From IMG/VR virus record IMGVR_UViG_3300048121_001079, positions 1 through 52,567 of that record: DNA of 52,567 bases. One strand, written 5' to 3'. Positions 1 to 52,567 of the stretch are shown in pieces (position 1 is the stretch's first letter; each line of letters begins with the position of its first letter). The DNA is from a virus. The position numbers and the translations under genes are program-made. The notes below the pieces were generated by a model. The model was given only the letters and a program-made list of their open reading frames with translations. It made no database searches and was not told the origin of the DNA.

Positions 1-1917
1 TTCAATACTAATACAGCCACATTTAACTTAGGTGAACTTTTAACACAGTACAAGAAGACACCAACAAAACTTGTCTCACCAAATTTAATCCCAAATCTAA
101 CTTCAATCACTTCAGAATTTACAGTTGAAGGCGAAACTATTAGTGTTACTGGTGTGTCTGCATCTGCATTATTAACTACACTACAAACTAATGCGGCAAT
201 TAAAGTTGCAAACGTAGAAGTTACTTTAAATTCAAATGGTAATAAACTTGTATTCACAAAAATTGACGGTTTAGAACTAAATGTTACTTTTCCTACAGAA
301 GCAGATGCAACTGCAATCGGTTTTACACAAAGTGTTTTACCAGTAAATGCAGGTTCATTTGTAACTGGCACAGAATATACAATAACATCATTAGGAACTA
401 ACACACTCACTACCGTAACTGCTGGTTCATTTGTAACTGGTACAGAATATACAATCGCCACTCCTGGTACTACAGACTTCACATTAATTGGTGCGGCTAA
501 TAGCACTGTTGGTACTGTATTTACGGCTACAGGTCCAGGTACAGGAACAGGTAATGCTACTTACGTATCATCAAAAATCCAAGCAAACTGGGAAGCCGCT
601 GGAGCACCAGCAATCACAACAGCAGGTTCATTTGTAGTTGGTACTTCTTATAGAATTGTAAGTCAAGGCACTACAGATTTTACTCAATTCGGTGCGGCTA
701 ATAATAACGTTGCTACAGTATTCACCGCAACTAACGTAGGTGTAGAAGAAATTAATGCAGGCTCATTTGTAGTTGGCAGACAGTACACAATTAGTACAAA
801 AGGAAATACAGACTTTACATTAATAGGTGCAATTAACAATAGTGTTGGTACATTATTTACAGCATCGGGTGTTGGTTCAGGTACTGGTGTTGCAAACTAT
901 CAAGGTACTGGTACTGCATCATCTCTTATGGTAGGAACAGTATTTACTGCAACTGGTGGTGGACTAGGAAATGGTATCGCAACTTATGATAATGGCGCTA
1001 ATACAGTAGCGGCAAATGGTGGTTGGGATGTTTATGCAAACGGAACAATAAAATCTTCATCAGTTAGCGGTAGTAATACTACAGTTGTGGTTGATGTTGA
1101 TGAAAATTCAGATTACTTTTCTATACAACAGGAAGGCACAGGAGCAAAACCTTACGCAACTGCACCAGATAACGAAGCATTTTACTACTTCGGTAGTGTA
1201 AGTACTCCTAATTATGCAACATTAAGCCCGTCGGTTGAATCAACATCAGTAACAGGTGGTACAGATACTAAGATTGGCTTGTTTGGTCATAAAAGAAGAA
1301 ACGTAGAAGTTATCACTGAAGAGTCCAGAAATCAATTATTTACTAATCAACATTTAAAGTCTTATTCATCCGCAACAGGATTGCGTTCAGATTTATATAA
1401 GAAAACGTTAAATGTCGTTGATACTACAATTAACGCAACTGCTTGTTTAGAAGGAAAGCAGTATGAAATCGTGGTAGCAGGAACAACAAACTTTACATTA
1501 AACGGTGCAACAGATAGTTCAGTGGGTACTAGATTTTATGCAAACGCAACTACTCCTATTGGAACAGGTACTGTAAAACAAATTGGTACATTCTTAAAAT
1601 ATAAGAAAGCAGATTGTACATCTTTCTTCATTGATTATTCTTTGAAACAATCAGATGGTGCAAATATGTTTGTTCGTGTTGGAACAATCAGAGTTATTAA
1701 TGGTGTGCCACAAGGTATTGCCAAAGTGAATATAACTGATGAAAACACAGAGATATGGCAAGATTTGAACACTGATACTATTGTACAGGAAGATGATGAA
1801 TTTTCAAATATCGAATTCCAGACAGTAATCAATGGTGATGATTTAGAAATAAATTACACACAAGACGCAAGTAATTTCACTGAGATTAGTTATACAGTAA
1901 AAAGATGGACGATGTAA
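1..1917 (+). CDS. Repeat-rich virion/tail structural protein, 5' partial
   Basis: The reading frame is open from base 1, so the gene enters from the left edge; the GTG at 154 is only an internal codon and 638 residues are visible. The protein is rich in Thr, Gly, Asn and Ala, typical of phage tail-fibre or adhesin beta structure. A unit of about 40 residues recurs: AGSFVxGTxYTI, then GTTDFTxIGAxN, then VGTVFTATGxGxGTG, at residues about 116-185, 200-250 and 253-300, with a degenerate copy near 475-525. Such units are familiar from structural proteins of marine T4-like phages. The C-terminal 110 residues lack the repeat and are acidic. A role in the tail or in host recognition is inferred from composition and from the downstream spike gene. 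The true start and any N-terminal virion-attachment domain lie outside the window. Confidence 0.7.
   Translation, partial: FNTNTATFNLGELLTQYKKTPTKLVSPNLIPNLTSITSEFTVEGETISVTGVSASALLTTLQTNAAIKVANVEVTLNSNGNKLVFTKIDGLELNVTFPTEADATAIGFTQSVLPVNAGSFVTGTEYTITSLGTNTLTTVTAGSFVTGTEYTIATPGTTDFTLIGAANSTVGTVFTATGPGTGTGNATYVSSKIQANWEAAGAPAITTAGSFVVGTSYRIVSQGTTDFTQFGAANNNVATVFTATNVGVEEINAGSFVVGRQYTISTKGNTDFTLIGAINNSVGTLFTASGVGSGTGVANYQGTGTASSLMVGTVFTATGGGLGNGIATYDNGANTVAANGGWDVYANGTIKSSSVSGSNTTVVVDVDENSDYFSIQQEGTGAKPYATAPDNEAFYYFGSVSTPNYATLSPSVESTSVTGGTDTKIGLFGHKRRNVEVITEESRNQLFTNQHLKSYSSATGLRSDLYKKTLNVVDTTINATACLEGKQYEIVVAGTTNFTLNGATDSSVGTRFYANATTPIGTGTVKQIGTFLKYKKADCTSFFIDYSLKQSDGANMFVRVGTIRVINGVPQGIAKVNITDENTEIWQDLNTDTIVQEDDEFSNIEFQTVINGDDLEINYTQDASNFTEISYTVKRWTM
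349..905 (+). repeat. Tandem degenerate repeats inside the structural gene
   Basis: The motif starting GC(A/T)GG(T/C)TCATTTGTA recurs at about 349, 421, 622 and 760, each time followed by codons for a GTxYTI and a TTDFT segment. The copies encode the about-40-residue unit of the structural protein. The first two starts lie only 72 bases apart, so the first unit is a truncated copy lacking its second half. In-frame repeats of this kind permit copy-number change by recombination. Confidence 0.75.
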
Positions 1918-2361
1918 ATGCGAGATAAAGCAATATTGCTTTATGAATGGCGACAATTACGATTAAAACTACAAGAAGAATTAACACAATCAACTCTACA
2001 AGAAATCGTTAATTGGTGGAAAGCCTTTCCTTATCATAGCAATGGATTCAATTACGATGATGTGAAGACTTGGCCAGATGTATGGGAATACATCAGCGAA
2101 GAATTCTATACGAATAGTGGTAATGGATTAGGATGTTTCTATACTCTATACCACTCCTACCCAGAACATAACCCAGAAATATGGCTAATATTAGACCTAA
2201 CGGAAGGCGGTGAAATATACTTAGTTGCCCATATGGACGGTTATGTTCTGAACAGATTAAATGGCAAAGTCGAAAAATATGAAGATATTAAGGACGATAT
2301 TGACATTATGGAACGAACTGTGTATAATGACATAGAACAGCACCTTAAGAATAGAAAATGA
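1918..2361 (+). CDS. Hypothetical protein, 147 aa
   Basis: The ATG directly follows the stop of the structural gene, indicating translational coupling. The product is acidic and aromatic (many Trp and Tyr), with no signal peptide, membrane segment or catalytic motif that I recognise. Residues 30-60 are Trp-rich (NWWKAF, TWPDVWEYI) and the C-terminus is charged. Position inside the virion gene block suggests a tail or baseplate accessory or assembly protein, but this is context only. Confidence 0.6.
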   Translation: MRDKAILLYEWRQLRLKLQEELTQSTLQEIVNWWKAFPYHSNGFNYDDVKTWPDVWEYISEEFYTNSGNGLGCFYTLYHSYPEHNPEIWLILDLTEGGEIYLVAHMDGYVLNRLNGKVEKYEDIKDDIDIMERTVYNDIEQHLKNRK

Positions 2362-2380
2362 TTAAGTGCGAAGTTTCTGA

Positions 2381-2393
2381 CTAAATAAATACA
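2381..2393 (+). promoter_or_regulatory. T4-type late promoter candidate
   Basis: CTAAATAAATAC matches the TATAAATA-like -10 box used by T4-family late transcription, with no sigma70 -35 box at the expected distance. It lies about 25 bases before the ATG at 2417, in the only gap of the left virion block. Confidence 0.5.
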
Positions 2394-2416
2394 TATAACA
2401 ACAACGGACAAACAAA

Positions 2417-2728
2417 ATGCTAAAAGAAAACACATATCAAAGCGGTGACATTGTAACTTTATACTTACAAACAGGACAAGAAATTTTAGGTAAATTCGTG
2501 TCTGAAGATACGACTTCAACTGTTATTACTAAACCATTGACTATCGCAATGGGACCAAAAGGTGCGGCGTTTCAAACCTTTACGGTAACTGGTGATAGTG
2601 AGAAAGAAGTTCACTTTAAATCAGATAAGATTATTTCAGTATTAAAGACTAGAAAAGATACAGCAGATTCATATTCTCAGGCAACTTCAGCAATCATCAC
2701 TCCAGAGAAAGGAGGCTTGATAACGTAA
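2417..2728 (+). CDS. Small beta-rich protein, 103 aa
   Basis: Unidentified. Residues 9-45 read like the first strands of an Sm-like barrel (DIVTLYLQTGQEILGKFV followed by a short hydrophobic strand), and residues 65-78 could close it; this is a weak fold guess only. The stop overlaps the start of the PAAR-lysozyme gene by one base (TAATG), so the two are co-translated. A late promoter candidate lies just upstream. A baseplate or spike assembly role would suit the location. Confidence 0.6.
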   Translation: MLKENTYQSGDIVTLYLQTGQEILGKFVSEDTTSTVITKPLTIAMGPKGAAFQTFTVTGDSEKEVHFKSDKIISVLKTRKDTADSYSQATSAIITPEKGGLIT

Positions 2729-3525
2729 TGCCACAGGCCGCTAGAACAACTGACCCTATTTCTGCCCACAATCCTTGTGGCGAAGAAAGATGTGGTGCCG
2801 GTAGTTCTGACGTTATCATTCAAAATCTACAAGCATATCGAGTTACTGACCAAACTGAACCACACGGTGTTCCAAAACCAAGAGTAGGTTGTGTTCCACA
2901 TGTTACTCAATTAGTACAAGGTTCATCAAACGTTTATATAAACTCTAGCCCTGCAGGAAGAGTAGGAGATGCTCATTCTTGTGGCGTTATAATTACATCA
3001 GGTTCAGATAAAGTTTATATTAATGGTGGTGGTACACCAGGTGTAGAACCAAGAGTTATAAACCATCATCCACCTGCACAAGCGTTCTCAAGTGTTCCTA
3101 ATGATTTAACTGATTACATAAAGTCTAAAGAACAGTTTAGTCCAAATGCATTCTGGGACCACAAACAATATACTAATGGTTATGGAACAGAAGCATTAAG
3201 TCCTACAGAAAGTATAACAGAAGAAGAAGCAGTACGTAGATTAAACGAAGACCTAACACAACGTAGAAATTTTGTTGCTACCTATTCTGCTAATAATAAT
3301 CGCAATTGGTCTCCTGACCAAATTGATGCTCTTACTAGTTTCGTATTTAATTTAGGCACTGGTTCACTTAACCAAGTAACTAATGGCGGAACTCGTACAG
3401 ATGCCGAAATCGCAGATGCTATGTTACTATATGATAAAGCAACAGTAAATGGCGTATTACAATCTCTTCCTGGACTTACTACACGTAGAACAGAAGAAAG
3501 TGATTGGTTTAAAAGAGGAATGTAA
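2728..3525 (+). CDS. PAAR-repeat spike tip fused to GH24-type lysozyme
   Basis: Residues 1-105 form a PAAR-type domain: an N-terminal ARxTDP, His and Cys residues at regular spacing (HNPC, CGAG, CVPH, DAHSC) and the closing Gly-rich VYINGGG. PAAR proteins sharpen the tip of the membrane-piercing spike of tails and type VI systems. Residues 125-265 resemble GH24 lysozymes: Glu135, Asp144 and Thr149 sit at about the spacing of the T4 lysozyme catalytic triad, followed by GYGTE, ALTSFVFNLGTGSL and the C-terminal GLTTRRTEESDWF element of this family. The fusion would carry a cell-wall-degrading domain on the spike tip, a job split between gp5 and gp5.4 in T4. One base separates Asp144 and Thr149 spacing from the T4 pattern (four residues instead of five between them). 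Confidence 0.85.
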   Translation: MPQAARTTDPISAHNPCGEERCGAGSSDVIIQNLQAYRVTDQTEPHGVPKPRVGCVPHVTQLVQGSSNVYINSSPAGRVGDAHSCGVIITSGSDKVYINGGGTPGVEPRVINHHPPAQAFSSVPNDLTDYIKSKEQFSPNAFWDHKQYTNGYGTEALSPTESITEEEAVRRLNEDLTQRRNFVATYSANNNRNWSPDQIDALTSFVFNLGTGSLNQVTNGGTRTDAEIADAMLLYDKATVNGVLQSLPGLTTRRTEESDWFKRGM

Positions 3526-3527
3526 TA

Positions 3528-5327
3528 ATGGCTAGTGAAGCAGAAATCGAAAGACTATATCAATTATTTGTAGCGAATGGTGGCGGAGCATTGTCATTTT
3601 CTAATACAAATCTGACACCGAAGCAATATTCTGAAGCAGTAAACGCCTCAAATCTAACACCATTAGAAATGGCACAGTTAGAAGCAAGACAACATCAGTA
3701 TAATAGACAAAAAGCATTAAACACAATAGCAGATGAAATTGATGCTAATACATTTACTAATCCTTATGCGGCTAGGTCAACTTATGGAAGTACACTGTTT
3801 TCTAACTTAGGTACATCACAAGGTTCTATCAATGCAGGATTACTTGCTGGCGGTTTTAGTGGATATAGCGATGCCAATAGGGCACTAGTTGTTGCAGGAG
3901 TTTTATCAGCAACAGGTGTAGACTTAGATAATATTATAAAAATTGCAGGATTAACTGCGTTGGGTACTACAATGTATTCATCATTAAGTAATCACACGAA
4001 TAATCAAACAGCAAACTTGCCAAAAACACTTGAAGATGCAAATTCTTTATCTAGTATGAATGCACAGTTTGGTGAACAAGGTGACCCTTGTGGTTTCTTC
4101 AATCAAATAATGGGAATATTAGGTGGTATATTTGACGGTACTTTAGATTTTATTGAAACAGCAATTGGTGATATAATTTCTTTGGTAAATTCAACAGGTA
4201 TTCCAGCAATATTATCAAGTATACTTTCAGCATTAACAAGTGCTGGTGGTGTCGTTGCAACTGGAATTGCAGGTGTAATTGGATTGATTACTGGTGGAAT
4301 AGCAACGATTTTACAGCAATTATCACCTCTAGTTGGAAAAATTATCAATGCGATTGGTGATATCACTAATCAAATCGCCTCAGAGATTGCTTCTCTTGCC
4401 GATATGGCTGCCTCTCTTATAAGAAAAGCATTAGCATTACTTATTGGAAGTGCGGCGACTGACCCTTGTAAACAAAATGTATTGAAAAATACAGGCTCAC
4501 CTGCCATGCAAGGTGCGATTGCTGAACTAAATCAGCCATTAGGACATGGTAATCCTCATAGTATACCAACAACTATAGATGAGAGAGCAAATCCAGATGA
4601 AGTGACAAAGAAACTTTCAGCGGCAGAAGCCGAAGCATTGTTAAAGGCTGGTGTACCTCAATCACCATTTACAGATGCGGCAAAAGAATATACTACAAAT
4701 GATTCTGTATTACATTCTTCAGCAGAAACAACATCTGTCCGTCCAAAATCAAGACCATCATCTAATACTACATACACAACTACATCAGAAGCAACATCAT
4801 CTAGTAGTTTTGATGAAGAATTAATGCCAACAAGAAAAGCCGGCGAAACTATGGACGAATTTATGAAGCGTATTGGTGCAACAAGACAGGCAACAGTTGA
4901 AGAAAGAGAATCAGAAGCAATGAAGAGCCGAGAAGTAGTTTCACTGCAAGTTCGAGCAATGGTAAGAGAATGGCAACCAAAACAATTAGACTATACAAGA
5001 GATTCAAGGGCATTAATGAGTGAAATGCGTTCTGCTTTGAATACTAAGAATTTTACAAACAAAACTTCACTAAAGAGTAGATTGAAACAATTACTTGATA
5101 TTCAATATGATAACCAAGTAAGAGTAGAAAATCTAACAAATCAATATGCGGAAGCATTCAAATACTGGACTGCTGGTGGTATACCAAATAAAGTAACAGA
5201 AGCAAAACTTAGACTTCAATATAATGCCCGTATAAGACCAGCACAAACTCGTACATATAATAATGCAGTTTCTTCTAAAAATGCAGTAGAAACCGAATGG
5301 AATAGTATTGACAGCCAGTTGTATTAA
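3528..5327 (+). CDS. Probable virion protein with hydrophobic core, 599 aa
   Basis: Not assigned to a family. The N-terminal 190 residues are mixed helical; residues about 190-320 are a long run of hydrophobic, Gly-, Ile- and Ala-rich helix (repeated IxSIISLV, GVIGLITGGIATIL, ADMAASLIRKAL), which could be membrane-active or form a channel-like bundle. Residues 380-430 are Ser/Thr-rich low complexity, and the last 170 residues look coiled-coil. It starts two bases after the spike-lysozyme stop. The hydrophobic core next to a PAAR-lysozyme invites comparison with tail-tube, tape-measure or injected pilot proteins; this is inference from composition and place. Confidence 0.65.
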   Translation: MASEAEIERLYQLFVANGGGALSFSNTNLTPKQYSEAVNASNLTPLEMAQLEARQHQYNRQKALNTIADEIDANTFTNPYAARSTYGSTLFSNLGTSQGSINAGLLAGGFSGYSDANRALVVAGVLSATGVDLDNIIKIAGLTALGTTMYSSLSNHTNNQTANLPKTLEDANSLSSMNAQFGEQGDPCGFFNQIMGILGGIFDGTLDFIETAIGDIISLVNSTGIPAILSSILSALTSAGGVVATGIAGVIGLITGGIATILQQLSPLVGKIINAIGDITNQIASEIASLADMAASLIRKALALLIGSAATDPCKQNVLKNTGSPAMQGAIAELNQPLGHGNPHSIPTTIDERANPDEVTKKLSAAEAEALLKAGVPQSPFTDAAKEYTTNDSVLHSSAETTSVRPKSRPSSNTTYTTTSEATSSSSFDEELMPTRKAGETMDEFMKRIGATRQATVEERESEAMKSREVVSLQVRAMVREWQPKQLDYTRDSRALMSEMRSALNTKNFTNKTSLKSRLKQLLDIQYDNQVRVENLTNQYAEAFKYWTAGGIPNKVTEAKLRLQYNARIRPAQTRTYNNAVSSKNAVETEWNSIDSQLY

Positions 5328-5363
5328 TGTTATACTATTCAGTAAGATAATCACAAACTTTAA

Positions 5364-5372
5364 GATAAATAC
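5364..5372 (+). promoter_or_regulatory. T4-type late promoter candidate
   Basis: GATAAATAC sits 28 bases upstream of the ATG at 5401, in a gap of 73 bases between the virion block and the kinase gene. It matches the NATAAATAC form seen at several other gene fronts in this window. Confidence 0.55.
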
Positions 5373-5400
5373 TACAAAGTTGTAATTTTAGGAATATATT

Positions 5401-6114
5401 ATGAGAGTAAATGAAATAATTGGTAGTGTTGAAGAAGGTGTCGATGACCCTCATATCTTTAAAGCAGTGTTTATGGCTGGTGGTCCAGGAAGTGGCAAAA
5501 GTCGTATCGCAAATTCACCCATTCTGAAAGGTGGTGGTCTAAGACCCGTCAACTCAGATGATGTCTACGAATACAAGATGAAAAAAGCAGGATTAGATTA
5601 TGGTGACCCAGATGTTATCTATTCTGACCAAGGTCAAGAAATTCGCAATAGAGCAAAAGAAGTTACTGCTAAAAGAGAGCAGATGTACTTAGATGGTAGA
5701 TTGGGTATTATTATTGACGGAACAGGAAGAAACTTAGATAAGATATCGGGTGCTGTAGAAAAACTAACACAAATGGGCTACTCATGTATGATGGTTTTTG
5801 TGAATACAAGTTTAGACATTGCACAAGAAAGAAACTTGAATAGAGAAAGAACTCTAAAGCCAGAAGAAGTAGAAAGAATGTGGAATGATGTTCAAACCAA
5901 TATGATGAAGTTTCAACAGTTGTTTGGTAAAGGAAAGTTTCAAATCGTTGATAATAACGGTGGATTAGAAGACCCAGAAAGAAAGAAAAACTTTGACAAA
6001 GTTCAGAAGAATGTTACTGCATTTCTAAGTCGACCACCTTCAAATCCTCATGCGAAAAAATGGATACAAAATCAAAGACGATTGAAGAATGCACAAAATC
6101 AACAAGAAAAATAG
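5401..6114 (+). CDS. P-loop kinase of the zeta-toxin/polynucleotide-kinase type
   Basis: A Walker A motif GGPGSGKS lies at residues 27-34, followed by NSDDVYEY (substrate-side Asp pair), IIIDGTGRN (residues about 102-110, Walker B-like strand) and an Arg-rich lid (ERNLNRER). This order is that of AAA_33/zeta-toxin small-molecule kinases. The substrate cannot be told from sequence. The first residues MRVNEIIGSVEEG resemble the N-terminal peptide shared by several minus-strand late proteins here, which may mean that the kinase is packaged in the virion. A late promoter candidate lies upstream and the glycosyltransferase follows after 7 bases. Confidence 0.75.
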   Translation: MRVNEIIGSVEEGVDDPHIFKAVFMAGGPGSGKSRIANSPILKGGGLRPVNSDDVYEYKMKKAGLDYGDPDVIYSDQGQEIRNRAKEVTAKREQMYLDGRLGIIIDGTGRNLDKISGAVEKLTQMGYSCMMVFVNTSLDIAQERNLNRERTLKPEEVERMWNDVQTNMMKFQQLFGKGKFQIVDNNGGLEDPERKKNFDKVQKNVTAFLSRPPSNPHAKKWIQNQRRLKNAQNQQEK

Positions 6115-6121
6115 GTAAGCG

Positions 6122-6973
6122 ATGGCAATAGTAGATAAGTTGGCTGAATATAGAAAAGATATTGACTTAAATTTTATCAAAAAGACACACGTTCATTATT
6201 GTACACCTTGTTACGCTGGACAAATTTCAGAACCATATTTTAGGTCATGGACTAAAGGTCACATGATGTTCACAAAATATGATATTCCATATACATTAAC
6301 GACCTCAGCAAATGAGAGTTTAATATCACGTGCAAGATGTCATATGGTTGCATACTTCATGGCTAATCCAGAAGCAACACATATGATGTTTATCGATGCA
6401 GATATTAATTTCGATGCTATGGATATATTGCATATGTTACAACATGATAAAGACATTATTGTTGGTGCATATCCGAAAAAACAATTAGACTGGGAATCTA
6501 TTAAAGACGCATCAGAAAGAGGATTAGATATAGGAACACTCAAAGATTGTGCGGCAAATTATGCCATAAATCCTGACTGGGATTATAACGAAGAAACTGA
6601 TACACGCAAATTACATATCGAAGATGGAGTAGTAAGACTTAAAGATGCCGCAACAGGCTTCATGCTTATTAAACGAAGTGTTATAGAAAAAATGGTAGAA
6701 GCATATCCTGAAATGCACTTCAATAATGATTTACACTTTGAAGAAGAATTTGCTAAATGGACATACCTATTCTTTGATTGTATGCATGAAGAAGGTACAA
6801 AGAGATACTTAAGTGAAGACTATGCATTTTGTAGAAGATGGCAAGCATTAGGTGGTGAAGTTTGGCTAGACCCACTTGTAAAACTAGACCATGTTGGTCA
6901 TTATACATTTAATGGAAACATTGGCAAAATGTTCTATACTTCTTCTCCAGAGATAGAAAATTTAAAAGCATAA
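6122..6973 (+). CDS. Glycosyltransferase-like protein (GT-A, DxD)
   Basis: Residues 86-105 contain a hydrophobic strand ending in the metal- and nucleotide-sugar-binding D92-A-D94 motif, then a region of GAYPKK type common in phage and Anp1-like GT-A enzymes. ATGFMLIKRSV (about 180-190) and SEDYAFCRRWQALGG (about 235-250) match the acceptor-side acidic motif region of the family. No signal peptide is present. The acceptor is unknown: phage DNA, lipopolysaccharide or a virion protein are all possible. Confidence 0.75.
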   Translation: MAIVDKLAEYRKDIDLNFIKKTHVHYCTPCYAGQISEPYFRSWTKGHMMFTKYDIPYTLTTSANESLISRARCHMVAYFMANPEATHMMFIDADINFDAMDILHMLQHDKDIIVGAYPKKQLDWESIKDASERGLDIGTLKDCAANYAINPDWDYNEETDTRKLHIEDGVVRLKDAATGFMLIKRSVIEKMVEAYPEMHFNNDLHFEEEFAKWTYLFFDCMHEEGTKRYLSEDYAFCRRWQALGGEVWLDPLVKLDHVGHYTFNGNIGKMFYTSSPEIENLKA

Positions 6974-7009
6974 CTACTATTATAAGAATTAATAACAACG
7001 AGGATAAAG

Positions 7010-8944
7010 ATGAGTTTAATTAAGAAATTCGAAAAATCATATGCAAACAAATCACACGATGAAATGTCGTTAACTGATTATTTGAAACTATGTAAGAAAG
7101 ATAAGTTGGCATATGCTTCTGCGGCTGAAAGATTGTTAGATGCTATTGGAAAACCCAATGTAGTTGATACTAGCAATGATGCTAGGCTGAGTCGTGTATT
7201 TTTAAATCGTACAATTAAAGTTTATCCTGCATTTGAAGACTTTTATGGTATGGAAGAAGCAATTGAAAGATTAGTTGCGTACTTTAGACAATCAGCACAA
7301 GGTCTTGAAGAAAAGAAACAAGTATTATATCTATTAGGACCAGTTGGTGGTGGTAAATCATCATTAGCAGAACGCCTAAAAGAGTTAATGCAAAAGCACC
7401 CAATGTATGTGCTAAAAGCAGGTGATGAAATTTCACCAGTATTTGAATCGCCACTAGGACTATTTGACCCTAAAGAATTCGGTGCAGATGCTAAAAAAGA
7501 ATTTGGTATTCCATCTCGTTATTTGACTGGACTATTGTCACCTTGGGCAGTAAAGCGTTTAGAAGAATTTGAAGGTGATATTTCAAAATTTAGTGTTGTG
7601 AAAATGTACCCATCTAAGTTGAAGCAAATCGGTATTATGAAGACTGAACCAGGTGATGATAACAATCAGGACATTTCAGCATTAGTTGGTAAAACTGATA
7701 TTCGTAAATTAGAATACTTCTCACAAAATGACCCAGATTCATACGCATTCTCTGGTGCATTATGTCGAGGTAACCAAGGTATTATGGAATTCGTAGAGAT
7801 GTTTAAGGCACCAATTAAAGTCTTGCATCCACTACTTACTGCAACACAAGAAGGTAACTATATGGGAACTGAAGGTATTTCAGCAATTCCATTTAATGGT
7901 ATCGTAGTTGCACACTCAAATGAAAGTGAATGGGAAACATTCAGAAACAATAAGAACAACGAAGCATTCTTAGACAGAGTATATATTGTTAAAGTGCCAT
8001 ATTGTTTACGTGCCACCGAAGAAACATCTATCTATAAGAAGATGCTAGATTCGTCAGGACTAGACAGTAGTAAATGTGCGCCTCATACTTTAGATTTGTT
8101 GTCACAGTTCTCAGTCCTTTCACGTCTAAAAGAGCATAAAAACTCAAACTTGCAAGCCAAGATGAGAGTTTATGACGGTGAAAATCTACATGATGTAGAC
8201 CCTAAAGCAAAGACAATGCAAGAATATAGAGACACGGCTGGTGTTGATGAAGGTATGAATGGAATGAGTACTCGTTTCGCATTCAAAATTCTTTCACAGA
8301 CATTCAACTTTGACCCAGAAGAAATTGCGGCAGACCCAGTTCATCTAATGTATGTATTAGAAACTGCAATCAAACGTGAACAATTTCCAGAAGATACAGA
8401 AAATCAATTACTTGGTTTTATCAAAGACCATCTAAGTGTAAAGTACAGCGAACAAGTAGGTAAAGAAATTCAGAAAGCATACCTAGAGAGTTATAACGAA
8501 TATGGACAAAATCTATTCGATAGATACTTAGATTATGCTGACCACTGGATTCAGAACATAGATTATAAAGATTCTGACACAGGTAACTTATTTGACCGTT
8601 CTATTCTTAATGAAGAACTTGAGAAGATTGAAAAGCCTGCAGGTATTGCCAATCCAAAAGACTTTAGAAATGAAGTTGTGAATTGGGTACTACGTGCAAG
8701 AAGTAACTACGAAGGTAGAAACCCACCTTGGACTGCTTACGAAAAGATGAAAGAAGTGATTGAACATAAGATGTTCGCTGGTACAGAAGAACTTCTACCA
8801 GTTATTTCATTCGGTAGTAAGAAGAACAAAGAAGACCAATCTAAGCATGATGATTTCATTGATAGAATGGTAGCAAAAGGTTACACAACACGTCAAGTTA
8901 AACGATTAGTTGAATGGTATATGAGAGTACAGAAGTCTAACTAA
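7010..8944 (+). CDS. prkA: PrkA (YeaG) family AAA+ serine protein kinase
   Basis: At 644 residues it has the length of E. coli YeaG. The family signature is continuous through the N-terminal domain: YLKLCKKD, AAERLLDAIG, RLSRVFLNRTIKxYPAF and QGLEEKKQ lead into Walker A LGPVGGGKSS at residues 109-118. AHSNESEW and the C-terminal PrkA domain (GMSTRFAFKIL and onward) follow. PrkA proteins couple an AAA+ module to a C-terminal kinase-like domain and act in stress, stationary-phase or sporulation signalling. The ATG has an upstream GAGGA ribosome site (7000-7005). It is the first gene of a prkA-yeaH-spoVR cluster with bacterial order. No truncation or lost nucleotide-binding residue is visible, so the protein looks active. 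Confidence 0.95.
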   Translation: MSLIKKFEKSYANKSHDEMSLTDYLKLCKKDKLAYASAAERLLDAIGKPNVVDTSNDARLSRVFLNRTIKVYPAFEDFYGMEEAIERLVAYFRQSAQGLEEKKQVLYLLGPVGGGKSSLAERLKELMQKHPMYVLKAGDEISPVFESPLGLFDPKEFGADAKKEFGIPSRYLTGLLSPWAVKRLEEFEGDISKFSVVKMYPSKLKQIGIMKTEPGDDNNQDISALVGKTDIRKLEYFSQNDPDSYAFSGALCRGNQGIMEFVEMFKAPIKVLHPLLTATQEGNYMGTEGISAIPFNGIVVAHSNESEWETFRNNKNNEAFLDRVYIVKVPYCLRATEETSIYKKMLDSSGLDSSKCAPHTLDLLSQFSVLSRLKEHKNSNLQAKMRVYDGENLHDVDPKAKTMQEYRDTAGVDEGMNGMSTRFAFKILSQTFNFDPEEIAADPVHLMYVLETAIKREQFPEDTENQLLGFIKDHLSVKYSEQVGKEIQKAYLESYNEYGQNLFDRYLDYADHWIQNIDYKDSDTGNLFDRSILNEELEKIEKPAGIANPKDFRNEVVNWVLRARSNYEGRNPPWTAYEKMKEVIEHKMFAGTEELLPVISFGSKKNKEDQSKHDDFIDRMVAKGYTTRQVKRLVEWYMRVQKSN

Positions 8945-8956
8945 AGGAAGGCTTTC

Positions 8957-10237
8957 ATGGCAAATACAATCATAGATAGAAGAAAGAATCCAGGTTCAAA
9001 GTCTTCTGACAATCGACAAAAATTTATCAAAAGAACTAAAAAAGAAATACGTAAAAGTATACATGATACTTTGGGTAAACGTAGCATCAAAGGTTCTAGT
9101 GATTCACAGGATGTCGTAATCACTCGTAAAGGCATTGACGAACCTCAGTTCGGTCATAATCCACAATCAGGTTCACGTGATATTGTTCTTCCGGGCAATA
9201 AAGAATTTGTAGAAGGCGATTTACTTAGAAAGCCACCAAGTGGACAGGGTCAAGGTAAAGGTGAGGGCGAAGCAAGTAATGAAGGCATAGGTGAAGATGA
9301 GTTTGGATTTGCGTTAAGCAATGACGAATTTGTTAACATTTTGTTTGAAGACTTAGAACTACCACACATGATTTCTAAAGAGAACAAGTCAGTTCAAAGA
9401 TTTGAGTTAACTCGTAGTGGTTATACTAATGATGGTAATCCCGCACAAATGAACTTAGAGAAAAGTATGGTCAATTCTATTGGTCGTAAGATTGCTCTAA
9501 AAGGTCCAAAACTAAAAAAGATTAAAGAGTTAGAAGCAGAGTTAGAAACCTGTAAAGACAAAGAGCGTAGAGTTGAGATTGAAGAAGAAATTAGCAGACT
9601 GCGTATTAGAGCAAATGCAGTTTCGTTTGTAGACCCAGTAGATTTACGATATAACAATTTTAGTAAGAAACCAGCACCAATATCACAAGCAGTTGTATTC
9701 TTTGTAATGGATGTAAGTGCAAGTATGACACAAGCACACAAAGACTTAGCAAAGCGTTTCTTTATGTTACTTAACCTATTTGTATCTCGTAAGTATAAAA
9801 GAGTAGACTGTGTATTCATTAGACACCATATCCAAGCAACCGAGTGTGACGAACATGACTTCTTTAATAACAAAGAAAATGGTGGCACGGTTGTATCAAG
9901 TGCATTCAAACTTGCAAAAGAAATCATAGATGATAGATATTCGCCTAATGAGTGGAACTTATATTTCTCTCAAGCAAGTGATGGTGACAACTGGGACAAC
10001 GATAATGAAGAATTAATGCAGGTTCTTACTAACGATATATTACCTATAACTCAATACTTTAGTTATATTCAAGTTGGCACAAAACGCCATGGATATTACA
10101 ATACTGGTAATCTACTACAAGAATATGAAATACTAGTAAACAATAATAAAAACATTGTAACAAAACATATAGAAGATACATTCGATATATATCCAGTGTT
10201 TAGAGAAATATTTAAAATCAAGGATAAAAATGAGTAA
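8957..10237 (+). CDS. yeaH: YeaH family protein (DUF444, von Willebrand A-like)
   Basis: The 426 residues match the usual length (about 427). The N-terminus carries the basic IIDRRKNPGxKSxxNRQKFIKR signature; a Gly-rich linker lies near residues 90-110; residues about 245-265 contain a FFVMDVSASM strand with the DxSxS metal-site motif of a von Willebrand A-like fold, and later SQASDGDNWDND. In bacteria YeaH is encoded between PrkA and SpoVR and is needed with them in nutrient stress. Its stop overlaps the start of spoVR by 8 bases, indicating coupled translation. The ribosome site is AAGGAAGG before the ATG. Confidence 0.95.
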   Translation: MANTIIDRRKNPGSKSSDNRQKFIKRTKKEIRKSIHDTLGKRSIKGSSDSQDVVITRKGIDEPQFGHNPQSGSRDIVLPGNKEFVEGDLLRKPPSGQGQGKGEGEASNEGIGEDEFGFALSNDEFVNILFEDLELPHMISKENKSVQRFELTRSGYTNDGNPAQMNLEKSMVNSIGRKIALKGPKLKKIKELEAELETCKDKERRVEIEEEISRLRIRANAVSFVDPVDLRYNNFSKKPAPISQAVVFFVMDVSASMTQAHKDLAKRFFMLLNLFVSRKYKRVDCVFIRHHIQATECDEHDFFNNKENGGTVVSSAFKLAKEIIDDRYSPNEWNLYFSQASDGDNWDNDNEELMQVLTNDILPITQYFSYIQVGTKRHGYYNTGNLLQEYEILVNNNKNIVTKHIEDTFDIYPVFREIFKIKDKNE

Positions 10238-11756
10238 TTTAATATATACAGGTTCTAGTTGGAATTTTGATAAATTATATCGTATGATGGATGCATGTGA
10301 AGAGATTGCAATCAATGATATGGGCCTTGATTGCTTTCCTAATCAGATTGAGATTATTACAGTAGAGCAAATGTTAGATGCATATTCAAGTGTCGGCATG
10401 CCACTGATGTATAATCACTGGAGTTTTGGTAAGAGTTTTATTGGTAATAAACAACAGTATAGTGCTGGACAGATGGGATTAGCATATGAGTTAGTTATTA
10501 ACTCTAATCCATGTATCAATTATCTTATGGAAGAAAACTCAATGACTACACAATCACTAGTCATTGCCCATGCGGCGTTTGGACATAATCATTACTTTAA
10601 GAATAATTATCTGTTTAAGCAATGGACTTCACCAGATGCTATCGTAGATTACTTATTGTTCGCAAAACGATACATAAGAGAGTGTGAAGAGAAGTACGGA
10701 AGTGATTTAGTAGAAGAGACATTAGATGCATGTCATGCCATTCAGTATCAGAGTATTAATAAGTACAAAAGACCTAATAAGATATCTGCCCGTGAGGAGA
10801 TGGAACAACAGCGTACAAGAAGTGAATACTTACAGTCACAAGTAAATGACTTATGGCGTACATTACCAGAAGAAAAGAAAAAAGAAAAACTTAAAGAAAA
10901 TAACTGGCCGTCAGAACCAGAAGAAAACTTATTATACTTTTTAGAAAAACATTCACCTGTATTGACTTCATGGCAACGTGAACTATGTAGAATAGTTAGA
11001 CGAATTGCTCAGTATTTTTATCCTCAATATCAAACAAAAGTAATGAATGAAGGCTTTGCAAGTTTCACACATCATTATATATTCAACAAGTTGTATGATG
11101 AAGGTAAAGTTGATGACGGTGCTATGATGGAGTTTTTCAAGTTGCACAGTTCGGTATTATATCAACCAACATTCGATTCACCTAACTATAGTGGTTTCAA
11201 TCCATACGCACTAGGCTTCGCTATTTTGAAAGATATTCAACGAGTATGCACAGAGCCAGATGAAGAAGACAAACACTGGTTTCCTCATTTAGCAGACACT
11301 GATTGGCGTATTACGATTAAAGATATCGTTGCTAATTATAGAGATGAAAGTGCTATTCTACAGTTTCTAGGACCAAAAGTTATTCGTGACCAACAGATGT
11401 TTAACTTACATGATGAAGTACACTATGATGATTACAGAGTTACATCAATCCATGATGACCGTGGATATAAAAACATTCGTAAAAGTCTAAGTTCTAGTTA
11501 TGAGACTGCCGCAATGATACCAGATATCCAAATAACGAATGCTGATATCACAGGTAACCGTGACTTAACATTATTACATGAAAGTTACAAAGGAAAAAGA
11601 TTAGACGAAAAAACAGCAAATAAAGTTTTATCTCATGTACAGAAGTTGTGGGGATATAAAGTAAAGTTATACACAATGTATGGTGAGACATTATTAGATG
11701 TATACGAATGCAAACAAGAATCAAATTCTAAAGTAGGGTCAGGCATTATAGTATAA
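10230..11756 (+). CDS. spoVR: SpoVR (YcgB) family protein
   Basis: At 508 residues this matches the bacterial family (about 510). Signatures visible include the N-terminal SSWNFDKLYRMMDACEEIA, the HAAFGHNHYFKNN motif with paired His residues, ISAREEMEQ, and MNEGFASFTHHYI with Glu-Gly and His-His, followed by NPYALGFAILKDI. SpoVR has unknown biochemistry; it is needed for cortex formation in Bacillus and belongs to the RpoS-linked yeaG-yeaH-ycgB group of enterobacteria. It overlaps yeaH and closes the operon. A TATAAATA string lies across its stop codon and may serve the next gene. Confidence 0.95.
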   Translation: MSNLIYTGSSWNFDKLYRMMDACEEIAINDMGLDCFPNQIEIITVEQMLDAYSSVGMPLMYNHWSFGKSFIGNKQQYSAGQMGLAYELVINSNPCINYLMEENSMTTQSLVIAHAAFGHNHYFKNNYLFKQWTSPDAIVDYLLFAKRYIRECEEKYGSDLVEETLDACHAIQYQSINKYKRPNKISAREEMEQQRTRSEYLQSQVNDLWRTLPEEKKKEKLKENNWPSEPEENLLYFLEKHSPVLTSWQRELCRIVRRIAQYFYPQYQTKVMNEGFASFTHHYIFNKLYDEGKVDDGAMMEFFKLHSSVLYQPTFDSPNYSGFNPYALGFAILKDIQRVCTEPDEEDKHWFPHLADTDWRITIKDIVANYRDESAILQFLGPKVIRDQQMFNLHDEVHYDDYRVTSIHDDRGYKNIRKSLSSSYETAAMIPDIQITNADITGNRDLTLLHESYKGKRLDEKTANKVLSHVQKLWGYKVKLYTMYGETLLDVYECKQESNSKVGSGIIV

Positions 11757-11764
11757 ATAATAGC

Positions 11765-12226
11765 ATGAAAGATGCTATACAAAAATGGTTAGATGATTTT
11801 GTCACTAAACCTAATCCATTATTAAATGGATTTCCGCCTTGTCCTTACGCAAGAGCGGCAATTGTTGATTATATTGAGACTAACCATATTCGTTCAGCAC
11901 TACATGATTTATTAAAGAATTGGACAGATGATGTCCAAGTTGTAATCGTACACACATCTACAGATAAGTACACACCAGAACATCTTTCCCATATAGTTGA
12001 TGAGTTTAACGAAATAGCAATGAAACAAGATATTGTTGCTTTAGAAGACCATCCTAATGATGAAGAATTTGTAAATGGTGTGCATATGAACTTTGGTGAA
12101 TGTATCATAGTCTTAGTACAAAGATTGAGTAAAGTAAACGAAGCAAGTACAATACTTAAGAAAAAAGGATACTATGATACATGGAGTAAAGAAAACTTAG
12201 ATGATGTCGTCAACTGGAGAGAGTGA
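11765..12226 (+). CDS. Hypothetical protein with PPCPYA motif, 153 aa
   Basis: Unidentified. Residues 20-31 hold a Gly-Phe-Pro-Pro-Cys-Pro-Tyr-Ala motif, followed by two hydrophobic strands (VQVVIVHTS and IIVLVQRL) separated by helix, suggesting a small alpha/beta fold. The gene starts 8 bases after the spoVR stop and overlaps the next start, so it is read as part of the same run. The conserved Cys in a Pro-rich turn may be functional, but no reaction can be named. Confidence 0.6.
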   Translation: MKDAIQKWLDDFVTKPNPLLNGFPPCPYARAAIVDYIETNHIRSALHDLLKNWTDDVQVVIVHTSTDKYTPEHLSHIVDEFNEIAMKQDIVALEDHPNDEEFVNGVHMNFGECIIVLVQRLSKVNEASTILKKKGYYDTWSKENLDDVVNWRE

Positions 12227-12705
12227 TGAGTTATTCATATGCGAGGATTAATTTAGAAAAAACAAATTATAGTAAAATAGATAATTATCAAATACTTCTT
12301 AATCCAATTCCTAAAGAATTAGATGAGATTTACTTTACATATTGTAGGCATCATAATTTTAGTAGTGTTATGCCTATATTTGATTCTGAATACTATGATA
12401 ATGATGTTATAGGATATTATGACGGAGATGTACTAGTTGCATTTTCTCTTATAACAAGATATAATGATGAGAATGCAGAGTGTTTGCAATTCGCATGGGA
12501 TTATAATAAACCAAAGTTGCATTTAGGTCTTGCAAGTTTAAGAAATGAATGTGCTATGTACAAAGAATTAGGTTTTAAATATCTTTATGTTGGTGGCGCA
12601 GATGCATATAAAAATAATATGGATGGGTTAGAAGTTATGACGCCCGTTTCATGGATAGATAATAGGTGGAAAATAGATGGATTCGAAAAAGTACAAGGTA
12701 AATGA
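12226..12705 (+). CDS. GNAT-like protein resembling the arginyl-transferase C domain
   Basis: I place the start at the ATG 12226, which overlaps the preceding TGA, rather than the GTG one codon earlier. Residues 60-135 follow a GNAT layout: GYYDGDVLVAFSLI, then CLQFAWDYNKPKLHLGLASLRNE and LGFKYLYVGG. The last two resemble the YYDP...SLGxxxLRE...LGLxYxYLG pattern of ATE/Bpt aminoacyl-tRNA-protein transferases. Similarity is partial, so an ordinary acetyltransferase is the safer reading. The gene's end overlaps the amidinotransferase by 29 bases. If it does transfer an amino acid to protein N-termini, it would link to the ClpS gene further on; that is speculation. Confidence 0.55.
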   Translation: MSYSYARINLEKTNYSKIDNYQILLNPIPKELDEIYFTYCRHHNFSSVMPIFDSEYYDNDVIGYYDGDVLVAFSLITRYNDENAECLQFAWDYNKPKLHLGLASLRNECAMYKELGFKYLYVGGADAYKNNMDGLEVMTPVSWIDNRWKIDGFEKVQGK

Positions 12706-13861
12706 AGTAAACGCATGGAATGGATGGGATCCGTTAAAGCAAGTAGTTCTTGGTAATTGTTTCCCACCTGAGTTCTTCGAGGATGTAAAAGACACAAAAC
12801 TCAGAGACTTATTACAACGTCTACTATATGAAACAAGAGAAGATTTACAAAACATTCAAAATACACTTGAGGGTTTAGGAGTAGAAGTAGTTCGTATGCC
12901 AGAATATGGTATGACTAATTTTCCTTTAGTGCGACATGAAAGCCCAAAGACGATAAACGAAGCCGCTGACCTAGGTATGCAAGGCGCATATAAAGACGGT
13001 AAAGTTCATGGTTTTCCTAAACCTTGTCTTACTCCACGTGATGATATTATAACTCTTGGTAATAAATGTTTGTTTACTAGTAATCTATTAGACAATGTTA
13101 TAGAGGATGGTGAGATATTTAATCCTGACCACTTAGATTTGTTTAGTCAAAAAGAATGGAATTTATACAGACAAGGCAAAGTATCAAAAGGACCATTAAA
13201 TCCTACACCTCATTTAATAAAAGATGCTACTGAACAAAGAAGATTTGATGCATCATTCCAGTTTTGGGCACCACTCATACATAGGGTTGGTGACAGACTT
13301 GTTGTAGACCAACAAGATTGGGCAAATCTATCTGACGTAATATTGGAAAGATATCCACAATTCACAGCGGCAAATATTGCAGTTGGTGGTCACACAGATG
13401 GTTCAATGAATTTACCAAAACCTGGACTTGTTATATGTGGTGATTGGATGGGACCGGAAGACTTTAAACATACATTGCCTGGATGGGATGTATTGAGAAT
13501 AGAACATCCAAATCAGACAAAAAGTGATTTTGGAAGTTGGGCTGATGAGAAACATATCACACAGGGAAGATGGTGGACACCAGAAGCAAAATCTAATCCT
13601 GAACTTGTAGATTTTGTAGACAATTGGTTAACTAATTGGGTAGGTTATGCAGAAGAAAGCATATTTGAAGTAAATATGTTATCTGTAAATCCAGAAACGA
13701 TATTAAGTTTGAACTATCAACCAGAGGTACATAACGCACTGAAAAAACACGGAATAGAACCAATCTATTGTAGATTTAGACACAGAAACTTTTGGGATGG
13801 TGGATTACACTGTTTAACAGTTGATACAGTAAGAGAGGGTGGAATACAGTCATATTTTTAG
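12677..13861 (+). CDS. Glycine/inosamine amidinotransferase family enzyme
   Basis: The 394-residue protein has the pentein-fold AGAT layout: an N-terminal VNAWNGWDPLKQVVLG, a GGHTDGSMNLPKPGLV block with His239 and Asp241, and the catalytic RHRNFWDGGLHCLTVD block with Cys379. These match the Asp-His-Cys catalytic set of L-arginine:glycine amidinotransferase, which moves an amidino group from arginine to glycine, and of StrB-type amidinotransferases that use inosamine phosphates. The acceptor cannot be told. The start overlaps the GNAT gene by 29 bases; no later in-frame ATG precedes the conserved region, so the overlap is real. Possible uses are arginine diversion, osmolyte synthesis or guanidino decoration of a sugar made with the nearby epimerase. 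Confidence 0.85.
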   Translation: MDSKKYKVNEVNAWNGWDPLKQVVLGNCFPPEFFEDVKDTKLRDLLQRLLYETREDLQNIQNTLEGLGVEVVRMPEYGMTNFPLVRHESPKTINEAADLGMQGAYKDGKVHGFPKPCLTPRDDIITLGNKCLFTSNLLDNVIEDGEIFNPDHLDLFSQKEWNLYRQGKVSKGPLNPTPHLIKDATEQRRFDASFQFWAPLIHRVGDRLVVDQQDWANLSDVILERYPQFTAANIAVGGHTDGSMNLPKPGLVICGDWMGPEDFKHTLPGWDVLRIEHPNQTKSDFGSWADEKHITQGRWWTPEAKSNPELVDFVDNWLTNWVGYAEESIFEVNMLSVNPETILSLNYQPEVHNALKKHGIEPIYCRFRHRNFWDGGLHCLTVDTVREGGIQSYF

Positions 13862-13871
13862 TAATTTGCTA

Positions 13872-13900
13872 TTGCATAATGATTAAAAGTGTGTTATACT
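13872..13900 (+). promoter_or_regulatory. Sigma70-like promoter before yggX
   Basis: TTGCAT at 13872-13877 and TATACT at 13895-13900 are separated by 17 bases, with TGTG just before the -10. The predicted start of transcription is about 20 bases before the YggX ATG. Confidence 0.5.
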
Positions 13901-13929
13901 TATTAGATGATTATTATGGAGAATACTGA

Positions 13930-14190
13930 ATGAGTATGGTTTATTGTACAAAATATGGCAAAGAATTGCCTGCCCTAACAACTGCACCTTTTCCTGGCGA
14001 AGCAGGTGAAAAAATCTTAAATGAAATCTCAGCACAAGCATGGTTTGAATGGCTTGAGATGCAGACTATGTTTATCAACGAAAATCAATTAAACATGATG
14101 GACCCACAGGCTAGAGAGTTTCTAGCAGAACGAAGAGATGAATTTCTTTTCGAAGGTGGTGATATTATTGAACCACCAGAGCCTATCTAA
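13930..14190 (+). CDS. yggX: YggX family Fe(II)-trafficking protein
   Basis: The 86 residues match the YggX family (about 90 aa) along their length: VYCTKYGKELPAL at the N-terminus with the conserved Cys, FPGEAGEKILNEISAQAW, then QTMFINENQLNMMDPQAREFL and FLFEG. YggX protects Fe-S enzymes from oxidative damage and is linked to iron trafficking. GGAGA precedes the ATG by 8 bases. The stop overlaps the thioesterase start (TAATG). A 7Fe ferredoxin and four radical SAM enzymes are encoded in the same window, so protection of Fe-S clusters during infection is a reasonable inferred role. Confidence 0.9.
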   Translation: MSMVYCTKYGKELPALTTAPFPGEAGEKILNEISAQAWFEWLEMQTMFINENQLNMMDPQAREFLAERRDEFLFEGGDIIEPPEPI

Positions 14191-14585
14191 TGAAAGAGTT
14201 GACTTATCAACTCCATGCGGCAGATGTTCCATTGAATATGCATGGAAGCGTAACGGGTGCATGGTTGTTTGATGTACTAGATAGAGCGGCACTTGTTTGG
14301 ATTAATGAAAACATTACCAACAAAATCAAAGGTGTCTCTGTAGCAACACATACTGCCGATGTAAAGTATCATCAGAGAGTTTTACAATATGGTTTTGTTT
14401 CAGCATATGCTGAATGCACCAGTATTACTCCTGGTAAGATTACAATTAATGTTGATTTATACAACAGAACACAAGACGAAGCAGAAGGCGAATTAGCCGT
14501 TTCTGGCACACTAGCATTTAGTATGATAGATAATGCTACTTATAGATTAAAAAGAATACCAAGAGAATTCTTAAGTATTAAATAG
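14190..14585 (+). CDS. Hotdog-fold acyl-CoA thioesterase (YciA-like)
   Basis: Residues 12-40 give a hotdog start (PLNMHGSVTGAWLFDVLDRAALVW, comparable to the ANxxGxxFGGWLMxxMDxAA helix of YciA-type enzymes), followed by VSVATHTADVKYHQRVLQYGFVSAYAECTSI and the TINVDLY strand. At 131 residues it is a single hotdog domain. Such enzymes hydrolyse acyl-CoA; here the active-site Asp is seen in the central helix. It is translationally coupled to yggX. Substrate unknown. Confidence 0.7.
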   Translation: MKELTYQLHAADVPLNMHGSVTGAWLFDVLDRAALVWINENITNKIKGVSVATHTADVKYHQRVLQYGFVSAYAECTSITPGKITINVDLYNRTQDEAEGELAVSGTLAFSMIDNATYRLKRIPREFLSIK

Positions 14586-14593
14586 GAGAATAC

Positions 14594-15496
14594 ATGCAAA
14601 CAAAAGGCAAAGTCCTTGTCACTGGTGGAGCGGGATTTATAGGAACTGAATTAGTACAACAGTTACATAAAAAAGGTTATGAAATAACTATCTTGGATAA
14701 ACAAGAAAAACCAATCGGTCTAGACCATGTGAAATATATTCAAGGCGATTTGTCAAGTCCTGCAAGATGTGTGATGGCATGTGCTGGTCAGGATTATGTT
14801 ATTCATTTGGCAGCCAAAGCCAGAATACCAGAGAGTTTTATTAATCCAGATGCGTACTTTGATGCAAATGTAACGGGTACAAGAAACATCTTAACAGCCG
14901 CAAGTGCGGTAGGTATTAGAAAATTTGTGTATGCGGGTTCTAGTTCAGTATACGGAAACAATGTTGCACCTAACAAACCAACTCATAAACCAGACCCACT
15001 AAATTATTATGCAATGTCAAAGTTATTTGGTGAACATCTATGTAAGCAATACAAAATTATGTTTGATTTGAATTATAACATTATGCGTTTCTTTACAGTA
15101 TACTCTGAAAACCAACCTACTTCTCTCATGTTTGGAAAGTTTGCTGAACTTGTTAAAAATGGTAAGCCAGTTACTATTCATGGTGATGGAGAAATGAGAA
15201 GAGATTATATACATGTTTCTGACGTAGCATCAGCACTTATTGCCAGTATAGAAAGTAAAGTTAAGAACGATACATTCAATGTAGGAACTGGTAACAATAT
15301 ATCAGTCAATGCAGTTGTTGATATACTAAGAGAGTATGCACCAGATTTAGAAGCAGTTAACGTAGAAAAACCAAAAGGATATGCACCAGAAACATTAGCA
15401 GATATTAGCAAGACTAAAAATCTACTTCATTGGTCACCGAACACTTTAATAGTGCCTGGACTAAATGAAATGTTTAAGCAGATATTTAAGAAATGA
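14594..15496 (+). CDS. NAD-dependent sugar epimerase/dehydratase (extended SDR)
   Basis: A Rossmann motif TGGAGFIG lies at residues 10-17, an Asp for NAD ribose follows (ILDKQ), then HLAAKARIPES, the YAGSSSVYG strand with the active Ser/Thr region, and YxxxK (Tyr139, Lys143). RFFTVYSENQ and the FNVGTGNNISV block complete the extended-SDR signature of UDP-glucose 4-epimerase and dTDP-glucose dehydratase-like enzymes. The length of 300 residues is normal. GGAGAATAC precedes the ATG. It overlaps the next gene by 4 bases. A nucleotide-sugar role fits the two glycosyltransferases in the window. Confidence 0.88.
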   Translation: MQTKGKVLVTGGAGFIGTELVQQLHKKGYEITILDKQEKPIGLDHVKYIQGDLSSPARCVMACAGQDYVIHLAAKARIPESFINPDAYFDANVTGTRNILTAASAVGIRKFVYAGSSSVYGNNVAPNKPTHKPDPLNYYAMSKLFGEHLCKQYKIMFDLNYNIMRFFTVYSENQPTSLMFGKFAELVKNGKPVTIHGDGEMRRDYIHVSDVASALIASIESKVKNDTFNVGTGNNISVNAVVDILREYAPDLEAVNVEKPKGYAPETLADISKTKNLLHWSPNTLIVPGLNEMFKQIFKK

Positions 15497-16479
15497 CAAG
15501 TATCATACAATTTTCGTCTAAAGCCGGAGCGTCAAGTAACTTCATTGCTAAACAATGTATGTGGGCTGGCGTAGTAGATAACAGATTAGAAAGAGGACCA
15601 GATACAGTTAATGAATATGTACTTCCAAGAACTAAAATAGGTCAAAACTTTGGAAATAGACATGAACTCTGGGAAATGAAATGTGATGATGAAGAATTAT
15701 TACAACATACAAGTGCGATTAAACCAACCTTGCTGGAATTACATCAATGGTGTAAAGATAATAAACCTGAACAAAAACTGAAGGCCGCTAATTCAAAAGA
15801 AATAGCATTGCGAATGGAAAATAATAGAAAAAAAGTAATCGCAAAACTTGATATTATGTGGAAAGATGAATGGACAATGGCTTATTCTGCTTTTTGGGAC
15901 TGGGAAGATTGGGGTAGATTATCAGGAAATCCAGTTGCGCCACCTGAATATATACTAAACCTAATAGAAGATGTTCAGCAGTATTTCGTAGATTGTAAAC
16001 ATTATTACTGGAAAGTTTGTGAACAAAAAGGTTGGGATATTCTTAGTATTTCACACCAGCATACATACGTAGAAACACCAGGACTTAAATTGCCTGATAA
16101 TTTTGTACATGGATATCTTAGATGCGACACCGCTTCAAGTAAGTATATAGATACTTTATTAGAAATAAAGCGTGGTGTCCAAATTTCACCTAAGTATTTG
16201 AAAACAATACTAAGTCCAGATATAGATAAAGACCATGACCCAACATGGGGTGTGGCGAAATGGACAGAAGAATTATCACATGAAATATTTGACTATAGAA
16301 AGATATTCATAGATAACGACAGTAATGAGATACAGAGGTTGTATGAATTCTTTCTTAATTTAGAATACTTTGAAGAACACAAAGAAAGAATTCTACAAGA
16401 GTTCTTTGATTATAATGATAAAAATATGAAACTTATGAAATCATTAGCATTGCCAATGTATGAAGAAGTGAATAAATAA
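15493..16479 (+). CDS. Unidentified protein, 328 aa
   Basis: The N-terminus (IIQFSSKAGASSNFIAKQCMW) has a strand-Gly-helix look like the phosphate loop of sulfotransferase-like P-loop proteins, and several phage genes of this kind occur nearby, but no second diagnostic motif is seen. The rest is rich in Trp, Tyr and acidic residues and is likely helical. It overlaps the epimerase by 4 bases, so it may act in the same pathway. Confidence 0.55.
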   Translation: MTSIIQFSSKAGASSNFIAKQCMWAGVVDNRLERGPDTVNEYVLPRTKIGQNFGNRHELWEMKCDDEELLQHTSAIKPTLLELHQWCKDNKPEQKLKAANSKEIALRMENNRKKVIAKLDIMWKDEWTMAYSAFWDWEDWGRLSGNPVAPPEYILNLIEDVQQYFVDCKHYYWKVCEQKGWDILSISHQHTYVETPGLKLPDNFVHGYLRCDTASSKYIDTLLEIKRGVQISPKYLKTILSPDIDKDHDPTWGVAKWTEELSHEIFDYRKIFIDNDSNEIQRLYEFFLNLEYFEEHKERILQEFFDYNDKNMKLMKSLALPMYEEVNK

Positions 16480-16511
16480 AATATATAGTTAAGGAATAAC
16501 AAGGAATTATA

Positions 16512-16940
16512 ATGAAATTAGTAGATAAAACAAATAAGATATTAAAGACTGTCTGCGATGAACATATCATTTCAGAACATTCTGAAAAACTGGCATATGA
16601 TATGATTTTAGTAATGCAAGAGTCTGATGCAATTGGACTTGCCGCACCACAAGTCGGTGAGAATACAGCATTGATGATAATCGGTCATAAAGACAATGGT
16701 TATGTTGTTTGTGTAAATCCAACGTGGGAAGAAGCAGAAGATAGCGAAGATGAAGAATTCTTAGAAGGATGTGTTAGTTTTCCTGGATTAGAATTAAAAA
16801 TCACTAGACCTAATAAGATATTGGGTACATTTACAAATTTAGCAGGAGAAAGAAAAACATCAACGTTCATGGGAGTATGGGCTCAAGCATTTCAACACGA
16901 ATGTGACCATCTTAATGGCGTCACATTTGATACTCTCTAA
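16512..16940 (+). CDS. def: Peptide deformylase
   Basis: All three family motifs are present: GLAAPQ at residues 42-47, EGCVS at 85-89 with metal ligand Cys87, and QHECDHLNG at 128-136 with ligands His129 and His133 and catalytic Glu130. The enzyme removes the formyl group from the starting Met of new proteins. At 142 residues it lacks the long C-terminal extension of many bacterial enzymes, as marine phage deformylases do. AAGGAAT lies before the ATG. The stop overlaps the SGNH gene (TAATG). It probably keeps N-terminal processing going for abundant phage proteins and may also affect which N-termini reach ClpS. Confidence 0.93.
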   Translation: MKLVDKTNKILKTVCDEHIISEHSEKLAYDMILVMQESDAIGLAAPQVGENTALMIIGHKDNGYVVCVNPTWEEAEDSEDEEFLEGCVSFPGLELKITRPNKILGTFTNLAGERKTSTFMGVWAQAFQHECDHLNGVTFDTL

Positions 16941-17863
16941 TGAACTTTTCTGAATATACATTAATCAGTCTAGGTGATAGTTTTACATTTGGTCAAGATA
17001 CTATTCCTGACCCAAAGAAACTTTCAGGAGAAGATAGTCTAACTTTTGGTAGACGATGGAAGAATGGATGTAATAAACTTTCTTATACTGCACGTATTAC
17101 TGAAAGAATGGAGTTCAAATATAACGTGAACTTTGGAGTAATGGGTGGTAATAATGAGAATTCTCTTACAATATTAGAATCCTTTTTGCGAAACAATATA
17201 GGTATGAAGATATTTGTATTGTTTAATTTTACTGGTGCTGGTAGAATGACGAACCTCTTTCAAGTGCCAGGACAGAAAGTGTATCACAAGCAAAATCTAG
17301 TACCACATCATGCAGTGCGAGTTGAAAAAATAAAGGCTTATGATATTAGTTCAAAAGATGTTGCTAATTACTATACTTTATGGAATAATTCTATGCAAGA
17401 AGTATACAATCATATAGGACATAGAAGAAGATTACAGCATATTTTATCTTTTTATAAAACCCCATATATATCATTTGATATTGTCAATAATACTGACTAC
17501 CTAATAAATAGAGATAATCCTTTAAGATATGTAGGACCACAACATCAATTTAACATTGATGGTTATTGCTTTGAAGATATATATGCAGACGATAGATTTA
17601 ATTTTCCAGAATTTGATTATATGAAGTCTTATATTGATAATGTAATTAATAGAGTTCCACCACTTCCTAATCATATAACAATGGGTGATATGAATGGTAG
17701 TCGTAATCTTCTACAATATATGTCTGAGAAGGCAATGTCTGAGGGATTAAAAAGAAATCACTATTATGCAAAAGAAAAAGAGAATGATGGACATTGGACA
17801 GAAGACGGACATATAGTAGTAACAGATATAATGCAAAAAAAGATAAATGAGAGATACAATTAG
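16940..17863 (+). CDS. SGNH/GDSL-like hydrolase
   Basis: Block I LGDSFTFG lies at residues 11-18 with candidate nucleophile Ser14; FGVMGGNNENS near 67-77 supplies the Gly and Asn blocks; NDGHWTEDGH near the C-terminus supplies a candidate Asp-His pair. No signal peptide is seen, so it should act in the cytoplasm unless released by lysis. SGNH enzymes remove acyl groups from sugars, lipids or peptidoglycan. Coupled translation with the deformylase is due to the one-base overlap. Confidence 0.75.
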   Translation: MNFSEYTLISLGDSFTFGQDTIPDPKKLSGEDSLTFGRRWKNGCNKLSYTARITERMEFKYNVNFGVMGGNNENSLTILESFLRNNIGMKIFVLFNFTGAGRMTNLFQVPGQKVYHKQNLVPHHAVRVEKIKAYDISSKDVANYYTLWNNSMQEVYNHIGHRRRLQHILSFYKTPYISFDIVNNTDYLINRDNPLRYVGPQHQFNIDGYCFEDIYADDRFNFPEFDYMKSYIDNVINRVPPLPNHITMGDMNGSRNLLQYMSEKAMSEGLKRNHYYAKEKENDGHWTEDGHIVVTDIMQKKINERYN

Positions 17864-17876
17864 AAAGGAGTAAAAT

Positions 17877-18035
17877 ATGAAATTCTTAACAAGTAGATTA
17901 AAAGAAAAAGCATCACATGGCGGACTAGGTTTAGTTGCAGTGGGTTTAGTAATTCTTTTTTTAGGTAGTTGGGTAAATATAGCCGCTTATGCCGCTATCG
18001 CATTCGGCGCCTACCAAGTATTAACTAAAGGCTAA
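17877..18035 (+). CDS. Small membrane protein, 52 aa
   Basis: A good AAAGGAGT ribosome site lies 7 bases before the ATG. The sequence is a basic N-terminus (about residues 1-14), a hydrophobic run of residues 17-33, and a second run of residues 35-48, consistent with one long or two short membrane segments. It ends just before a strong promoter. Function unknown; small inner-membrane proteins of this kind often act as phage-host interface factors. Confidence 0.6.
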   Translation: MKFLTSRLKEKASHGGLGLVAVGLVILFLGSWVNIAAYAAIAFGAYQVLTKG

Positions 18036-18049
18036 AACTCTAAAAATAG

Positions 18050-18097
18050 TTGACAATTACGCCAGTTTAGGTTATAATATATCTAACTGGCGTAATT
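18050..18097 (+). promoter_or_regulatory. Sigma70-like promoter with flanking 13-bp inverted repeat
   Basis: TTGACA at 18050-18055 and TATAAT at 18073-18078 have the optimal 17-base spacer. A perfect inverted repeat, AATTACGCCAGTT at 18055-18067 and its reverse complement at 18085-18097, flanks the -10 box with a 17-base centre. The right arm starts at about the expected transcription start. This layout suggests an operator for a dimeric or looping repressor. It serves the small basic gene, ferredoxin and GNAT genes. Confidence 0.75.
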
Positions 18098-18111
18098 TAT
18101 GGAATAGAGTC

Positions 18112-18264
18112 GTGGCAAAGAAGAAGAGTAAGAAGAAAAAATTAAAAATTAATAAAAGAAATCCTGTTGCAAAAGCACTTCGAACTCCTAAATTTAGAAG
18201 CCGAGTGCAGATAGATAGAAAAAGAGAGATGAAAAGTACAGGAAAGTATTTAGATGAGGAATAG
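18112..18264 (+). CDS. Small basic protein, 50 aa, GTG start
   Basis: The frame opens with GTG (no in-frame ATG) and encodes a Lys-rich N-terminus ([11 protein letters not shown]) followed by a conserved-looking [16 protein letters not shown] segment and a charged tail. I have seen short proteins with this NPVAKxLRxPxxRxRV motif in marine phages, without an assigned function. The charge suggests nucleic-acid binding. The stop lies 5 bases before the ferredoxin ATG, and the strong promoter with the inverted repeat is directly upstream. Confidence 0.6.
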
Positions 18265-18269
18265 ATGAG

Positions 18270-18614
18270 ATGGCATATGTAGTAACCCAAGATTGTATTA
18301 AATGCAAGTACACCGATTGTGTAGAAGTGTGTCCTGTAGACTGTTTTTATGAAGGTGAAGATTTTCTGGTAATTAATCCAGATGAATGTATTGATTGTGG
18401 GGTTTGTGAACCAGAATGTCCAGCAGATGCTATCATAGCCGATAATAATCCATTGTTTACTCAACGTCTTTTGGATATAAATGATAAGATGTCTCAGATT
18501 TGGCCAGTAATCGTAGAACAGATAGACCCATTACCAGATGCAGACAAATATAATCCTAAAAAAGGTTACACAGAGGATAAAACACCATTATTAGATAAGT
18601 TTGATAAAGAGTAG
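18270..18614 (+). CDS. fdxA: 7Fe ferredoxin of the Azotobacter FdI/FdxA type
   Basis: The N-terminal 60 residues closely follow Azotobacter ferredoxin [19 protein letters not shown] holds the ligands shared between a 3Fe-4S and a 4Fe-4S cluster, and [12 protein letters not shown] holds the second set. The C-terminal extension ([23 protein letters not shown]) is also that of FdxA proteins. At 114 residues it is full length. It would carry low-potential electrons in the cytoplasm, for example to radical SAM enzymes or reductases. Its very good match to a bacterial protein suggests host origin. Confidence 0.93.
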
Positions 18615-18631
18615 AGGAATACAATACATTG

Positions 18632-19135
18632 ATGAAAACATTTAAGACACGACTTGATGACTTTTTTCATTGGGTTAAGGGAACTGAACTTGTAGAACTA
18701 ACAGATATTGATGTCAGTGAAGACCCAGTAAGACCAGGTTTAGATTTAGAGTTTAGAACAAGTTATAGTCGTAAGATATACGGATTAAAGTACGAAAACA
18801 ATATAGAAGGTATTATTTGTATAGCATATTGTAACGATGTACCCGAATCGGAACGAGAATTAGACTTAATAAGTCAGAATGCTTATTATAAAAAAGAATT
18901 CAATACAGCCGTAGCATATACGGTCTGGAGTCGCAAAAGAGGGGCTGGTAAAGAGATTATGACTAAACTAAAGGATTACTTGATTGCCAATACAAACGTA
19001 GAAAGAGTAGTCACGTTGTCACCATTAACCCCTATGGCAACACATTTTCACATTAGAAATGGGGCAAAATTGATTAATATTAACGCTACCACACAAAATT
19101 TTGAATATAAACTCAAAAAAACATCAAAAACTTGA
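18632..19135 (+). CDS. GNAT family acetyltransferase
   Basis: I prefer the ATG 18632 to the TTG one codon earlier. Residues 55-70 (IEGIICIAYCNDVP), 88-125 (TAVAYTVWSRKRGAGKEIMTKLKDYL, with a RxxGxGK-type acetyl-CoA loop) and 130-155 (VERVVTLSPLTPMATHFHIRNGAKLI) follow the order of GNAT strands. The substrate is unknown. It is the last gene of the short operon that starts at the promoter at 18050; the next promoter overlaps its final codons. Confidence 0.7.
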   Translation: MKTFKTRLDDFFHWVKGTELVELTDIDVSEDPVRPGLDLEFRTSYSRKIYGLKYENNIEGIICIAYCNDVPESERELDLISQNAYYKKEFNTAVAYTVWSRKRGAGKEIMTKLKDYLIANTNVERVVTLSPLTPMATHFHIRNGAKLININATTQNFEYKLKKTSKT

Positions 19136-19159
19136 CAAAATCGTGGTTTATGCTATAAT
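19132..19159 (+). promoter_or_regulatory. Sigma70-like promoter
   Basis: TTGACA at 19132-19137 and TATAAT at 19154-19159, 16-base spacer, preceded by the AAAAAC run that recurs in front of other promoters here. The -35 box overlaps the stop of the GNAT gene. The glycine-zipper gene starts 30 bases downstream. Confidence 0.75.
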
Positions 19160-19189
19160 AATTAAGAATCAACAACTAAAGGAAGTAAA

Positions 19190-19708
19190 ATGAAAAATAT
19201 AGTAACTATAATCGCATTGGCTGTGAGTACGTTTTCAGTTTCTGCAATGGCTTCGGCTAACACGGCAACAATTGATGGGACTGTTATATCAAGTACTCCT
19301 ATCATGCAAGAAGTAATTAGAAATAATCCAACACAATCATGTAACATTGTAGAAGTTCCTGTTTACGGCAATTCTAAAGGTACTGCCGGTGATGCAATCG
19401 CAGGCGCACTTATTGGTGGTATTCTAGGTAATCAAGTTGGTAAAGGCTCTGGTAAAGATGCCGCTACTATCTTCGGTGCTATTCTTGGTGCGAAAGCAGG
19501 CGAGAACAACGGTGGTAAAAAAGTTATCGTTGGCTACAAACAAGTAGAACAATGTGAAGTAAGATATGTACAAGTGAGAGAATCAGTGGTATCTGGTTAT
19601 GAAACATCTGTTGAGTTATACGGTGAACTTATTCATACTTTCACTACTAAAAGACAGTACAACACAGGTTCTATTGTACCAGTCAGAATGACGTTATCAT
19701 TGAATTAA
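19190..19708 (+). CDS. Exported glycine-zipper (2TM, 17-kDa antigen-like) protein
   Basis: The first 23 residues are a clear signal peptide (Lys near the start, a hydrophobic core, and AMASA before the probable cut). Residues 62-105 form a glycine zipper: AGDAIAGALIGGILGNQVGKGSGKDAATIFGAILGAKAG, as in the Rickettsia 17-kDa antigen and other outer-membrane-associated proteins. The C-terminal part is beta-rich with paired Cys residues (QCEVRYVQV). No lipobox Cys follows the signal, so it is probably periplasmic or outer-membrane inserted. AAAGGAAG precedes the ATG. A phage gene of this kind could alter the envelope of the infected cell, for example to block superinfection. Confidence 0.8.
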   Translation: MKNIVTIIALAVSTFSVSAMASANTATIDGTVISSTPIMQEVIRNNPTQSCNIVEVPVYGNSKGTAGDAIAGALIGGILGNQVGKGSGKDAATIFGAILGAKAGENNGGKKVIVGYKQVEQCEVRYVQVRESVVSGYETSVELYGELIHTFTTKRQYNTGSIVPVRMTLSLN

Positions 19709-19753
19709 GTACACACTTATTATAACTGATGATGTAATTTCTCTATAATATCT

Positions 19754-19762
19754 CATAAATAC
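19754..19762 (+). promoter_or_regulatory. T4-type late promoter candidate
   Basis: CATAAATAC lies inside the 119-base gap before the coiled-coil membrane gene. A strong terminator hairpin stands between it and that gene, so its use is uncertain. Confidence 0.35.
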
Positions 19763-19775
19763 ATATGAGAGAAAC

Positions 19776-19802
19776 AAAAGCCTCTTCTTAGAGGCTTTTT
19801 TA
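19776..19802 (+). terminator. Intrinsic terminator
   Basis: AAAAGCCTC and GAGGCTTTT pair around the loop TTCTTA and end in a run of T (19795-19801). It should end transcripts of the glycine-zipper gene. Confidence 0.85.
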
Positions 19803-19827
19803 TTACATTATAGAGGAGGTATTTATT

Positions 19828-21318
19828 ATGTTATTTCCAATAATTACATTTATAACCGCCATCACAATTGCGGCAATTGCCGCTTGGTTTTCAGTTGCTG
19901 GTCTTATGGCTATCTTTACTGCATCAGCAGTTTCAGTTGCCATCATGGCAGTAGCATTAGAAGTGGGCAAATTAGTTTCAGCATCTTGGGTTTATAGAAA
20001 CTGGAAAAGGGCACCATTTCTTTTAAAGTCATATCTTACTATAGCAGTAGTGATATTAATGTTTATCACTTCAATGGGTATTTTTGGTTTTCTATCAAAA
20101 GCACATTTAGAACAGGCTGCCGATAGTGAAGAGAACACTGCTCGTATTGAACGTATTGTACAAGATATGGATAGATACGAAAACACAAATAATAGACTTG
20201 AAAACAAGATTGAGAAGTTAGATTCCGAGGGCGAAACAGATACCTCAAAAGTACAAGAACAAATCGATACAGAAGAAACTAGAATGGACAATGTTATGGT
20301 TCGTATTCAGCCTTCTATCGATGAACAGAACTTAATCATTACTACTGAATTAGAAAAAGATGATGATAAGATTGCACCATATCTAAATCAAATGGATAGC
20401 CTAGATAAAGAACTTGATAAACTTGAAGAACAGGCTAAGAAGTATGAAAATGATATTACTAACGTTGGTAAAGATACAACAAGTTATGATTATGCGATAG
20501 CACCATTCCAGGACCAGATTGATAAAATTAAATCTGATACTGCTACACTTAAAGAAATGTCAAAGTCTGGTACACAAGAAGACCTTAGAAAAGCCCAAAA
20601 CGCAGTTGGTATTCCTTGGGGTTTCTGGAGAAACTCAGAAGTTCTTAAAGAATGGAACGAAGCAAACACTTTAAAATTGACTGAACTAGGAACTAAGATT
20701 GCAGAAGTTCGTAAAGAGTTCGAAGAGCAATACAAACAAGAACGTCTTAGACTTAGTAATCTAGTAGTCAAATTAAGAGGTCCAGACACACTCGCTGTTA
20801 ATGAACGTAAGATGAAATTACTAGTGAAAATCGAAGATGCAAGAGGTGTGGAGTCTCCTGTAATATCTTCCGCTAGAGAAGAAATCAAAAGATTACGTGA
20901 GAAAGCAGATAGAGAAGTTGCAGGTTCTTTAATCATACTTGATAGATTACGTAATGAATTGTTTAATGTATCACAGGTTGATAATTCAGTAGAAGTTGAC
21001 AAAATACAATTGACAATAAATGCAAACAATGATGCTATCGATGTATTGATTGACGAGAAGTTTGAACTAGAACGTGAGATTAGAGAAATCGCAACAGAGG
21101 TTGGACCTATCAAGTATATTGCAGAATTGGTATATGAGAACACAGACAATGATACGATTGATGAAGCAGTTAGATGGCTTATCATTATATTCATCTTTGT
21201 GTTTGACCCGTTAGCAGTATTACTATTGATTGCGGCAAACTATAGTTTTCAAAATAGAAACAGCGGTGGTAGACAGGAAGAAATCTTTGACAAGTTCACT
21301 TTCAAAAAAAAAAATTAA
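19828..21318 (+). CDS. Membrane-anchored coiled-coil protein, 496 aa (0-frame product)
   Basis: Residues 2-35 and 60-92 contain three hydrophobic segments (FPIITFITAITIAAIAAWF, the following FTASAVSVAIMAVAL and the later SYLTIAVVILMFITSMGIFGFL), and residues about 445-470 a fourth (WLIIIFIFVFDPLAVLLLIAA). Between them lie about 340 residues of charged heptad-rich coiled coil. Membrane anchors at both ends of a long coil suggest a periplasmic or cytoplasmic spacer or scaffold. The 0-frame ends in FKKKN at an A11 run. The -1 frame then stays open for 94 more codons, so a longer form is likely. AGAGGAGG precedes the ATG at a good distance. The ClpX operon follows. Confidence 0.75.
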   Translation: MLFPIITFITAITIAAIAAWFSVAGLMAIFTASAVSVAIMAVALEVGKLVSASWVYRNWKRAPFLLKSYLTIAVVILMFITSMGIFGFLSKAHLEQAADSEENTARIERIVQDMDRYENTNNRLENKIEKLDSEGETDTSKVQEQIDTEETRMDNVMVRIQPSIDEQNLIITTELEKDDDKIAPYLNQMDSLDKELDKLEEQAKKYENDITNVGKDTTSYDYAIAPFQDQIDKIKSDTATLKEMSKSGTQEDLRKAQNAVGIPWGFWRNSEVLKEWNEANTLKLTELGTKIAEVRKEFEEQYKQERLRLSNLVVKLRGPDTLAVNERKMKLLVKIEDARGVESPVISSAREEIKRLREKADREVAGSLIILDRLRNELFNVSQVDNSVEVDKIQLTINANNDAIDVLIDEKFELEREIREIATEVGPIKYIAELVYENTDNDTIDEAVRWLIIIFIFVFDPLAVLLLIAANYSFQNRNSGGRQEEIFDKFTFKKKN

Positions 21319-21599
21319 AGAAACCACTTGACATTTCACCCAAAATAAGCGATAATATTACTAATGACAAAGTAATAGAAGATACAACTACGTCAGAAGA
21401 AGCCGAAGAAGAAAGTTTTGGTGTAATCTTAGATGATGCTAAGATTGATGAGGGAATAGAAGAAGTTGACGAAATCGAAGAAGTCTTAACTCCAGAAGAA
21501 GTTGAAGAAGTTAAGAAAGAAGTCCAGCGTAAGATAAATACAGAAGTGTTCAAGCGAGACGGTTGGTTAGATGATGTTGACACTAATACTAAAAAGTAA
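21304..21599 (+). other. -1 frame acidic extension after an A11 slippery run
   Basis: After codons TTC AAA AAA AAA AAT TAA of the coiled-coil gene, the -1 frame reads through without a stop from the coding region to the TAA at 21597-21599. It gives about 94 residues, highly acidic (EEAEEES, IEEVDEIEEVLTPEEVEEV) and ending in GWLDDVDTNTKK. There is no ATG or TTG in that frame and only one GTG very near its end, so it cannot be an independent gene with an ordinary start. Eleven consecutive A (21304-21314) are a classic site for ribosomal -1 slippage or RNA polymerase slippage. A single missing A in the assembly would also join the frames. Confidence 0.6.
21328..21356 (+). promoter_or_regulatory. 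Sigma70-like promoter inside the frameshift extension
   Basis: TTGACA at 21328-21333 and GATAAT at 21351-21356 with a 17-base spacer. It shares the CTTGACA context of other early promoters. It would drive clpX, infC and rpsU from within sequence that also encodes the acidic extension. Confidence 0.55.
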
Positions 21600-21617
21600 A
21601 AAAGGCGTAGGTACATA

Positions 21618-22877
21618 TTGGCAGAAAATAAAGAATTTAAATGTTCGTTTTGTGGTAAACCAAAGAACGAAATTAAAACATTAATTGCGGGACCTAATCA
21701 ATACATTTGTAATGAATGTATTGACTTGTGCCATGATATAATCCATGAAGTAAAATCTAAGAAACAAGAAAGCGATTATAAATCGACAACAGTTACTCCT
21801 GAAGAAATCAAAGAGTACTTAGATGAACATGTTATCGGTCAAGACGAAGCAAAAGAAGTTGTTTCAGTTGCAGTGTATAACCACTATAAACGTATCAATT
21901 CTACTGACACAGATATCGAATTAGATAAGTCTAACATTCTAGTCTTTGGTCCAAGTGGTACTGGTAAAACTTTGATAGGTAAAACTATTGCTAACTTCCT
22001 TGATGTGCCATTTGCTCAAATTGATGCTACCTCACTTACTGAAAGTGGTTACGTTGGTGAAGACGTAGAGAATGTAGTACAGCGTTTGTTAATCGCATCA
22101 GATTTTGATGTTGAAAAAGCCGAACGTGGTATTGTTTACATTGATGAAATTGATAAGAAAGCCAAGAAAGGTGAAAACTTATCAATCACAAAAGACGTTT
22201 CTGGTGAAGGTGTTCAACAAGCACTACTTAAAATCGTTGAAGGTACAATTGTTCGTGTTCCACCTGGCGGTGGTCGTAAACATCCAAACCAAGAAATGAT
22301 TGAAGTAGATACTAGAAAGATTCTATTCATCGTTGGTGGTGCATTTGTAGGCATTGATAAGATTGTAGAGAACAGAGTTAACACAAATCCTGGAATTGGT
22401 TTTGGTGCTACACACAAGATGGACACATGTAAGTGTGTGACTAGTAGAGAGATTAGAACACAAGACCTTTTGAAATTTGGATTAATTCCTGAATTTATGG
22501 GTAGATTTCCAATCATTGTAGGACTTGAAGAACTAACAGAAGCAGAACTAGTCAGAATTCTAGTTGAGCCAAAGAATAGTATAGTTGCACAGTTTAAGAA
22601 ACTATTCTCATTAGATAACGTAGAGTTAGAAATGGGTGATGATACATTATCAGCCATAGCCAAAATTGCACACGAAGACACTACAGGTGCGAGAGGACTA
22701 CGAAGTGTTATAGAGAAATCACTACTCAAATTGCAGTTTACTCTTCCAAAATTGGCAAAAGAAGGACTAGAGAAAGTTATTATTACTAAAGAATTTATTA
22801 ATGCAGATGTAGATACACCAATCTTAGTGTATGCAGAAGATGAGTCCAAGGAGACTGAACAAGGCATAGATGGGTAA
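21618..22877 (+). CDS. clpX: ClpX, AAA+ unfoldase of the ClpXP protease
   Basis: The 419-residue protein is full length (E. coli 424). It has the N-terminal zinc domain with Cys9, Cys12, Cys31 and Cys34, Walker A GPSGTGKT at 111-118, pore loop GYVGE at 144-148, Walker B IVYIDEID at 172-179, the RKHPNQEM pore segment, and the C-terminal sensor-2 region TGARGLRSV. The ClpP-docking loop IGF is retained at 260-262, so it should dock on the host ClpP. No clpP is seen in this window. The only possible start is TTG 21618, with AGGCGTAGG upstream. The gene overlaps infC by 8 bases. A phage ClpX that keeps its ClpP loop could redirect host proteolysis or remodel phage complexes. Confidence 0.96.
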
Positions 22878-23409
22878 TTATTATAAAAAGACTAGCAAAG
22901 TTAATATAATTTCTAATAATCAAATAACATTTGATAAATTAAGAGTAATAGATAAAGACAGAGAGCCATTAGGAATAATGGATAAGTCAGAAGCAATAGA
23001 ACTTGCTTTATCTCAAGGATTAGACTTAGTATTGATTGTAGAAAAAGCAGACCCTCCAGTTGCTAGAATAATCGAATTAAATAAGTATAAATACGAGATA
23101 CAAAAGAACGAGAAGCAAATGGCTAAAAAAGCCAGAGCCTCAAGGATAGATACTAAAGAAGTTAAGTTTAAGCCTAATATAGGCGAACATGATTTGCTTA
23201 TAAAACTAAATCATGCACAAGAGTTTTTAGATAATGGATGTAAAGTTAAGATTACAATTCAGATGCGAGGTAGAGAAAACTCAAATAGTTCTGAAGTATT
23301 TAAACATTTTAAAAATGCAATTGAAACACATCTAGTCAACTTTAGATGGGATTCAAACTTAGCATTAAACGGAAATAGGATAATAGGATTACTATACAAA
23401 GATGGCTAA
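22870..23409 (+). CDS. infC: Translation initiation factor IF-3
   Basis: Residues 15-85 match the IF-3 N-domain: [38 protein letters not shown] and [17 protein letters not shown]. Residues 85-179 follow the C-domain: [41 protein letters not shown]. Both domains and the Lys-rich linker are complete at 179 residues. IF-3 binds the 30S platform, checks start-codon pairing and prevents early 50S joining. The start overlaps clpX by 8 bases (ATG within the end of clpX) and the end overlaps rpsU by 8 bases. Encoding it with bS21 implies that the phage tunes initiation itself. Confidence 0.95.
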
Positions 23410-23665
23410 ATTTACACCAAGAAAGGTAAAAACAGGTAGAGAAAGACCAATAGGAACTCACGTAGAAGTACAACATGATAACTTTGAAAGAGCATTAAGA
23501 CTTTGGAAAAGAAAATGTTCAGATGCAGGCACAGTACAAGAAGTTAGAGAACGACAAGCATTCATTAAGCCTACTGAAAAGAAGAAGAAAATGAAAGCGG
23601 CAGCCAAGCAACGAACTAGACGTGAACAAGCAAAGAATAAATTACATAAGAAAAGATTGTATTAA
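23402..23665 (+). CDS. rpsU: Ribosomal protein bS21
   Basis: Residues 20-75 match bS21: VEVQHDNFERALRLWKRKCSDAGTVQEVRERQAFIKPTEKKKKMKAAAKQR. At 87 residues it is somewhat longer than many bacterial copies, with an N-terminal basic extension (TPRKVKTGRERPIGTH). bS21 sits by the anti-Shine-Dalgarno end of 16S RNA and is easily exchanged, so a phage copy could make phage-specific ribosomes. bS21 is known from other large and marine phages; coupling to IF-3 by an 8-base overlap is the notable point. The end overlaps the next gene by one base. Confidence 0.95.
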   Translation: MAKFTPRKVKTGRERPIGTHVEVQHDNFERALRLWKRKCSDAGTVQEVRERQAFIKPTEKKKKMKAAAKQRTRREQAKNKLHKKRLY

Positions 23666-23907
23666 TGTCAATTGAAATACTTGAAACACTAGATGTAAGA
23701 ACTCTACAGAAAGAGTCCGCTAGAGCATTATTAACCATGGACGGAACAAGTCATGGTATAGCACGTTTCAATAAACAAGCACAACATAACTCTCAGAACT
23801 GGTACAAAGCAGTGCTAAAAGAGTATATAGAAGAATATGGTGGCTTACCTTGTGATGTAGGTCCCGCAAAGGATTTAGTGTTATTTTCCGAGAAAATTGG
23901 TTTATAA
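23665..23907 (+). CDS. Hypothetical protein, 80 aa
   Basis: Starts in the TAATG overlap with rpsU, so it is co-translated with the IF-3 and bS21 genes. The sequence is mixed helical, with no recognised motif, signal or membrane segment. Its place at the end of the initiation-factor operon makes a ribosome-linked role possible, though nothing in the sequence shows it. Confidence 0.6.
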   Translation: MSIEILETLDVRTLQKESARALLTMDGTSHGIARFNKQAQHNSQNWYKAVLKEYIEEYGGLPCDVGPAKDLVLFSEKIGL

Positions 23908-23910
23908 AGA

Positions 23911-23919
23911 CTAAATAAG
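23911..23919 (+). promoter_or_regulatory. T4-type late promoter candidate for hsp20
   Basis: CTAAATAAG lies directly after the stop of the 80-aa gene. Transcription from it would begin at about 23925 and give an hsp20 leader of about 85 bases. Confidence 0.4.
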
Positions 23920-23920
23920 A

Positions 23921-24011
23921 GTGTACTGAGCAATAGTGTTTAGTATATTACCGAGATGCCGATAGGGTCTCAAACAATAATAACTTGCTTAATATAAGGA
24001 GAAAAATTATG
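23921..24011 (+). promoter_or_regulatory. ROSE-like RNA thermometer in the hsp20 leader
   Basis: The 3' hairpin pairs CTTGCTT (23984-23990) with AAGGAG (23996-24001) across the loop AATAT. This places the Shine-Dalgarno AGGA opposite TTGCT: T-A and C-G pairs flank a G opposite G, then T-A, which is the hallmark of ROSE elements. AAGGAG is 7 bases from the ATG at 24009, so melting of this weak hairpin would free the ribosome site. Two further hairpins lie upstream, 23921-23948 (10 pairs with several wobbles) and 23953-23971 (GAGA/TCTC and CC/GG with a GATA loop), as in multi-hairpin ROSE leaders. ROSE elements are known in front of small heat-shock genes of proteobacteria. Basis is sequence complementarity only. 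Confidence 0.65.
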
Positions 24012-24437
24012 ACAAGACATGTAACAACATTAACCCTGCCCGACTTCCACAGAACAATGCTAGGATTTGACCGATTGGTCGAAGACTTTCAAACGTTCAG
24101 TACTGGAACAAACAATGGGTATCCCCCTTTCAACGTAGAGACTACTGGTGATGACAAATATCAAATCACATTAGCACTTGCTGGTTTTGTACGAGATGAT
24201 TTAAAAATCGATGTACAAGAAGGTATTCTTACTATCACAGGTGAGAAAGTAGAAACAGAGTCAGAAGAAATTCAATATCTACATAAAGGTATCGCTAATA
24301 GAAGTTTCACAAGAACTTGGAAATTAGCAGAGTACGTTGAAGTAGTAGAAGCCAAGATGGAAAATGGTATGCTTTACATTTCTTTAGAACGCATTGTTCC
24401 AGAAGAAAAGAAACCAAAGTCTATCAAAATTAACTAA
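24009..24437 (+). CDS. Small heat-shock protein Hsp20 (IbpA-like)
   Basis: I use the ATG 24009, with AAGGAG 7 bases upstream, not the TTG 23985, which lies in the thermometer hairpin. The 142-residue protein has the alpha-crystallin domain at about 35-130: YPPFNVETTGDDKYQITLALAGF, DDLKIDVQEGILTITGEK and FTRTWKLAEYVEVVEAKMENGMLYISLER, then a basic IKIN tail close to the IxI-type anchor. The conserved GxLxI appears as NGMLYI. Hsp20 oligomers hold unfolding proteins for later refolding or degradation. It lies between the ClpX/IF-3 operon and clpS. Small heat-shock genes occur in marine T4-like phages; the leader is the unusual part. Confidence 0.93.
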   Translation: MTRHVTTLTLPDFHRTMLGFDRLVEDFQTFSTGTNNGYPPFNVETTGDDKYQITLALAGFVRDDLKIDVQEGILTITGEKVETESEEIQYLHKGIANRSFTRTWKLAEYVEVVEAKMENGMLYISLERIVPEEKKPKSIKIN

Positions 24438-24445
24438 AAAGTTAC

Positions 24446-24474
24446 TTGACTTTAACTACTAATTTAGTTATAAT
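24446..24474 (+). promoter_or_regulatory. Sigma70-like promoter followed at once by a terminator
   Basis: TTGACT at 24446-24451 and TATAAT at 24469-24474 have a 17-base spacer. The expected start of transcription is about 24481, where a terminator hairpin begins, so its transcript would be only about 30 bases unless the terminator is bypassed. Confidence 0.65.
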
Positions 24475-24479
24475 TAAGG

Positions 24480-24509
24480 GAGACAGACAGAAATGTTTGT
24501 CTCTTTTTT
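24480..24509 (+). terminator. Intrinsic terminator / possible attenuator
   Basis: GAGACA (24480-24485) pairs with TGTCTC (24498-24503), followed by TTTTTT at 24504-24509. It can end hsp20 transcripts and would also attenuate the promoter just upstream. Confidence 0.75.
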
Positions 24510-24531
24510 AATAGCCGACACGTGAAATTTG

Positions 24532-24540
24532 CATAAATAC
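24532..24540 (+). promoter_or_regulatory. T4-type late promoter for clpS
   Basis: CATAAATAC lies 24 bases before the clpS ATG and downstream of the terminator, so late transcription of clpS would escape attenuation. Confidence 0.55.
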
Positions 24541-24563
24541 ATAGTATATGAGGGAGAGTATAA

Positions 24564-24881
24564 ATGATTGAAAGTAACGAAAAAGAAAAAGTACAATCGT
24601 CAGATAATTCGTTATTAGCAATAGGCGAACCGAAGCAATATTATGTTGTAATGCACAATGATGATAAGACTCCGTTTGACTTTGTTATTGATATACTTAT
24701 GGCATTGTTCAACCATGATAAAGACACGTCGGCTGATTTAGCACATAAGATACATGTAGACGAAAAGGCAATTGTAGGAATGTACAACTTAGAAATCGCA
24801 GAACAAAAAGTTGAAGAAACTGTAAAGGCAAGCAGAGTTGCTAACTACCCTCTATCAGTATCTTTAGAACCAACGACTTAA
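24564..24881 (+). CDS. clpS: ClpS, N-degron adaptor
   Basis: Residues 28-105 follow ClpS: YYVVMHNDDKTPFDFVIDILMALFNHD, ADLAHKIHVDEKAIVGMYNLEIAEQKVEE and ARxxxYPLSVSLE. The NDDxTPFDFV segment and the following His (IHVDEKAIVG) form the pocket that binds destabilising N-terminal residues and the contact surface to ClpA. At 105 residues it is full length, with an N-terminal tail of about 25 residues that normally enters the ClpA pore. ClpS works with ClpA, not ClpX, so it should use the host ClpAP. A phage copy could raise or divert N-degron decay. GGGAGAG precedes the ATG. Confidence 0.93.
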   Translation: MIESNEKEKVQSSDNSLLAIGEPKQYYVVMHNDDKTPFDFVIDILMALFNHDKDTSADLAHKIHVDEKAIVGMYNLEIAEQKVEETVKASRVANYPLSVSLEPTT

Positions 24882-24887
24882 TTGGCT

Positions 24888-25583
24888 ATGCGCCATCGCA
24901 TACTTCAGTATTGTACTAATGACTTTCTACACGGTAGTGATTACTTTGATGAAGTAACAACTGATGTAGATTACGCATTATTTCAAAGATTGCCAATTGC
25001 GAATGAGTTATCTGGTCCAAACATAAAAGAAATTCATTTAGAACGAAGTATTTCTAATATGAGAGATTCTTTGTATGTGGGCGTAGCAAGATTTCATGGT
25101 AAGTCAAAGTTTGACTCATGTGTTTCATTTAATTTGCCAAGCAAAGACATAGTTAGAGCAACTAATAATAAGTTTCAAGGTTCTAAAGCGTTATGTACTG
25201 GCATAGACAAAGTAGTGTTCTGTAGTATATTACCATGTTATCCTAATGGTCAAGACGGTGGGACTATTGTAGGCAAAGATACATTAGATGATGTTGAGTT
25301 TATTCTTAACAAACTTAAATATACTAAATGTATCATAGCAGGTGATTTTCATCATGCTCCTGGCATGTTCAATAAGTTAGAAAAATTAATTGAGTCTTAT
25401 GGGTTTAAATCATACTTAGATAATTACGATACATTTATCAAACCAGAAAATGGTGATAAGTTTAACTTAGACAGAATGATATCAAATATACCAAATTTAG
25501 AAGTTTCAAATATCAAGGTACATCAACCTTCACATCCAAAAACACATTTAGCAATATCTTATGATATTGATTTTGACATATAG
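24888..25583 (+). CDS. Endonuclease/exonuclease/phosphatase-like protein
   Basis: I prefer the ATG 24888 over the TTG two codons earlier; no clear ribosome site is seen for either. The last 130 residues recall the EEP fold: VVFCSILPCYPN, IIAGDFHHAPG (comparable to the GDFN metal block), a LDRMISN segment (comparable to IDHI) and SHPKTHLAIS (comparable to the final SDHxP block). The metal residues Asp and His in GDFH and the last His are present, while the usual N-terminal Glu is not obvious. It may be a phosphodiesterase or nuclease of a divergent phage type. Confidence 0.5.
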   Translation: MRHRILQYCTNDFLHGSDYFDEVTTDVDYALFQRLPIANELSGPNIKEIHLERSISNMRDSLYVGVARFHGKSKFDSCVSFNLPSKDIVRATNNKFQGSKALCTGIDKVVFCSILPCYPNGQDGGTIVGKDTLDDVEFILNKLKYTKCIIAGDFHHAPGMFNKLEKLIESYGFKSYLDNYDTFIKPENGDKFNLDRMISNIPNLEVSNIKVHQPSHPKTHLAISYDIDFDI

Positions 25584-25598
25584 TAGAGATATATATAA

Positions 25599-26279
25599 AT
25601 GAACTTAAAAATATTAAACGAATTAGATAGAATTCTTAAATACAATCCAAGTCTATTACAGGATAAACATGCATTCTGTCAAGTTGTAAATGGCGTATTT
25701 GACATTGAATTGACACAAATTGTTTCTACAGAAATTCATACACTAGCAGAACAAATCGATAGAGCGGTATTGAAAAATTATTTCGGTAAAGTTTGGCAAG
25801 CAGAAACAAAGAAATTCAAATATAGCGGACTTGCAATTATTGATGAAGTGAATGATATGTTGCCTGCTAACGTTATCGATATCGGTTGTGGTTATAATGA
25901 GTTCAAAGGAAAGATTAAAAATCTAGTTGGCATCGACCCATATAATGATAGAGCCGATATTAAGTCTCAAGTATTAGACTATCAAACAGATGTTGAATAT
26001 GATGTTGCTATTTGTCTAGGTAGTATCAACTTTGGTAGTAGTGACAAGATAATTTCTGAACTTGAGCATGTAGTTAATATGGTCAAGCCAGGCGGTTTCT
26101 TATATTTCAGAGTTAATCCAGGAATTCAACACGATAAAAAAGAAGCAAAATGGATTAACTTTTATGACTGGGACCCAGTCTTTATATCAAATGTTGCACA
26201 ACATATTAAGTGTGATGTGTTAGTATTGAGACAAGACGACAATAACAGGCTTTATTTTGTTTTACGAAAAAAAGATTGA
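25599..26279 (+). CDS. SAM-dependent methyltransferase (class I)
   Basis: Residues 92-100 (VIDIGCGYN) form SAM motif I, followed by the acidic VGIDPY ribose site, YDVAICLGSINFGSSD (motif II) and VVNMVKPGGFLYFRVNPG (motif III). The first 85 residues are helical and may select the substrate. No DNA-methylase DPPY or NPPY motif is present, so small molecule, RNA or protein are the likely targets. Its stop codon overlaps the next promoter. Confidence 0.8.
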   Translation: MNLKILNELDRILKYNPSLLQDKHAFCQVVNGVFDIELTQIVSTEIHTLAEQIDRAVLKNYFGKVWQAETKKFKYSGLAIIDEVNDMLPANVIDIGCGYNEFKGKIKNLVGIDPYNDRADIKSQVLDYQTDVEYDVAICLGSINFGSSDKIISELEHVVNMVKPGGFLYFRVNPGIQHDKKEAKWINFYDWDPVFISNVAQHIKCDVLVLRQDDNNRLYFVLRKKD

Positions 26280-26304
26280 CAAATCCTAGAACCTGATGTA
26301 TAGT
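26276..26304 (+). promoter_or_regulatory. Sigma70-like promoter
   Basis: TTGACA at 26276-26281 and TATAGT at 26299-26304, 17-base spacer. It drives the 66-aa gene at 26335; the -35 box overlaps the methyltransferase stop. Confidence 0.65.
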
Positions 26305-26334
26305 GATTCTGTATTAATCAAAAGGATAAAATAA

Positions 26335-26535
26335 ATGACTGATTTCGTAGAAACAAAAGAAACATCTTTCACATACACACCAGAAAAAGTAGAAACATTT
26401 TTATATGAAATGCTTTCACGTTTTTCAAAGCAACTCGGCGTTACATATGTAATCAATGACGATAACTCAATTACTTTTTCCTCTAATAATCCTAACTACT
26501 TACAAGAGTGTTACGACCAACTATACCAAAATTAA
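26335..26535 (+). CDS. Hypothetical small protein, 66 aa
   Basis: Directly downstream of a strong early-type promoter, with AAAAGGATAAA before the ATG. The acidic, Thr- and Glu-rich sequence ends in a short beta and helix region. No family recognised. Early small proteins of this type commonly modify host enzymes, but this is context only. Confidence 0.6.
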   Translation: MTDFVETKETSFTYTPEKVETFLYEMLSRFSKQLGVTYVINDDNSITFSSNNPNYLQECYDQLYQN

Positions 26536-26588
26536 CTAAAAACAACTCATGTTTACGCTAACGATTCGTATATTGAGTAAATATACGT

Positions 26589-26777
26589 ATGTCACATAAA
26601 GAAGCGTACAGAATGTTTTGGATGGTAAAAGGACACTTTAACACGTCGGAATCGACAGTGTTATCTTGTGCCGAAGGATACTTCAATCGTGTATGGAGAG
26701 CAGGCTGTGACGGAGCCCCATTATCAGAATGGGAAGAAGGTTTCGAAGAAGCATATTCAAAAATAATTCAAAAATAA
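26589..26777 (+). CDS. Hypothetical small protein, 62 aa
   Basis: An aromatic, helix-rich protein (MFWMVKGHF, WEEGFEEAY) with no known motif. It lies 53 bases after the preceding small gene and shows no clear ribosome site. The next early promoter follows its stop by 11 bases. Confidence 0.5.
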   Translation: MSHKEAYRMFWMVKGHFNTSESTVLSCAEGYFNRVWRAGCDGAPLSEWEEGFEEAYSKIIQK

Positions 26778-26788
26778 TTAAAAAACTG

Positions 26789-26817
26789 TTGACACCTCTT
26801 TGTAACTGTGTTATTAT
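26789..26817 (+). promoter_or_regulatory. Sigma70-like promoter before tctC
   Basis: TTGACA at 26789-26794 and TATTAT at 26812-26817, 17-base spacer. It lies about 225 bases before tctC, so the leader would be long. Confidence 0.6.
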
Positions 26818-27042
26818 ATACGTACTAATAAGATAAATAAAAACTAGTGCAGAGTTGCACTTCCGCATGTTTTACAGAGTTGTAATCATGTCTTATCTAT
26901 TTTCAATTCATAGAATAGGACAATGGTGTTTGCTCTCCAATAATGTGCAACAAATCTCCATAACCCTATTCTAAAATCGCTTAAGTAATAAGCCACGCCT
27001 ACTTGAGTCTTTTTATAAATGTGGTTAACAACGGAGTAAATA
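26818..27042 (+). other. Long leader upstream of the transporter genes
   Basis: This 225-base stretch has no convincing gene; the longest start-to-stop frame on the plus strand is 35 codons (26868 region) without a ribosome site. It contains GATAAATAA at 26832 (possible late box) and, at 26980-27007, an 8-pair stem (CTTAAGTA with TACTTGAG, one wobble) followed by TCTTTTT, a weak terminator or attenuator just before tctC. The length and the hairpin suggest leader control of the transporter. Confidence 0.45.
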
Positions 27043-28098
27043 ATGTTTAAAAAACTATTAATCTCAGCAGTCCTATCAGTAGGTATTGCAACATCGGCCA
27101 TGGCCGATTACACCCTAATCGTACCACAAGCACCTGGTAAAGGTACTTCAGTATGGGGTGAAATTATTGCTAAGAACTTAGAAAAATTTCTAGGTGAACC
27201 AGTAGTAGTTCGTCATATTCCAGGCGCACGTGATATTCCTGGATTTAACAAGTTCCACGACAGCCTACGTTTTGATGATAAAACAATCATGGTTGCACAC
27301 GGTGGTAACGGCGTATCATACTTACTAGATAAAGTTAGATATGATTATTACGATTATGAATTAATCGGTTCAATGAATAATGATATCGTTCTTGGTAAGC
27401 AAGAAGGCAAAGACGAAAAATCAGGCACTTGGACAATTGCAGGTGGTTCAGGTTTTGAACCAGATGCGGCCGCGGCGGCAATGTTAATTTGCGGTCCACA
27501 AGAAAACGGTTCAATCGATGCCTACTTGGCATGTTGGAGAGAGCGTGTTGTATGGGTGAACGGTGTATCAGGCGGTGAAAAGCGTCTAGGTTTCCAAAAC
27601 GGTGAATTTGATATTGCACGTGAATCACCAGCGGCATGGAAACGTTTCTATACAGGTATCGAAGGTAACGAACTATGGTTCACACATGGTATCTTAGACT
27701 TAGAAAACAATGTACAAATGGATGACCCTAACTTCCCTAACACACAATTTGAAGACGTGTATGAAAGATTATGGGGCGAAGCACCAGCAGGAGATTTATA
27801 TAACGCATATAAACTTACTCGTAACTGGCGTGATGCAATCCAGAAGTCACTTTGGATGAACAAAGGTAACCCGAATGCGGCAAAAGTAAAAGCGGCTGTA
27901 ACTGAAATGATTAACGACCCAGTTGCAAGTGCAGAAATTTATGCTAAGACAGGTGTTTATCCTTGGATCCAAGACGGTGATAGTCTATTAGCGGCTCTTA
28001 AATCTTTGATTACAGAGAAAGCACTAAGAGATGCGGTGAAGTGGAACCAAGAAGCATATGGCTTCCCATCAATCTACAAACCTGAACTTTTAGACTAA
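27043..28098 (+). CDS. tctC: TctC/Bug family periplasmic solute-binding protein
   Basis: Residues 1-21 are a signal peptide ending in ATSAMA, so the product is exported. The mature start YTLIVPQAPGKGTSVWGEIIAKNLEKFLGEPVVVRHIPGARDIPG matches the family opening (PxxPGGxxDxxAR...GxxVVVENxPGAGG). Further on, TWTIAGGSGFEPDAAAAAML and the C-terminal VYPWIQDG are in keeping. The length of 351 is slightly above usual (about 320). Such proteins bind citrate or other carboxylates in the periplasm and feed TctAB. GC-ending codons (gcggcc, ggcggt) look more frequent than in neighbours. tctA follows after 9 bases. Confidence 0.85.
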   Translation: MFKKLLISAVLSVGIATSAMADYTLIVPQAPGKGTSVWGEIIAKNLEKFLGEPVVVRHIPGARDIPGFNKFHDSLRFDDKTIMVAHGGNGVSYLLDKVRYDYYDYELIGSMNNDIVLGKQEGKDEKSGTWTIAGGSGFEPDAAAAAMLICGPQENGSIDAYLACWRERVVWVNGVSGGEKRLGFQNGEFDIARESPAAWKRFYTGIEGNELWFTHGILDLENNVQMDDPNFPNTQFEDVYERLWGEAPAGDLYNAYKLTRNWRDAIQKSLWMNKGNPNAAKVKAAVTEMINDPVASAEIYAKTGVYPWIQDGDSLLAALKSLITEKALRDAVKWNQEAYGFPSIYKPELLD

Positions 28099-28107
28099 GG
28101 AAATACT

Positions 28108-29616
28108 ATGGAATATGTTATCTGGGCATTAATTGGCACTTGTTATGGGATGCTAGTTGGTATTATACCTATCGCAGGTGTAACTACCGCTCTGATAACT
28201 GTCTTTAGTATGGGAGCATACTTTATGGCCGACCCCTATTTGGGGTTGGTCTTTTTAACTGCAATCGTGGCAAGTTGTGCGAGTGCAGATAGTTATACAA
28301 GTATTCTTACTGGTATTCCAGGCGCAAGTACCACTGCGGCATGTGTTATTGACGGTTATCCTATGGCAAAGAAAGGTCAAGCGGCGAGGGCAATGGGAAT
28401 TGCTATTGCAGACTCGACATTTAATGGTGTTGTATTTGCGGCACTGACTTTCTTTTTACTTCCTTATTACGGGAAGATTATTGTATTATTTGGACGTCCA
28501 GAATTTCTGGGCTTTATGACAATGGCACTAGCCTGCGTAGGCTTTGTTGCAAGTAAAAACGTTTTCTTAAGTATCTGTGCAATCATATTTGGATTAGCAG
28601 TAGGTATGGTAGGAGAAGACGTTGTAAGTAATCCTAGACTGACATTCGGTTGGGAATATTTACAAAATGGAATTGGTATGGTAGTTCTACTATCAGGCTT
28701 ATTCGGAGTTCCTGAATTGTTAGACGGATTCAGAAAGAAATTAAAATCAGCGGCACCACCGTTAGAAGGAAATTATTGGACAGGACTGAAACAAGGTTTT
28801 GGTGATGTTCGTAAAAACTGGAAAGATATGATACGTGGTGGACTGATTGGCTTCGTTACTGGTTTATTGCCAGGTGTAGGCGGAGCAGTAGGCGACTTCT
28901 TGGCATACGGTGCCACGAAAGCCGCACATAAAGATAAAGACCAAGAAGTTCCATTTGGTGAAGGTAATCCTGTTGGGTTACTGGGTTGTGAAGGTGCCAA
29001 CAACGCACAGAAAGTATCTAGTATGATACCTGCTTGTTTGTTCGGTATTCCAGCGGCACCATTTGCGGCTATGGTTATGGCAATCTGTATGTACTTCGGT
29101 ATGGAGATTGGCACACCTAGTCTACTAGATGATTTACAGTTCACAAATAGTTTAGCATTTGGTTATATATTTGGAACTATCGGTGTAGCACTCTTAAGTA
29201 TATTCTTATATAAATGGATTCTTAAAATATTAGAAGTTCCTTTTTGGATATATGCTACATTTATTTTAGCAGTGATTGTTTACGCTAATATGCAATACAC
29301 AGGTGGTTGGGAAGACTTAGCCTTACTGGCTATCTTAAGTGCTATCGGTGTTGTATGTAAAACATATAATATTAGTAGACCAGCAATTCTAGTTGCGTAT
29401 GTTGTAGCATTCAAAATTGATGAATACTTTTGGGGCACACTACAGTTATATGGTTACAAACAATGGAAACCAGGATTTAGTTCTATGGCAGATTTTAGAT
29501 GGTTTGATTTATTCAACATTTACAATCACCCTATATTCCTTGTATGTATTATCATTGCTGTGGGTATATTCATAAATAGTCTTGTAAGAAAAGATAAAGG
29601 ATTGGACTACACATGA
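28108..29616 (+). CDS. tctA: TctA family large transmembrane subunit
   Basis: The 502-residue protein has about ten or more hydrophobic segments. It shows the TctA hallmarks GIIPIAGVTTALI, ASADSYTSILTGIPGASTTAACVIDGYPMAKKGQAARAMG, and a second GFVTGLLPGVGGAVGDFLAYG half. These are the paired Gly/Pro motifs of the tripartite tricarboxylate transporter permease. The family normally needs a small four-helix TctB; none is encoded between or next to these genes. Either host TctB is used or the phage system works without it. The 2OG oxygenase start overlaps its stop by 4 bases. Confidence 0.92.
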   Translation: MEYVIWALIGTCYGMLVGIIPIAGVTTALITVFSMGAYFMADPYLGLVFLTAIVASCASADSYTSILTGIPGASTTAACVIDGYPMAKKGQAARAMGIAIADSTFNGVVFAALTFFLLPYYGKIIVLFGRPEFLGFMTMALACVGFVASKNVFLSICAIIFGLAVGMVGEDVVSNPRLTFGWEYLQNGIGMVVLLSGLFGVPELLDGFRKKLKSAAPPLEGNYWTGLKQGFGDVRKNWKDMIRGGLIGFVTGLLPGVGGAVGDFLAYGATKAAHKDKDQEVPFGEGNPVGLLGCEGANNAQKVSSMIPACLFGIPAAPFAAMVMAICMYFGMEIGTPSLLDDLQFTNSLAFGYIFGTIGVALLSIFLYKWILKILEVPFWIYATFILAVIVYANMQYTGGWEDLALLAILSAIGVVCKTYNISRPAILVAYVVAFKIDEYFWGTLQLYGYKQWKPGFSSMADFRWFDLFNIYNHPIFLVCIIIAVGIFINSLVRKDKGLDYT

Positions 29617-30350
29617 TACACAACACAGATTGGCATAAGACTTTAGAAGACCCATCTAAATTCAAATCGAATTGGGATTGGACAGTAGCACACAGTGAAT
29701 ATCATTTTGATGATACTATACAAGACCAAGAAGGTGAATGGTTTAAAGTATTAGGTCGATTTGAAGGTGATTGGCAAGAAGAAAACGAGAGACTAATTAA
29801 AGAATCGAAAAAAGCGATTAATTGGGAAACTCGTAAATTTTCTTATAAGAACGAAGTATCACCTATGTTAGAACAAGAAGAGTATGACATCGCCCAAGGC
29901 GGTGGAGACCCTAAGAACCTTATGTTGACTAACATGACTGACGATTTAGCAGACTATCCAGTAATTACTAAAATGAAAGATTCATTTGGTGTACTAGGAG
30001 AAGTAGGAGTTAATTTTAAATTTCGCAGTCATGTTCAGTTACCAGGTCAAATGTTTAATAAACATATTGACAAACTATGGGATATATGTCCAGAAGACCC
30101 AGAACAAGTATGTCGTATTACATTCTTTTTAGAAGATTGGAGACCAGGACAGTTTTATATGTATGGCAATCATATCTATGAAAGATGGAAAGCAGGAGAA
30201 GCCCATATATTTGATTGGGCTAACGTACCACACGCAACTGCAAATGCGAGTAATTATCCAAGACCTACATTGCAAATTACAGGGTTAAAATCTGATTTGA
30301 CAAGAGAGATTATTGCAAACGGTTCCAGAGATGTTGTCTGGAAGATATAA
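29613..30350 (+). CDS. 2-oxoglutarate/Fe(II) oxygenase, Asp/Asn hydroxylase-like
   Basis: Residues 130-225 contain a double-stranded beta-helix core: H151xD153 (NKHIDKLW), a distal His207 in VPHATAN and Arg217 in RPTLQITG for 2-oxoglutarate binding. This is the layout of the aspartyl/asparaginyl beta-hydroxylase-type oxygenases. The N-terminal 120 residues are Trp- and Glu-rich. The gene is coupled to tctA by a 4-base overlap; if the transporter brings in 2-oxoglutarate or a related acid, it could feed this enzyme. The hydroxylated substrate is unknown. Confidence 0.8.
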   Translation: MIHNTDWHKTLEDPSKFKSNWDWTVAHSEYHFDDTIQDQEGEWFKVLGRFEGDWQEENERLIKESKKAINWETRKFSYKNEVSPMLEQEEYDIAQGGGDPKNLMLTNMTDDLADYPVITKMKDSFGVLGEVGVNFKFRSHVQLPGQMFNKHIDKLWDICPEDPEQVCRITFFLEDWRPGQFYMYGNHIYERWKAGEAHIFDWANVPHATANASNYPRPTLQITGLKSDLTREIIANGSRDVVWKI

Positions 30351-30551
30351 GTGGAAAGTAAAGTAAGAAGTGCCGTTAAGACTATTAGTTGGAGACTAAC
30401 GGGAACACTTTGTACATTCTTAATCAGTTGGGCTATACTTGGTGATATCGCTACAAGTAGTGCAATTGCTTTAATTCAACTAACCTTTAATACTATTGTA
30501 TTCTATTTCCACGAGAGATTATGGAATCTCATTAAGTGGGGCAAAGAATGA
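30351..30551 (+). CDS. DUF2061 small membrane protein
   Basis: GTG start directly after the oxygenase stop. The 66 residues follow the DUF2061 pattern: RSAVKTISWRLTGTLCTFLISWAILGD, a second hydrophobic stretch, then FNTIVFYFHERLWNLIKWG. Two membrane segments flank a short polar loop. A second DUF2061 gene lies on the minus strand at 44757-44993. Function unknown. The stop overlaps the following ATG (ATGA). Confidence 0.8.
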   Translation: MESKVRSAVKTISWRLTGTLCTFLISWAILGDIATSSAIALIQLTFNTIVFYFHERLWNLIKWGKE

Positions 30552-31189
30552 AACCGACTTTAACGATTATGACTGGACCACAGGGTTCAGGTAATCACTT
30601 GTTCAGCAAAGCGTTAGGACAAAATAAGAATATATTTGTCTGGCCCAGTCTACAAGAAAAGTACTGGGAAGGTCACGATTTAGAACCCTTTGCAGAATAC
30701 TGGAAAGACCCATCAAAACTAAATGACTTTGATTGGAAACAGAGTAACTATTTCATTACAAGCATCAGTTGTCCATATTTCGATGATGGTGTAGAAACTA
30801 TTCCACAATATAATGAGTTCATAGATGAAGCAAAGAAATTTGCTGACATTCAGTTTCTAATAATTGGTAGAGACAGAAACATTATGAAATTACAACAAGA
30901 ACGTGTAAGAGGTAAACACACTACACCTGAATTCTTGTCACAAATAGATAGTGTAATTTTCAATTATAAAACTATTTTTGCTAGCCAAGAAATGTTATAC
31001 TTATACGAGTTGACTTACTTACAGTGGTTAGAAAAAGAATTAGGTTTATACCCACTAGAAATAACACCAGATAATATCAAATTATTAGATATACTATCTA
31101 ATGATGCAAATGAGAAATATATATCACAAACAAAGTCTGACCTAGACAAAACAATAAAACTAGCAAGTAGTTATAAAGGCGCTCTATGA
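30548..31189 (+). CDS. P-loop protein, sulfotransferase- or kinase-like
   Basis: I start at the ATG 30548 (ATGA overlap with DUF2061). Residues 7-18 give a strand and phosphate loop (TIMTGPQGSGNHLFSKAL), and residues about 98-118 give ADIQFLIIGRDRNIMKLQQERVRG, similar to the PAPS-binding RDP/Arg region of phage sulfotransferase-like proteins. The typical GPQGSGxHL loop is common in large marine phages. The donor (PAPS or ATP) is not certain. Confidence 0.6.
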   Translation: MKPTLTIMTGPQGSGNHLFSKALGQNKNIFVWPSLQEKYWEGHDLEPFAEYWKDPSKLNDFDWKQSNYFITSISCPYFDDGVETIPQYNEFIDEAKKFADIQFLIIGRDRNIMKLQQERVRGKHTTPEFLSQIDSVIFNYKTIFASQEMLYLYELTYLQWLEKELGLYPLEITPDNIKLLDILSNDANEKYISQTKSDLDKTIKLASSYKGAL

Positions 31190-31536
31190 GTTTATTATTC
31201 ATAAACATTACATATGTAGCATACCGATTACTTGTATCAGCACATATTGTAAAGTTCTTTAACAAGTATATGCCCTATGGATTTGCAGTATTAATAATGT
31301 CGCAGGTTAGTTTTGCATACGACTTTGGAATATTTGCATACTTGTTTTCAGCACAGTCGTTTCCAGACATTATGGAAATAGTACAAGCAAACATTATGTA
31401 CACACTACGAGTTGGAATAGCCTGGTGGATAATTAAAATTCTATGGGATAGATTAAATAATTATTATCTAGCAGTATTCATTGGAGCAGAAATGACATTC
31501 GCAGTAGATTACTTTATATTTGATGGAATGTTTTAA
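31186..31536 (+). CDS. Membrane protein, 116 aa
   Basis: Four hydrophobic segments can be drawn (about residues 2-18, 29-46, 66-84 and 90-110), separated by very short loops, so this is an integral inner-membrane protein. It starts in the ATGA overlap with the P-loop gene and ends the run begun by tctC. Family not recognised. Confidence 0.65.
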   Translation: MSLLFINITYVAYRLLVSAHIVKFFNKYMPYGFAVLIMSQVSFAYDFGIFAYLFSAQSFPDIMEIVQANIMYTLRVGIAWWIIKILWDRLNNYYLAVFIGAEMTFAVDYFIFDGMF

Positions 31537-31563
31537 AATTATACTAAATATACCTAGAAACTC

Positions 31564-31592
31564 TTTACTATTCGTATTCGATGTGTTATAAT
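31564..31592 (+). promoter_or_regulatory. Sigma70-like promoter for the nucleosidase operon
   Basis: TTTACT at 31564-31569 and TATAAT at 31587-31592, 17-base spacer, with GTGT just before the -10. The MTA/SAH nucleosidase starts 29 bases further on. Confidence 0.65.
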
Positions 31593-31620
31593 AAGTGTTT
31601 ATATTGAAAGAAGGAATCAC

Positions 31621-32334
31621 ATGGCAGTAGGAATAATTTCAGCAATACCAGAAGAATATTCAAGGTTAGAGTGGGATGCTGAACCAAAGACAGAAATAAT
31701 TGTAAATAAGATTTTTAAATTTGGTAAGATTAATGATATAGATGTAATTGCCGCAGAATGCGGAATAGGTAAAGTAAATGCCGCTTTAACAACAGGACTA
31801 TTATTGGGTCACTTTGGTTGTGATAGTATAGCATTTAGTGGTGTTGCTGGTGGTATAAATCCAGAGTTAAACACAGGTGATATTCTTATTGCTGATGAAC
31901 TTATTCAACATGATTACGGTGCAATTGTAAATGGTCAGTTAATCAGTTCTATTCCTGGTAGTTTTCCAGCATTAGACGATACAGATGATGATATAGCATA
32001 TCGTATGCCAGAGAGATTAAAAAATGCACTGATTAATGTTATAGGACTAGAACCAAAATTTGGTAGAGTTCTTACAGGTGACACTTACTTGGCTTGTGAA
32101 AGTACAAGAAAAATGTTTCGTGGACAGTTTGGAGCAGATGCAATTGAGATGGAAGGTGGTGCAATTGCACAGGTATGTTGTTCATGGCATGTACCATTTG
32201 TAGTTGTAAGAGTATTAAGTGATTTGGCTGGTGCTGAATCGCAATATGAATTTGAGGAATTTGTAGATGATGCGAGTAAAAAAGCCGCAGGTGTGGTTAG
32301 TAGAGTTCTTCCAGTGTTGGATGTTTGGAAATGA
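31621..32334 (+). CDS. mtnN: 5'-methylthioadenosine/S-adenosylhomocysteine nucleosidase
   Basis: The 237 residues match Pfs/MtnN: GIISAIPEEYSRL with the catalytic-site Glu near residue 11, AAECGIGKVNAAL, FSGVAGGINPELNTGDILIADELIQHDYG, GDTYLA, and GADAIEMEGGAIAQVC (substrate ribose Glu) followed by VLSDLAG with the general-acid Asp. The enzyme splits adenine from MTA, SAH and also 5'-deoxyadenosine. The last is the inhibitory by-product of radical SAM enzymes, four of which are encoded in this window. AAAGGAAT precedes the ATG. It overlaps the HIT gene (ATGA). Confidence 0.92.
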   Translation: MAVGIISAIPEEYSRLEWDAEPKTEIIVNKIFKFGKINDIDVIAAECGIGKVNAALTTGLLLGHFGCDSIAFSGVAGGINPELNTGDILIADELIQHDYGAIVNGQLISSIPGSFPALDDTDDDIAYRMPERLKNALINVIGLEPKFGRVLTGDTYLACESTRKMFRGQFGADAIEMEGGAIAQVCCSWHVPFVVVRVLSDLAGAESQYEFEEFVDDASKKAAGVVSRVLPVLDVWK

Positions 32335-32780
32335 TTGAGAACTTTAGTGATACACCATTTGAAGTAAACGAACAAGAAGTTCTCATTGATGGAGAATTTT
32401 ATAAGGTATATCCTGATATGTGGCCAGCATGTGAAGGACATTTATTATTTGTTCCTAAAATAAATACAATCGAATACATAACAAAGACATTAGGCGAAGT
32501 TGTTACTTATGGAGAAAATTTGGTAAAAACTGGACAAATTGACGGATATCATTTTGGTATGAATATGAGAGAACCAGCAGGACAATCAGTTCTGTGGCCA
32601 CATGTTCATTTCTTGCCAAGACACAAAGATGACGTAGAGGGATTTCCTGGCAGTGTCAGATTAGCATACAGAGAACATAGAGGTTCAGAGTATTATGGGT
32701 TTCATCCAGAATATAAAGATGAATATCGAAAAGTACATAAACATATAAAATGGAATGATGAGGAGACAAGGAATGAATAA
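32331..32780 (+). CDS. HIT-family (histidine triad-like) protein
   Basis: Starts at ATG 32331, overlapping the nucleosidase stop. Residues about 31-44 (WPACEGHLLFVPK) match the HIT GHxLVIPK region, and GQSVLWPHVHFLPR lines up with GQTVPHVHVHVLPR, the histidine triad block. The first of the three His is replaced by Trp, while the central nucleophilic His and the third His remain. HIT proteins hydrolyse or transfer nucleotides. With the nucleosidase before it, salvage of adenosine compounds is possible. The stop overlaps the aminopeptidase start by 8 bases. Confidence 0.8.
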   Translation: MIENFSDTPFEVNEQEVLIDGEFYKVYPDMWPACEGHLLFVPKINTIEYITKTLGEVVTYGENLVKTGQIDGYHFGMNMREPAGQSVLWPHVHFLPRHKDDVEGFPGSVRLAYREHRGSEYYGFHPEYKDEYRKVHKHIKWNDEETRNE

Positions 32781-34188
32781 ATCATACGAATCAAAATCAG
32801 CAATAATTCTTCTTTACGGCTCATCAGAGTATAAGACGTTAGATAAGAAACTAAACGGTCAATTAGACACAATGTGCTTGTCAAATAGTGTTGATACTAA
32901 AGATAGTTTAGAAACTGAAATGACATATCCATCTAAAGTCAATACACGAGCAATCTGTGTAATTAAGACAGACAAACAATCAGACGATGATTGGAGAAAC
33001 ATTGGTGGAAAATATTACAGTAGATACAAAGAACAAGTAGACCATGTTTACTTTGATGATGAAATGCCTAAAGAAGTTTATGACGGCGCAATGATGGCAA
33101 GATATTCATTTTCAAAATACAAGACTAAAGAAAAACCATCATACGCAGAAATTCATGTTGATGATATTGATACAATTGATACGTTACATGAAAGTGTTTA
33201 CTTCTCACGTGATTTGGTATCAGAACCAGGAAATGTTTTATATCCAGCAGAGTATGCCAAAAGAATTAATGATACATTATCACCACTAGGTGTCAATGTA
33301 AAAATCTATCATCAAGCACAACTAGAAGAAATGGGCTTAAGTCTGTTATTGAGTGTTGGTCAAGGTTCAGCGAGAGACAGTTATGTTGTTGTCATGGAAC
33401 ACATGAATGGTAAGGTTGGTAAATCACCAATCGCATTAGTAGGTAAGGGTGTTACATTTGATACAGGTGGCATTAGTTTGAAACCAGGACGTAACATGGG
33501 CGATATGAAATACGACATGGGCGGTAGTGCCGCAGTTGTAGGTGCTATGCATGCCATCGCAAAAAATAAGTTGAAGCAGAATGTTGTTGGTATCGTAGGA
33601 CTTGTTGAAAACATGCCTGATGGTACTGCAATCAAACCAGGAGATATAGTTACTTCACTTAGTGGATTGACAGTTGAAAATCTCAACACAGACGCTGAAG
33701 GCCGCTTGGTATTAGCAGATATTCTAACTTACGTACAAAACGAATACAGTCCTTGTTGTATGGTTGATTTAGCAACATTAACTGGTGCTATTGTTGCCAC
33801 TCTTGGTAATGAAATGGCGGGACTATTTACGAACTCTACAGAGTGGTCGAAACAAATCACAGATGCTGGTAAGCAATCAGGTGAAGGTTACTTCCGTATG
33901 CCAATGGGACAAAATTGGAATAAGATGACTGATAGTAAGATTGCTGATATGCAGAATATTGGTGGTCCATACGGTGGTTCGACAACAGCCGCTGAATTTC
34001 TATACAGATTTGTTGACCAAAAGACACCTTGGGCACACTTAGATATTGCTGGTATGGCATGGAATCGTTCAGAGAAAGATACGGTTCCAGTTGGTGCAGT
34101 TGGATTTGGCGTAAAGACACTTTTCAACCTAGTTAAAAACAATGACAAATCTTGTGAATACGCTATAGATGAAGATATGAAGTACTAA
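32773..34188 (+). CDS. pepA: Leucyl aminopeptidase (M17, PepA-like)
   Basis: I choose the ATG 32773, with AAGGA just upstream. The 471-residue protein contains all M17 metal and catalytic residues: GKGVTFDTGGISLKPG (Lys and Asp), MKYDMGG (Asp) and NTDAEGRLVLAD (Asp, Glu and catalytic Arg), plus DLATLTGA and the C-terminal GSTTAAEFLYRF and WAHLDIAG. The enzyme releases N-terminal Leu and other residues and in E. coli PepA can also bind DNA in recombination and gene control. A phage copy could recycle amino acids from host proteins or trim N-termini. It fits with the deformylase, ClpS and ClpX genes. Confidence 0.95.
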   Translation: MNKSYESKSAIILLYGSSEYKTLDKKLNGQLDTMCLSNSVDTKDSLETEMTYPSKVNTRAICVIKTDKQSDDDWRNIGGKYYSRYKEQVDHVYFDDEMPKEVYDGAMMARYSFSKYKTKEKPSYAEIHVDDIDTIDTLHESVYFSRDLVSEPGNVLYPAEYAKRINDTLSPLGVNVKIYHQAQLEEMGLSLLLSVGQGSARDSYVVVMEHMNGKVGKSPIALVGKGVTFDTGGISLKPGRNMGDMKYDMGGSAAVVGAMHAIAKNKLKQNVVGIVGLVENMPDGTAIKPGDIVTSLSGLTVENLNTDAEGRLVLADILTYVQNEYSPCCMVDLATLTGAIVATLGNEMAGLFTNSTEWSKQITDAGKQSGEGYFRMPMGQNWNKMTDSKIADMQNIGGPYGGSTTAAEFLYRFVDQKTPWAHLDIAGMAWNRSEKDTVPVGAVGFGVKTLFNLVKNNDKSCEYAIDEDMKY

Positions 34189-34192
34189 ATTG

Positions 34193-34201
34193 TATAAATA
34201 C
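34193..34201 (+). promoter_or_regulatory. T4-type late promoter for the lipase gene
   Basis: TATAAATAC, an exact late-type box, lies 33 bases before the lipase ATG in a gap of 45 bases. Confidence 0.6.
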
Positions 34202-34233
34202 GAATATAATATTATTCGTAAGGAAATACAATT

Positions 34234-35223
34234 ATGTCATTCATTATAGCATTTACACTTAGGTGGTTAATAAAAGGTTGGATATTAGCCAAACTGGCAG
34301 TAGTTGTCAGAAGGTCAATAGTAAAAAAGTACAACTTAGAAAAGAATTTCAAACAAACTCAATCAGACGAGAAAATAAGATGGGCAGACTTAAGATGGTA
34401 TGCCGATTTAGCGGCAAATGTATATAGTTCTAAAGACAAAATACATGCTATCTATGATAAAGACTTTTCAGTTTATATTAATGAAATAAACGAAATACAG
34501 TACATTGTACTAACTGATAAAACCACAAAGAACAACTATGTGTCAATAAGAGGTACATCTAATTCACACAACGCAATGCAAGATATCAATTTCTTTAAAG
34601 ATAAAAGTAAGCGATTAGGCATTCAAATTCACACAGGATTTCATAGAACAGCAGAAATGATTGCTGATGATTTATTATCCAGACTTGACGAGAAATATGC
34701 AGTTACAGTTACTGGACATAGTCTTGGTGGTGCCGCGGCTCTTGTTACTTCTTGGTACCTCGACCATGCAAATTTCAATGTGAAAGAATGTATCACTTTC
34801 GGTCAGCCTAAAGTTACGGACTCACACGGCAATAGAGTAATGCGTGACAGAGTTAAACTAACCCGTGTTGTAAATGAAACAGATGTTGTGCCTTTAGTGC
34901 CACCTACAGGTACACACAGACATAGATATGCTCATATTGGAACACTAATTAAGTTACTAGACGATGGCAATTATTGCCACTTACAAGAACCAGATAGTTT
35001 GAACTTCGGTGTAAATAGTTTTTGGTTATTTGCGGCAAGAGAAAGTTTCTCTTTCTATGAGATAGGTAAAGAACTACCAGACCACTTTATGACTAGTTAT
35101 ATTGATAACATGAAAATGTGTTCAAGTACTGAGAAAGGTCAAGAAGTATTGTGGAAAGATAGACTACAATATATCAAAGATGAAGGCATTCTTGGTGAAT
35201 TTGGAAATAAAAAGGAGAAGTAA
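34234..35223 (+). CDS. Class 3 lipase, alpha/beta hydrolase
   Basis: The nucleophile elbow GHSLGGAAALVTSWYL (residues about 159-174, Ser in GHSLG) follows a SIRGTSNSHNAMQDI oxyanion region; ETDVVPLVPP gives the Asp and a HRYAHIG block with a His completes a Ser-Asp-His set of Lipase_3 enzymes. The first 30 residues are hydrophobic with basic ends and may anchor the protein in the membrane. Led by a late promoter, it is a candidate lysis or envelope enzyme acting on phospholipid. Length (329) is usual for the family. Confidence 0.85.
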   Translation: MSFIIAFTLRWLIKGWILAKLAVVVRRSIVKKYNLEKNFKQTQSDEKIRWADLRWYADLAANVYSSKDKIHAIYDKDFSVYINEINEIQYIVLTDKTTKNNYVSIRGTSNSHNAMQDINFFKDKSKRLGIQIHTGFHRTAEMIADDLLSRLDEKYAVTVTGHSLGGAAALVTSWYLDHANFNVKECITFGQPKVTDSHGNRVMRDRVKLTRVVNETDVVPLVPPTGTHRHRYAHIGTLIKLLDDGNYCHLQEPDSLNFGVNSFWLFAARESFSFYEIGKELPDHFMTSYIDNMKMCSSTEKGQEVLWKDRLQYIKDEGILGEFGNKKEK

Positions 35224-35670
35224 ATGGAACACGTTCAAGACCCATTTTTATACAGATGCGTAATACAGAGAATAGTAGATGGAGATACAGTAGATATCGA
35301 TATCGATTTAGGATTTGGTATTTGGTTACGCAAAGAAAGAGTTCGTGTAGCAGGCATTGATACACCTGAAAAGAGAACTAGAGACAAAATTGAAAAAATG
35401 TTTGGATTGGCAGCCACTGCTAAAGCACATACATTGATTCCAGAAGGTTCAGAATGTATAGTTAGAACTCGCAGAGATAAAGCCGGTAAGTATGGTAGAA
35501 CTATGGGCGACTTTGTAATGACTGATGGCAGATTGTATACAGAAGTTATGGTTGAAACTCATCACGCAGTTCCTTATGAAGGACAAGCAAAAGCAGATGT
35601 TGAAGCCGCTCACTTAGTAAATAGAGAAATCTTGTGGGAGAGTGGAGAAGTTGAACGCTTTGGGCTCTAA
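35224..35670 (+). CDS. Thermonuclease (SNase) family nuclease
   Basis: IVDGDTVDIDIDLGF (catalytic Asp), RVRVAGIDTPEKRTRDK (Arg, Asp, Thr and Glu) and KYGRTMGDF (second catalytic Arg region) follow staphylococcal nuclease order. No signal peptide is present, so it is cytoplasmic and might degrade host DNA or RNA. At 148 residues it is one SNase domain. It starts directly after the lipase stop and overlaps the next gene by about 29 bases. Confidence 0.88.
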   Translation: MEHVQDPFLYRCVIQRIVDGDTVDIDIDLGFGIWLRKERVRVAGIDTPEKRTRDKIEKMFGLAATAKAHTLIPEGSECIVRTRRDKAGKYGRTMGDFVMTDGRLYTEVMVETHHAVPYEGQAKADVEAAHLVNREILWESGEVERFGL

Positions 35671-36370
35671 GATTGCCTTTGTAGGCGATAGTTTTTGTTC
35701 AGAATTTCCAGAGTTAGAATTCTGGACTTCTAGGACATCAGATATGATTTCTGACTATCCCGCATGGACTACAATGCTCTTAGAAGAATACAATGCCACT
35801 GCTATTCAAAAAGGTATTAGAGGAGATTGTTTATTTCATGCATTTCAGAAATTACTTGAAGTCATAGATGATGCAGACTATATAATAATCTGTGTAACTG
35901 AACCGCGAAGATTAGCAAACTCTAGTAAAATTCCCATGACTATTACTATTGCTGAAGACCCAGAATCTCGTTATTTCATCAGCAAAGAAGTCACATCCTC
36001 ATCTCTAATGTATTATAAGAATCTTATGAACTACGATTTTCATAGAGTAGCACAACGAGGAATTATAACACAGATGGACCAATTGTTATTAAAAAAGAAG
36101 AAAAAATGTATATGGTTTCCTTGTTTCTACAATTCAACATCAAGTGACGTACTAGAAAAGCCAGGTGACATATTACAAGAAGACTATCAAATTACAAGCG
36201 GACCATATGGTACAAAACCTCTGTATGAGTTTGCAGAACTTCACACTCCTATGATACCACATAGTAATCATTTTTCGAAAGAACAGAACGAAAATATGTT
36301 TAAACTTATAAAAGATATAATAGATACGGATGCATTCTTGCCAAGAGAACTAAATATGAGTGTAATATAA
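35642..36370 (+). CDS. SGNH-hydrolase-like protein (second copy)
   Basis: An IAFVGDSFCSE segment (residues 11-21) matches SGNH block I; the Gly and Asn blocks and the final His are less clear (IPHSNHFSKEQNENM near the C-terminus could carry the Asp-x-x-His equivalent). The start is uncertain: GTG 35642 or TTG 35651, the latter with TGGAG upstream. It overlaps the nuclease gene end and is coupled to the radical SAM gene by TAATG, so it probably serves the same pathway as the radical SAM trio. It is only distantly similar to the SGNH gene at 16940. Confidence 0.6.
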   Translation: MEKLNALGSKIAFVGDSFCSEFPELEFWTSRTSDMISDYPAWTTMLLEEYNATAIQKGIRGDCLFHAFQKLLEVIDDADYIIICVTEPRRLANSSKIPMTITIAEDPESRYFISKEVTSSSLMYYKNLMNYDFHRVAQRGIITQMDQLLLKKKKKCIWFPCFYNSTSSDVLEKPGDILQEDYQITSGPYGTKPLYEFAELHTPMIPHSNHFSKEQNENMFKLIKDIIDTDAFLPRELNMSVI

Positions 36371-37659
36371 TGAGTGAAACTGACCCAATGAAACAAAAAG
36401 AAATCATATCTAAGACATATTGTCCACTTCCGTTTAATCACCTATACGTACATCCCACTAATATGGCAAGTGTATGTTGTATATATCGTAAAACTACAGA
36501 GAAAATGAGTCTACCTAATATCAAAGATTATAAAAATCTAGGTGACCACTTACATCATCCATTCATAAAAGACATACAACAAAAGATGTTGAAAGGCGAG
36601 AAAGTCGATGGGTGTGCTACTTGTTATCATGCAGAAGAACATGGCTTTCAAAGTTTCCGAGAGAGAGAAATACAAACTTGGCATGTTGAATCCGGCCGTG
36701 GCTTCACTCCGCCAGACTTAAACAATCCAAAACTAGAATACATGGAAATGACATTTGGCAACTATTGCAATCTAGCGTGTAGAACATGTGACAGTAACCT
36801 AAGTCACAGTTGGATAGATGACGAAGAAGAACTTGTAAAACGTGGAATACTTAATGCACTAAACAACGCATCCCCTACATCGCATTCATTATTGCAGTCA
36901 AAAAGAATTAACATTGAAAAAGAATGGCATTCAGATGATTTCAAAGATTTACAATACATAAAGATAACTGGTGGCGAACCAATGTTACATCCTGACTTTC
37001 CTAAATTTATGGCACAGTTAGAACAAGAAAACGTTCATTGTTTCATATTTACTAATGCAAGTTGGGTACCTAAACAAAGAATATTTGACATGATAAAGAA
37101 CTTTAAATTTCTTCAGGTGTTTATGAGCGTAGACGGTACGGGCGATGTACAAGAATACATGAGGCATAATGCTAAGTGGAAAACTACAGACAAATCAGTA
37201 AGAGCATGGATGCAATTTGCATCCTCTTCAAGTAATGTTCAGATAGCGTGGGCACCAACATGGTCACTAATGAATGCACCTTATTTTGTAGAAACATGTA
37301 ATTGGTGGTTAGGACTAACAGAAGAAATTAAACAGCCAACTAGTTGGGGATGTCTTAAGACAAATTTCGTATATGGTCCATCAATTTATCAAATGAGTTT
37401 ATTGCCAAATGAGGCAAAAGAAAAACTAAAAATACAAGCATTAGAGTATATTGAAGAATTAAAAAATAAAGATATCGATGGTAAAGAACATATAATTGAG
37501 ATGGCAGAAGCATATATAAGCAACTTTGATAATGATAATAAAAAAAGTGACTTAGAAGACTATCACAAAATGACAGATGCGTTAGATGAAATGCGTGGAC
37601 AATCCACAGAGAAGATGTTACCACTAACTTATGAAGCAATGCACAATCGCAACAAATAG
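36370..37659 (+). CDS. Radical SAM protein A with N-terminal auxiliary Cys cluster
   Basis: The CxxxCxxC motif that binds the SAM-linked 4Fe-4S cluster is Cys133, Cys137, Cys140 (NYCNLACRTC), followed by the SAM-binding ITGGEPMLHP. Before it, Cys18, Cys36/37, Cys82 and Cys85 (GCATC) form a four-Cys set likely to hold a second Fe-S cluster, as in twitch/SPASM-like radical SAM proteins of marine phages. Met7 aligns with the start of its paralogue at 38983; the two are about three quarters identical by eye over most of their length. Product unknown. The gene is coupled to the SGNH gene and followed by radical SAM B. Confidence 0.88.
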   Translation: MSETDPMKQKEIISKTYCPLPFNHLYVHPTNMASVCCIYRKTTEKMSLPNIKDYKNLGDHLHHPFIKDIQQKMLKGEKVDGCATCYHAEEHGFQSFREREIQTWHVESGRGFTPPDLNNPKLEYMEMTFGNYCNLACRTCDSNLSHSWIDDEEELVKRGILNALNNASPTSHSLLQSKRINIEKEWHSDDFKDLQYIKITGGEPMLHPDFPKFMAQLEQENVHCFIFTNASWVPKQRIFDMIKNFKFLQVFMSVDGTGDVQEYMRHNAKWKTTDKSVRAWMQFASSSSNVQIAWAPTWSLMNAPYFVETCNWWLGLTEEIKQPTSWGCLKTNFVYGPSIYQMSLLPNEAKEKLKIQALEYIEELKNKDIDGKEHIIEMAEAYISNFDNDNKKSDLEDYHKMTDALDEMRGQSTEKMLPLTYEAMHNRNK

Positions 37660-37672
37660 ATGGGAGTAATAT

Positions 37673-38986
37673 ATGGATAATAAATGGAAATTACATACAG
37701 GTCTAGGTGACCCGACATGTGCATTAAAATTTGGTTGGTCTACTGTTAAATTATCAGAAGGAACATCTGCATCTTGTCATAGAACTGCATACGATAAAGT
37801 ACCTGAGGGAGACTTTGGTAAATTTCATTACACTCCTACTCAGATGGAAACTCGTAAACTTATGTTGGAAGGTAAATGGCCGGGTCAAGGCTGTGAGTAC
37901 TGCAAGAAAATAGAAGATGCTGGTGGTATATCAGATAGAATGGAGGCTAACTCCATGGACCCTAAACACTTTAGTACAACTGAATGTAAAATATTAGAAG
38001 TATATTTTAGTAATGTATGTAATCAAGCATGTATATATTGCTCTCCTGAATATAGTTCTATGTGGGAAGTTGAGAATAAGAAGTTCGAACTAGAAATGGT
38101 TGTTAATCCTCATGGAAAAGAATTCCTTAAAGACAAAAATAATTTCAAAAGAATAAAGAGTGAGTTTTGGGAATGGATGGAAAACAACTATAAGCCATTA
38201 GTTAAATATAATATACTAGGAGGTGAACCATTCTTTCAACCAGAACTCGCAGAGAATTTAGACTTCTTTGAAACTCATCCTTGTCCTAATTTGGAATTAA
38301 CAATAATTAGTAACCTCAAGTGCCCAGAGAAAAGATTTCGTGCAACAATGGATAAGATAGATAATCTTCGTGCCATTGGTCATTTAGGACAGGTAAGAAT
38401 TACTGGTTCTATTGATTGTTGGGGGGATGCATTTGAATACACACGTTGGGGTGCAAAGTTAGAAGAGTTCGACAGAAATCTTGGTATACTTATGTTAGAT
38501 TATAAAGAGATAGAAGTTGAAATACATATGACTATGGGTGCTACAACAATAAAAGATATGCCAGAACTAATAACAAGATTAAACTATTGGAATAATCTAA
38601 GAAATCCATTAAGAGAAAAGTCATCTCAAAATGATGATTCGTATGGTATAGTACAGTCGGGTGTGAAAGAGAATAGTCATATTAAACCTATACATCTCAA
38701 TGCTAACTTTGTTGTATGGCCGCATCATATGGCACCTGACATATTTCCTGCAGGATTCTTTAAAGAAGATTTTAAAAGGGTAAATGCAGAGTTAGACAAA
38801 GGTGTCTGGCGCCGTACTTTGTATGAATTGATGAAAGGATATGAAAAGTCAATAGATAATTCACCGGGTGATTATGAACTAATAAATAAACTAAAAGAAG
38901 AATTAACAAATATAGACAGAAGAAGAGGATGTGATTCGAAGAAAACATTCCCTTGGTTATATAAATTTAATGAAAAAAATACATGA
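37673..38986 (+). CDS. Radical SAM protein B
   Basis: CNQACIYC is the radical SAM CxxxCxxC site, with the GGEPFFQPEL SAM motif further on. An N-terminal auxiliary pattern is again present: a Cys in DPTCALKF, a Cys in SASCHRT and GCEYC. It is clearly divergent from copies A and C, so a distinct step or substrate is likely. GGGAGTAATAT precedes the ATG. The stop overlaps copy C by 4 bases. Confidence 0.88.
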   Translation: MDNKWKLHTGLGDPTCALKFGWSTVKLSEGTSASCHRTAYDKVPEGDFGKFHYTPTQMETRKLMLEGKWPGQGCEYCKKIEDAGGISDRMEANSMDPKHFSTTECKILEVYFSNVCNQACIYCSPEYSSMWEVENKKFELEMVVNPHGKEFLKDKNNFKRIKSEFWEWMENNYKPLVKYNILGGEPFFQPELAENLDFFETHPCPNLELTIISNLKCPEKRFRATMDKIDNLRAIGHLGQVRITGSIDCWGDAFEYTRWGAKLEEFDRNLGILMLDYKEIEVEIHMTMGATTIKDMPELITRLNYWNNLRNPLREKSSQNDDSYGIVQSGVKENSHIKPIHLNANFVVWPHHMAPDIFPAGFFKEDFKRVNAELDKGVWRRTLYELMKGYEKSIDNSPGDYELINKLKEELTNIDRRRGCDSKKTFPWLYKFNEKNT

Positions 38987-40242
38987 AACAAAAAGAAATC
39001 ATATCTAAGACGTATTGTCCACTTCCCTTTAATCACTTATATGTACATCCCACAAATATGGCAAGTGTATGCTGTGCATTTCGTAAAGAGGGCGAGAGAG
39101 AAAGTTTACCTAATATCAAAGAGTATAAGAATTTAGGTGACCACTTAAAGCATCCATTCATAAAAGACATACAACAAAAGATGTTGAAAGGCGAGAAAGT
39201 AGATGGATGTGCTACGTGCTATTATGCTGAAGAGCATGGATATGAGAGTATGCGTGAGAAAGAAATAGCAACTTGGCATATTGAAACATTTCGAAACTTT
39301 ACCCCACCTGATTTAGAAAATCCAAAACTAGAATTTTTAGAAATGACATTTGGCAACTATTGTAATCTAGCATGTAGAACATGTCATAGTGACCTAAGTC
39401 ATAGTTGGATTGAAGACGAAGAAGAACTCGTAAAGCGTGGTCTTATGGGTAAAGTAGGTAATAAGAGAATTAATATTGAAAAAGAATGGCACCCAGACGA
39501 TTTTAAAGATTTACAGTATATAAAGATAACTGGCGGTGAGCCTATGTTACATCCTGATTTTCCTAAGTTTATGGCACAGTTAGAACAAAAAAATGTTTAC
39601 TGTTTCATATTTACTAATGCAAGTTGGGTGCCAAAGAAAAGAATCTTTGATATGTTAAAAGACTTTAAATTCCTTCAAGTATTTCTTAGTGTAGATGGCA
39701 CTGGCGATGTACAAGAGTATATGAGACATAACGCTAAGTGGGACACAACACACAAATCAGTAAGAACATGGATGGAATGGTCAGTCACTATGCCTAATGT
39801 TCAGGTAGCATGGGCGCCAACGTGGTCATTAATGAATGCAAGTTACTTCGTAGAAACATGTAATTGGTGGTTAGGACTAACAGAAGAAATACTAAGAGAT
39901 AAAAAACCTGGTGCAGACTGGAACTTAGTAAAAACAAATTTCGTATACGGTCCATCAATCTATCAAATGAGTTTATTACCAAAGAAGACAAAAGAAAAAC
40001 TAAAAATAGATGTACAAGAGTATATCGAAGAATTAAAGAATGGTGATATTGGCACATCTGAACTTATAATTGAAATGGCAGAAGCGTATATAAAATTCTT
40101 TGATAAAAACGAAAGCAATATGAATAAAAATTTTACAGACTATCACAAAATGACAGATGCGTTAGATGAAATGCGTGGACAATCTCTTAAGAAAATGATA
40201 CCATTGACCTATAAAGCAATGTACGAAATAGAGAAAAAGTAA
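38983..40242 (+). CDS. Radical SAM protein C, paralogue of A
   Basis: Same architecture as copy A: N-terminal Cys set (TYCPLPF, VCCAF, GCATC), CNLACRTC and ITGGEPMLHP. The largest difference from A is a shorter loop after the SAM-site region (copy A has an added ASPTSHSLLQ-type segment) and changes in the C-terminal third. Conservation of all cluster Cys in both copies argues that both are active. The gene starts inside the end of copy B. Confidence 0.88.
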   Translation: MKQKEIISKTYCPLPFNHLYVHPTNMASVCCAFRKEGERESLPNIKEYKNLGDHLKHPFIKDIQQKMLKGEKVDGCATCYYAEEHGYESMREKEIATWHIETFRNFTPPDLENPKLEFLEMTFGNYCNLACRTCHSDLSHSWIEDEEELVKRGLMGKVGNKRINIEKEWHPDDFKDLQYIKITGGEPMLHPDFPKFMAQLEQKNVYCFIFTNASWVPKKRIFDMLKDFKFLQVFLSVDGTGDVQEYMRHNAKWDTTHKSVRTWMEWSVTMPNVQVAWAPTWSLMNASYFVETCNWWLGLTEEILRDKKPGADWNLVKTNFVYGPSIYQMSLLPKKTKEKLKIDVQEYIEELKNGDIGTSELIIEMAEAYIKFFDKNESNMNKNFTDYHKMTDALDEMRGQSLKKMIPLTYKAMYEIEKK

Positions 40243-40251
40243 AAATATAGG

Positions 40252-40281
40252 TTGACATTTAGTAATCATTTGTGGTATAAT
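40252..40281 (+). promoter_or_regulatory. Sigma70-like promoter
   Basis: TTGACA at 40252-40257 and TATAAT at 40276-40281, 18-base spacer, with TGTGG before the -10 as in several other early promoters. It lies 32 bases before the 142-aa gene. Confidence 0.75.
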
Positions 40282-40312
40282 AGACTTAATTAACAATACA
40301 AATAGGTAGAAT

Positions 40313-40741
40313 ATGACTGATACTCCCGAAACACCAAAACCAATAGTGAGCGAATCTGGTGAATATGAAAACCTTATGGACCTCGCTGACCAAAATAAGG
40401 CACAAGCAGAAGAAAATCCTGATGCTTTTCAAAGTTTATTTGAAGTAGAAGAAGTTGAGATAGACCCAGACCATTGGACGCAACACTGGAAGGGAATGCC
40501 AGAGTATAAACAAGAAGACAACGGTCCATGGAAGACAGTGAGAATTCACTTCAGAAATGAAGAAGACTATAATGAGTTTGCAAAGTTAACTGGTAATACA
40601 CACCTCACAAAGAAAACAAAAAGTGCTTGGTATCCGAAATTAGAGATTACTAAAAATGCGTTACTACGTTGGATAGAAGATGACGACGGAGACGAAGACG
40701 ACATACAATCAACGTATGACGAAGACAATGAAGAGGTGTAA
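40313..40741 (+). CDS. Phage protein with WKGMPEY/KTKSAWYP domain
   Basis: Residues 55-115 contain a HWKGMPEYKQEDN block, a TVRIHFRNEEDYNEFAKLTG block and KTKSAWYP. I recall this arrangement from phage proteins annotated as linked to ParB-like nucleases and found beside DNA-modification glycosyltransferases. The ends are acidic low-complexity sequence. It is followed with no gap by the glycosyltransferase gene, which supports a joint role. Biochemical function unknown. Confidence 0.6.
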   Translation: MTDTPETPKPIVSESGEYENLMDLADQNKAQAEENPDAFQSLFEVEEVEIDPDHWTQHWKGMPEYKQEDNGPWKTVRIHFRNEEDYNEFAKLTGNTHLTKKTKSAWYPKLEITKNALLRWIEDDDGDEDDIQSTYDEDNEEV

Positions 40742-41683
40742 ATGAGAACAGCACCAAAATATCCAGTCTATATTATCTCTAAAACAAGACACGAATCTAT
40801 GTTTACTTCTAGGTCATTGTCTCGTATGAAGATACATCATTATATTGCCATTGAGCCACAAGACTATGACAATTACGATAAATGCTTAGATACTTTTAAT
40901 ATTAGAGACTATGTTACGTTATTAGTACTGCCATTCAGTAATCACGGTGATGGTCCTGGTAGAGCAAGAAACTGGTGTTGGGACCATTCTATGGAAGTCC
41001 TAGGCGCTAAAAGACATTGGGTAATGGATGATAACATTCAGGACTTCTATAGATTACATAACAATCAACGTATTCGTGTTGAGTCTGGTGTAATGTTTAA
41101 GATTATGGAAGACTTCTGTGATAGATATGATAATGTAAAGATTGCAGGTCCACAGTATCGTTTCTTCTGTGCGGCAGACCAATCATATCCACCTTATGTA
41201 AAGAACACAAGAATTTATTCTACACTTCTAATCGAAAACGATTGTAAGTATAGATGGAGAGGCAGATATAATGAAGACACTGATATCTGTTTGAGAGTTC
41301 TTAAAGATGGTGATTGCACTGTACAGTTTAATGCGTTCTTACAAGGTAAGTGTGCAACTCAAACAGTCAAAGGTGGCAACACCGAAGAATTCTATCATGC
41401 TGAATTTACGGAAAATGAAGAGTTTAAAAAGACAGGTTATAATACTGACGGTACAATTAACAAGTCACAGATGTTAGCAGATATGCATCCAGATGTTGCG
41501 AAAGTAGTTTGGAAATATGGAAGATGGCACCATTATGTAGATTACTTGCCATTTAAAAAGAACATGTTATCTATCAAAGAAGGCACTCAATTGCCAGAAG
41601 GTATAAATAACTACGGACTAGAACTAAGAAAATATTCTAGTGTCCAAGATTTTGAAATAGAACAGAGAGTAACAAGCAAATAA
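40742..41683 (+). CDS. TET-associated-type glycosyltransferase
   Basis: Residues 1-130 show the family opening (YPVYIISKTRHE, then GPGRARNWCWDHS and the RHWVMDDNIQDFYR block with a DD pair for the metal and nucleotide sugar). Later come NEDTDICLRVLKDG (acceptor-side acidic block) and KVVWKYGRWHHYVDY. This is the layout of the glycosyltransferases found with TET/JBP DNA oxygenases in phages, which sugar-coat oxidised 5-methylcytosine. No TET enzyme is present in this window, so the acceptor is open. Confidence 0.75.
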   Translation: MRTAPKYPVYIISKTRHESMFTSRSLSRMKIHHYIAIEPQDYDNYDKCLDTFNIRDYVTLLVLPFSNHGDGPGRARNWCWDHSMEVLGAKRHWVMDDNIQDFYRLHNNQRIRVESGVMFKIMEDFCDRYDNVKIAGPQYRFFCAADQSYPPYVKNTRIYSTLLIENDCKYRWRGRYNEDTDICLRVLKDGDCTVQFNAFLQGKCATQTVKGGNTEEFYHAEFTENEEFKKTGYNTDGTINKSQMLADMHPDVAKVVWKYGRWHHYVDYLPFKKNMLSIKEGTQLPEGINNYGLELRKYSSVQDFEIEQRVTSK

Positions 41684-41694
41684 AATAATAATTA

Positions 41695-41770
41695 GCCGAT
41701 GTAGCACAGTTGGTAGTGCAACTGATTTGTAATCAGTAGGTCGGGAGTTCGAGTCTCTCCATCGGCACCA
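41695..41770 (+). tRNA. tRNA-Thr (UGU)
   Basis: Acceptor GCCGATG pairs with CATCGGC, discriminator A, encoded CCA. The anticodon stem ACTGA/TCAGT holds loop TTTGTAA, anticodon TGT. Confidence 0.95.
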
Positions 41771-41779
41771 TTTTAATAA

Positions 41780-41854
41780 GCGGGTGTGGCTCAGTGGTAG
41801 AGCATCTCGTTGCCAACGAGAGGGTCACGGGTTCGAATCCCGTCACCCGCTCCA
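41780..41854 (+). tRNA. tRNA-Gly (GCC)
   Basis: Acceptor GCGGGTG pairs with CACCCGC, discriminator T, encoded CCA. Stem TCTCG/CGAGA holds loop TTGCCAA, anticodon GCC; the T-loop is TTCGAAT. Confidence 0.95.
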
Positions 41855-41860
41855 GTTCAT

Positions 41861-41936
41861 TCCTCAGTAGTTCAGTTGGTAGAACACCGGACTGTTAATC
41901 CGTATGTCGCTAGTTCGAGCCTAGCCTGGGGAGCCA
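41861..41936 (+). tRNA. tRNA-Asn (GUU)
   Basis: Acceptor TCCTCAG pairs with CTGGGGA with one wobble, discriminator G, encoded CCA. The anticodon loop is CTGTTAA, anticodon GTT; the first pair of the anticodon stem is mismatched. Confidence 0.93.
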
Positions 41937-41942
41937 AAATTC

Positions 41943-42032
41943 GGAGAAGTGGGAGAGTGGTTTAATCCACCGGTCTTGAAAACCGGCGTACCTTTATCGG
42001 TACCGTGAGTTCGAATCTCACCTTCTCCGCCA
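41943..42032 (+). tRNA. tRNA-Ser (UGA)
   Basis: Acceptor GGAGAAG pairs with CTTCTCC, discriminator G, encoded CCA. Anticodon loop CTTGAAA, anticodon TGA, and a long variable arm (CGTACC...GGTACCG) typical of tRNA-Ser. Confidence 0.95.
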
Positions 42033-42051
42033 CTATAAAGAAAGAAACAAC

Positions 42052-42276
42052 ATGTTTACAGTCGAAGAAGAATTCGATGAAAGTATCGTAACTATATTGG
42101 ACGTAAATGGACAATATGAAGATATAATAATGTATTATTGCGAGAATGGTATATACATTACCCAATATAATGAACAAACTGACAAAGATACAATCATAGA
42201 ATTAACTACAGAAATGTGGGAAACAATGATTGAAGCCTATAATCGAACTAACGGAACATATATAGTTTCAAAATAG
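42052..42276 (+). CDS. Hypothetical small acidic protein, 74 aa
   Basis: Starts 20 bases after tRNA-Ser. The sequence is acidic and Tyr/Thr-rich, and probably a small beta fold (IVTILDVNGQYEDIIMYY). No family recognised. The next early promoter follows its stop by 4 bases. Confidence 0.55.
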   Translation: MFTVEEEFDESIVTILDVNGQYEDIIMYYCENGIYITQYNEQTDKDTIIELTTEMWETMIEAYNRTNGTYIVSK

Positions 42277-42279
42277 TTG

Positions 42280-42307
42280 TTGACATCTCCTGGAATTATG
42301 TTATATT
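42280..42307 (+). promoter_or_regulatory. Sigma70-like promoter
   Basis: TTGACA at 42280-42285 and TATATT at 42302-42307, 16-base spacer. The downstream leader ATTAATTACATAATCA is shared with the promoter at 42536. Confidence 0.65.
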
Positions 42308-42339
42308 AATTACATAATCAATAGAGAGAACGAATCACA

Positions 42340-42531
42340 ATGAATATATTTACTTTTACTGCATATGGTGAAGAATTTACAGCACCAGCGGAATCAGGAC
42401 GTGACCTATTCCGGGAAGCAACAAATGAACTTTTATGGCAAAATCCTGAGTACAAACCAGGCATGTGGGTAGAATCATATAATAACACTTATATCTGGAC
42501 AGAAGGCGCAATGCCTAAGATTTTTGACTAA
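42340..42531 (+). CDS. Hypothetical small protein, 63 aa
   Basis: One of three small early genes, each with its own promoter. The sequence is acidic and aromatic (FTFTAYGEEF, WVESYNNTYIW). AGAGAGAACG lies upstream of the ATG. No family recognised. Confidence 0.55.
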   Translation: MNIFTFTAYGEEFTAPAESGRDLFREATNELLWQNPEYKPGMWVESYNNTYIWTEGAMPKIFD

Positions 42532-42535
42532 AAAC

Positions 42536-42563
42536 TTGACAAACCAGCGAATCGTGTTATATT
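42536..42563 (+). promoter_or_regulatory. Sigma70-like promoter
   Basis: TTGACA at 42536-42541 and TATATT at 42558-42563, 16-base spacer. The -10 and leader (GTTATATTAATTACATAATCA) repeat those at 42300, suggesting copying of a promoter module. Confidence 0.7.
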
Positions 42564-42594
42564 AATTACATAATCAGAGAAAAGAGAGAATCAC

Positions 42595-42840
42595 ATGTCA
42601 AACATATATGCAACATTAACAGACTCAATTACCAAAGCAACTTTCGATTCAGACAACTGGAACGAAGATGGTAGCATTAACTGGAGTTTTGTTGACTCAG
42701 ATGCATACCATGAATGTTTTCATATGTATGCGAGTACTGAGGGGTTCTACCGTGATTTTAACGAGATTGTAAACGTTATAATCGCAGAAATGCGTGAAGA
42801 AGCAGATTCAGAAGCACGATTTGAGATTGTAAATTCTTAG
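42595..42840 (+). CDS. Hypothetical small acidic protein, 81 aa
   Basis: Second small early gene. Acidic with Trp and Asp clusters (SDNWNEDGSINWSFVDSD) and a helical Glu-rich C-terminus. Leader GAGAGAATCACATG resembles that of the preceding gene. Function unknown. Confidence 0.55.
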   Translation: MSNIYATLTDSITKATFDSDNWNEDGSINWSFVDSDAYHECFHMYASTEGFYRDFNEIVNVIIAEMREEADSEARFEIVNS

Positions 42841-42848
42841 TCAAAAAC

Positions 42849-42877
42849 TTGACAGATATGCAAATCTGTGGTATAAT
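42849..42877 (+). promoter_or_regulatory. Sigma70-like promoter with short palindrome in the spacer
   Basis: TTGACA at 42849-42854 and TATAAT at 42872-42877, 17-base spacer. ACAGAT and ATCTGT (42852-42869) form an inverted repeat around ATGCAA within the -35 and spacer, a possible operator. Confidence 0.7.
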
Positions 42878-42911
42878 ATAAGTATATTAAAACAATTAGA
42901 GAGGTAATAAT

Positions 42912-43262
42912 ATGACAAACGCAACAGTAGATTTAGAAATGATTCCAGCGATTATTGAAGAGGCAAAAGAAGCGGCCTATATAGCAAGTGGCGATTATCT
43001 TGTTGAGAAGTTAGGTGGTAAAGATAATTATCCGTGTGGTTTTGCATGGGTTAACATATGGGGTGTTAAGATGAATACCAAGTTAGGTAAAGCATTTAAA
43101 GCCGCTGGCCTTGACAAGGATTACTCAGGTGCTATTAGTATTTGGAATCCATCAGGTGTTAACGTGCAAAACGTTGATGTCAAAGAAGCAGGTGCAGAAG
43201 CGGCTGCCAAAGTTTTCAAAAAGTATGGTTTCACAGCATACGCAGGTTCTAGGTTAGATTAA
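42912..43262 (+). CDS. Conserved-looking phage protein, 116 aa
   Basis: The sequence has a helical N-terminus and a Gly-rich core: CGFAWVNIWGVKMNTKLGKAFKAAG, then SIWNPSG and EAAAKVFKKYGFTAYAGSRLD. I recall this pattern from hypothetical proteins of several phages, without a function. A strong promoter and GAGAGG ribosome site precede it, and a terminator follows at 43398. Confidence 0.65.
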   Translation: MTNATVDLEMIPAIIEEAKEAAYIASGDYLVEKLGGKDNYPCGFAWVNIWGVKMNTKLGKAFKAAGLDKDYSGAISIWNPSGVNVQNVDVKEAGAEAAAKVFKKYGFTAYAGSRLD

Positions 43263-43397
43263 TAAAATTATGAAATTAATTACAAAAAACTTTTACTCTT
43301 GGTGTTTTATGCATGTATTGGGCAGTTTGCCGTACGAATACATGCGTAAAGAGAGTCCGTTGTAATTATAATAAGAAACTATTAATAATAACTTCAG
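43263..43397 (+). other. Short intergenic stretch before the terminator
   Basis: About 135 bases with one start-to-stop frame of 31 codons (43270-43365) lacking a ribosome site. I do not call it a gene. Nothing else is seen apart from the terminator that follows. Confidence 0.4.
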
Positions 43398-43421
43398 GCC
43401 CTCTTTATGAGGGCTTTTTTT
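43398..43421 (+). terminator. Intrinsic terminator
   Basis: GCCCTC (43398-43403) pairs with GAGGGC (43409-43414) around TTTAT, followed by seven T. Confidence 0.9.
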
Positions 43422-43424
43422 ATG

Positions 43425-43498
43425 ACTACACTACGCCTTACTGCAATAAGGTGTCTTTGCAGAGACAGAGACCTCGAAAGGGTCAAAGATAGTGTAGT
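43425..43498 (+). ncRNA. Candidate structured RNA of tRNA size
   Basis: An 8-pair closing stem (ACTACACT 43425-43432 with AGTGTAGT 43491-43498) encloses two hairpins: 43433-43454 (8 pairs with one wobble, loop CTGCAA) and 43454-43489 (TCTTTG with CAAAGA, plus an inner CCT/AGG stem with a CGAA loop). The total is 74 bases. No standard D-arm, T-loop or anticodon arm fits, so it is not a normal tRNA. It lies between a terminator and tRNA-Cys. It may be a decayed tRNA or a new small RNA. Confidence 0.4.
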
Positions 43499-43512
43499 TT
43501 TAAAAGAATAAC

Positions 43513-43586
43513 GTTGGCGTGGCAGAATGATTATGCGACGGATTGCAAATCCGTTTATATAGGTTTGATTCCTATCGCCAACTCCA
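43513..43586 (+). tRNA. tRNA-Cys (GCA)
   Basis: Acceptor GTTGGCG pairs with CGCCAAC, discriminator T as required for tRNA-Cys, encoded CCA. Stem ACGGA/TCCGT holds loop TTGCAAA, anticodon GCA. Confidence 0.95.
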
Positions 43587-43588
43587 AT

Positions 43589-43662
43589 ATCGGTGAAGTG
43601 TTTCGGTAGCACGACAGTCTCCAAAACTGTAAGGCGGGGTTCGACTCCCTGCACCGATGCCA
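43589..43662 (+). tRNA. tRNA-Trp (CCA)
   Basis: Acceptor ATCGGTG pairs with CACCGAT, discriminator G, encoded CCA. Stem ACAGT/ACTGT holds loop CTCCAAA, anticodon CCA; T-arm CGGGG/CCCTG-like. Confidence 0.93.
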
Positions 43663-43664
43663 AT

Positions 43665-44339
43665 TTATTGCTTTTGGATATATAGATAGATTTTTTTGAT
43701 TAATCGTTTGATTACAGGATTATTTGTGTTCCAATCGAACAATGCAAAATAACCAAGCAAGTCAGGACTTAAGAATTGTCCTACTTTAGTTTTGAATTGT
43801 GCTGTTTTCTTAGCCATTCTTAGTAAGTCTATTGCACCTTCTTTACCAACCTTACGAATGAATTCATCACCAATGTTCATAGCATAGGCTTCGATTTCAT
43901 CAGGACGGCTCATGTATTCTTTATGACTGTCACTTTTGTCATAACCTTCAGAACCAGGATGATAATCTCTGTTTCTGTATTGTTTCATATGAAGAAGTTC
44001 GTGTTTCAGAGTATCTTTTAAATGATTTAAGAAATACTTTTTACTGTTCTTTGACCAAGTGAAACTCTCAGGTCCTTTAGAACTTAACACTATTCTAATG
44101 AATATTGATGTTTCTTGACCCTCGGATTCTTCGTCTTTGTCTGGGTCATAGTGGGCACCTAGAGTTAGTTCGCCTTCTTCTAAATCGGGAACTCTTTCTA
44201 TTTTTACTGATGCCATAGGAAAATGTTTTTCTACGATATCTATTATTTCGCTATGGGATTGAGTTCCCTTAATATCTTTTGCAATTCCAGACAAGTCTAA
44301 TTCTTGTCCATCAGGTGCAATTATTTCCGATATTAACAT
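43665..44339 (-). CDS. HELLH zinc metalloprotease-like protein
   Basis: The start is the ATG at 44339, three bases past the preceding stop; the longer frame upstream overlaps another gene. His113-Glu114-Leu-Leu-His117 is a zinc-protease motif, and SRPDEIEAYA (residues 144-153) supplies a candidate third ligand Glu. The first residues MLISEIIAPDG belong to the shared N-terminal motif of late proteins here. It is last in a minus-strand operon with late-type promoters and converges on tRNA-Trp. A virion-packaged or maturation protease is possible; no substrate is evident. Confidence 0.7.
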   Translation of the reverse strand: MLISEIIAPDGQELDLSGIAKDIKGTQSHSEIIDIVEKHFPMASVKIERVPDLEEGELTLGAHYDPDKDEESEGQETSIFIRIVLSSKGPESFTWSKNSKKYFLNHLKDTLKHELLHMKQYRNRDYHPGSEGYDKSDSHKEYMSRPDEIEAYAMNIGDEFIRKVGKEGAIDLLRMAKKTAQFKTKVGQFLSPDLLGYFALFDWNTNNPVIKRLIKKIYLYIQKQ

Positions 44340-44340
44340 T

Positions 44341-44733
44341 TTACCAAGCCTTACAAGACCAGTAACGTGCTTTAGTTTTAGGACCAGGATTTTTGCAGTT
44401 ATGTCTTGCACGGAAACTAGCACGTGCTTTAGGATTAGACTTACGAATTTTCATAGTCTTTTCACCTTTTGATTTAGCACTTGTTCCGCCATGACCAAAG
44501 TTTACTTTGATAACATTGCCTTTTTCATTGTTCACATATACTTTAAACTTCTTAACATCGCCACGCATTGGCTTGTTTAGTTTAACTTTGCGACCTTGAT
44601 ATTCTGCTTCAAATAAATCGTTTTCGTCTTCACTGTATGCAAGATATCCAAACTCTTCATGGAAGTCTTGGTCATCCTCTAAAGTAATTTCTTCAACGAT
44701 TACTGATTTTTCTAATAATTCTGTTAGTTTCAT
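44341..44733 (-). CDS. Late protein with basic Cys/Trp C-terminal module, 130 aa
   Basis: The N-terminus MKLTELLEKSVIVEE matches the shared late N-terminal motif and is followed by an acidic region. The C-terminal 40 residues are basic: MKIRKSNPKARASFRARHNC, then NPGPKTKARYWSCKAW, a module I recall from many marine phages. Two conserved Cys and a His suggest metal binding or DNA contact. A late-type box lies 30 bases upstream. The split of an acidic, possibly cleavable N-terminus and a basic C-terminus resembles an internal head protein. Confidence 0.7.
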   Translation of the reverse strand: MKLTELLEKSVIVEEITLEDDQDFHEEFGYLAYSEDENDLFEAEYQGRKVKLNKPMRGDVKKFKVYVNNEKGNVIKVNFGHGGTSAKSKGEKTMKIRKSNPKARASFRARHNCKNPGPKTKARYWSCKAW

Positions 44734-44756
44734 ATCTTTATTTCTCTGTTATTGAA

Positions 44757-44993
44757 CTAACTGTATTTATGCTTTTTGGCTTCTCTTCGTTTTCTTTTCA
44801 TACGTCTAAAAACTTTACCCCATAATCTTTCATGGAAAAAATATACGACAAATTTTATCAAAGCATCAATAGATGCAATTGTGCCGGCAACTGTGGCACT
44901 TCCGATTAAACCAAATGATATAATAAACGTAATACATATAGATAACAGTCGGTATGATATCGACTTATATAAGTGAATGTGTAGTGCTTTCAT
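44757..44993 (-). CDS. DUF2061 small membrane protein (second copy)
   Basis: I start at ATG 44993, which has GAGAGGAG upstream, rather than the in-frame ATG 45011 lying before that ribosome site. The 78 residues follow DUF2061: LYKSISYRLLSICITFIISFGLIGS, a second hydrophobic segment, and KFVVYFFHERLWGKVFRR. The basic tail is longer than in the copy at 30351. Function unknown. Confidence 0.8.
   Translation of the reverse strand: MKALHIHLYKSISYRLLSICITFIISFGLIGSATVAGTIASIDALIKFVVYFFHERLWGKVFRRMKRKRREAKKHKYS
44763..44771 (-). promoter_or_regulatory. T4-type late promoter candidate (minus strand)
   Basis: CATAAATAC on the minus strand, 30 bases upstream of the ATG at 44733 and inside the last codons of the DUF2061 gene. 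Confidence 0.45.
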
Positions 44994-45013
44994 TGTTTTC
45001 TCCTCTCTCATAT

Positions 45014-45022
45014 GTATTTATA
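45014..45022 (-). promoter_or_regulatory. T4-type late promoter (minus strand)
   Basis: TATAAATAC on the minus strand, 21 bases before the DUF2061 ATG at 44993. It is arranged divergently to the early promoter at 45064. Confidence 0.6.
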
Positions 45023-45063
45023 GCCCATTTTTGCTTAAATATATGCTTATTTTTCTCAAAAAC

Positions 45064-45091
45064 TTGACAAAAGTGGCTAATATGCTATAAT
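45064..45091 (+). promoter_or_regulatory. Sigma70-like promoter
   Basis: TTGACA at 45064-45069 and TATAAT at 45086-45091, 16-base spacer, preceded by the AAAAAC run common to early promoters here. Confidence 0.75.
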
Positions 45092-45129
45092 TAGTGTATA
45101 AGTTAATTTTTTATAGGGATGGTGGGTAA

Positions 45130-45708
45130 ATGAATACAGAGGCATATGCAAAAGAATTGCGTGATATCTTTGACAGAAACGCATATTCAACACTAATTGC
45201 ACAAGTAGGCGACCAGTTAAATGACCGTAAAGACCGCTTTGATAAGAGTGATATTATCGAACAAGCAGTTGCAGTCTATTCTGGTGACAGGCTTATATGG
45301 GTAGACTTAATTGGTCGTGACCATGTAGACCCAACAAGAAAGTTTGATTTAGAGTTCAAGTATGTATCGAACGGTTTGTTTACAAAAGTTCAAAAGTTAC
45401 CAAAAAAGATTGTGAATGTAAAGTTAAAGAATAACTTAGGTTCACATAAAGGTATTACAGTTGACCATCCAGCAGATTTTTATATGATTGGTCAACAAGA
45501 TGCAATTGCAATAATCAGTTGGAAAGATATTCAGAAATATTTAGTTGCAGTACCTGATGGTATCGAGGCACGTATTCCATTTGATGCTCTTAGTTTTATA
45601 TTCGATTTCAATGATATTGAATACAGTCAAAAACAAATTGAGGCGGACTATAAGAAGATTAAAATGGACGCTCAACGCAAATTGATTGAGACATTTAAAG
45701 ATAGTTAA
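45130..45708 (+). CDS. Possible PD-(D/E)XK nuclease-like protein, 192 aa
   Basis: Residues 55-80 (LIWVDLIGRDHVDPTRKFDLEFKYV) and 93-135 (IVNVKLKNNLG, ADFYMIGQQDAIAIISW) suggest the alpha/beta core of restriction-like nucleases, with Asp59 or Asp73 and Glu75-Phe-Lys77 as a possible D...ExK active site. The match is weak. It is an early gene with its own promoter. Phage early nucleases of this fold often break down host DNA; that role is not shown here. Confidence 0.5.
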   Translation: MNTEAYAKELRDIFDRNAYSTLIAQVGDQLNDRKDRFDKSDIIEQAVAVYSGDRLIWVDLIGRDHVDPTRKFDLEFKYVSNGLFTKVQKLPKKIVNVKLKNNLGSHKGITVDHPADFYMIGQQDAIAIISWKDIQKYLVAVPDGIEARIPFDALSFIFDFNDIEYSQKQIEADYKKIKMDAQRKLIETFKDS

Positions 45709-45771
45709 CACGTTGTTAATTATCAGATAATGACAATAAATAGATAAGTTTACAAATAAATGTGTAAAAAC

Positions 45772-45800
45772 TTGACTTTAATTGTCCGATATGTTAACAT
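45772..45800 (+). promoter_or_regulatory. Sigma70-like promoter
   Basis: TTGACT at 45772-45777 and TAACAT at 45795-45800, 17-base spacer, before the 46-aa membrane gene. Confidence 0.55.
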
Positions 45801-45831
45801 AGATGTATAGAAATTAAAAAAGTGAGGTTAT

Positions 45832-45972
45832 ATGGATTTAGGTACAGTAGCATCATATTTTATATTAACAATTGTAGTAGGTTTTTTCGCAATTGGCTTG
45901 TTGTCTAGTGTTTTGTTTTTAGCATTCACAGAAGAAAACGACAAGTTAAATAGAGAAATTCCACTAGATTAA
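45832..45972 (+). CDS. Small membrane protein, 46 aa
   Basis: ATG at 45832 with GTGAGG upstream. Residues 5-31 form one membrane helix (ASYFILTIVVGFFAIGLLSSVLFLA), followed by an acidic cytoplasmic or periplasmic tail. Directly downstream of an early promoter. Function unknown. Confidence 0.55.
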   Translation: MDLGTVASYFILTIVVGFFAIGLLSSVLFLAFTEENDKLNREIPLD

Positions 45973-45984
45973 ATTTAAAATTTA

Positions 45985-46110
45985 ACTAGGGATTAGTCGA
46001 GGGTTTCCTATCGTTTCAAAGCGATAGTGTTGCCGTCGATATCGTATGTCTCAGAAATAAGACATATGCATCCGCACTGATGTAAAACTACTTTTTAATA
46101 TAACAGGAGT
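45985..46110 (+). other. Structured intergenic/leader region
   Basis: The 143-base gap before the 73-aa gene contains CTATCG/CGATAG (46008-46013 with 46022-46027) and GTATGTCT/AGACATAT (around 46044-46066) hairpins, plus an AT-rich AAATTTAAAATTT block at its start. No open frame is credible. It may be a 5' leader element of the next gene or a small RNA. Confidence 0.4.
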
Positions 46111-46115
46111 AACAT

Positions 46116-46337
46116 ATGTTAGATAAAATCTTACGCTGGGTTTCTGGCGCAACAGAGGCTGGTATTTCACTAATCGGACTTGCTATCGTACTACAAATAG
46201 TATTTGGCGGTTCTGTTCCTTTCTTAGGTGGTGACGTTATCGGTACTGTAATTGGAATAGTTGGGCAACTTGGCTCTGCTGGTCTAGTTGGATTAATTTC
46301 TGCGGCTATTTTGTGGAAACTATTTTCAAAAGATTAA
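46116..46337 (+). CDS. Small membrane protein, 73 aa
   Basis: Two hydrophobic segments, about residues 15-32 and 45-66, with Gly-rich turns (FGGSVPFLGGDVIGTVIG). CAGGAGTAAC is a good ribosome site before the ATG. Structured RNA lies on both sides of the gene. Holin-like topology is conceivable (two segments, charged tail LWKLFSKD) but nothing shows this. Confidence 0.6.
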   Translation: MLDKILRWVSGATEAGISLIGLAIVLQIVFGGSVPFLGGDVIGTVIGIVGQLGSAGLVGLISAAILWKLFSKD

Positions 46338-46365
46338 TCCTAATATACGCAACAATTGGTATATT

Positions 46366-46431
46366 GAATTGAGATGCTCGAAATGAGCATTCTCAATTCT
46401 CAACGGTTTTGGTACTTCCGCAAAAAGTACC
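46366..46431 (+). other. Two strong adjacent hairpins without a T-run
   Basis: GAATTGAGA-TGCTC (46366-46379) pairs with GAGCA-t-TCTCAATTC (46385-46399), 14 pairs with one bulge. GGTACTT (46411-46417) pairs with AAGTACC (46425-46431). Neither has a T-run. They lie between the 73-aa gene and a late promoter and may protect 3' ends or act as weak terminators. Confidence 0.55.
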
Positions 46432-46445
46432 ACCTTATTTTCAAA

Positions 46446-46454
46446 TATAAATAC
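46446..46454 (+). promoter_or_regulatory. T4-type late promoter
   Basis: TATAAATAC, 25 bases before the phosphoesterase ATG. Confidence 0.6.
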
Positions 46455-46478
46455 TTCAGTTATAAAGGATTTATATAA

Positions 46479-47225
46479 ATGAAAGTACATTGCATAAGCG
46501 ACACACATACTCTACATGAAGAATTAGAATTACCTGGTGGTGATATACTAATTCATTCTGGAGACATAATGTCTAAACCTGACCCAAGTCAGTTATCAAG
46601 TTTTTTAGTATGGTTCAGTCAACAGAAGTATACTACAAAAATCTTTATCGCAGGAAATCACGACCATTTATTTGAAGAAAACCCAAATCTTATCAATAAA
46701 ATTCTCAAACTATTTCCAGAAGTAATATATCTACAAGACACTGAGGTGACAGTAGACGGAATAAAGATTTATGGGGCTCCTTGGATACCATCAAACCGTG
46801 AAGGAAAAGCATTCTCATATAAAAGAACAAACGAGGCAGTTGCAAATTATCACTGGTCAAAGATACCAAACGATACAGATGTTCTGATTACTCATGGTCC
46901 AGCATATAACAAACTAGACAGAGTTATGAAACCTGTCAGAAAGGACCAAACAAAACTCAACTTAGGTTGCCCGTATCTCGCTAATGTAATAAAAGAAATA
47001 AACCCACAACTACATATATGTGGGCATATACATTCAAGTCAAGGAATACTTGATATAAGTGAACCAACGACTACGCATATCAACGCCGCTAGTCTGGGCG
47101 AGGATTACCAATATTCTAACAAAAGGAGATTTATAGAATGGGAAATTTTAAAAACCACATCAGAGATTGGACTTCAAGGAAATGGCATAAAACTCACAAC
47201 TGGAAAACAGGAACAGGCAAACTAA
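46479..47225 (+). CDS. Calcineurin-like metallophosphoesterase
   Basis: All metal and catalytic motifs are visible: SDTH near residues 7-10, HSGD at 26-29, GNHDH near 59-63, a THGP motif (about 143-146) and CGHIHS (about 185-190). These are the DxH, GD, GNHD, H and GHxH blocks of the family. No signal peptide, so cytoplasmic. Substrate (nucleotide, RNA or protein phosphate) unknown. The 3' end is overlapped by an alternative-frame gene starting at 47138. Confidence 0.88.
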   Translation: MKVHCISDTHTLHEELELPGGDILIHSGDIMSKPDPSQLSSFLVWFSQQKYTTKIFIAGNHDHLFEENPNLINKILKLFPEVIYLQDTEVTVDGIKIYGAPWIPSNREGKAFSYKRTNEAVANYHWSKIPNDTDVLITHGPAYNKLDRVMKPVRKDQTKLNLGCPYLANVIKEINPQLHICGHIHSSQGILDISEPTTTHINAASLGEDYQYSNKRRFIEWEILKTTSEIGLQGNGIKLTTGKQEQAN

Positions 47226-47299
47226 TTAAGCGTACTCTTGCTAAAGCAGAACGCAGAAAAATTAAGAAAGAATTATATGACGAAATGGATAAAGTATAA
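47138..47299 (+). CDS. Small basic protein overlapping the phosphoesterase, 53 aa
   Basis: ATG 47138 is preceded by AAAAGGAG at 8-9 bases. The frame overlaps the last 88 bases of the phosphoesterase and the first 23 of the following gene. The product is Lys/Arg-rich with a WTSRKWHKTHNWKTGTGKLIKR core; I recall similar WHxxHxWKTGxGxLIKR small proteins from marine phages. The charge suggests nucleic-acid or ribosome binding. Confidence 0.6.
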   Translation: MGNFKNHIRDWTSRKWHKTHNWKTGTGKLIKRTLAKAERRKIKKELYDEMDKV

Positions 47300-47825
47300 A
47301 ACATCACATGAAGGTGTAGGAACTTTTGTATCAGTTTGGCTAGATGAAAAAGAAGGTCTAGTTAAGAGGATATTCGATGGCGACCACTGTGGTGATGGTG
47401 TGTCAAGGCGAAAGAGTAAAGCAGATATATTGTTTAGAAATGAAATATATTGGCTAACTCATCCAGAGTTATCTAAGAGTAAATTCTTACCAGAACTTAT
47501 CAGTATAGATGAAGAAACAAAAACTATAATTCAACGATATTATGGACCAAATCTACTTGACTATTATCCTGATAACTTTCCTATAACAAACATCTCTGAA
47601 CAGATACTAGAGATGTATGAATTCTTTCATAAAGTAGGTGTCAATAAGATTAATGGTGCGTTATCTAACATGTCACTCAATGGTGACCAAGTTATTGCAT
47701 TTGATTTTAAGTGGGCAAGACCTGCCCCTAAGGCGAATGCTAATGAACTAAAAGCATTCAAACAATGGCTTACAAAGATTGACCCAGAGTTGGTAGAGAA
47801 GTTAATTAAGATGAAGACTTCTTAG
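47277..47825 (+). CDS. Protein-kinase-like fold protein, 182 aa
   Basis: I use ATG 47277. LFRNEIYWLTHP, LPELISIDEETKTIIQRYYGPNLLDYY and FDFKWARPAPK recall the C-lobe of small phage protein-kinase-like or phosphotransferase proteins (an RYxGxxL hinge, and FDFKWA in place of a DFG/DxD metal loop). No N-terminal Gly-rich loop is obvious. Activity is uncertain. It ends convergently on the minus-strand radical SAM gene with a 4-base overlap. Confidence 0.5.
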   Translation: MTKWIKYKTSHEGVGTFVSVWLDEKEGLVKRIFDGDHCGDGVSRRKSKADILFRNEIYWLTHPELSKSKFLPELISIDEETKTIIQRYYGPNLLDYYPDNFPITNISEQILEMYEFFHKVGVNKINGALSNMSLNGDQVIAFDFKWARPAPKANANELKAFKQWLTKIDPELVEKLIKMKTS

Positions 47826-49177
47826 TTAATAGTATTGCTTCCGTTTCTATATTTCGTTACTAAACCACGTGGTTTTCTATCACTCCACTTTGGCTTTATA
47901 TCAAAGATTCCTCTATATTCAGGTAACACATCAAGCAGTTTAGTTCCGCCACGATGATTATCTAATACCTCATTATACTTGAGAAAATTATCTCTTTCTT
48001 CATCTGTGTATTCAATATCACTGCTCATTGCAGTTAGGTATTCTTCAAAAATTTTAGCAAAACTCATTTCACCCATATCGGTTTTTGTATCTAATTCTAT
48101 AAAAGATTGCATAGTACTATCGATACGTGCTTTATTCTTTTCTAAATATTCTTTTCTAACTTTAGATGGCAACACATACAACGACATATGTTTTGGTTCG
48201 TAGCATATATGAAATATCATAATAAGTGTGCCAACATTCTTATTATAGTTTATAAGCCAGTCACATACATCTAAGTATCTTAGTGCATTGAGTGACATAA
48301 GTGTTAAGTCTATGGCAAGAGTAACCGATGGCATTTCGTTATTCAATCTATCTAAGTTGTTTTCGATAGTTTTCCATTCACTAGGATAACGAATGTAATC
48401 ATTTAGTTTTCCATATCCATCTATTGATACTGCTATTTCAACTTCTCTAAACTGATTAGTTAGAGTAATAAATCTATCTTGTATATTTGTAAGATTTGTG
48501 TTGTACTGTAACTTAACTTCATTTGCTCTACCATCATCAATTATCTTTTGAAGTATTTCATAATGTCTTTCATGTAATGTCGGTTCGCCACCAACAAAAT
48601 AAATTAAGTTTACACTAGGTAAAATATCCTGTAACTCTTCCCAGAAGTTATCATCATTAATCCAATCAAACATTGTATCATTTTTATTAGTACCAAACAT
48701 ATGCATTACTGGTAGATTAGCATACTTCTTTTCTAATTTTAGATTTTCTTTTTGAATTTGACTGCTTTGGTCAGAAGAACAAGAACGACATTTCAAGTTA
48801 CATAGATTGCCTAGTCTAAGGTCTAAAAAGCCAGGATTAATTTCTAACTGACCACCATCTTCTACGCATTTATCTAAGTCTATATCAGCATCAACTAGTT
48901 CAAATTCTCTGTTTGAAGTTATACGAACAGAATCTAAACCTTCGTCTTCTTCTTTCCAACATTTAGTACACACATCTGGCTTTTCACCATTTAGTAATTG
49001 AAGTCGTAATGTCTTGTAGAATTCAGAATTCCATATATCTTTTATACTGGTGTCATTAACATTACCCAGTATCTCTTCATTTTTTGATGTTAGATTACAA
49101 CAGACGCCGCTTGTTCCGTTTGTTTTGACCATGAATTGGTAAAATGGATTAATACAAAATGTATTACTTTTTGACAT
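47822..49177 (-). CDS. Radical SAM protein D
   Basis: I place the start at ATG 49177; a GTG two codons upstream is possible. LCNLKCRSC is the radical SAM CxxxCxxC site, followed by VGGEPTLHE. The N-terminus has the same auxiliary set as the other three (FCINPF, VCCNL, VCTKC and the EEDEG that follows). It is only distantly similar to copies A and C. Unlike them it is on the minus strand at the end of a late operon. Confidence 0.88.
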   Translation of the reverse strand: MSKSNTFCINPFYQFMVKTNGTSGVCCNLTSKNEEILGNVNDTSIKDIWNSEFYKTLRLQLLNGEKPDVCTKCWKEEDEGLDSVRITSNREFELVDADIDLDKCVEDGGQLEINPGFLDLRLGNLCNLKCRSCSSDQSSQIQKENLKLEKKYANLPVMHMFGTNKNDTMFDWINDDNFWEELQDILPSVNLIYFVGGEPTLHERHYEILQKIIDDGRANEVKLQYNTNLTNIQDRFITLTNQFREVEIAVSIDGYGKLNDYIRYPSEWKTIENNLDRLNNEMPSVTLAIDLTLMSLNALRYLDVCDWLINYNKNVGTLIMIFHICYEPKHMSLYVLPSKVRKEYLEKNKARIDSTMQSFIELDTKTDMGEMSFAKIFEEYLTAMSSDIEYTDEERDNFLKYNEVLDNHRGGTKLLDVLPEYRGIFDIKPKWSDRKPRGLVTKYRNGSNTIN

Positions 49178-49188
49178 GTACACAACGC

Positions 49189-49491
49189 CTATTTCTTAGG
49201 ATTATTATTTACGTGTTTCGCTTTACCTTTACGATTAGCATTAGGGTCATTTGCTTTTTTTCTTTTAACTGCATTTGCAATTGCTTTTTTACCACCTTTG
49301 GCTCTTAAACTAGCCGCACGTGACTTTGATAAACACTTAGGTTTACCTTCACCATCTTTCGCATCTCCGCATTTGCCTATTCTGTCGCCTTTTGTGTTGT
49401 AACGGTCCCAACCGCCACCACCAGCACCACCTTTTTTGCCTTTACCGAACCATGCTCTTAAATCTTCTTGGAGAATTTCTTCTATCTTCAT
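49189..49491 (-). CDS. Basic late protein with GKC/CLS motif, 100 aa
   Basis: I start at ATG 49491, two bases past the previous stop. MKIEEILQEDLRAWFGK matches the shared late N-terminal motif; a Gly-rich stretch follows, then WDRYNTKGDRIGKCGD and KPKCLSKSRAASLRAKGG, and a Lys/Arg/Asn-rich tail. Similar Cys-pair basic modules occur in large phages. The charge suits DNA packaging or injection. Confidence 0.7.
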   Translation of the reverse strand: MKIEEILQEDLRAWFGKGKKGGAGGGGWDRYNTKGDRIGKCGDAKDGEGKPKCLSKSRAASLRAKGGKKAIANAVKRKKANDPNANRKGKAKHVNNNPKK

Positions 49492-49492
49492 C

Positions 49493-49942
49493 TTATATTT
49501 CCAGTGCTGTTTTAACTGTAGGTGATGCAATATCGATTGCGTATAATCCTGCTAATATAACTGATAAGATTTTTTCTAAACTCAAACCAATTATTGCAAT
49601 TTGTGGCAAGATTGGTGATAATAACATTAGAATCATAACTCCTAATCCTATCATTCTTGGATGGGCACGAAAGAAACCAAAGAATTTTTGTAGTGTAGAT
49701 TTTTCTACTGTTGGTTCTTCTCTATTCAACATCACTTCTAGTTGAGCCATGTAATCTTCCATCTCCTGATTCTTTTCTTCAGATGGTTCTGGTTGCTTTT
49801 TGAATTTTGCGATTGCTTTTTGAAGAATTGTTTTACTTAACTTTTCAGCAGACATACTACCTTCAAGCAATGGCACCTGTGTCTTAGCCCATTTCTCTAG
49901 TTCGTATATTACTTCTGGTTTTGCAATTTCATTAATTCTCAT
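49493..49942 (-). CDS. Late membrane protein with MRINEI start, 149 aa
   Basis: ATG 49942 is preferred over an upstream start because it lies just past the preceding stop and gives MRINEIAKPEVI. Residues 20-80 are charged helix, and residues about 90-145 contain two hydrophobic segments (MIGLGVMILMLLSPILPQIAI and LSVILAGLYAIDIA). Middle gene of the minus-strand late operon. A virion or membrane-inserted ejection protein is possible. Confidence 0.65.
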   Translation of the reverse strand: MRINEIAKPEVIYELEKWAKTQVPLLEGSMSAEKLSKTILQKAIAKFKKQPEPSEEKNQEMEDYMAQLEVMLNREEPTVEKSTLQKFFGFFRAHPRMIGLGVMILMLLSPILPQIAIIGLSLEKILSVILAGLYAIDIASPTVKTALEI

Positions 49943-49946
49943 AGTA

Positions 49947-50882
49947 TTACTTCTTTGAATTGCCCCAATTCTTAGCACCTTTTTTTCTACATTGAGTTAA
50001 GGCACCACTTGCGTATGCACTTGGCCAGATTTTGTAACGTGATTTGACTTTGTGGTAACAAGCATCTTTCTCACCAGCCGCTTCATCGAACTTTGATTCT
50101 GAAATCATAAGTGCTTCATTAACTGTCACTTCTTCATCATTCATAGCAAATACATTTCTAGCCGCCGCTTGTAGACTCTTTGGATTGCCTAAAAATCTTA
50201 ATAGATATTGATGAACTTCGTCCCAATCCTTTGCTCTACTGTGCATTTCTGGAGTGAGTACTGCTTTTGCCGGACCATCCCAATCATAAACTTTTATGTC
50301 CGAGTCATTATACATAATACCATCTTTTTCAATGTCAATCTTTGTTATTGTATCGTAATCGTCAACATAATTGATTGTGGTTTCTTCGATGCTTTCATTC
50401 TTCTTTTTGATAAGACCTAGGTCATCTAATCTACGAACAACCATACCTCTAACATCTGCTTTAGGGTCGCTGTCTTTCATGTCTTCAATATCGTCAAATA
50501 ACGAATCATCACCAAGAATTCCACCAAGTCTATCAATAGCCTCATCAGCAGGTAATTCTTCTTTCATTAAGTCTTTTAGTTCTCTTACTTTTTCTGGAGT
50601 ATCAGGAATTGACCATGTGCCTTCTGTGACTGTTTCTTCCTTTACGTTTTCTTCAACAGCATCTTCGTAGTCGCCAACTGCACCAGACTTTTTAAGTAAA
50701 TGTTCTATTTCACTTATTGGTGAATCACTTTCGTGGTAAATCCACATAGCAACCTTGTTAATTAATTCTTCATCATCAATCTGTGCTTCGTTATATGCGT
50801 TTACACCCTCATCAGTTTTCTCTTGGAGATTTTGAATAACTCTTTTCCAAGTTAGAATGTCTACATTGTTTTTATAGTCCAT
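49947..50882 (-). CDS. Late protein with C-terminal DUF5872-like Cys module, 311 aa
   Basis: The first 260 residues are acidic and mixed helical, with no motif known to me. The last 45 residues (GEKDACYHKVKSRYKIW, PSAYASGALTQCRKKG and NWGNSKK) match the DUF5872 type of module, found in phages and some giant eukaryotic viruses. It leads the minus-strand late operon; a GATAAATAC box lies upstream. An acidic body and a basic Cys tail recall packaged internal proteins. Confidence 0.75.
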   Translation of the reverse strand: MDYKNNVDILTWKRVIQNLQEKTDEGVNAYNEAQIDDEELINKVAMWIYHESDSPISEIEHLLKKSGAVGDYEDAVEENVKEETVTEGTWSIPDTPEKVRELKDLMKEELPADEAIDRLGGILGDDSLFDDIEDMKDSDPKADVRGMVVRRLDDLGLIKKKNESIEETTINYVDDYDTITKIDIEKDGIMYNDSDIKVYDWDGPAKAVLTPEMHSRAKDWDEVHQYLLRFLGNPKSLQAAARNVFAMNDEEVTVNEALMISESKFDEAAGEKDACYHKVKSRYKIWPSAYASGALTQCRKKGAKNWGNSKK

Positions 50883-50914
50883 GATATTATCCTGTATGTA
50901 TATTTGTATTAAAT

Positions 50915-50923
50915 GTATTTATC
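50915..50923 (-). promoter_or_regulatory. T4-type late promoter (minus strand)
   Basis: GATAAATAC on the minus strand, 33 bases before the ATG at 50882. It lies next to the plus-strand early promoter at 50932, so the two diverge. Confidence 0.6.
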
Positions 50924-50931
50924 ATTTTCAC

Positions 50932-50961
50932 TTGACTTTATATACAATAATGTGGTATAAT
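50932..50961 (+). promoter_or_regulatory. Sigma70-like promoter
   Basis: TTGACT at 50932-50937 and TATAAT at 50956-50961, 18-base spacer, with TGTGG before the -10 as at 40276. The ATG at 50971 follows by 9 bases, so the mRNA would be almost leaderless. Confidence 0.7.
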
Positions 50962-50970
50962 AGTTTTACT

Positions 50971-51402
50971 ATGAATATAAAACACAAACCACAGTTCAAT
51001 ATAGAGAAAGTAACTGCACATTATACGAAAAAAGATGGTGTGCCAGTTCATTATGTATGTACATCTGACTTAGATGAGAGTAATAAAGTACTAGATATTT
51101 ATTACCGTGATACTCCACATCCAGAATATAATAACTATTATTTCGGATTATATGCAGATGAAGACGATAGAATGATGATATGTAAAGCAGATTCTATTGA
51201 GAAATTAAACTTTGGAATGATATCTGATTCTAAAAAAGAATGGGTATACAGTCGTAGCCACCACGATTATGTCACAACAGAAACAGGATTTATTGATGGT
51301 GGAAGAAAATATATCAGGCGTGGCGGTGATTTAGAAACACAAGACCATATAGTATGCAAAGTATTAAATGGCGAATTTGTAATGGGAGATGAAATTGAGT
51401 AA
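50971..51402 (+). CDS. Hypothetical protein, 143 aa
   Basis: The ATG 50971 is the first after the promoter, about 3 bases past the predicted transcription start, and has no ribosome site; a longer frame to 50881 would run through the promoter and is rejected. The product is Tyr- and Asp-rich, probably beta sheet, with no recognised motif. Its end overlaps the next gene by 14 bases. Confidence 0.6.
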   Translation: MNIKHKPQFNIEKVTAHYTKKDGVPVHYVCTSDLDESNKVLDIYYRDTPHPEYNNYYFGLYADEDDRMMICKADSIEKLNFGMISDSKKEWVYSRSHHDYVTTETGFIDGGRKYIRRGGDLETQDHIVCKVLNGEFVMGDEIE

Positions 51403-52261
51403 TGTGATTGATAATTATTATGATAGACGTATTCACTTTGAAGAAATCATAGAGGCAGATGGAAGTACTCTGGATCCAAATCCTACAAGAAATATTGAAG
51501 TGGATATATTAGCACTTGTATTATTTTGGAATGCAACAGGCATTGTTCCTACGTCAGAAGAAGGTGGCTCAAAGTACAACTATTGGTGTAATATTATTAG
51601 GGAACACACAAGACGTTCATTTGAATACCAATCTCCAGTTTCAACATCTCCTCAAGTTAGAGCATTTGCAAATTATAATTCTAATTCTGATATGGATTGG
51701 AATAAAGAAATAATGACTCCTAGAAAACAGGACATTGATTACGCATCTGAGATTTTAGACTATTATAAACTTAAGTTATCTCATAGAGCATTAACAAGTG
51801 ATATACCTTTTTCTGAATATGAGAACAAGTTAAGTAGTTTTGTTAATTCAGGCAGAAAGCAATTCAAGTTTGATGAATTAGGAGTGATTGCAAAATTAGA
51901 AGAAACTTATAATGTTGATTTGGTATTTGATGGCTTTATTGAAAATTATGATTCGTTGCCACCTTCACCAGATAGTTTTGATTTTGGTATTACGAAGAAA
52001 AGCCTCGCTCTTAATTTTATAAAAAAATTAGATGTTCTTGGTAATAAAGAACAAAACATTCGATATTATTTCGAGTGTAATAAAGAATTATATTGCATGA
52101 AGTTTTCTGAAAGGAACTCTTTGTTGAATGTGTTAGACAAAACAATTGAAGATAATAATAATGTATTGAATATATTGGGAGCAGTAAAACCAGGTTCTCT
52201 TTATGCAAATAGTAATTTCTGGTACAATACAATATATGACGGGTGGACTCTAAAAGACTAA
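51389..52261 (+). CDS. Hypothetical protein, 290 aa
   Basis: ATG 51389 has GGGAG upstream and overlaps the previous gene. The product is acidic with many Tyr, Asn and Ser, no signal or membrane segment, and no motif that I recognise. The second half has repeated FDFG and YFECNKELYCMKF strand-like segments. Expressed from the early promoter at 50932, followed by a MazG-like gene after one base. Confidence 0.6.
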   Translation: MKLSNVIDNYYDRRIHFEEIIEADGSTLDPNPTRNIEVDILALVLFWNATGIVPTSEEGGSKYNYWCNIIREHTRRSFEYQSPVSTSPQVRAFANYNSNSDMDWNKEIMTPRKQDIDYASEILDYYKLKLSHRALTSDIPFSEYENKLSSFVNSGRKQFKFDELGVIAKLEETYNVDLVFDGFIENYDSLPPSPDSFDFGITKKSLALNFIKKLDVLGNKEQNIRYYFECNKELYCMKFSERNSLLNVLDKTIEDNNNVLNILGAVKPGSLYANSNFWYNTIYDGWTLKD

Positions 52262-52262
52262 T

Positions 52263-52567
52263 ATGATTAAAGACACTGATGATGAATTAATGGTCATAAC
52301 CATGGAAGAATGTGGCGAACTAATCCAAGTTTGCTCTAAAGCCATGAGAACAAAAGATTACGCTAGTGATAAACTAACTGAAGAGGTTGGTGATGTTATG
52401 TGTATGGTAGGACTACTTTTGGAACATGGACTAATTGATGAAGACGAAGTTGAAAAACGAGTAAAAGTTAAACTTGCTAAGTTGGCAAAGTGGAGTTACT
52501 TAGTAGAAGATAATGAAGAATACATGGAGATAAGAAATGACGATAGAAGACGTAATACCAAGCGAGG
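52263..52567 (+). CDS. MazG-like nucleotide pyrophosphohydrolase, 3' partial
   Basis: The frame from ATG 52263 has no stop before the window ends (101 codons seen). Residues 14-50 contain EECGELIQVCSKAM and LTEEVGDVMCMVG, the ExxE...ExxD metal site of MazG/dUTPase-like all-alpha pyrophosphatases, followed by the helical DEDEVEKRVKVKLAKLAKW. MazG cleaves NTPs or dNTPs and in phages has been proposed to affect (p)ppGpp and nucleotide pools. An ATG at 52537 in another frame (MTIEDVIPSE) may begin the next gene. Confidence 0.85.
   Translation, partial: MIKDTDDELMVITMEECGELIQVCSKAMRTKDYASDKLTEEVGDVMCMVGLLLEHGLIDEDEVEKRVKVKLAKLAKWSYLVEDNEEYMEIRNDDRRRNTKR

Follow-up and report, generated by a model that had tools for sequence, protein, structure and literature searches.

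The hsp20 gene of a marine virus raises the question of whether a phage can place its own chaperone under the control of an RNA thermometer. The gene lies at 24009–24437 on the plus strand of IMG/VR record IMGVR_UViG_3300048121_001079, whose 52,567 nucleotides we refer to as the window. This 52.6-kb record looks like a piece of a larger marine phage, and relatives of its Hsp20, either close or 67% identical, were found on contigs of up to 115 kb and 342 kb. From its ATG (24009–24011) the gene encodes a small heat-shock protein of 142 amino acids, an assignment made in an initial annotation of the sequence and confirmed by matches to PF00011 (71.4 bits) and to the PHROGs family phrog_432 (E = 9.5e-40). 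On the same strand, it is preceded by genes for ClpX, translation initiation factor IF3, ribosomal protein bS21 and a small ORF, and is followed by ClpS; the stretch from 21618 to 24881 reads as a phage proteostasis and translation island. The initial annotation proposed that the hsp20 leader is a ROSE-like thermometer in which CTTGCTT (23984–23990) pairs with the ribosome site AAGGAG (23996–24001), and both motifs were found exactly at these positions.

Folding of 23921–24011 yielded two upstream hairpins followed by a ribosome-site hairpin, with a minimum free energy of −20 kcal/mol (z = −2.5 against dinucleotide shuffles); the two upstream hairpins had also been anticipated in the annotation. 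The outermost hairpin (23921–23948, plus strand, as is the whole leader) has 12 base pairs and is specific to the window's clade: close relatives such as L003 and L012 retain it with altered arms, and most other phages lack it. The next hairpin (23953–23971) folds as GAGAU-[G]-CC-GAUA-GG-GUCUC around a bulged G at 23958, an invariant feature on which the annotation was silent. In the third hairpin, the anti-ribosome-site strand CUU-G-CUU (23984–23990), which contains a U(U/C)GCU motif with G23987 bulged, is joined by the terminal loop AAUAU (23991–23995; such loops are mostly 3–6 nt among leaders) to the sequestered Shine-Dalgarno strand AAGGAG (23996–24001). In the window's clade, the CUUG within 23984–23990 can alternatively pair with CAAG in codons 2–4 (24009–24030), and it is possible that this modelled pairing forms a competing 'open' fold.

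We found that the Rfam model ROSE_3 (RF02523) matched 23950–24014 over its full length (1–69 of 69) with 31.6 bits, and with E-values of 4.6e-5 when all families were searched against 231 nt and 2.5e-6 when ROSE_3 alone was searched over the whole record. The covariance search suggested in the annotation therefore recovered the ROSE family, at a score below the curated gathering score of 43 bits. No phage leader reached that score; the best had 36.2 bits, the close relatives of the window 30–36 bits, and Melnitz-3, Atu_ph07, S-SKS1 and C48C1 27–34 bits. At gathering scores, the window returned tRNAs only, the ROSE match surfacing with E-value thresholds. The leader shares further features with the class: a U(U/C)GCU motif whose pairing to the ribosome site, in the hairpin nearest the 3' end, is imperfect (23985–23989 with 23996–24001), a conserved bulged G23987 within a GCU that is invariant in 43/43 diverse leaders, stable hairpins (23953–23971 and 23921–23948) 5' of the putative thermosensing hairpin, and a location in the 5' UTR of a small heat-shock gene. 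Two other thermometer types were rejected. No UUUU faces the ribosome site and no Rfam fourU match was present, and the lambda cIII thermoregulator model (RF01804) had no match in the window.

The annotation had named the pairing in related leaders as a check, and we collected hsp20 loci from IMG/VR, named phages and bacteria, giving 227 leaders, nine from bacteria, for which a start could be assigned. A T[TC]GCT motif lay no more than 18 nt 5' to the ribosome site in 223 of the 227, compared with 0/143 other ribosome-site-led ORFs on the same contigs. The four exceptions were a leader with the motif and GGAG (L057), a rewired version (L054), a truncated leader (L159) and that of Vibrio phage PWH3a (L060), which truly lacks the element. 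Among 24 named phage records, 21 carried it, with cyanophages, pelagiphages, and Methylophilales and rhizobial phages among the carriers; the hsp20 genes of PWH3a and of a second Vibrio phage, IBT_VpB-34 (L256), had no leader element, and Synechococcus phage DSL-LC02 had a different hairpin in its hsp20 leader. Pairing was kept, with compensatory changes, in phages whose Hsp20 proteins share merely 30–70% identity, and the distribution of the motif is far wider than the annotation claimed. The S-PM2 Hsp20, used as a query, returned two loci only. In Prochlorococcus phage P-HM2 (L260, GU075905), a ROSE-like element (110–163) lies inside the annotated hsp20 coding sequence (region 89–163); the annotated start is probably too far upstream, the likelier one being the ATG at 161 (MEIQRYTAADL).

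Covariation was examined for both helices. In an alignment of 43 dissimilar leaders made from sequence alone, all 7 pairs of the upstream hairpin showed compensatory, two-sided changes, 92.4% of cells were paired, and the covariation score was 0.720; shuffles scored 0.268 ± 0.025 and slid structures no more than 0.196. Almost no variation was seen at the bulged G or the C that follows it in this alignment, and a bulged-G hairpin scoring at least 9 was found in 60% of 134 unique phage leaders versus 1.2% of shuffles. The core of the ribosome-site helix varies little because it must match 16S rRNA. With the register fixed by position alone, covariation was nevertheless present at pairs −2, −3 and −4 relative to the bulged G (P = 0.003, <0.0005 and <0.0005, respectively). 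Rewired helices were found in AG-345-D19 (GAC[G]CUU/GAGGUC), S-TIM5 (CCAC[G]CUU/AAGGUGG), S-RSM4 and Rhodobacteraceae (GUC[G]CUU/AAGGAC) and HTVC103P (AUC[G]CUU/AAGGAU). UUU faces GGAGG almost without exception (26 leaders), and the base 5' of the bulged G is invariably U or C, facing G. In the window, the favoured register is C23984–G24001, U23985–A24000, U23986•G23999, bulged G23987, C23988–G23998, U23989–A23997 and U23990–A23996. The TTGCT/AGGA pairing of the initial annotation stands, and the covariation favours a bulged G23987 over its G facing a G, which is an alternative register of the same motif. A model-fitted alignment of 44 sequences had 98.5% and 93.2% pairing in the two helices, an alignment that is itself biased towards structure. 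Comparison among sequences establishes both predicted helices, their bulged Gs, the placement over the ribosome site and the kinship with bacterial ROSE-type heat-shock leaders.

To follow this kinship we used R2, a covariance model built solely from virus leaders, because RF02523 matched merely 2/240 alphaproteobacterial genomes. R2 matched the window at 23951–24011 with 56.7 bits and found matches in 24 of the same 240 genomes. Loci taken from 12 genomes placed the match directly before hsp20 (nine) or rpoH (three). Several of the matched genomes are small and A+T-rich (1.2–1.6 Mb), from which we infer that they are SAR11-like. The three rpoH loci (L246, L247 and L249) come from small alphaproteobacterial genomes and carry the same element before the gene for the heat-shock sigma factor, which suggests that in those bacteria the sigma factor is itself under ROSE-like control. 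In the E. coli ibpAB region, R2 had a sole match, the ibpB leader (E = 9.7e-5). Since the phage-derived model finds hsp20, rpoH and ibpB leaders, the same fold marks bacterial heat-shock leaders. Another R2 match (G021) adjoins hsp20 but precedes a CBS-domain gene, and in one alphaproteobacterial genome (L236/L240) two ROSE-like leaders face each other, preceding hsp20 and a CBS-domain protein gene, respectively. Additional weak matches of a model R1 (L037:3630, L016:1254 and L013:2226) were dismissed for want of the U(U/C)GCU motif.

We consider it likely that the leader is a ROSE-like cis-acting RNA thermometer of the phage hsp20 gene. In the cool state, 23953–23971 would form a stable bulged-G hairpin and the weak second hairpin would lay CUU-G-CUU over the ribosome site, so that little Hsp20 is made; on warming, the second hairpin would melt and free AAGGAG, and ribosomes would start at 24009. 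Melting as the switch and temperature as the signal are presumed here by analogy with the known ROSE class. In Pseudomonas ibpA, hairpin II melts and hairpin I remains closed (PMC3669281), and in the oppF thermometer deletion of the bulged G lowers induction (PMC11342760). ViennaRNA calculations between 5 and 45 °C on the window and 118 leaders versus 183 controls gave no temperature switch and no useful discrimination between hsp20 and control leaders; when 15 coding nucleotides were added, the ribosome site of the window was predicted to be mostly open at every temperature. The same calculations gave no switch for the proven E. coli ibpA thermometer either, and we therefore regard them as weak counter-evidence and do not take the energies as proof. 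Nearest-neighbour midpoints of the bare helix were about 27 °C for the window, about 40–59 °C for most other phages and about 49 °C for E. coli ibpB, on a crude scale that ignores non-canonical pairs and is to be read as an order only. The low midpoint of the window would fit a cool-water thermometer. Because open-ocean temperature shifts slowly, it is not evident what would be gained from a thermometer.

Several other explanations of the leader were weighed. Chance pairing near a ribosome site might be suspected from a hairpin that is short and, taken alone (23980–24005), weak at −0.9 kcal/mol; its near-universal occurrence in hsp20 leaders and absence from control ORFs, together with the covariation, refute this, and we give it practically no weight. 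An element acting in DNA or transcription, such as a promoter or terminator that mimics ROSE, is only marginally less improbable. Its best argument is that TAAATA-type, late-promoter-like strings stand just 5' of many leaders: (A)TAAATA-like stretches precede many related leaders in the alignment, and ACTAAATA (23910–23917, plus strand) might conceivably be a T4-late-type promoter element in the window. Such motifs were not enriched in the window, which led us to reject a T4-like late promoter, and a terminator was rejected as the hairpin has no following U run. The motif also keeps a fixed place relative to the ribosome site and start codon, and the compensatory changes in both helices effectively refute a DNA-level role. 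A structured leader of fixed strength, which would keep Hsp20 low or protect mRNA 5' ends with no useful temperature response, is harder to dismiss but still unlikely. Conservation tells us that the structure is important but not whether it responds to temperature; marine hosts meet little rapid heating; and the energy model had no special temperature response. What argues against it is that, instead of a perfect helix, the leaders strictly keep a bulged G and U(U/C)GCU, a ROSE signature linked to thermosensing (PMC11342760, PMC3669281), and that the phage model run blind on bacteria lands at the heat-shock genes hsp20 and rpoH.

The closest competitor, which we hold tentatively and at well under even odds, is autoregulation, in which the phage Hsp20 would bind its own folded leader and repress translation as E. 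coli IbpA does. Unfolded proteins, whether produced by heat or by the massive output of phage proteins, would titrate Hsp20 and raise translation, with temperature as one input. E. coli IbpA represses itself by binding its 5' UTR, which needs R93 and Y34 or another aromatic residue at that position (PMC10474464). These align with R98 and Y38 of the window Hsp20, and among 164 distinct proteins the R93 equivalent is Arg in 161 and the Y34 equivalent Tyr or Phe in all 164; the position of IbpA R97 is Arg or Lys in 161/164. PWH3a and IBT_VpB-34, which lack the RNA element, also lack the R93-equivalent Arg. On the other hand, the loop containing R93 is conserved in general, the RNA element is retained by L055 and L014 despite a Lys at this position, and IbpA K98, which E. 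coli also requires, is not conserved, the phage proteins mostly having Gly, Ser, Ala or Thr there. Temperature and chaperone titration can coexist, and our confidences in the thermometer and in autoregulation therefore overlap.

Returning to the thermometer reading, its nearest described counterpart is Pseudomonas ibpA (PMC3669281), which likewise has about 60 nt, a stable hairpin I and a weak hairpin II, a U(U/C)GCU facing the ribosome site, an unpaired AUG and a small heat-shock gene under its control. It differs in being host-encoded, in its GC-rich hairpin I and in its proven temperature response, which for the phage leader would follow by analogy. The phage leaders share with RF02523 ROSE_3 the order of elements, among them the anti-ribosome-site strand and an upstream hairpin with a bulged G, but have shorter loops, are A+U-rich and have some sequence pairs replaced. 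The E. coli ibpB leader, matched by R2 with CUCGCUU/AAGGAG, has a longer insert between the hairpins and lies in an operon with ibpA, whose own leader is of the ROSE_2 type (RF01832, 100 bits). The element before cyanobacterial hsp17 also precedes a small heat-shock gene, but is a single hairpin and not ROSE (PMC4477652); cyanophages would therefore carry a proteobacterial-type thermometer instead.

Thermometers in phages have precedents. That of lambda cIII was reportedly described by Altuvia in 1989. The initial annotation knew of none in a phage genome, a statement contradicted by lambda cIII and the SPbeta blyA fourU (PMC10586365), both of which are cited in a count of two phage RNA thermometers and one sigma70 candidate (PMC11182007). 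These too are phage-encoded RNA structures, with the temperature-dependent translation that we presume for hsp20; they are built as alternative structures or a fourU, in single phages and not at heat-shock genes. The hsp20 leader, unlike either, is of the ROSE type and occurs in many phage groups. Our literature search, which left most subscription journals outside, found nothing linking ROSE with cyanophages or thermometers with phage hsp20, and a ROSE-type thermometer spread over many phages appears to be undescribed. The element is missed at Rfam thresholds, for example in S-CREM1, where the three cis-regulatory RNAs reported by an Rfam survey of non-coding RNAs do not include the hsp20-leader element (PMC9964418); R2 scored this leader at 35.8 bits. 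If the reading is true, a thermometer is present in many of the ocean's most abundant phages (cyanophages, pelagiphages and Methylophilales phages), and these viruses may tune a protein-protecting gene of their own to temperature or protein damage. Cultured phage–host pairs would allow a test of whether water temperature sets the amount of a marine-phage chaperone and, through it, burst or host survival.

A tree of 53 Hsp20 proteins requires, on its well-supported branches, four or more switches between bacterial and phage carriers, and gene and element have therefore probably been exchanged repeatedly between bacteria and phages. Regulatory RNA and gene would move together between bacteria and viruses, cyanophages included. 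A broader proposal, that the ROSE leader and hsp20 form a mobile module exchanged several times among marine bacteria and phages and gating the chaperone on both temperature and, via Hsp20 binding, unfolded-protein load, seems to us rather doubtful. Elsewhere in the window, the ORF at 27043–28098 has a signal-peptide-like start and by reading alone resembles a periplasmic tricarboxylate-binding (TctC-like) protein, which would be unusual in a phage; it had no match in PHROGs. The window also contains two tRNA clusters, with four tRNAs at 41695–42029 and two at 43513–43659.
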